22,876 nucleotides of DNA, taken from a virus. Position 1 is the first letter of the stretch; every line of letters begins with the position of its first letter. Location: positions 1 through 22,876 of IMG/VR virus record IMGVR_UViG_3300022690_000256; one strand, 5' to 3'. Below the pieces are notes generated by a model. It did no database searches. It was not told where the DNA came from and saw only the letters and a program-made list of their open reading frames with translations. Made by a program: the position numbers and the translations under genes. Positions 1 through 22,876 of this stretch are shown here, one piece after another.

Positions 1-1043
1 CAGCAGGAAGTGCTATGTGGCAGCGTGGAGCATTGTCAGTTCCAACACAATTCCAAGGGTATCACATGCGTTTGCTTGAAGCACTATTACCTCAAAAATT
101 AGGTGGTTCAAAATCGATAGAGGGAGCTGATAAGGCAAAGCTAGCTCTCGGTCAATTGTTCCTATACGGTACAAGTGGGATACCGATGATGCCATATTTT
201 GCTGAAAGATACAGAAAAGCAAACGGATCTGAACTAAGCCCTGAGCAGTACATCGCTATTACGAGAGGATTCTGGGATACAATGATCTTCAACGCTTCAG
301 ATGGTGAGATTGTTACAGACTTCGCAGGACGTGCCGGTACTGGAGACAGTCTTACTGATTTTTACATGACTATGATTGATAAGGGAGCGTTTGAATTGTT
401 TGGTGGACCAGCCACTGAGATTACCGGAGATGCTATACGATCAGTCACATCTACACTCGCTGTATTCTCAGCAGGTACACAGCCGACAGCCGTTCTTGTA
501 GAGGCCAGAGTCAGGGAACTGGCAAATAACATAGCATCCTTAAATGATCTTCAACAAGCAGAGTTAATGTGGAAATATGGTATAGCTGTCACCAAGAACA
601 TGGACATAGCCGACAAGGTAGAGCGTTTCAATAAATATTCAGCGATATTGACACAGCTTGGTTTCAAGCCAGCCGCATTAAATGAGATATGGGAAATTAA
701 ACAGGATGATGATAAGTTTAAAAGGGATGTAGACAAGATGATCGAGCTTGCCCGTCCGTTGATGATGGTATACCTTAGAAATCCTGATAATCAAGAGAAA
801 CGAAATCAAATAATTCAACAGATTGCTGACATCGGCACAGCCTTCACACTCGATGATCCACGTAAACGTAAGTTATATGTTCAGAGAATGAGACGGTTAC
901 TTTCTACCAATGATGAGATGGCTGAAGCGGTTAGACGTAGTATGTCTTTCCGTGGCCCGACACATAGAACCACTCAGCAGCTAGAGAGAAAAGGTAACGC
1001 AAGAGATAAACGAATAGAACTTGAAAGAGAGAGGCAGGAGTAA
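1..1043 (+). CDS. Internal virion protein, C-terminal part (gp16-like), 5' truncated
   Basis: The frame is open from the left edge to a TAA at 1041-1043, so this is the last ~347 codons of a larger gene; the ATG at 15 is probably internal. The start of the visible part (WQRGALSVPTQFQGYH and the following RLLEALL) resembles the C-terminal region of the large internal core or ejection proteins of T7-like phages. In that family the protein leaves the virion during infection and helps bring DNA across the cell envelope. The rest is mostly helical and charged, ending in an Arg/Glu-rich tail. There is no lysozyme or transglycosylase motif in the visible part. It lies just upstream of another long structural-type gene and the lysis genes, as expected for the end of a T7-like virion module. 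The family call rests on motif resemblance only. Confidence 0.6.
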   Translation, partial: AGSAMWQRGALSVPTQFQGYHMRLLEALLPQKLGGSKSIEGADKAKLALGQLFLYGTSGIPMMPYFAERYRKANGSELSPEQYIAITRGFWDTMIFNASDGEIVTDFAGRAGTGDSLTDFYMTMIDKGAFELFGGPATEITGDAIRSVTSTLAVFSAGTQPTAVLVEARVRELANNIASLNDLQQAELMWKYGIAVTKNMDIADKVERFNKYSAILTQLGFKPAALNEIWEIKQDDDKFKRDVDKMIELARPLMMVYLRNPDNQEKRNQIIQQIADIGTAFTLDDPRKRKLYVQRMRRLLSTNDEMAEAVRRSMSFRGPTHRTTQQLERKGNARDKRIELERERQE

Positions 1044-1050
1044 TACAGAT

Positions 1051-3165
1051 ATGGCTATTGAACAAAGACCACTGAGTGAGCCAGTAAATAGAGAAAGTCC
1101 AACAGCACCTCTTCCTGTAGATACAACAAGGGCAGCCTCTATTGAATCGATTTCTCAAGGAATTAGGACTGTACTCCCTGTTGTCGATAAATTCGCCACC
1201 GATAGAATCTTATCCAGATTAGACGATGAAGTTGAAACAACCTTAGCTGACACATCTTTTGATACTATTGATCTTGAGACTGCTGAGACACTGACACCCG
1301 AACAGACACGAGCCTTACTGGAACAAGACCCCGGCACAACTAATTTTGTCAGAGAGATAGACGCGTTAGCCGCCTCACAGCGACAAGGTAGAGGAGCAAA
1401 GGGTCAACTCGATAGAGCTGACTCGGTGGTTAAGAAATTCATCAATGAGTTTCCCGGCAGAGAATCAGAGATTAGGGAGCACGCACAGAATGCCCTTGGA
1501 TTGAAGCAAGGGGTACAAGCAGCACTGGAATCGGCAAGAGATGATGAGGCATTTCAACGTAGTGTTGAACGTAGCATCAAGCAAAGTTTTGTACAGCGTG
1601 CCATTGATGAAGGTCAAGGATACGTCTCACTATTTCAGGATGGCAGTGTTGACATTGAAACGACAGCTAACCGGGGTAGAATTCTTTTAACTCTCGATGA
1701 ACAGCTTGGATTCAAACAGACTGGAAGACGAGGTAGAGGAGCTGGTGGTGGAGGCGGTACGTTAACTCAAAATGAAAGAGAAGACCTTGAGACACGTGAC
1801 CTTCAAGGATACCAAGCAGAACGCTTTGGTCAATTTGTACCCGGTCTAACTTCACAGTTGAGATCGCTTGTTAACAGCCCAGACTTCGCAGATAATACTA
1901 TCGCCCAGACACAGGAGATACAACGTACTTTATCACTTCAACGTGAAAATGAAATACAGAACATAGAGCTGAAGTATCGAGGAGTATTCGGAGATAAGGC
2001 AATAGATGAAACTGTTTCGTTCATCAACAGTCAGTTTGACAGGCTTGACGCCTTGTCTACCACACCCGCAGATCAACTAGCAGATCAAATCACAGTACTT
2101 GATAACGCTGCTAAACTAAAGGCACACACTCTTCTTCCCACACTCATGGTGTTTAAGGCAGCAGGGTTAGATAAAATAATTCCGCAGATGGAGGGTATAT
2201 TCACTGCTTTATCAACCGATGAGCTTCAAAGTACTATAGCAAATGAAATTAAAGCTGTCACAAACGGAGTAAGTCCCGTTAGAATTGATGATGTAATGAA
2301 TGATGTTGGTCGTGTGGCAAAGGATGGTAAGCCGTTTGCGTCTATGTCGCAGGAATCAAGGAACAAGGCGATTCAGTTAAGTGCCGGATTCATGAATGAA
2401 TTAGTGCGTAATAGAAACAGCCTAGACATGTCCCAAAAGAATTCATTTCTTAACCTGTTCACTCAAACGGCAACATCTGGGACACAGGTAGTATCCACAA
2501 AGGCGATTAACAATGCAGTTAAGATATTCGCACAGGCTGGATACGCTGAAACTTTATCTCAGATTGCAACCGACCCAGACCTAAAAGAAAAGGCAGATAT
2601 CGCCGGTCAAATTGCTAATAACCTAGCTCTGAAGGCATTTCACAGGACTTCCCCGGAGGTCATGCGTGACTTTGCAGAGACAGATGGATTCACCCTTGTG
2701 TACGACCCGTCAACAGAGCGTCTTGAGTGGGAGCTTGCAGCCGACTTCCAATTTAGTAGAGTGACACCGGAGATAGCAGTCGCCACGTTCGAAGTAGATG
2801 TACCCGGTTCAATACTTGCTGGCATACCCCCTTCAACACGCAGACAACCAGTCACCCTACAAACAGAACGGTTAAAAGGATTGAACAACGCGCTTAACGT
2901 TCTAACTAGTATGAAAGAGTTCAGTATATACCGCAACAGCTACCAAGGTTTGTCAGACAGGCAGATAAAGGAGCAATTAGCAGCGTCACAGGGCTTCCCA
3001 ATCAAGGGAGGTAGGTCGTCTTCACTCGGTGGTCTATCTGACGAAAAGATAGGGGAATTAAAAGATGTTGGAGTTCTTCAAAGTGAACAGACTGGCACTG
3101 TTACGGATGTTGACCGTGTGTTTACGTTTGATCCGTCAACTGATAGCTTCACTCAACAACCATAG
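1051..3165 (+). CDS. Putative structural/internal virion protein, 704 aa
   Basis: This long ORF starts at ATG 1051, 7 bp after the previous stop, with GGAG at 1037-1040. A TTG start at 1021 would overlap the upstream gene and has no better ribosome site. I do not recognise the family. The N-terminal 230 residues are charged and Gln/Glu/Arg-rich with predicted helices. A basic Gly-rich linker (GRRGRGAGGGGG, about residues 226-238) separates them from a long helical region, and the C-terminal third contains more beta-like sequence. No signal peptide, membrane segment or enzyme motif is visible. Position between the gp16-like gene and the lysozyme suggests a virion component such as an internal core protein. 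A tail-associated role is also possible. Confidence 0.6.
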   Translation: MAIEQRPLSEPVNRESPTAPLPVDTTRAASIESISQGIRTVLPVVDKFATDRILSRLDDEVETTLADTSFDTIDLETAETLTPEQTRALLEQDPGTTNFVREIDALAASQRQGRGAKGQLDRADSVVKKFINEFPGRESEIREHAQNALGLKQGVQAALESARDDEAFQRSVERSIKQSFVQRAIDEGQGYVSLFQDGSVDIETTANRGRILLTLDEQLGFKQTGRRGRGAGGGGGTLTQNEREDLETRDLQGYQAERFGQFVPGLTSQLRSLVNSPDFADNTIAQTQEIQRTLSLQRENEIQNIELKYRGVFGDKAIDETVSFINSQFDRLDALSTTPADQLADQITVLDNAAKLKAHTLLPTLMVFKAAGLDKIIPQMEGIFTALSTDELQSTIANEIKAVTNGVSPVRIDDVMNDVGRVAKDGKPFASMSQESRNKAIQLSAGFMNELVRNRNSLDMSQKNSFLNLFTQTATSGTQVVSTKAINNAVKIFAQAGYAETLSQIATDPDLKEKADIAGQIANNLALKAFHRTSPEVMRDFAETDGFTLVYDPSTERLEWELAADFQFSRVTPEIAVATFEVDVPGSILAGIPPSTRRQPVTLQTERLKGLNNALNVLTSMKEFSIYRNSYQGLSDRQIKEQLAASQGFPIKGGRSSSLGGLSDEKIGELKDVGVLQSEQTGTVTDVDRVFTFDPSTDSFTQQP

Positions 3166-3178
3166 TAAGGATGCAGAG

Positions 3179-3910
3179 ATGGCACTGGAGATGAGAATAA
3201 AAGGACGTGGAGTATTTCGTTTCCCTGATAACGTGACGCCTGAACAAGCAGAAAAACTCATACGCAGGGATTTCCCTGATATGTTAAATAGTGCGCAACC
3301 ACTGCCCAACTTCGCAGAAAAAGAGATGGCCCAACTACGTACTCACGAGGGAGAGACACGTAACAAGGCAGGACAGCATGTATCCTACCCGGACAGTTTG
3401 GGATTTCTAACAGGTGGCATCGGACATCTTATGTCGGAGGGTGAGAAAAAGACGTATCCAATTGGAACAACTATCCCAGATTCGGTTGTCAATAAGTGGT
3501 TCAAAGATGATACTGAACAGGCAGAGTCACAGACAAATAGTATTATTAAAAGCTTTGCACTGGAGGAAGCGCCGGACGAAGTGAAACAAATACTATTTAA
3601 CATGACATTTAATATGGGAGAAGGTAACTCTAAAGAGAGGACAGGACTTCGTGGCTTTATAGACATGCTTCCAGCGTTGTCTCGCAAAGATTACAGCGAA
3701 GCAGCAGATCAGATGAAAGATTCTACATGGTTTGGTCAGGTAAAATCGCGTGGTGTCGACTTAGTGTCCCGTATGAATGCAATTGCTGGACCCTTAGATA
3801 ATCCACCCGGAGCAAAGTTTAACGTACAAGTAGGCGCGTTAAGAGAAGATGTTGACTTCGTAGAGCCTACTAAAGAAGGAGAAATCTCTGATGATGATGA
3901 TAATGTCTAA
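3179..3910 (+). CDS. T4-type lysozyme (GH24 muramidase / endolysin)
   Basis: This 243-residue protein probably cleaves the MurNAc-GlcNAc bond of peptidoglycan. It shows the GH24 catalytic pattern: Glu57 (THEGE), Asp72 (PDSLG) and Thr78 (LTGGIGHL). The Asp-to-Thr spacing matches T4 lysozyme and there is a short insertion between Glu and Asp. The first ~35 residues hold a basic segment followed by FRFPDNVTPEQAEKLIRRDF, a short module that I recall from phage virion proteins, so a virion-associated lysozyme is possible as well as a free endolysin. The C-terminal tail is acidic (DDDDNV). The ATG at 3179 was chosen for its TAAGGA ribosome site 8 bp upstream; an earlier in-frame start lies inside the previous gene. 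There is no signal peptide, so export would need a holin or virion delivery. The small membrane and spanin-like genes follow directly. Confidence 0.85.
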   Translation: MALEMRIKGRGVFRFPDNVTPEQAEKLIRRDFPDMLNSAQPLPNFAEKEMAQLRTHEGETRNKAGQHVSYPDSLGFLTGGIGHLMSEGEKKTYPIGTTIPDSVVNKWFKDDTEQAESQTNSIIKSFALEEAPDEVKQILFNMTFNMGEGNSKERTGLRGFIDMLPALSRKDYSEAADQMKDSTWFGQVKSRGVDLVSRMNAIAGPLDNPPGAKFNVQVGALREDVDFVEPTKEGEISDDDDNV

Positions 3911-4124
3911 ACTTAAAAGTATGATGATGTCTGGAATGAGGATGTTGACTACTAAAAAGGGAATGCTTGCCGCTATCTTATTCGGTGCGCCTCTTATTGG
4001 TATCGCAGTCAGCCCAGATTACGCAGCAAGTCTCGCGGAACATCTATCTATTCTACTTGAGATGATGCTTGATGCGCTTGCTACATCCGATTCAACTACC
4101 ACCGCCATAGAAGTGGTAGTGTAG
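3891..4124 (+). CDS. Small single-TM membrane protein, holin candidate
   Basis: This 77-residue protein has a Met/Lys-rich basic N-terminus, one hydrophobic segment (residues ~24-40, GMLAAILFGAPLIGIAV) and a mostly uncharged tail with a second amphipathic stretch. It overlaps the lysozyme gene by 20 bp. The AAGGAG at 3876-3881 favours the first ATG (3891); the ATG at 3903 (MSKLKS) is an alternative. Size, hydrophobicity and position between lysozyme and the spanin-like pair fit a holin, which would release the lysozyme to the periplasm. No family match is recognised, so holin is inferred from context. Confidence 0.5.
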   Translation: MMMIMSKLKSMMMSGMRMLTTKKGMLAAILFGAPLIGIAVSPDYAASLAEHLSILLEMMLDALATSDSTTTAIEVVV

Positions 4125-4130
4125 ATAGCC

Positions 4131-4340
4131 ATGTTAGCTGTCATTACCTCAATTGTTAAAGGTATTTTTGAATTGGTCAATCGATTCACTGTGCCTTTAA
4201 CATTTTTTTTCATTGGAAAGCGAAGCGCTGAACTGAAACGTTTAAAACGGGAGGCAAAAGATGCAAAGGAATCTGAAAAGATACGTGACGGTGTTAGTCG
4301 CGCTAACGATAATGATCTCGACGACATCTTGCACGACTAG
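4131..4340 (+). CDS. i-spanin-like (Rz-like) inner-membrane protein
   Basis: This 69-residue protein has one N-terminal hydrophobic segment (residues ~10-28, with VPLTFFFIG) followed by a highly charged helical stretch (KRSAELKRLKREAKDAKESEKI) and an acidic end (NDNDLDDIL). N-terminal anchor plus charged coiled-coil is the layout of an i-spanin, which bridges to the outer membrane in the last step of Gram-negative lysis. The next gene, a lipoprotein candidate, starts inside this one in another frame, like Rz/Rz1. The ribosome site is weak (GTAGAT region), so translation may be coupled to the preceding gene ending 6 bp upstream. Function is inferred from topology and gene order. Confidence 0.55.
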   Translation: MLAVITSIVKGIFELVNRFTVPLTFFFIGKRSAELKRLKREAKDAKESEKIRDGVSRANDNDLDDILHD

Positions 4341-4512
4341 CAGCTTGGTGACTGACAGCGCAGCACGTCTCAACTACGTCAAAATCATTGACACGTCCAG
4401 CCTTACCCTATCTGAAAAAAAAGACCTCGCATACAACAAGTGTGTAATATACAAGGCCAAGTATGGTAAGTTAAGTAAGGCATGTGAGAGAGTTATTTAT
4501 CAATCGCGATAG
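4261..4512 (+). CDS. o-spanin-like (Rz1-like) lipoprotein
   Basis: This 83-residue protein has a basic N-terminus (MQRNLKRY), a hydrophobic stretch (VTVLVALTIMI) and then STTSC-TTS, which reads as a signal peptide with a weak lipobox and a lipidated Cys at residue 24. The mature part is ~60 residues with two more cysteines. It overlaps the 3' end of the i-spanin-like gene by 80 bp in a different frame, the arrangement of many Rz/Rz1 pairs. CGGGAGG upstream of ATG 4261 is a good ribosome site. Its 3' end overlaps the convergent leftward gene by 20 bp. The lipobox (Thr at -3 and -2) is not ideal, so lipidation is likely rather than certain. Confidence 0.55.
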   Translation: MQRNLKRYVTVLVALTIMISTTSCTTSSLVTDSAARLNYVKIIDTSSLTLSEKKDLAYNKCVIYKAKYGKLSKACERVIYQSR

Positions 4513-4699
4513 CCATACTCAATAAACCCCGCCTATTATCCCCGTTAGATTCATCCTGAGTAACAACAGAATAACGCAACCCATTCCCTTTTTGTTTCTT
4601 TATCTCAACCATCTCTTTAGTTTTCTTATGACGAACTCCTACCCCCTTCAGGAACTCGTATTCAGAAAGTTCAGGGATATCTCTCCATTCATTGTTCAT
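4493..4699 (-). CDS. Small protein with NUMOD4-like motif
   Basis: This 68-residue protein begins NEWRDIPELSEYEFLKGVGV, which resembles the start of NUMOD4 modules (W-x-I-P-x(5)-Y-x-x-S-x-x-G-x-V) found at the N-terminus of phage HNH endonucleases. Here the protein ends without any HNH motif, so it may be a free-standing module, a remnant, or a chance match. It is the last leftward gene and overlaps the convergent o-spanin-like gene tail to tail. AAGGA lies 8 bp upstream of the ATG, which sits just before the end of the preceding gene. The function is unknown. Confidence 0.5.
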   Translation of the reverse strand: MNNEWRDIPELSEYEFLKGVGVRHKKTKEMVEIKKQKGNGLRYSVVTQDESNGDNRRGLLSMAIAIDK

Positions 4700-4886
4700 C
4701 CAGCAGTTCCTTCTTAGTCATCCCATCCGGTAGAATTACTTCATATCCCATCGTGATTATCGTTCCTTTGGGAAGTGTTAAACCTCTAGCGTATACCTCA
4801 TCGATGAATAGTCTATCTTCTAAATTTTCTCTTACCATTGTATCATTCAGGATATCTCTCTTAATTGTATCGAGAAGGTCTGTCAT
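4689..4886 (-). CDS. Hypothetical protein, 65 aa
   Basis: This is a small acidic protein, MTDLLDTIKRDILND onward, with an N-terminal helical half and a probable beta C-terminal half (TIITMGYEVILPDG). I do not recognise it. The ATG at 4886 is preceded by GGGAG at an ideal distance and lies inside the 3' end of the upstream diphosphohydrolase-like gene (26-bp overlap), suggesting coupled translation. It overlaps the next gene by 11 bp. Confidence 0.55.
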   Translation of the reverse strand: MTDLLDTIKRDILNDTMVRENLEDRLFIDEVYARGLTLPKGTIITMGYEVILPDGMTKKELLDEQ

Positions 4887-5259
4887 CGTCACCAATCTCC
4901 CGCATGTCGTAACTTATCAGCGCTAAAGCACCCCACGCCACACTTGCCATATGGTGTTGTCCATCATCCGGGTCAAACCTTTCACCTCTCCAGAATGCCC
5001 AACTGTGGCGCATCATCGCTCCAAAGATACGGCCCCAAGACACGCCATTTTCCCAATTCCTATCACCGTACTTAGCTGCCCCGGTTGTGTATAGTTTTGC
5101 AAGTTCATGCAGTGAGTCGGCGGGAATAAGATCGTACCTCGGTTTACCGGTGTCGAACTTCACTCCACCTTCTTTAACTTTATCTTGTGATGAAAGTGAA
5201 CTATCATATCCGATAGCAATCTCACCAAGTGAATCTTTTTGTTCTTTTGTTCTTTTCAT
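4861..5259 (-). CDS. dATP/dGTP diphosphohydrolase-like protein (DUF5664-type)
   Basis: This 132-residue protein carries the pattern GAAKYGDRNWENGVSWGRIFG, followed by RHSWAFWRGE and FDPDDGQHHMASVAWGALAL. This is the core of the phage family known as DUF5664 or dATP/dGTP diphosphohydrolase N-terminal domain. The family is predicted to be an all-alpha NTP pyrophosphatase related to MazG; conserved acidic and His residues in the WRGE and Asp-rich segments would bind Mg and nucleotide. A nucleotide-pool role (hydrolysis of a purine dNTP) is plausible. In some phages with 2-aminoadenine DNA a related enzyme (MazZ) works with PurZ and DatZ; neither partner is in this window, and the family also occurs in phages with ordinary DNA. 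GGAGG lies 13 bp upstream of the ATG. Confidence 0.75.
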   Translation of the reverse strand: MKRTKEQKDSLGEIAIGYDSSLSSQDKVKEGGVKFDTGKPRYDLIPADSLHELAKLYTTGAAKYGDRNWENGVSWGRIFGAMMRHSWAFWRGERFDPDDGQHHMASVAWGALALISYDMREIGDDDRPSRYN

Positions 5260-5262
5260 ATG

Positions 5263-5514
5263 TTATATTAAACCTCCACTATATACATCTATTAAACAAT
5301 AAGTAGCTTTGAATAGCTCAGGGCTTAATTGAGCTGTGTAGTCTAAGAATAAGGTATCATGAACAAATCCAGACATCCAAGATTCAACTAATTTAATCCA
5401 GATAATTGGTACGTTCTCCGGGAAATCACACCACTTAATTATCTCATTAAAATCTCGTTGAGATCGCATTTGTTCTGGTGCCGTAATGAATGAATTTATT
5501 CCACCAATCCACAT
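5263..5514 (-). CDS. Hypothetical protein, 83 aa
   Basis: This is a Trp-rich, largely hydrophobic small protein (MWIGGINSF, IIWIKLVESWMSGF) without a clear transmembrane run. I do not recognise the family. Its ATG follows directly on the TAG of the preceding gene and the ribosome site is weak (purine-rich GAAAAAGAA), so expression probably depends on coupling to the upstream gene. It ends 3 bp before the diphosphohydrolase-like gene. Confidence 0.5.
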   Translation of the reverse strand: MWIGGINSFITAPEQMRSQRDFNEIIKWCDFPENVPIIWIKLVESWMSGFVHDTLFLDYTAQLSPELFKATYCLIDVYSGGLI

Positions 5515-5853
5515 CTATTCTTTTTCCACATAGTGTCTAGTATTTGAAGTACCGGAATGAAACCTCTCAAAAATAATAATATCCCATTCGTCAAATTTGA
5601 TCGTCATCCTATTACCTTTAACTAGATGAATCACAGAAGAAGGAATAGTCATCCCTGAACAAGCAATCTGATCATACTTCTTGTACCCGTACTGATCCTC
5701 TTTAGCTACAAGACACAGTGTCCTGTAGGGGTATCCACCTTCAACTATATCAGAAGAAATGGTATCATATTTCACAGAATCCTGCGCCCATTTAATAATT
5801 GCACAAACAACCAATTTTAAAGCGCTGCTTAAATCTTCTTGCATGTCAGTCAT
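5515..5853 (-). CDS. Hypothetical protein, 112 aa
   Basis: This protein has an N-terminal helix (SSALKLVVCAIIKWAQDSVKY) followed by beta-rich sequence and a C-terminal IKFDEWDIIIFERF. It contains two cysteines. I do not recognise a family. GGAGG lies 6 bp upstream of the ATG, and a candidate promoter lies ~43 bp upstream. The next gene starts immediately at its stop codon, so the two are likely co-translated. Confidence 0.5.
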   Translation of the reverse strand: MTDMQEDLSSALKLVVCAIIKWAQDSVKYDTISSDIVEGGYPYRTLCLVAKEDQYGYKKYDQIACSGMTIPSSVIHLVKGNRMTIKFDEWDIIIFERFHSGTSNTRHYVEKE

Positions 5854-5895
5854 GTTAAACCTCCGCCATAGACATCGTAGACATCTTCAGTAATT

Positions 5896-5925
5896 ATCAT
5901 AAACCTATTCCTCTTGATTTGTCAA
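5896..5925 (-). promoter_or_regulatory. Candidate sigma70 promoter
   Basis: On the minus strand TTGACA (5920-5925) is followed after 18 bp by TATGAT (5896-5901). It overlaps the 3' end of the 55-residue gene, and a start near 5889 would give a ~35-nt leader for the gene starting at 5853. It lacks the TG-extended -10 seen in the five stronger promoters, so it is a weaker prediction. Confidence 0.4.
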
Positions 5926-6064
5926 GTAATTCTTCTAACATATCCTCTATCTCCTGCTCAAACACATCAATAATTTCAATGAGATCAAGACCGAGAAGGT
6001 CAACCAGCTCGTAAGCTGTGTACTTGCTATCTAATTGTTCCTTTTCGATCTCACTCAAACTCAT
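5897..6064 (-). CDS. Small acidic conserved phage-type protein, 55 aa
   Basis: This short ORF reads MSLSEIEKEQLDSKYTAYEL and continues VDLLGLDLIEII, with an acidic helical end (FEQEIEDMLEELLD). The TAYELVDLLGL segment with following acidic helices resembles a small protein I recall from many phages, with no known function. It could be a mini protein-interaction domain. GAGG lies upstream at normal spacing. The ATG is 6 bp after the stop of the DEDD exonuclease, and a candidate promoter overlaps its 3' end. Confidence 0.6.
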   Translation of the reverse strand: MSLSEIEKEQLDSKYTAYELVDLLGLDLIEIIDVFEQEIEDMLEELLDKSRGIGL

Positions 6065-6070
6065 ACGCTA

Positions 6071-6886
6071 TTACCTCAACCTCACACTTTTCATTGTGGT
6101 TTTATCAATGATAGAATATCCGCACCCATTGCACGCCCACTTCTGACGAGCTGTGATACGAGTACGATACGTTGCGTTATCCTCTACAGCTTCAGTGAGT
6201 GTCCCATTCTTCTTCCAACTCTTTGTGCCACACGCGGGACAAACATCGTCTACTGTGAAAAGATTCTGATTTAACTTAGCCGGTGCAAACGGACGTTGAA
6301 TAAGGTAGATACCCCGTAGTGGTGGAACGTCATCCTTGTTGTAGTCAACCACAGTCTTAATAGCCTCTGGACATCCTTCCGCAGCAGCCATCCAAGTCTC
6401 ATCAGTGATCTTACTTTTAATTGTGTCAAGTTCAAAGAACTCACAGAGATTGGCAAGTGAATTACCTCCGCTATACCGGAAGAACTGCTTAGCCATCTTC
6501 AGTGTGTCTATTTGAATTGGATTGGTAGTCGGCTTCAATCCGTGTTTAGCTAACCTTCCGTTGAGTTCTTTAACATCAAACTTATCGCCGTTGTGTGCGA
6601 CTGTGGCATCTGCTTTATTGATAACATCCCGTAATACCTTTGCTACATGCTTGTCATCCCTGAAGTCACGCTTAAAACGCTTTGGATCATCCAGCAATGA
6701 CACACTGTGGACCCTTGGATACTCGTGTTCCCACATCCAAGACCCAGAAAGTAAAAAGGAGTGATGTTTGATTCGGCTATACGGGATATTAGTATTCCAT
6801 TGGTTGTAGAAGTAGCCAAGTTTAAGAGCTACCTCCACGTCCCAATATAGTACCTTCGGTTCACTGTCATTATTTGTATCTACCAT
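6071..6886 (-). CDS. DEDD-family 3'-5' exonuclease with C-terminal zinc ribbon
   Basis: This 271-residue protein has the RNase H-fold exonuclease motifs: LYWDVEVA (Asp16, Glu18), VAHNGDKFD (Asp104) and VVDYNKDDV (Tyr182 and Asp185/186), i.e. a DEDDy-type DnaQ/PolB-exo-like nuclease. Residues 216-255 form a zinc ribbon (CPACG near 216, CNGCG near 252). It probably removes nucleotides from 3' ends of DNA; the ribbon may help bind nucleic acid. It is separate from the exonuclease domain of the phage polymerase, so the phage has two such activities. ATG 6886 follows the preceding stop by 5 bp and has GGAAGG ~10 bp upstream; a TTG at 6904 would overlap the upstream gene. Confidence 0.85.
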   Translation of the reverse strand: MVDTNNDSEPKVLYWDVEVALKLGYFYNQWNTNIPYSRIKHHSFLLSGSWMWEHEYPRVHSVSLLDDPKRFKRDFRDDKHVAKVLRDVINKADATVAHNGDKFDVKELNGRLAKHGLKPTTNPIQIDTLKMAKQFFRYSGGNSLANLCEFFELDTIKSKITDETWMAAAEGCPEAIKTVVDYNKDDVPPLRGIYLIQRPFAPAKLNQNLFTVDDVCPACGTKSWKKNGTLTEAVEDNATYRTRITARQKWACNGCGYSIIDKTTMKSVRLR

Positions 6887-6891
6887 GTGAA

Positions 6892-7044
6892 TTAAACCTT
6901 CCAAGCGCTGTTAACTGTCCACTCTAACCAACCCATACTGGCAAGTTGAATAGCGGCCTGTTCTCTTGCCTCTTCAGGAGAGCGTGCCTTGACAGTCATC
7001 TCACTATGTGATGTGGACGTCAAGATTACATTATAAGTAGACAT
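6892..7044 (-). CDS. Small protein, 50 aa
   Basis: MSTYNVILTSTSHSEMTVKA is followed by RSPEEAREQAAIQLASMGW, a beta strand, helix and Trp-rich end of the kind seen in tiny phage proteins with a VxAxSxEEA pattern. ATG 7044 is chosen over a start at 7113 because it has GGAG about 10 bp upstream and lies 7 bp after the preceding stop; the longer version would overlap that gene by ~60 bp. The function is unknown. Confidence 0.55.
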   Translation of the reverse strand: MSTYNVILTSTSHSEMTVKARSPEEAREQAAIQLASMGWLEWTVNSAWKV

Positions 7045-7051
7045 GTTCACA

Positions 7052-7549
7052 TTACTCCGAACTCTCTGTTGAACTCTCCGCAGTGCCTTTGTTATTTCTA
7101 ATGTCATCCTCATCTGCCTCTCTTTCTAATTGCTCAGTCACTACAATATTCTGTTCAAACTGAGAAAGTATTATTGATGCAACCCCCCATCCCGTTAAGA
7201 TATTAATCCAAATAAGGTTAAGTGGATCACGATCAGGTAGTTTAAAGGTATCCGGGTTAACTTGTACAAAGAACAGTGGTCCTAGTTGTTTTACTTGGTG
7301 TAGGATAAGTGCGTACTTCTCATTGAGTGATAGTGATTTAATGTCACCCACTATCTCATCAGATACTTCATCAGATACTTCATCATTTGGTTCCTTACTC
7401 GGTTGCTCACTTCCAATAACGTCGAATGCTTTAGGATCACCGTCCGGTGGCGGTGTCTCAGCTAGCTCTTCACGTTTAATGTCTGCCTTTTCCTGTAACT
7501 CTTCAGGGGCTAAATCGTCTGGGTCTTTTACTTCACTTGGGTTATTCAT
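7052..7549 (-). CDS. Acidic hypothetical protein, 165 aa
   Basis: The N-terminal ~70 residues are very acidic and Pro/Glu/Asp-rich, with an imperfect tandem repeat (DEVSDEVSDEIVGD) that looks disordered. The middle (residues ~70-140) is more ordered and moderately hydrophobic (LNLIWINILTGWGVASIILSQF), possibly amphipathic helices or a weak membrane segment. The C-terminus is again Glu/Ser-rich. GAGGAG is ~10 bp upstream of ATG 7549. I do not recognise it. It sits just downstream of endonuclease I. Confidence 0.55.
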   Translation of the reverse strand: MNNPSEVKDPDDLAPEELQEKADIKREELAETPPPDGDPKAFDVIGSEQPSKEPNDEVSDEVSDEIVGDIKSLSLNEKYALILHQVKQLGPLFFVQVNPDTFKLPDRDPLNLIWINILTGWGVASIILSQFEQNIVVTEQLEREADEDDIRNNKGTAESSTESSE

Positions 7550-7564
7550 GTCATAAGTTCTCCT

Positions 7565-7999
7565 CTAAAGTTTTTTGTTTTCGTTTAACCAATGTTCAGG
7601 CATAACTCGATTAGCCCACTTGAATCCGTTCTTATCACACCAGTCTCCGTAACTTGTCTTGCTTCCCTTTCGTATCTTATTATCACAGTTTTGAAAAACA
7701 AAACGTATATCAATATCAGGGTTAGACTCCCTGAACTGTAACGCCTTCTTCCTATCAGCGGGTTTGAACCACCCTTTGAACTCAAGGTAGAAATCAGTAC
7801 CCTCTAACTTAAAATCAGGTGTATACTTCTTAACCTCATTCACGGTATACTCTATTGCGTGTGGTTCGTACACATACTTAATGCCGCGACTATCGAAGTG
7901 AAGAGCTGACTCGTGCTCAAACCCACTGCGAAACCCTAGTTCTTTCCATTCAGGTACAATCTTGTTACGACGCTTTGCCCGGCGTTTAGCTCCAGCCAT
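7565..7999 (-). CDS. Endonuclease I, T7 gp3-like Holliday junction resolvase
   Basis: This 144-residue protein closely matches the T7 gp3 pattern: SGFEHESALHF (Glu28), YTPDFKLEG (Asp62) and YLEFKGW (Glu73, Lys75), the E-D-E-K active site of this PD-(D/E)XK resolvase. The C-terminal half also follows the family (DIDIRFVFQN, KGSKTSYGDWCDKNG, WANRVMPEHW). It cuts branched DNA, resolving replication or recombination junctions before packaging and helping degrade host DNA. Size equals T7 gp3 (149 aa), with an extra basic N-terminus (MAGAKRRAKRRNK). The ATG adjoins the GroES stop codon with no gap, so translation is likely coupled. Confidence 0.95.
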   Translation of the reverse strand: MAGAKRRAKRRNKIVPEWKELGFRSGFEHESALHFDSRGIKYVYEPHAIEYTVNEVKKYTPDFKLEGTDFYLEFKGWFKPADRKKALQFRESNPDIDIRFVFQNCDNKIRKGSKTSYGDWCDKNGFKWANRVMPEHWLNENKKL

Positions 8000-8308
8000 C
8001 TATTCAACTATCCCATGGATGTCAGACTCTTTCATCGACACTAACTCTTCATCATTGATAACTCTCACGTACGTCCCCGCGTGCATAGAGTATAACACCT
8101 TGTCACCCGGTTTAACAGTAAGGGGAATAACCTCCTTGCTTCTACCGTCGTACACACCCGGACCAACTGCAATCACCTCACCCTCAACAGGTCTTTCCTT
8201 TGACTTATCCGGGATAAGGATGCCACCCGCTGTCTTACTATCTCTTTCTTTTCGACGTATCAATACGTTGTCGTGTAGTGGTCTGAAACTTTTATTTGTT
8301 TTTGTCAT
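8000..8308 (-). CDS. groES: Co-chaperonin GroES (Cpn10)
   Basis: This 102-residue protein shows the whole Cpn10 pattern: FRPLHDNVLIRR, mobile loop TAGGILIPDKS at residues ~26-36, EGEVIAVGPG, then VKPGDKVLYS and the C-terminal strand. The mobile loop is the GroEL-binding segment. No GroEL gene is in the window, so it probably works with host GroEL, perhaps to fold phage proteins, as phage-encoded co-chaperonins such as T4 gp31 do. ATG 8308 overlaps the preceding stop as ATGA; an in-frame ATG at 8326 is an alternative that would lengthen the overlap. It sits directly before endonuclease I in the same operon. Confidence 0.92.
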   Translation of the reverse strand: MTKTNKSFRPLHDNVLIRRKERDSKTAGGILIPDKSKERPVEGEVIAVGPGVYDGRSKEVIPLTVKPGDKVLYSMHAGTYVRVINDEELVSMKESDIHGIVE

Positions 8309-8772
8309 TGTGTTATACTTTCCCATATTTCCATCATCTCGCTGTATTCACATAGGCGTATCAGTGCTATACGTTTTATCTCACTTGAGTAGCAATCTTC
8401 CTGTCCGTCCTGTCCTTTAAATTGAAAATCTGTAGTTCCATCATCTCCACTAATGTCGATACTCACCTCATCTCTAAATGGAGACTCAAGGTTGTACCAC
8501 TGCGCAGTCAATTCGATACAAATACGATCAAATGAATAGTCGCTAATAACTGTATCAGCCAAGACATAGTACAAATATGAATGGACAAGATACTCTTCAA
8601 TTAAATCGTAACCATCGCTACTCACCATACCCACCTGAATCAAATGGTGCATCAAGATGTGGTCCAGCTCGTGCGCAACACAGCTCGTACTTGATACAGG
8701 CATTGACAACATCACTGATTGGTGCATCTCTGCATTGAACAACACAAGGGAATCCGTGTCGAGCACACTCAC
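8305..8772 (-). CDS. Putative metallopeptidase-like protein with HExxH-type motif
   Basis: This ORF contains CVAHELDHILMHH (about residues 31-43), an HExxH zinc motif, followed ~20 residues later by a Glu-Glu pair (DLIEEYLVHSYLYYVLAD). This His-Glu-x-x-His plus downstream acidic helix recalls small phage proteins with VHExxH...EExxAY whose activity is unproven. The C-terminal half is acidic. The frame opens with GTG 8772 right after an in-frame TGA, and the first 48 codons overlap the upstream gene in another frame. If translation began at the later ATG 8628 the zinc motif would be lost. Either GTG 8772 (poor ribosome site) or a +1 shift from the upstream frame is needed to include it. It ends with an ATGA overlap onto GroES. 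Confidence 0.55.
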   Translation of the reverse strand: MSVLDTDSLVLFNAEMHQSVMLSMPVSSTSCVAHELDHILMHHLIQVGMVSSDGYDLIEEYLVHSYLYYVLADTVISDYSFDRICIELTAQWYNLESPFRDEVSIDISGDDGTTDFQFKGQDGQEDCYSSEIKRIALIRLCEYSEMMEIWESITQ

Positions 8773-8935
8773 TCAACGCAAGACTGCTGATCGGTTCATA
8801 GTCCAGATTCCATATCCCCACACGTACGGGAAGATCGGTACTTGCTGCGTTGGCCCGGTGTAGCGCAACGTACCCACACAACAAGACAAGAAATATTAGT
8901 ATAAACTGTACTACTTCTACCTTTGTTATTTTCAT
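8618..8935 (-). CDS. Putative secreted Cys-rich small protein
   Basis: This 105-residue protein begins with a clear Sec signal peptide: basic MKITK, hydrophobic VVQFILIFLVLLCGYVAL, and a likely ANA|A cleavage near residue 31. The remainder is short and rich in Cys (seven in all, six after the signal). Its last ~50 codons (8618-8772) overlap the HExxH ORF in another frame, and in that part the other frame looks more protein-like. It may be a genuine exported peptide, or only its N-terminal part may be real, with the downstream ORF as continuation after a frameshift. Start ATG overlaps the preceding stop as ATGA. Confidence 0.5.
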   Translation of the reverse strand: MKITKVEVVQFILIFLVLLCGYVALHRANAASTDLPVRVGIWNLDYEPISSLALSECARHGFPCVVQCRDAPISDVVNACIKYELCCARAGPHLDAPFDSGGYGE

Positions 8936-9327
8936 GATGTTGTATCCCCGCGTTCAACCAACTCTTGTTCCATACACGCCTTTCTTATAGGACTAAGATC
9001 ATACTCCTTGAGCACTGCAATGAGATGGTTAGATGTCATCTCTGAAATATTTTTAAACTGAAGAGGTTCATCTCCATTCTTCCCATACGTACCCCAAGTA
9101 AGGATATCACGTTGAACACTGTGTGGTTCGGTATCGTATAGACATAAACTTTCTGGTGGTTCTTTGTTGAGGTTCATCCGTATGTAATCAAGACCACCGT
9201 CTACCATATATTCTTCACCGTTAGCATCCATGTATGTGACAAAATCATGTCGGTGTTTACTTTCAATCACTGTGCCATCTGGTGTGCGCCAAGCGTTGCG
9301 AATTAATTGACGTGTTTCTTTACCCAA
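8932..9327 (-). CDS. Conserved phage protein, unknown function, TTG start
   Basis: This 131-residue protein has a pattern I recall from many phage proteins of unknown role: NGEEYMVDGGLDYIRMN, then LTWGTYGKNGDEPLQF, then a C-terminal HLIAVLKEYDLSPIRKACMEQEL. The N-terminal TPDGTVIESKHRHDFVTY also fits that family, so translation should begin well before the first internal ATG. The only suitable start is TTG 9327, with AAGGATAGG ~6 bp upstream formed by the end of the preceding gene. Probably a small globular regulatory or accessory protein; no catalytic residues can be named. Confidence 0.65.
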   Translation of the reverse strand: MGKETRQLIRNAWRTPDGTVIESKHRHDFVTYMDANGEEYMVDGGLDYIRMNLNKEPPESLCLYDTEPHSVQRDILTWGTYGKNGDEPLQFKNISEMTSNHLIAVLKEYDLSPIRKACMEQELVERGDTTS

Positions 9328-9330
9328 TTT

Positions 9331-9471
9331 TTACCTATCCTTTATTGATGTCATCATCACATACTCCGGCACTATACGTCTAACAAGACCATGCCGCTTA
9401 CAGAAGTATGCCCTTAACCTTTTATTCTTGGTCAGCTTACGACTGCCACATTTAGGACAAGGTGCTGTCAT
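9331..9471 (-). CDS. Mini zinc-binding protein, 46 aa
   Basis: This ORF reads MTAPCPKCGSRKLTKNKRLR with a following YFCKRHG. CPKCG plus a later C-x(2)-H is a short zinc-finger-like set, and the protein is strongly basic, so nucleic-acid binding is plausible. GGGAG stands 9 bp before ATG 9471, an excellent ribosome site, and the next gene begins 3 bp after its stop. It is the first gene after the structured intergenic region (9497-9696), whose last stem-loop lies ~30 nt upstream of the ribosome site; that RNA could control this gene. Confidence 0.6.
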   Translation of the reverse strand: MTAPCPKCGSRKLTKNKRLRAYFCKRHGLVRRIVPEYVMMTSIKDR

Positions 9472-9496
9472 ATTGTTTATCTCCCGTATAAGAGGG

Positions 9497-9696
9497 GAAG
9501 TTTAGGGGGAGTTGGCTCAGCCCTTTAAGCCTCACCGCCGTTTCCCCCTTAACTCCACGTTTGTCGACTAAAGATTCGACCCGGTACACTAGTGATGTGT
9601 TAGCTGCGAACACCCCACAGGGTTGAGCAGTAACACTCTCGCTAGTGAGTTAGACCGCTCTGTGAGGTTAAAGGGCACCAGTCTCACGGTCTAAAT
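9497..9696 (-). ncRNA. Structured intergenic RNA candidate with loop-loop pairing
   Basis: The 244 bp between the 5'-3' exonuclease stop (9716) and the 46-residue gene (9471) hold no credible ORF but four stem-loops. SL1 pairs 9499-9509 with 9544-9554 (10 of 11 pairs, five of them G-C). SL2 pairs GTCGA 9563-9567 with TCGAC 9576-9580. SL3 pairs 9597-9607 with 9627-9636 (10 pairs, one bulge). SL4 pairs TTAGACCG 9650-9657 with CGGTCTAA 9687-9694. The loops of SL1 (GCCCTTTAA, 9520-9528) and SL4 (TTAAAGGGC, 9668-9676) are perfectly complementary over 9 nt. Leftward transcription is assumed from the flanking genes; complementarity alone cannot give the strand. It does not fit tRNA, group I intron or a terminator (no U-tract). 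Could be a 5' regulatory leader or a free RNA. Confidence 0.5.
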
Positions 9697-9715
9697 TTCT
9701 AATTATTCTATTCAA

Positions 9716-10486
9716 TCAAGCCCAATTACTCGCTATCTCTTTCGTCGCATATTCTGGTGAGTCCCTGAAGTGAACAGGCGCTCCCTTTATCATAAGTAAA
9801 TCGTAGTTCTCATTGAACCTATCACGTGCCTTATCCCCGAACTCTTCATTGTACGCGCAAACAACCTTAGCGTACAGATGACCTTCACACTCTATTCCAT
9901 CTAGTATCTTTCCTGCCTTCACCGGACCAACCCGGTAGATACCTTTGATGTTATCAGTAGCATCACCAGTTAGCATCTGTGTCCAGAAGTGACGTTGTGC
10001 CTCCCACCTTGTGACGTGGTAGATTTTATATCTCTTCCAGTTATAGTGCCAACCGGGAATCATGTCAAGGTCTTTGTCGATGGTGCATATTATTGTCCTG
10101 TTACCTTTTTGAAACTTACCCATCCAGTCGTCAGCTTCCATGCCGGTGGATATCTCTCCCTCCCATTCACTCAACATATACTCCCGTATCATGTCGAAGT
10201 GTTTTGGTTTCTCTTTATCTTTTCTATTTCCTTTATACAGATGAGTCGTTGCAACTGTGTATCTGAAATTATTATCAGAGGTATCGCTAAAAAAGATACG
10301 AACACTATACAGATCAAGAGTATTGCGAATGTTGAGAAGCATGTTGTCAACAATAAGACATGCCCCATCTTCGTCAGATTCCTCTTTATCCGCGATGTAT
10401 CCACACGCATAAAGGATAATATCTCCATCGATCAATCCAATCCTGTCTTTATGTGGTGGGCTGTACCTGTTCACAATGTTACTCAT
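9716..10486 (-). CDS. 5'-3' exonuclease, T7 gp6-like (FEN/PIN fold)
   Basis: This 256-residue protein shows the 5'-nuclease metal sites: LIDGDIILY (Asp20, Asp22), MEADDWMG, CTIDKDLDMIPG and GDATDNIKGIYRVGP. The last is the helix-three-turn-helix DNA-binding element of FEN/T5-exonuclease proteins. By analogy with T7 gp6 it removes RNA primers, degrades host DNA and makes single-stranded ends for recombination. It is slightly shorter than T7 gp6 (~300 aa). The ATG follows the stop of the 76-residue gene by 1 bp. A promoter-like sequence lies inside the gene at 10040-10068. Downstream comes the structured intergenic region. Confidence 0.9.
   Translation of the reverse strand: MSNIVNRYSPPHKDRIGLIDGDIILYACGYIADKEESDEDGACLIVDNMLLNIRNTLDLYSVRIFFSDTSDNNFRYTVATTHLYKGNRKDKEKPKHFDMIREYMLSEWEGEISTGMEADDWMGKFQKGNRTIICTIDKDLDMIPGWHYNWKRYKIYHVTRWEAQRHFWTQMLTGDATDNIKGIYRVGPVKAGKILDGIECEGHLYAKVVCAYNEEFGDKARDRFNENYDLLMIKGAPVHFRDSPEYATKEIASNWA
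10040..10068 (-). promoter_or_regulatory. Promoter-like sequence inside exonuclease gene
   Basis: On the minus strand TTGACA (10063-10068) and TATAAC (10040-10045) are separated by 17 bp. It is entirely within coding sequence, lacks the TG-extended -10 of the stronger promoters, and could be a chance match. If active it would transcribe toward the structured RNA region and the genes from 9471 leftward. Confidence 0.3.
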
Positions 10487-10487
10487 A

Positions 10488-10718
10488 CTACACAGTACCT
10501 CTTAGTTTCTTTAACCTTTGACGCGCTGACTTAACGCAGAAATCGGGAAGGTTTTCAATAGCCAGTAGCCCTGTCTTGCAGGTTGGGTGACGTTCAAGAT
10601 GACGAATGAGTTTATACGCCTTATTCTTTTCACGAGTATCGTTGTTGAAGTATGCAGTATACCCCGCCTTGTGTCTCGTATTCTGTCGTTGGTTTGCCGC
10701 ACTCATTCCACCACTCAT
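10488..10718 (-). CDS. Small basic phage protein, 76 aa
   Basis: This Lys/Arg-rich protein (KAGYTAYFNNDTREKNKAYK, then LIRHLERHP and a basic C-terminus SARQRLKKLRG) resembles small phage proteins that I recall with a GYxAYxxxxRREKNK-x-RRLxRHLRRHP pattern, of unknown role. The basic helical character suggests nucleic-acid or protein binding. The first ATG (10718) is chosen, with a modest GGATA upstream; a second ATG four codons in has GGTGGA too close. It lies between the second structured intergenic region and the exonuclease gene. Confidence 0.6.
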   Translation of the reverse strand: MSGGMSAANQRQNTRHKAGYTAYFNNDTREKNKAYKLIRHLERHPTCKTGLLAIENLPDFCVKSARQRLKKLRGTV

Positions 10719-10746
10719 GTTATAATGTATCCCTATTCATTTAATT

Positions 10747-10890
10747 TAAAGGTGGGGTCGTGTGGGACTTATGACATCGCCATCCTGCCCACAATTTGGT
10801 GGCTAACCGACGAGAAGTTATCTCCTACGACCCCACCCCGCGCTTAACCTTGGTAGCCTTACAATTATGAGGGGACATCCAAGGTCATCC
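10747..10890 (-). ncRNA. Second structured intergenic RNA candidate (junction plus hairpin)
   Basis: The 179 bp between SSB (ends 10898) and the next gene (starts 10718) hold no credible ORF. An 11-bp perfect helix pairs GGTGGGGTCGT (10751-10761) with ACGACCCCACC (10827-10837). Inside it are GTGGG/CCCAC (10762-10766 with 10788-10792), a weak GGT/ACC hairpin near 10798-10808 and GAGA/TCTC (10812-10815 with 10821-10824), giving a multi-branch junction. A separate hairpin pairs ACCTTGG (10847-10853) with CCAAGGT (10879-10885). On the minus strand the closing helix is followed by UUUAAAUU, but the 65-nt enclosed part makes a simple terminator unlikely. The two loops share CAGGATG...GATGTC-type sequence. 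Function unknown; leftward strand is assumed from the flanking genes. Confidence 0.45.
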
Positions 10891-10897
10891 TGTTCAC

Positions 10898-11410
10898 CTA
10901 GTCAAGTTCGTCCTCTTCAATCTCAAGTTCACTGTCAAAAGATTCAGCACCACCATCCAGCTCATCATCTTCATCCTCAAACTCACTACTGAATCCTTGG
11001 TAGTCTTCCTTTTTAAGCAGCATGACTTGCTGTAACCCAGCACTGACACCTGCTTTCTTTTTAAAGGTCCAGTCGTATGAGTTGACTTGAACGTTAGCGA
11101 TTGAACCGTTGCCGATAGTCTTGATATATTCTTCATCAAGCTTTTCTTGCTTACCATTAACAACAGGAATAGGATACTCACTACGGGCAACTATGTATGT
11201 CCCTTGCTCATCCGCAGCTTCCTGCTTCTCTTCAGTTTCACAATCACTCTTAGGTTCTTTAATCTGATCCGGGTCAACCCCAAGTTCCTTGACAAGTATC
11301 TTGATATGTGCCTTAGTCAAGTTACCTATGTTTACTTGGAACTTGTCGGACATTTTGTTACGCTCGACAAATGCGGGGTAATAAATCCCTGCTCGTTTAA
11401 GTACTGCCAT
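10898..11410 (-). CDS. Single-stranded DNA-binding protein, T7 gp2.5-like
   Basis: This 170-residue protein has a central OB-fold-like segment containing IGNGSIANVQVNSYDWTF, which parallels the GNGS-x-VNV stretch of T7 gp2.5, then GLQQVMLLK. The last ~30 residues are extremely acidic, ending EEDELD, as expected for gp2.5-like proteins, whose acidic tail contacts polymerase and primase-helicase. Residues ~45-70 form a second acidic, Lys/Glu-rich insertion. It coats ssDNA at the fork. It is shorter than T7 gp2.5 (232 aa). AGGAG lies ~10 bp before ATG 11410. A small repeat and hairpin region precedes it, and a strong promoter inside the polymerase gene could provide extra transcript. Confidence 0.82.
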   Translation of the reverse strand: MAVLKRAGIYYPAFVERNKMSDKFQVNIGNLTKAHIKILVKELGVDPDQIKEPKSDCETEEKQEAADEQGTYIVARSEYPIPVVNGKQEKLDEEYIKTIGNGSIANVQVNSYDWTFKKKAGVSAGLQQVMLLKKEDYQGFSSEFEDEDDELDGGAESFDSELEIEEDELD

Positions 11411-11431
11411 TTTTAAATACTCCTACAGTAA

Positions 11432-11482
11432 TGTTAGTTAGCTTAGTTTAACGGGGTTAAGTAATACTCTGGTGTTAGTTAG
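11432..11482 (-). repeat. Direct repeats and hairpin upstream of SSB
   Basis: The 68-bp gap before the SSB gene has two copies of TGTTAGTTAG (11432-11441 and 11473-11482) flanking a small hairpin in which TTAAC (11448-11452) pairs with GTTAA (11456-11460). Such paired repeats could be binding sites for a regulator of SSB expression. No -10/-35 pair was seen here. Confidence 0.3.
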
Positions 11483-11823
11483 ACTTTTGTAAAGATTACG
11501 GTATTCTGCATTTCTGGTATTGCCAAATCAGGATACTGTAAGTAAACTTTGTGTCCTCTATGTGTGTGATTAACTGGATAATGGTATTGAAGCCAAGCTG
11601 GAAAGAATCTATATTTAAAAGCATCCCACCATGTAGTAGGCCATGAATACTTGACATCTTCTATTTTATCCACCACCATACTTGTAGTACAGTTGAAGAA
11701 ACGATAGGCTATCTGTTCCGGTCTGACATCTTCTGTTACACTTACCATTACACCCACCCCAAATCTTTCCACGATAAGTTCTTTAGATATTACTTCTATT
11801 TCTTCTAGTGAGTTGTTGCCCAA
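11479..11823 (-). CDS. Conserved phage-type protein (WWDxFKxRxFPxWL motif), TTG start
   Basis: This 114-residue protein contains YSWPTTWWDAFKYRFFPAWL followed by QYHYPVNHTHRGHKVYLQYPDLAIP. I recall this WP-x-x-WWxxFKxRxFPxW pattern from small phage and bacterial proteins of unknown function. The best start is TTG 11823, inside the 3' end of the polymerase gene (19-bp overlap), because TAGGA lies 5 bp upstream; the next ATG would lose ~25 residues. A consensus sigma70 promoter ends ~85 bp upstream, within the polymerase gene, so this gene and SSB can be transcribed apart from polymerase. Confidence 0.6.
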   Translation of the reverse strand: MGNNSLEEIEVISKELIVERFGVGVMVSVTEDVRPEQIAYRFFNCTTSMVVDKIEDVKYSWPTTWWDAFKYRFFPAWLQYHYPVNHTHRGHKVYLQYPDLAIPEMQNTVIFTKV

Positions 11824-13673
11824 GTTAATCCTACCTTTGGTGTGTCACCTTCCATCGGACAGTTCAAATTAAAATACTGTGACGTGTTGTTGATTGCCTC
11901 TACCATTATTATACCACATTCTTCGGCACATGTCAAGTGTGAATCTGCTTGGAACTCATCATGTACGAATAAAACTATATCTGCATCCAGTTTCTTGAGC
12001 TTGACACACGAGTCAATATATGCTTTCTTCATCACGATTGCCTCACCGGATTGCAGGTAACCAGACATCACAAGGTGCTCACTCTTCGCAGGAACACACC
12101 GTCCATCCAGTCCACGAAACCACCCTCGCCTTGCTTCCTTTTTTTGTCTGTGTTTAAGTTCTTTAAGCGCTGGTAATCTTTCAAGAAGTATTTGCTCAAT
12201 CTCTTTAGCCTCCTTACTCGTGCCATCCATCAGCCTCCCAAGCTTAGGATACCCGGCACCAAGTAACCACGCATAGATGAATCGCTTGGCCTTGTACCTT
12301 CCAATGTCCCCGGTTAATCCAATGATGTCACGGTGTACTATATGTGGGTCTTCATTTAAAATTCTCTCGGTGTAGCTGGGATCATTCATGTGGTGTGCGA
12401 GGATACGTAGTTGAATAGCCTTGGCATCTACCCCGACAATCCTACGTGTCTTTGTGTCATCGACTGTCCAACAGTCCCGACTCTCGAAACCATACCTACC
12501 TTCCTTACCCTTCAATATCTTACCGTTGTCGTCGATCATCACACTTGCGATGTTAGCTGTCTGTGGTTTAGAGTGGGAACATCGCTGTGTCCACGCACCA
12601 ATGGCGAAGACATCACCGTGTAACCTACCACTTTCATCTACATTATCCAGCCACTGTCGGCATGTACGCTCTCTATTAACTAGCATCTTATACTCACTGA
12701 TAAGCTTAGCTCCTTGAGGCGCACTATCCGGTAGCGTTTCAAGATTCAACTCATTCACCTTTGGTGTACCAACCTTTAAACCCCTGTCTTTCATGATCGC
12801 TGTAAGCTTGTTAAACTCTATCGGTTTCCATCCGGCAGCGTTGAGCCTTTCGACACATTGAGGAGATGAATCGAGGTTAAAATCCTGCATGATATACAGG
12901 GTATATTTATCGGGACATCTCCCAGTACGCTCTGAAAGGTAACGCTCAAGGGTGCGTTTGTCTTGACCGTGCATTCGCTTTGTCCCATCTTTAGCGACCA
13001 CCATGCGTGGCCGAATCGTACGGATATCTTTCCTGATAGCCGGGTATTCCTTTTGGACAAGTTCACGAATTGATCCCGCCTGTCGATGACATTCGAGGAA
13101 GAATTTTTCTGCTTTTGGGACATTGATAAATACTCCCCTAATCTTTTGTTTAGTTAGTAGAAATTGTGCGCTGTGCTCTAATCTAATTGAAGTCTTACTA
13201 AAGTTCCTACCTTCATTAAGTAGTCTCTTATACAAGGCAGTGTTACCCTTGACGTCAACCACACAACGTTCCAACATGTTAGGTGTAAGGACCGACCAGT
13301 CCTCGTTCTTTACCTTATCCACTCCCGGAATCTTCATGCGCTTCATCCACTGTTCCATGCTGTGAGCGCGATACTTGCCTGATGTGAAGAGGCGGGACAT
13401 AACCAGCGTGTCTTCAACCTGTCTGACTTTGATGTTTAAATCAAGTAGTCGGTTCAATATAAACAGATCAAAGCCTAGCCAGTTATGTCCGACCCACACA
13501 TCGACCTTCTTAGTGAAGGCCACAAAGTCATCCTTGATATTTAGTTTAGTCAGCGCGGCATTACTTGAGAACTTGTATACCTTGCCAGTGTCGTAGTCCT
13601 GCAAGACTATACAATGTATCTTTGTTGCTTCTAAAAGCAGTCCGTCTGTTTCTATATCACAAATAACTTTCAT
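11805..13673 (-). CDS. Family A DNA polymerase with 3'-5' exonuclease domain (T7 gp5-like)
   Basis: This 622-residue replicative polymerase has a DEDD exonuclease domain (Asp6/Glu8 in CDIETDG, GHNWLGFD with Asp69, and Asp140) and a Pol I-type polymerase domain. Motif A is VGVDAKAIQLR (Asp416), the O helix is Arg459-x3-Lys463-x3-Tyr467, and motif C is VHDE (Asp572, Glu573). Tyr467 equals T7 Tyr526 / Klenow Phe762. Two residues of the sugar gate differ from the classic enzymes: Glu of DxSxxELR is Gln421, and the Tyr that hydrogen-bonds it (Klenow Tyr766) is Leu471. It is ~80 residues shorter than T7 gp5, about the size of the thioredoxin-binding loop, so another or no processivity factor may be used. 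ATG 13673 has AAGG upstream; a sigma70 promoter ends just before it. Confidence 0.93.
   Translation of the reverse strand: MKVICDIETDGLLLEATKIHCIVLQDYDTGKVYKFSSNAALTKLNIKDDFVAFTKKVDVWVGHNWLGFDLFILNRLLDLNIKVRQVEDTLVMSRLFTSGKYRAHSMEQWMKRMKIPGVDKVKNEDWSVLTPNMLERCVVDVKGNTALYKRLLNEGRNFSKTSIRLEHSAQFLLTKQKIRGVFINVPKAEKFFLECHRQAGSIRELVQKEYPAIRKDIRTIRPRMVVAKDGTKRMHGQDKRTLERYLSERTGRCPDKYTLYIMQDFNLDSSPQCVERLNAAGWKPIEFNKLTAIMKDRGLKVGTPKVNELNLETLPDSAPQGAKLISEYKMLVNRERTCRQWLDNVDESGRLHGDVFAIGAWTQRCSHSKPQTANIASVMIDDNGKILKGKEGRYGFESRDCWTVDDTKTRRIVGVDAKAIQLRILAHHMNDPSYTERILNEDPHIVHRDIIGLTGDIGRYKAKRFIYAWLLGAGYPKLGRLMDGTSKEAKEIEQILLERLPALKELKHRQKKEARRGWFRGLDGRCVPAKSEHLVMSGYLQSGEAIVMKKAYIDSCVKLKKLDADIVLFVHDEFQADSHLTCAEECGIIMVEAINNTSQYFNLNCPMEGDTPKVGLTWATTH
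11908..11936 (-). promoter_or_regulatory. Consensus sigma70 promoter inside the polymerase gene
   Basis: On the minus strand TTGACA (11931-11936) and TATAAT (11908-11913) are exactly 17 bp apart, with TGG directly before the -10 (extended -10). Both hexamers are perfect. Transcription would start near 11901, in the last ~35 codons of the polymerase gene, and read into the gene at 11823 and SSB. SSB is needed in larger amounts than polymerase, which fits. Confidence 0.7.
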
Positions 13674-13705
13674 CTTCACCTTGCGTTTAGTTGCTCTTCC
13701 CTTTA

Positions 13706-13734
13706 AGTATAGCACACTTTAGTTAAGTTGTCAA
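13706..13734 (-). promoter_or_regulatory. Sigma70 promoter for DNA polymerase
   Basis: On the minus strand TTGACA (13729-13734), 17-bp spacer, TATACT (13706-13711), with TGC immediately before the -10. The predicted start near 13699 gives a ~26-nt leader to the polymerase ATG at 13673. It lies right after the stop of the 54-residue gene, so polymerase has its own promoter. Confidence 0.7.
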
Positions 13735-13736
13735 GT

Positions 13737-13901
13737 TTATTTTTTCTTTATAATTCTAAGTGTTGAAGGTAAAAAATTACAACACGTTGATCGAATGTAG
13801 TACCCGTCTATATCATTTTCATTACAAGCATCCATACGTAAAAATCCCGGAATAAGATCAATCTCTCTGGAAACATCGTTATCATTACTATTCTCACCCA
13901 T
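13737..13901 (-). CDS. Small hypothetical protein, 54 aa
   Basis: This short ORF (MGENSNDNDVSREIDLIPGF and a C-terminal ILRIIKKK-like basic end) has a strong GGAGG site 7 bp before the ATG and begins 2 bp after the preceding stop, so it is very likely translated. It contains three cysteines, two of them adjacent (STCCNF). No family is recognised. Its stop overlaps the region just upstream of the polymerase promoter. Confidence 0.55.
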   Translation of the reverse strand: MGENSNDNDVSREIDLIPGFLRMDACNENDIDGYYIRSTCCNFLPSTLRIIKKK

Positions 13902-13903
13902 CT

Positions 13904-14230
13904 TCACTCCTCCCCAAGTGCTTGCTTAGCTATCTCACGTACCATCATCGGCATCGGTCCAGTGAATTCACTGACTTGATCCAAGATTTCGTACAGTGCA
14001 TCCCTCAATTCAGTGGATATCTTCTGTTGTCTCCAGTACATACTATCGAGAGTATCATTCATCTCTTCAACATCTTCCAAGTCCGTATCCAATGTATCTT
14101 GATTAGATTTAATAACATCCACTGTTACATGTACTTGATCCAATGACCCCGCTATTAATTCCATACATTCCAGAACAGCCATGAAACCTTCCTTGATGTA
14201 CTCCATTTCAGTCAACATCTGGTTCGACAT
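13904..14230 (-). CDS. Acidic coiled-coil-like protein, 108 aa
   Basis: This protein is mostly helical with heptad-like spacing (YIKEGFMAVLECMELIAGSL, then LDTDLEDVEEMNDTLDSMY) and is acidic and Met-rich. It probably forms a coiled coil. It overlaps the end of the primase-helicase gene by 23 bp and has a strong GGAGG site ~9 bp upstream inside that gene, so expression is tied to the replication operon. No family recognised; an accessory replication factor is only a guess. Confidence 0.6.
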   Translation of the reverse strand: MSNQMLTEMEYIKEGFMAVLECMELIAGSLDQVHVTVDVIKSNQDTLDTDLEDVEEMNDTLDSMYWRQQKISTELRDALYEILDQVSEFTGPMPMMVREIAKQALGEE

Positions 14231-15947
14231 ACTCAGTTACCTCCTCATTTTGAAACTCATTCTTAATTTTCTTAGTTTTACTGTAACCCTTTGATTTCTT
14301 TTTACTTTTCTTTTTAGTTACTAATTCCTCACTCTTCTCACTAACATCCAACTCAACCATCCGACCCGTCGACTTCTCATAAAGCAAATCACACGCCAGT
14401 CCAGTATCACCTGAGAATCTATTGTAATTGACATAGACCTGTGTTGTGTTGCGCTCCCTATGTGTCTCTGCCTTGAGGTCACGGTCAAGTTCAAGCACAG
14501 TATACGCTTGCTTCTCAAGCAGAGATGTGCCGTGAATCAATCCTGTTTGCCTGTTAAGGTGTGCCACTATGATAATAAATGTATTGGTATCCTCCGCAAG
14601 CTTCACCACCCTTGTTATCGTCTTATTCAGTAGCTGTCTCTCTTCATCGGTAGGTTGACTGCTTACAAGTGACATAAGATTGTCCAAAATAACGACCTTA
14701 CAGTCCATTGCACGGATATAGTACCTTATGACACCTAAAATGGAGTCAATGTCCACCACGCCCTCACGTTTGTAAAAGCACAGCCGGTTTACGGGCAAAG
14801 AAAGCTTAGCATCTTCATAATCCTTTGCAGTATACACAGAATCCGGTAAATGAAAGGGAATATCTGCCTCAAGTGAGAGAAATCCGAGCGCGTGCTCCCT
14901 TACCGGACCCTCTAGGAATATAGTCCCAACTTTATGGTCCCGTTCACTGTCATGTACTATGTGGTGGACAATTTCCCGGATAGATGAGGTCTTCCCAACT
15001 TTGGCATGACTGACTACCGCCCACGTCTCACCTAACCTGTATCCGTATGTCATCTTGTCAAGGCCAACCCACGGCACACTGAAACATTCCTGTTCTTCGT
15101 AGTCATCGATCAGCTCAAGAATACTATCGCCTGTAAAAATTTCAGCTGGTACATAGAACTCACTACCCCACCACGCCTCGGTAAATTCCTTTTCCTTTCC
15201 ACGCACCAAATAGTCACAAGCATCCTTAAACCCTTCATCTAATTCAACAATCTTAGCCCGACCATCAAACAACATCGCTACCTCTTTAGCTGCACGCCTC
15301 CCTTCTTCGTCGTTGTCGAAGCAAATGTATATCTCGTTGAACTTATCAAGGAACTCAAGATTCTTTTTACAATCACGCACTGCACCCCTTGCTCCGTTAG
15401 GAATACTGACAAAATTATAGCGCATCCCGAACATCTGATACGCCGCCATTGCATCAAGTTCACCTTCAGTAATGGTTAGTATACTATTCTTTTTACCCCC
15501 CTTTTGGACAACATTCTGACCAAACAGCGTGGCCTTTTTCGGTCTACCTTCCCACGGCATAGCCTCCTTGTCGGCCACGTATCTTACCTTCTGAGCTATG
15601 AGTTTATTGTCCTTATCGTAGTACGGGTAGTAGTGCTTGATGATATCGTGACCACCATCGCCATCCTTTACCGCCCTTACCGTCACTCCATATTTTTTAC
15701 ACACATCCTTGGTGATGCGCCTATCCTTGAGGGTGCCATAGATTCCTTTTGTTATTCCAACTGGAGTATCGCTGTCCATCCCTTGTTGTGTCCTCTTGTT
15801 AGTCCACGTATGCTCAGAACAACTGAAGCAATAGGTATGGTCAGGGTAAAGAGACAACGCGTTGGAGCTGCCACAATCCTCGCAAGGCAGGTGTGCTTCG
15901 ACTATCTCGCTGTCGTCCTTACTGTGTTCGCCTATATATTCACTCAT
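14208..15947 (-). CDS. Bifunctional primase-helicase, T7 gp4-like
   Basis: This 579-residue protein has the three T7 gp4 parts. Zinc ribbon: Cys22, Cys25, Cys40, Cys43 (CEDC...CFSC). TOPRIM primase core: ITEGELDA (Glu161) and ICFDNDEEG (Asp211, Asp213). RecA-like ring helicase: P-loop SHAKVGKTS (313-321), catalytic Glu346 in IFLEGP, Walker B VVILDN (Asp422), VAHLNRQ (His463) and a C-terminal RFSGDTGLACDLLYEKSTG as in T7. It unwinds the fork and makes primers. The first P-loop position is Ser instead of the usual Gly/Ala. The C-terminus is Lys-rich then acidic (EPDVD), as in T7, where the tail contacts polymerase. The start ATG overlaps a 25-codon upstream ORF. Confidence 0.95.
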   Translation of the reverse strand: MSEYIGEHSKDDSEIVEAHLPCEDCGSSNALSLYPDHTYCFSCSEHTWTNKRTQQGMDSDTPVGITKGIYGTLKDRRITKDVCKKYGVTVRAVKDGDGGHDIIKHYYPYYDKDNKLIAQKVRYVADKEAMPWEGRPKKATLFGQNVVQKGGKKNSILTITEGELDAMAAYQMFGMRYNFVSIPNGARGAVRDCKKNLEFLDKFNEIYICFDNDEEGRRAAKEVAMLFDGRAKIVELDEGFKDACDYLVRGKEKEFTEAWWGSEFYVPAEIFTGDSILELIDDYEEQECFSVPWVGLDKMTYGYRLGETWAVVSHAKVGKTSSIREIVHHIVHDSERDHKVGTIFLEGPVREHALGFLSLEADIPFHLPDSVYTAKDYEDAKLSLPVNRLCFYKREGVVDIDSILGVIRYYIRAMDCKVVILDNLMSLVSSQPTDEERQLLNKTITRVVKLAEDTNTFIIIVAHLNRQTGLIHGTSLLEKQAYTVLELDRDLKAETHRERNTTQVYVNYNRFSGDTGLACDLLYEKSTGRMVELDVSEKSEELVTKKKSKKKSKGYSKTKKIKNEFQNEEVTEYVEPDVD

Positions 15948-16017
15948 CTATTTCTACAAACCACTGCCGATACTCATAATTGTATTTAAAACAAACCAAA
16001 TAGCTGAATAGGAACAT
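15940..16017 (-). CDS. 25-aa peptide ORF coupled to primase-helicase
   Basis: The ORF reads MFLFSYLVCFKYNYEYRQWF plus VEIDE, hydrophobic then charged. AAGGAG stands 10 bp before its ATG, and its TGA overlaps the primase-helicase start (ATGAGTGA). It could be a small peptide or a leader whose translation controls primase-helicase, which has no other good ribosome site. A 9-bp inverted repeat (16007-16015 with 16051-16059) puts this ribosome site in a hairpin loop and the start codon at the stem edge. Confidence 0.4.
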   Translation of the reverse strand: MFLFSYLVCFKYNYEYRQWFVEIDE

Positions 16018-16059
16018 ACATCCATAACTCCTTTACAGAACCATTCAATAGTTCCTATT
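16007..16059 (-). promoter_or_regulatory. Hairpin around a ribosome site ahead of primase-helicase
   Basis: AATAGGAAC (16007-16015) pairs perfectly with GTTCCTATT (16051-16059), leaving a 35-nt loop that holds AAGGAG. In the leftward mRNA the 3' arm includes the start codon's edge of the 25-codon ORF. This could modulate initiation there and hence at the coupled primase-helicase start. Confidence 0.35.
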
Positions 16060-16065
16060 AAATAT

Positions 16066-16245
16066 TCATCCATCATCGGTATCCTTTTCACAAATACAGT
16101 AGCTCATTTCCATTTCACAAGTATCATCTATTGGCAGATCATCCCATTCAGGACACCAATGTCCGTTTGTGCCTGTCAAAACTTTTCCGTAATATTTCAC
16201 ACAATCCTCTATCCAGTCCTCGCTGTAACTCACGTCACTGCTCAT
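16066..16245 (-). CDS. Small Cys-rich conserved phage-type protein, 59 aa
   Basis: This protein contains TNGHWCPEWDDLPIDDTCEM and ends SYCICEKD. I recall the NGHWCP-x-WD-x-LPID...C-x-C pattern from small phage proteins of unknown role; the cysteines may bind zinc. ATG 16245 is chosen because it overlaps the preceding stop as ATGA and has GAGGG upstream; an earlier start (16275) would overlap by 34 bp. Confidence 0.65.
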   Translation of the reverse strand: MSSDVSYSEDWIEDCVKYYGKVLTGTNGHWCPEWDDLPIDDTCEMEMSYCICEKDTDDG

Positions 16246-16706
16246 AAGCCTATCCCTCTTGAATGTCTTAACCAACTAAACATCCTCCGCACGTAGTAGC
16301 CTCTGATAACACTGGCAACTGTGAAGACTCCAGCGATAGTGAAGTTCTCACCGAATGAGGTAGCGATGCCGAACAGTGGGAAGATGGCCAGCTGAATCAA
16401 CAGGGCGACGATGAAGCCGATGATTACTCCAATAATTGTTTCGATAAGGGACCAGCGTTTAGACTGTCCAACGTGCTGTGTAGATGGTATCCGTCCGTGT
16501 TCACTCGATGTATACTCTGTTATCCTTCCAACATAGAGGTAATTCATCTCTTCGTCTACATTAGATGGTCGTTTACCTTCACACCTAATATGTCCGGGCA
16601 GATACTTCAACTCAAACAGATGTCGTTTACGTGTCTCTGACCACCCTCTGTAGATGACAAGAACACCCATCTCAGACATATACTTTCTACCAATCACATA
16701 TTCCAT
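16242..16706 (-). CDS. Two-TM membrane protein with conserved phage domain
   Basis: This 154-residue protein has a soluble N-terminal part (MEYVIGRKYMSEMG, HLFELKYLPGHI) and a C-terminal membrane domain beginning QSKRWSLIETIIGVIIGF. It has two hydrophobic segments (ETIIGVIIGFIVALLIQLAI and NFTIAGVFTVASVIRGYY) and ends in a basic RRMFSWLRHS. The QSxxxSLxE...PLFG...RxYxxRRxF pattern is a widespread phage membrane domain of unknown function. The N-terminal part looks fused to it. ATG 16706 has AAGGAGG ~12 bp upstream and follows the preceding stop by 4 bp. Confidence 0.7.
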   Translation of the reverse strand: MEYVIGRKYMSEMGVLVIYRGWSETRKRHLFELKYLPGHIRCEGKRPSNVDEEMNYLYVGRITEYTSSEHGRIPSTQHVGQSKRWSLIETIIGVIIGFIVALLIQLAIFPLFGIATSFGENFTIAGVFTVASVIRGYYVRRMFSWLRHSRGIGL

Positions 16707-16710
16707 ACTG

Positions 16711-16926
16711 TTAACTATCCTCCTTGTTAACGTCGGTGTTACTACCAACCACTTCCTTAATGTCCAATGATGCATCGCTATCATCATAGCCAAGTAAATT
16801 ATCTACTCTATCTAAACTTATAGTAGTGATTACTCCTTGACACTTTGAACACGGACGGATACCACCACGTGCAGTCGGATCAGGAATAATTCTCTTCAAT
16901 TTGTTGTCGCAAATATTACATCTCAT
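16711..16926 (-). CDS. Small zinc-ribbon protein, 71 aa
   Basis: MRCNICDNKLKR and RPCSKCQGVI give a two-CxxC zinc ribbon in the first 32 residues, followed by an acidic tail. This matches a class of tiny phage zinc proteins of unknown function; a role in binding nucleic acid or host proteins is possible. An AGGTGGGG lies ~14 bp upstream of ATG 16926, a longish spacing. Confidence 0.65.
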   Translation of the reverse strand: MRCNICDNKLKRIIPDPTARGGIRPCSKCQGVITTISLDRVDNLLGYDDSDASLDIKEVVGSNTDVNKEDS

Positions 16927-16956
16927 GTTACTATTTACACCCCACCTTTCTTCACG

Positions 16957-17154
16957 CTACCTAAACAAATCAATCATTACTATATCTTTCTGTATTGACA
17001 ACCACAGTTTAAAATCTTTCCTTTGTTCGTCAATACGTGGTGGAGGTGAGCCGCCATAGGCATACAGCATATTTTTGCACCACAATTTCCACTCCTTAAT
17101 CCACAAGTGATACATAGCTTCGAAGTCTGGACTATATTTAAGAGTTGGTATCAT
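16957..17154 (-). CDS. Hypothetical protein, 65 aa
   Basis: This Trp- and Lys-rich small protein (MYHLWIKEWKLWCKNMLYAY) has helical character and no recognised family. Its ribosome site is poor. It is the first gene after the promoter at 17282-17310, with a ~120-nt leader between. Confidence 0.5.
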   Translation of the reverse strand: MIPTLKYSPDFEAMYHLWIKEWKLWCKNMLYAYGGSPPPRIDEQRKDFKLWLSIQKDIVMIDLFR

Positions 17155-17275
17155 ATCGGATTATCTATTCAATCTGTTTACTTACATACACACGTACACA
17201 CGTACACCAACTAAATATATTAAAGACTAATTGATGTTGTTGAGTGGGGTAACCAGAGCGACAAAGGTATAACTA
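17155..17275 (-). promoter_or_regulatory. Long 5' leader with ACACACGT repeats
   Basis: From the predicted start near 17275 to the ATG at 17154 the leader is ~120 nt without an ORF. It contains tandem ACACACGT-type units (17188-17210 region, plus strand) and AT-rich sequence. No stable hairpin was evident, so the leader may have a role in initiation or be simple spacer. Confidence 0.25.
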
Positions 17276-17281
17276 GTTAAT

Positions 17282-17310
17282 ATTATACCACGTTTCGAGG
17301 TAAAAGTCAA
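17282..17310 (-). promoter_or_regulatory. Sigma70 promoter, extended -10
   Basis: On the minus strand TTGACT (17305-17310), 17-bp spacer, TATAAT (17282-17287), with ACGTGG before the -10 (TGG, extended -10). It overlaps the last codons of the preceding gene and drives the genes from 17154 leftward. The spacer shares GAAACGTG with the promoter at 20371. Confidence 0.75.
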
Positions 17311-17600
17311 GTACTTTCTTTACCCAATATTCGAACACCGGCCATCTCTTTAGCTTTATTAATTGCCTCATCACGTGAGTTAAGGACAAAGTGAGTTACC
17401 CACACCATCGGTTTAATAGCTTTACCCTTCACAGTTTTAGCACCTTTCCACACCTTGTCACCATACCTGTATTGAGGACTCGGTATTTTCTTGACAACCT
17501 CCCACTTATTGTCGTAGTCACGTCTGTTTATGTACAGGTTGTACTTGATGAACGTCTGTTTAAATTTGTGGACGTTATTGCTGTGTTGTTTATTACTCAT
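17307..17600 (-). CDS. Basic hypothetical protein, 97 aa
   Basis: This Lys-rich protein (MSNKQHSNNVHKFKQTF, KVWKGAKTVKGKAIKP) ends in a helix DEAINKAKEMAGV. It is probably a small alpha/beta fold; no family recognised. The start at 17600 overlaps the preceding stop as TAATG and has GGGG 10 bp upstream; ATG 17606 is an alternative two codons earlier. Its stop coincides with the next promoter's -35. Confidence 0.55.
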   Translation of the reverse strand: MSNKQHSNNVHKFKQTFIKYNLYINRRDYDNKWEVVKKIPSPQYRYGDKVWKGAKTVKGKAIKPMVWVTHFVLNSRDEAINKAKEMAGVRILGKEST

Positions 17601-18055
17601 TACCATACCGCCCCACCCAGTACTTGACGCGCATACAGACCGTTGCCTTTGATCTGTTTATCCTTTACAAATTTACGGATACGTTTAACCACTGCCATTC
17701 TTCCACCTCCTGCGCTCGGATAGGATTCACCGTAGAATAAATATTCTCCCTGTGTCTCTGTTATGTGGAAATAATCAACAGCAGCGTCGATATCCTCTGT
17801 TTTCGTCCGAGTACAGACAATCCCAACCCCCCGGTCACCATACTCAGCGATCAGACCTCTAAATTTAGGTGAGATAGCAGCCCACCCACAAGCACACGCC
17901 ACTGTACCGCAATCATTTACTCCACCCGAACCCAATACCCAATCTTGAAGATTGAATTGCTTTGAAGGCACGTCGTGTTCTAGAAAATCAGCCAACTTTA
18001 AAAGCCTTTCTCCTGCACGTTTAGTTATCTTTCTATTTGCATCATAGTTAGTCAT
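17600..18055 (-). CDS. Conserved protein with CGTVACACGWA motif, 151 aa
   Basis: The segment DCGTVACACGWAAISPKFRG matches a pattern (CGTxACAxGWAxxxP) found in phage and bacterial proteins of unknown function. It is preceded by a helical N-terminus (AGERLLKLADFLEHDVPSKQF) and followed by a region ending in a basic tail. The cysteines may be structural or bind metal. Start ATG overlaps the preceding gene as ATGA, so it is co-translated. Confidence 0.65.
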   Translation of the reverse strand: MTNYDANRKITKRAGERLLKLADFLEHDVPSKQFNLQDWVLGSGGVNDCGTVACACGWAAISPKFRGLIAEYGDRGVGIVCTRTKTEDIDAAVDYFHITETQGEYLFYGESYPSAGGGRMAVVKRIRKFVKDKQIKGNGLYARQVLGGAVW

Positions 18056-18501
18056 TGACTTATACTCCCTTTTGGTTTCAGTTTACGTGCACGTCCGTTA
18101 ATTAACGGTACATCCTTTACGTGCTCGGCCACCTGTCGAGTGAACATAACTTGGTCGTTACTTTGCCGGTACACAGTACGCACACGGTACACACCAACAA
18201 CAAACCCAGCCTCCACCATTGCCCTTCTATATTTGTATCCAATCCAATGTCTCATCCGTTTCATTGTGGGAAAGGCAAAGATATACTGTCTTGAAAATTC
18301 TCCGGTACTTCTACCTACCTTCATGTCACTAAACTCTTCATACGGTGTAGGCATAGAGCGTAGGTGAAATCGTGCCACCTCGTGCGTTGTGTTACACCTT
18401 GGTATTCGATACACATCATCGGTAAATGGTCCCTTCCTATCGTCACAGTGCTCGACACGGTATGCCAGTATGGTTGTTGTTGGTGTTGTTGTGGTTGACA
18501 C
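18052..18501 (-). CDS. Phage protein with YRVEH...GPF domain
   Basis: AYRVEHCDDRKGPF near the N-terminus and later AFPTMKRMRHWIGYKYRRAM and GFVVGVYRV follow a pattern I recall from small phage proteins (YRVEHxDxxGPY ... FPxLxxLxxW ... GFxVxVY) of unknown role. The C-terminus is basic. I prefer GTG 18501, which has GGAGG 11 bp upstream; ATG 18519 has no ribosome site and overlaps the preceding gene by 11 bp. The Thr-rich start (STTTTPTTTI) is unusual. Confidence 0.6.
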   Translation of the reverse strand: MSTTTTPTTTILAYRVEHCDDRKGPFTDDVYRIPRCNTTHEVARFHLRSMPTPYEEFSDMKVGRSTGEFSRQYIFAFPTMKRMRHWIGYKYRRAMVEAGFVVGVYRVRTVYRQSNDQVMFTRQVAEHVKDVPLINGRARKLKPKGSISQ

Positions 18502-18508
18502 CCTGCCT

Positions 18509-18790
18509 TTACCCTCCATCTATCGGCATTGGTATTGCGTGTGAAACTTCATCAACTGTACCATCACGTCCTAAAGTTTCACAGTTCTCACGGCCCAGTA
18601 AACCTGTAGTTCCTTTAAAATAATTCAAAGCCTCAACTCCGTACCTGATACACTCTTCTTCACTTGACTGGATGCGCTCAGAAGGAAATGTTTCACCAGT
18701 AAACAGAAAGAATAATATCCTCCACCTCCCGCTGTACTTCTTAATAATGTCAACATCTTCCCTGTCTTTCACAATCACATCACCACTCAT
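18509..18790 (-). CDS. Hypothetical protein, 93 aa
   Basis: This small protein has a hydrophobic core (YSGRWRILFFLFTGETFP) and a mainly acidic rest. No family is recognised. The ATG overlaps the preceding stop as ATGA, so it belongs to the same translation unit. Confidence 0.5.
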   Translation of the reverse strand: MSGDVIVKDREDVDIIKKYSGRWRILFFLFTGETFPSERIQSSEEECIRYGVEALNYFKGTTGLLGRENCETLGRDGTVDEVSHAIPMPIDGG

Positions 18791-19128
18791 AGTAGTATGT
18801 CCTTCTTACTGAGATGTTTCACCGCTTGCTTGGCTAAATCACTGGAAGTAAAAGAACCAAGGGCATGCTCACTGATAAAGTGGCGGGGGTATCCTTGAAT
18901 TCCATAAACGCCTAGTGCACTCATATGTCTTCGCACCACTCTCTTGTAGACCACATGCATCTCGTTATTGTCTTCTATTTTCGTAGAGATTAAGTAAGGT
19001 GCATCATCTACTGATTGCTGTAGTTTTTCCTTTTCAGCAACAACCTTTTCCAATTTAAATTCTTTAATTCTTTCGTGACTTTTTGCAAGATCACTCTCTA
19101 ATTTAGCGATAGTTTCTTTACCATTCAT
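18787..19128 (-). CDS. Protein with N-terminal coiled coil, 113 aa
   Basis: The first ~40 residues are a Lys/Glu-rich coiled-coil candidate (ETIAKLESDLAKSHERIKEF), followed by a beta-rich part (YLISTKIEDNNEMHVVYKRV) and a helical end. No family is recognised. ATG 19128 is favoured by AAGGA 9 bp upstream; the track of an earlier in-frame start at 19146 would lie inside the preceding gene. Confidence 0.55.
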   Translation of the reverse strand: MNGKETIAKLESDLAKSHERIKEFKLEKVVAEKEKLQQSVDDAPYLISTKIEDNNEMHVVYKRVVRRHMSALGVYGIQGYPRHFISEHALGSFTSSDLAKQAVKHLSKKDILL

Positions 19129-19132
19129 AGCG

Positions 19133-19660
19133 TTAATCCTTCTCATTTAGTGGGGGTTTATAGCAAATATAATACGAATCAGTCTCTATCTTATAGGTAT
19201 ACCCATCTGGATTAGCGAGTGCCTTTTCCTTTGTAGTCTGTATAAGATGACCGAGGTCAACGTCCTCCCTTGACGTGTCGTTAAGGAAGACCAACTCAGC
19301 TCTGTACCTTCCAATATTATCCCGTCGGTAGAGGTGAAGCACGCTCTCCTGTGTGTCAATCCATCCTTGCTGCCATATTAAAACCGCTACGTCACGTCGC
19401 ACTAACACAGCATCCTCTTCAATAAAATTGTCAGGCTCATCTTGCATCCTGTATCCTCCCTTGACCTCAACAAATTTGTGGCGTTTGTTGGTTAGCCACG
19501 CTGTCATGACGTGATACAGGTCTGGTTCAGTGGCAAGAATAACATAGCTGTTCTCTTCACGCACCTCCCGTGTAGTGAACCTTACAAGTACGTTGTTATC
19601 ATCCTCCAGCGGTTTACGTACTGGTAGTTGAGGTCGGTGTGCTTTATTCGATGTACTCAT
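19133..19660 (-). CDS. Hypothetical protein, 175 aa
   Basis: This protein has a short basic N-terminus (MSTSNKAHRPQLPVRKP) then alternating beta and helical segments (NNVLVRFTTREV, YHVMTAWLTNKRHKF). It contains no membrane segment and no known motif. Its first six residues (MSTSNK) are the same as those of the gene starting at 20323, perhaps a shared leader or coincidence. The next gene begins just after its stop. Confidence 0.5.
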   Translation of the reverse strand: MSTSNKAHRPQLPVRKPLEDDNNVLVRFTTREVREENSYVILATEPDLYHVMTAWLTNKRHKFVEVKGGYRMQDEPDNFIEEDAVLVRRDVAVLIWQQGWIDTQESVLHLYRRDNIGRYRAELVFLNDTSREDVDLGHLIQTTKEKALANPDGYTYKIETDSYYICYKPPLNEKD

Positions 19661-19662
19661 GT

Positions 19663-20007
19663 TTATCCCTCTGGTTTATATTCAATAGCGAGTAGGCTGT
19701 CTATTTTTTCTTGTAATTTTCCCATCGTTCGGTGGTGCTCGGCAAGTACCTTATCTTTTTGACACTCTAAGCTTTCGACTACAGTTTCTTTTGCCTCTGT
19801 TTGGTTCAAGGGAGGGATATCGATGTCAACGTCTACCGATGTCAGCATTTTATAGGTACAATTTTCATCATCTCTATACTGTTCTTCTTTATTATCAATT
19901 CCAATTTCTATTTCACCGATCCCCCAATCGTACAGTGAATCCAGACAGACACAGACATAGATTGTTTCACTCACATTACCGGGTATTTCAATATCTTCAA
20001 AATGCAT
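19663..20007 (-). CDS. Acidic hypothetical protein, 114 aa
   Basis: The N-terminal part is beta-like and acidic (MHFEDIEIPGNVSETIYVCV) and the C-terminal part is a helix (ECQKDKVLAEHHRTMGKLQE). No family is recognised. ATG 20007 has AAGGA 9 bp upstream, inside the end of the preceding gene's sequence; a TTG at 20034 is less likely. Confidence 0.5.
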   Translation of the reverse strand: MHFEDIEIPGNVSETIYVCVCLDSLYDWGIGEIEIGIDNKEEQYRDDENCTYKMLTSVDVDIDIPPLNQTEAKETVVESLECQKDKVLAEHHRTMGKLQEKIDSLLAIEYKPEG

Positions 20008-20011
20008 AGCT

Positions 20012-20323
20012 TTAATTCCTTGTTCTGTTATCAACTAAATTATTACGCTGTCGGATTGCTTCGATTTCCTTTGCAAAAGTTTCTTCTATTTCACTGAGTA
20101 TGTCTAGCCCTCCCTTCATCCAAGTCTCGGCACCAATACCAGCAGCATCGAGAGACATTTGCTGCAACACTATAATCTGTGTCATAACGATAGCGTGAAT
20201 GGTAACAGATGTCTCCCATTTTTCCGTAAATTCAAGAAGAAATTTATCAAAGCTACCTTGAAATTCAGTTGCCATTTCTATCTCTAAATCTGACCCGGAT
20301 ATATTTTTGTTTGATGTGCTCAT
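20012..20323 (-). CDS. Hypothetical helical protein, 103 aa
   Basis: The sequence after MSTSNKNISGSD is mostly helical (FQGSFDKFLLEFTEKWETSV, IHAIVMTQIIVLQQMSLDAA) with a charged C-terminus. No family recognised. ATG 20323 follows GAAGGAG at normal spacing and is the first gene after the promoter at 20371-20399; the in-frame start at 20380 lies within that promoter. Confidence 0.55.
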   Translation of the reverse strand: MSTSNKNISGSDLEIEMATEFQGSFDKFLLEFTEKWETSVTIHAIVMTQIIVLQQMSLDAAGIGAETWMKGGLDILSEIEETFAKEIEAIRQRNNLVDNRTRN

Positions 20324-20370
20324 AACTTTATTTACTCCTTCATTTGTTGTGTGTATGTGTGTATCAATTA

Positions 20371-20399
20371 AGTATCTCACGTTTCCTATTAAATGTCAA
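20371..20399 (-). promoter_or_regulatory. Sigma70 promoter, extended -10
   Basis: On the minus strand TTGACA (20394-20399), 17-bp spacer, GATACT (20371-20376), with ACGTGA before the -10 (TGA). Start near 20364 gives a ~40-nt leader to ATG 20323. An AAAGAAAA tract lies just upstream of the -35, as at the promoters of 13706 and 17282. Confidence 0.7.
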
Positions 20400-20444
20400 G
20401 TCTTTTCTTTAACCCATTGATTCAATTGTTTAAAACTTAGTTAT

Positions 20445-20600
20445 TTATACGTAAAGTTGCTTGCCTAGTGGAGACATCCTATCTAGGACACTCCATTTCC
20501 TTTTAGATACACTCCAAAAATACCAGAGACTACCCCTATACTTCATCATATGTCTATAACCTGCATACGTTATGATACTTTCTACGTGTGTGTTATCCAT
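20445..20600 (-). CDS. Small basic Trp-rich protein, 51 aa
   Basis: The ORF reads MDNTHVESIITYAGYRHMMK followed by YRGSLWYFWSVSKRKWSVLD. It is basic with aromatic clusters. A GGGGG tract lies 10-13 bp upstream; an in-frame ATG at 20603 adds one residue. It is the gene after the first pentapeptide-repeat protein. No family recognised. The remaining 45 bp to the promoter at 20399 holds only AT-rich sequence. Confidence 0.5.
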   Translation of the reverse strand: MDNTHVESIITYAGYRHMMKYRGSLWYFWSVSKRKWSVLDRMSPLGKQLYV

Positions 20601-20619
20601 CATACATACTCATCCCCCT

Positions 20620-20961
20620 CTACCTTAAAATTGCACCAGTTAAATCAGCTCCGTTTAAAGTAGCGCGGTATAAATCAGCACCAATAAGAATAGTGTTACG
20701 TAAATTTGCACAAGACAAGTCAGCACCAAACAAATTAACATCTGTTAGATTACTGCCACTTAAATCCGCGCGATATAGTTTCCCACCGTTGAGGTCACAC
20801 CCACTCAGGTCAACGCTACTGAGATCAGCGAAGGATAGATCATACTTCATAAATACAGCAAACTCCAGCGCCTTCTTAAAAGAAGAAAACGTACCCTCAA
20901 ATACGACAACTGATACGTCTGCCTGTCTGTTCCAGATTTTAAATACTTTATCCGTAGTCAT
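20620..20961 (-). CDS. Pentapeptide-repeat protein 1
   Basis: This 113-residue protein has an N-terminal ~38-residue cap (KIWNRQADVSVVVFEGTFSS, FKKALEFAVF) and then ~15 A(D/N)LxX repeats (e.g. LSGCDLNGGKLYRADLSGSN, NLFGADLSCANL). These form a right-handed quadrilateral beta-helix. Family members include DNA-mimic gyrase inhibitors (Qnr, MfpA), but most phage versions have no known target. It is a paralogue of the protein at 21890-22153, with the same FEGTF-x-S-x-K...E-x-AV cap. AGGA lies ~11 bp before ATG 20961. Confidence 0.8.
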   Translation of the reverse strand: MTTDKVFKIWNRQADVSVVVFEGTFSSFKKALEFAVFMKYDLSFADLSSVDLSGCDLNGGKLYRADLSGSNLTDVNLFGADLSCANLRNTILIGADLYRATLNGADLTGAILR

Positions 20962-20973
20962 ATCTGTCTTTTC

Positions 20974-21581
20974 CTATTCTCTATTTGCTCTCACGATACC
21001 CATGATGTATGTCTTGTGAGATTTCCACCATTCCAGCGACTGTTCACCTTCCATACTAAGTATCTCTTTATCTGTGAAATTTTCCCATTCTTTAAACGTG
21101 TGGAATTCACAACCTATTTTTAAATGTCTATCTGTGATTGCGATACTGTAACGTAAACCACTAACTTGTACAGGTGTTACCCTCACATCACCGGAGACCC
21201 TCGCATCACCGGAGACCCTCGCATCACCGTAGACCCTCGCATTACCGTAGACCCTCGCATTAACGTAGACCCTCGCATTACCGTAGACCTCCGCATTACT
21301 GTAGACCTCCGCATTACCGGAGACCCTCGCATTACCGTAGACCCTCGCATTACCGTAGACCCTCGCATTACCGTAGACCCTCGCATCACCGGAGACCTCG
21401 CATTACCGTAGACCTCCGCATTACCGGAGACCCACGCATCACCGCAGACATTATTTGTTTCTTCAACCCATCCACCAATATCTCCGATTTTAATCTGTTT
21501 AAAATTAACAATTGCCTTAATGCGAAACAACTTTACACCAAACAGATTAACCTTAGTTTCAGAGGTTAGTTTAAAATTCAT
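20974..21581 (-). pseudogene. Hexapeptide-repeat beta-helix protein split by a 1-bp deletion
   Basis: Start ATG 21581 (GGGAG upstream) reads a conserved N-terminal domain (FKLTSETKVN, KIGDIGGWVEETNN) and then repeats of V(Y/S)GNA(R/E). In the third repeat unit (21397-21413) one G of the minus strand is missing, so the reading frame shifts into RGSTVM repeats and stops at 21183 after 132 residues. The original frame continues through twelve further VYGNAR-type repeats, then VTPVQVSGLRYS and an intact C-terminal domain (IGCEFHTFKEWENFTDKEIL, EWWKSHK) to 20974. Without the gap it would be one ~202-residue protein of a family common in phages and enterobacteria (YdcK-like beta-helix). It could be a real mutation, phase variation by repeat slippage, or a sequencing error. 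The C-terminal part could be translated separately from GTG 21186. Confidence 0.7.
21181..21449. repeat. Array of fifteen 18-bp coding repeats
   Basis: Fifteen tandem units of the type CCTCGCATTACCGTAGAC (plus strand) span 21181-21449. Fourteen are 18 bp; the unit at 21397-21413 is 17 bp. Some units have CTCCGC instead of CCTCGC. The minus strand encodes one hexapeptide turn per unit. Units 9-11 are identical, so recent duplication or homogenisation is likely, and copy number can vary by slippage. Confidence 0.9.
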
Positions 21582-21622
21582 AATTTAGGTACTCCCTTTG
21601 TGTTAGACGTATTTAAAATGAA

Positions 21623-21868
21623 TTAACAACCATAAAATTCAGCCAGTTCATTACGCACATCAGCGTCTTTGAATCTGTTAAGCGCTAGACCCGAATACAC
21701 ATGCAGTGTAAACACATGGTCATCTAGTTCAATGTCAACATGTTTATCTGTAACACCAATGACAGTGGCAGGATACATCCCGTCTGGCATGTGGATATTA
21801 CACTGTTTACCCATTAGCATATAGCCTTTAGGTGCATTCATTTTCTTTATCGTCCTGAGATCGTACAT
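21623..21868 (-). CDS. Hypothetical protein, 81 aa
   Basis: The protein has a beta-rich centre (GKQCNIHMPDGMYPATVIGV, DKHVDIELDDHVFTLHVYSG) that looks like a small barrel, and a short helical end. No family is recognised. AAAGGA stands ~8 bp before ATG 21868. It lies between the two repeat-protein genes. Confidence 0.55.
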   Translation of the reverse strand: MYDLRTIKKMNAPKGYMLMGKQCNIHMPDGMYPATVIGVTDKHVDIELDDHVFTLHVYSGLALNRFKDADVRNELAEFYGC

Positions 21869-21889
21869 TGTATCGTCCTTTCTTTTGTT

Positions 21890-22153
21890 TTAAAATATTG
21901 TCAGAGATAAGTAGGCCCCGTCAAGGTTAGCTCCACATAAATCAGCGCCACGGAGGTTAGTGCGATACAAGTAAGTATCTGTCAAGTCAGCACTCCGAAG
22001 GTTAGCGTTACTAAGATCAGTATCGTATAAATAAGCACCGTGAAGATTTACACCCTCTTTCACAGCCTGTTCGACACACTCTTTCATTGAATTAAATGTG
22101 CCCTCAAAGATAATAGTATGTGTAAATCTATTTATAATCGTAAAATTCTCCAT
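21890..22153 (-). CDS. Pentapeptide-repeat protein 2
   Basis: This 87-residue protein has an N-terminal cap (ENFTIINRFTHTIIFEGTFN) and ~9 pentapeptide units (LSNANLRSADLTDTYLYRTN, LRGADLCGANLDGAYL). It shares the INR...FEGTF-x-S-x-K...E-x-AV cap with pentapeptide-repeat protein 1, so one arose by duplication. The helix is short and acidic residues are modest, so DNA mimicry is unproven. ATG 22153 has GAAGG ~10 bp upstream; a TTG at 22159 is less likely. A large hairpin lies upstream in its leader. Confidence 0.75.
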   Translation of the reverse strand: MENFTIINRFTHTIIFEGTFNSMKECVEQAVKEGVNLHGAYLYDTDLSNANLRSADLTDTYLYRTNLRGADLCGANLDGAYLSLTIF

Positions 22154-22185
22154 AATCAAGTTACCTTCACGGGTTAAATACTAAT

Positions 22186-22294
22186 GTTTAAAATTTGAGA
22201 GTGATGCAGAGGGTTTGTTTTATAGTCAACCTTATCTCTGTATTTGTGACTAGTGACTAGTTAATCTTTCAACAATCACTCTCAAATTTTAAAC
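22186..22294 (-). promoter_or_regulatory. 20-bp perfect inverted repeat (5' leader hairpin)
   Basis: Positions 22186-22205 and 22275-22294 are perfect reverse complements (20 bp, AT-rich GTTTAAAATTTGAG...), with a 69-nt loop. The loop carries nested complements (CAGAG/CTCTG, GGTT/AACC) and a GTGACTA tandem repeat. In the leftward RNA predicted from 22318-22346 the hairpin begins ~17 nt after the start and lies before pentapeptide protein 2. It could stabilise the 5' end, be an RNase III site, or regulate translation. No flanking target-site duplication, so not a clear mobile element. Confidence 0.55.
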
Positions 22295-22317
22295 GTCAAT
22301 CTGGATACACTAGTACC

Positions 22318-22346
22318 ATACTAGCACGTTAACAAACCAAAATCAA
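22318..22346 (-). promoter_or_regulatory. Sigma70-type promoter, extended -10
   Basis: On the minus strand TTGATT (22341-22346), 17-bp spacer, TAGTAT (22318-22323), with AACGTGC before the -10 (TGC). The hexamers are weaker than in the other copies, but the AACGTG spacer motif sits at exactly the same place. Start near 22311, just before the 20-bp hairpin. Confidence 0.55.
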
Positions 22347-22414
22347 TACATAAATAAAAACTGTACAAAGCTACCCCAAAAATAACCCATTGCAAAGATG
22401 TGTAAGATTTTCAT
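22343..22414 (-). CDS. 23-aa hydrophobic peptide ORF
   Basis: The ORF reads MKILHIFAMGYFWGSFVQFL plus FMY, one hydrophobic membrane-like stretch, with AGGGTG upstream of ATG 22414. Tiny hydrophobic phage proteins of this kind are common, but length alone makes it uncertain. Its 3' end overlaps the promoter at 22318-22346. Confidence 0.35.
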   Translation of the reverse strand: MKILHIFAMGYFWGSFVQFLFMY

Positions 22415-22460
22415 AATATGCACCCTGTTGTTATTCCTTTTCACAAGTAGTTAGTGTTTT

Positions 22461-22664
22461 TCACGTTCCCTTTCCATACTTAATAAATCTAACTGCCTTA
22501 TCCTTTGATTTAATACGGCACATGTTGAACTCGTTTATCTTTAGTATGCCGAGATTGACACCACAACATATATTATCTACTGTAGCACTGTCATTTCTGT
22601 ATGTGTGCCAGCCTTTGCAGTCTATGAAGAATTGAATGCAATCTTTTAAACTATGTTGTTTCAT
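22461..22664 (-). CDS. Hypothetical protein, 67 aa
   Basis: MKQHSLKDCIQFFIDCKGWH onward, ending KAVRFIKYGKGT. It contains five cysteines (an adjacent pair, ICCG). No family recognised; perhaps a small redox or metal-binding domain, but no clear motif. Located between two other small early genes. Confidence 0.5.
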   Translation of the reverse strand: MKQHSLKDCIQFFIDCKGWHTYRNDSATVDNICCGVNLGILKINEFNMCRIKSKDKAVRFIKYGKGT

Positions 22665-22685
22665 TTCGTCTATCCTTTTATTTGA

Positions 22686-22856
22686 TTAAGGTAAATCCAC
22701 ACTGGTATAGTTAGTTCTTCTAAATGATCCATCACCAAAGTCACGGCATTTAGTGTGCATATTATACACTCTGCCAAACATATGTCCTTGATCTTGTATC
22801 AGTTCATACTGATTTCTTGACACCCGTTTACCATCTAATATAAATATAGTTTGCAT
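22686..22856 (-). CDS. Small protein, 56 aa (start near window edge)
   Basis: The ORF reads MQTIFILDGKRVSRNQYELI with a basic/aromatic remainder and stops at 22686. AGGTG lies just upstream of ATG 22856, so that start is plausible, but the frame is open to the window edge and a longer protein cannot be excluded. The (I/V)LDGKRVS-x-x-x-Y-x-x-I start recalls small phage proteins of unknown role. Confidence 0.5.
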   Translation of the reverse strand: MQTIFILDGKRVSRNQYELIQDQGHMFGRVYNMHTKCRDFGDGSFRRTNYTSVDLP

Positions 22857-22876
22857 ACCGGCACCTAAATGCTTTA

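Follow-up and report, generated by a model that had tools for sequence, protein, structure and literature searches.

The DNA analysed here, referred to below as the window, is a single IMG/VR virus record of 22,876 bases. Its minus strand carries a T7-type replication module that reads, in order, primase-helicase, DNA polymerase, Gp2.5-like SSB, 5'-3' exonuclease, a 244-base gap, a zinc-ribbon ORF and a hypothetical gene, and that continues with a gene matching the NAD-ligase N-terminal-domain profile, GroES and a phage endonuclease. The best named relatives of the polymerase come from Siovirus and other marine podophages (~35% identity). The genes around the gap are all co-directional. Directly upstream is the exonuclease (9716-10486, minus strand; phrog_107) and directly downstream is the zinc-ribbon ORF of 46 aa (9331-9471, minus strand). 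The gap itself spans positions 9472-9715 of the minus strand, from the exonuclease stop to the zinc-ribbon start, and it contains the structured element discussed below. GC content is 0.51 at 9497-9701, compared with 0.42 in the whole window.

Farther along the module, the ORF at 8305-8772 (minus strand, 155 aa) has a match (Nlig-Ia, E 4e-9) to the N-terminal domain of NAD-dependent DNA ligase, and no ligase catalytic domain is seen alongside it. The GroES co-chaperonin (8000-8326, minus strand; phrog_3188) is phage-encoded and lies within the replication operon. The neighbouring gene at 8932-9327 has phage relatives, but in other contexts. Elsewhere in the window, the translation of the ORF at 21183-21581 (minus strand) contains a run of near-identical short repeats (VMRGSTVM...).

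The initial annotation described 244 bp of gene-free DNA between the exonuclease and a small zinc protein, and this description holds. When the gap is scored against the codon usage of this phage, the result is negative in six of six frames, and six nearby genes score positive. This rules out coding in the gap. Known classes of RNA were not recognized either. Covariance models from Rfam 15 gave no match at the gathering cut-off in the window, and the element produced only sub-threshold chance matches, at E values of up to 5. ARAGORN predicted no tRNA or tmRNA gene, and no intrinsic terminator (a GC-rich stem followed by a T-run) occurs in 8500-10800. Neither a promoter nor a terminator of its own is predicted at the ends of the element.

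Four hairpins in the gap

On the minus strand, which is the sense strand of the operon, the gap folds into four hairpins (A-D, all minus strand). Hairpin A (9650-9694) has a 9-bp stem (9686-9694/9650-9658) and a 27-nt loop that holds the first of two complementary stretches, the 5' kissing arm. Hairpin B (9587-9647) is irregular, with 22 bp distributed over five short helices, and is a candidate site for a double-strand nuclease. Hairpin C (9563-9580) has a 5-bp stem (9563-9567/9576-9580; GUCGA/UCGAC) and an 8-nt loop. Hairpin D (9497-9556) combines stems of 6 bp (9497-9502/9551-9556) and 7 bp (9504-9510/9543-9549), 13 bp in total, with the 3' kissing arm located apically. A weak fifth hairpin on the same strand (9483-9485/9494-9496) covers the Shine-Dalgarno sequence GGGAG (9481-9485), which lies 9 nt ahead of the zinc-ribbon AUG. 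This fold agrees with an earlier proposal of four stem-loops, and the first and last stems as originally placed are contained in hairpins D and A.

The minimum free energy of the gap on the minus strand is -82.8 kcal/mol, compared with a mean of -66.0 (sd 4.4) for dinucleotide shuffles (z -3.79), and none of 200 shuffles folds as well. Comparison with shuffled sequence of the same composition had been suggested as a check, and by this measure the above-chance fold of the gap is confirmed. In a scan of the minus strand with 200-nt windows, 9497-9696 ranks second of 113 (z -3.69; scan mean 0, sd 1.1). The plus strand has just as strong a fold (z -3.97), largely because the same inverted repeats are present in it. 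Since the two strands are alike in this respect, the sense strand is assigned from gene direction alone.

What if these inverted repeats act as DNA? They could signal replication or packaging, or derive from the insertion of a fold-back element. The equal folding of both strands fits with this scenario, as do the outer arms, which form an imperfect inverted repeat. The gap is also missing at the corresponding place in relatives, as an insertion would be. However, there is no second copy in the gaps of the window or in the collections searched, the GC skew does not change near 9.5 kb and no clear target-site duplication can be read by eye at the ends. A DNA-level role is considered distinctly unlikely.

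Complementarity between the outer loops

The loops of the outer hairpins had been noted to contain perfectly complementary 9-mers. The 9-mers GCCCTTTAA (9520-9528) and TTAAAGGGC (9668-9676) are indeed exact complements, and their pairing can be extended to 15 bp. In the minus sense, GCCCUUUAACCUCAC (9676-9662) pairs with GUGAGG-C-UUAAAGGGC (9535-9520), with one bulged C at 9529. In the predicted ensemble the first 8 nt of the 5' arm (9662-9676, minus strand), which are eight of the nine positions of the 5' 9-mer, are nearly unpaired. The 3' 9-mer, part of the complementary 3' arm (9520-9535, minus strand), is predicted to lie partly within a small apical helix of hairpin D.

Of 5000 loop shuffles, 11 gave a loop-loop duplex as good or better. 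When the gap was shuffled 500 times, a 9-mer inverted repeat with a spacing of 100 nt or more appeared in 10 cases. The loop pairing is unlikely by chance but not overwhelmingly so. Keeping both arms free costs the local fold ~10.6 kcal/mol (-71.9 versus -82.5 kcal/mol), and the isolated arm-arm duplex is worth -22.5 kcal/mol. Therefore, the loop-loop contact is energetically possible, before a kissing penalty of unspecified size. A tertiary contact between the loops is plausible but unproven.

Perhaps the element is a stand-alone phage non-coding RNA of ~200 nt, cut from the operon transcript or transcribed beside the operon, and possibly self-associating via its complementary loops. The loops of the phi29 pRNA pair over 4 nt between molecules, and there too one RNA carries two mutually complementary loops. 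However, phi29 is another type of phage with a different gene neighbourhood, and the element described here has no Rfam match. The phage RNAs ROOL and GOLLD are stabilised by kissing loops (PMC12286853), which provides a second example of phage-borne structured RNAs in which such loops matter. These RNAs are much longer (GOLLD often exceeds 800 nt), often lie near tRNA islands and form Rfam families, whereas the present element is far shorter, is not beside tRNAs and matches no family. Its compact multi-hairpin fold, complementary outer loops and raised GC content are what a free RNA might be expected to have, but the lack of a predicted promoter or terminator at its ends and of any Rfam relation makes this reading rather unlikely.

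Relatives of the element and of its surroundings

Searches with blastn in phage and plasmid records and with exact DNA patterns in IMG/VR found no homologue of the element. A covariance model built from it found none in ~2.4 Mb of fetched loci either, its best outside match having an E value of 0.23. The exact pattern of the kissing-arm pair gave 4 matches that have no fold in common and are located either inside open reading frames or next to a tRNA. The single-arm pattern gave 48, all unrelated. Searching by way of the neighbouring proteins had a similar outcome. Single-protein scans of IMG/VR with the exonuclease and polymerase revealed no relative, nor did a scan of genome_contigs with the primase, and the alignment-based collection scans gave only remote relatives among the matches listed, beyond which closer or near-identical ones may exist. 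An exonuclease motif pattern did retrieve further exonuclease relatives (the best at 43-44%), none of them with the RNA; in genome_contigs it produced only 7 chance-looking matches from unrelated organisms.

Among the matches listed, 96 relatives have a detectable exonuclease. In nearly all of these the exonuclease stop and the start of the next ORF lie no more than a few bases apart. Long post-exonuclease gaps in two loci (L137 and L160) are probably only apparent, as they look like open reading frames. The zinc-ribbon gene and the element occur together in no relative among the matches listed. With no homologue found and the exonuclease-adjacent gap absent in relatives, the element looks lineage-specific. 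One might go further and picture a lineage-specific phage RNA of ~200 nt that is closed by pairing of its two outer loops over up to 15 bp, and that works as a discrete RNA or as a switch in the replication-operon mRNA. In this complete form the proposal is doubtful, if still worth entertaining.

How unusual is a strongly folding gap in such phages? Intergenic gaps were surveyed in 128 sequences, namely the window and the loci of 127 relatives. Over 162 gap-strands the mean z is -1.2 (sd 2.0), and the stretch holding the 244-base gap comes about 13th. Strongly folding gaps are thus not rare in phages. Given this, and given that no homologue was found, the claim in the initial annotation that stems and loop pairing strongly signal a selected tertiary RNA fold overreaches. 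What is supported is a structured, non-coding element that belongs neither to the tRNAs or intrinsic terminators nor to any Rfam family.

The survey also bears on whether the fold of this non-coding gap arose by chance or under weak constraint, with the loop complementarity a coincidence. Structured gaps are common in these phages, and the loop match, with a chance frequency of ~0.002-0.02, was picked from 22 kb. Nevertheless, a z of -3.8, the failure of all 200 shuffles to fold as well and the second place among 113 scan windows speak against chance, and in so tightly packed an operon a 244-nt gap in this position is unusual in itself. Of the readings considered, this one is placed last, as very unlikely.

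Other gaps are structured as well. The one at 10719-10897 (minus strand) separates the SSB gene from a small ORF and has a 13-bp closing helix (10827-10839/10749-10761; z -2.25), and the gap at 22160-22310 (minus strand) has a 20-bp perfect inverted repeat (22275-22294/22186-22205) around ~70 nt (z -4.88). Neither has an Rfam match, and no motif common to the gaps of the window, such as a promoter, was found. The gaps of remote relatives include long AT-rich near-perfect inverted repeats, with z down to -12 (L155:1043-1193, L113:1863-2020, L114:2190-2509 and L135:664-793). Those of L155, L113 and L114 are upstream of the primase gene.

The element is a candidate orphan RNA. If it is real, an uncultured phage lineage, in which the replication proteins share only ~35-44% identity with known relatives, would gain an unclassified structured RNA, at a position with virtually no gap in relatives. 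The lineage may even punctuate its operon with RNA structures, with three such gaps in the window.

Possible roles in the replication transcript

The preferred reading is that the element acts in cis, as an intercistronic structure within the leftward replication mRNA, with a role in processing, stability or insulation. This is favoured tentatively, as a possibility that falls somewhat short of probable. It builds on the position of the element, its non-coding nature, its above-chance folding and its loop complementarity, all of which are observed. With transcription as the genes are drawn, the element would be transcribed between a polymerase/SSB/exonuclease block and a block comprising the zinc-ribbon, hypothetical, ligase-domain-like, GroES and endonuclease genes. 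The transcript would form four hairpins, and pairing of the first loop with the last may clamp them together. This structure could shield the upstream mRNA segment from 3' decay, and hairpin B might supply a double-stranded processing site, perhaps of the RNase III type. In this hypothetical sequence of events, the two gene blocks would be processed or would decay at different rates.

As modelled, hairpin B has the hallmark of an RNase III site, an irregular intergenic RNA duplex of about two turns. T7 uses intergenic RNase III hairpins for mRNA processing, each site being a single hairpin of ~60 nt. The likeness lies in irregular hairpins between co-directional phage genes, with hairpin B extending over about two helical turns. 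The difference is that the present element has four hairpins and a possible loop-loop contact, and that its processing is a prediction. Indeed, four hairpins plus a long-range pairing exceed the needs of a simple processing site, and this counts against the mRNA-punctuation reading. So does the plus strand, which folds as well as the minus.

The main rival to mRNA punctuation is that the element is a 5' regulatory leader of the zinc-ribbon gene. It would then be a translational operator, or something riboswitch-like, and might for example allow autogenous repression by the zinc protein. The element ends ~25 nt ahead of the AUG and is followed by a good Shine-Dalgarno sequence, which is mostly paired in the predicted ensemble. 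There is also a precedent, in that the zinc protein gp32 of T4 blocks translation of its own mRNA, binding to a pseudoknot that lies 67 nt ahead of the start codon (PMC3014915). In both cases a leader with tertiary-type pairing, here a predicted one, precedes a replication-module gene for a zinc protein in a phage mRNA. However, the T4 structure is a short pseudoknot before an SSB gene whereas here a 200-nt multi-hairpin element follows an exonuclease gene, and the present element is not known to bind a protein. In addition, blocking the 5' arm of hairpin D, or both kissing arms, hardly changes the predicted accessibility of the Shine-Dalgarno sequence in a model with no bound protein. This is a mild argument against a simple translational switch. 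Together with the absence of any listed relative that has both the gene and the element, it leaves the leader reading unlikely, though deserving of attention. The two further structured gaps on the leftward strand fit general mRNA punctuation better than one gene-specific switch.

In its N-terminal part, the zinc-ribbon protein is similar to the end of a match to a phage 3'-5' exonuclease subunit (L261:7189-7293; 43%, E 7e-6), hinting that the small ORF encodes a detached zinc-ribbon domain.
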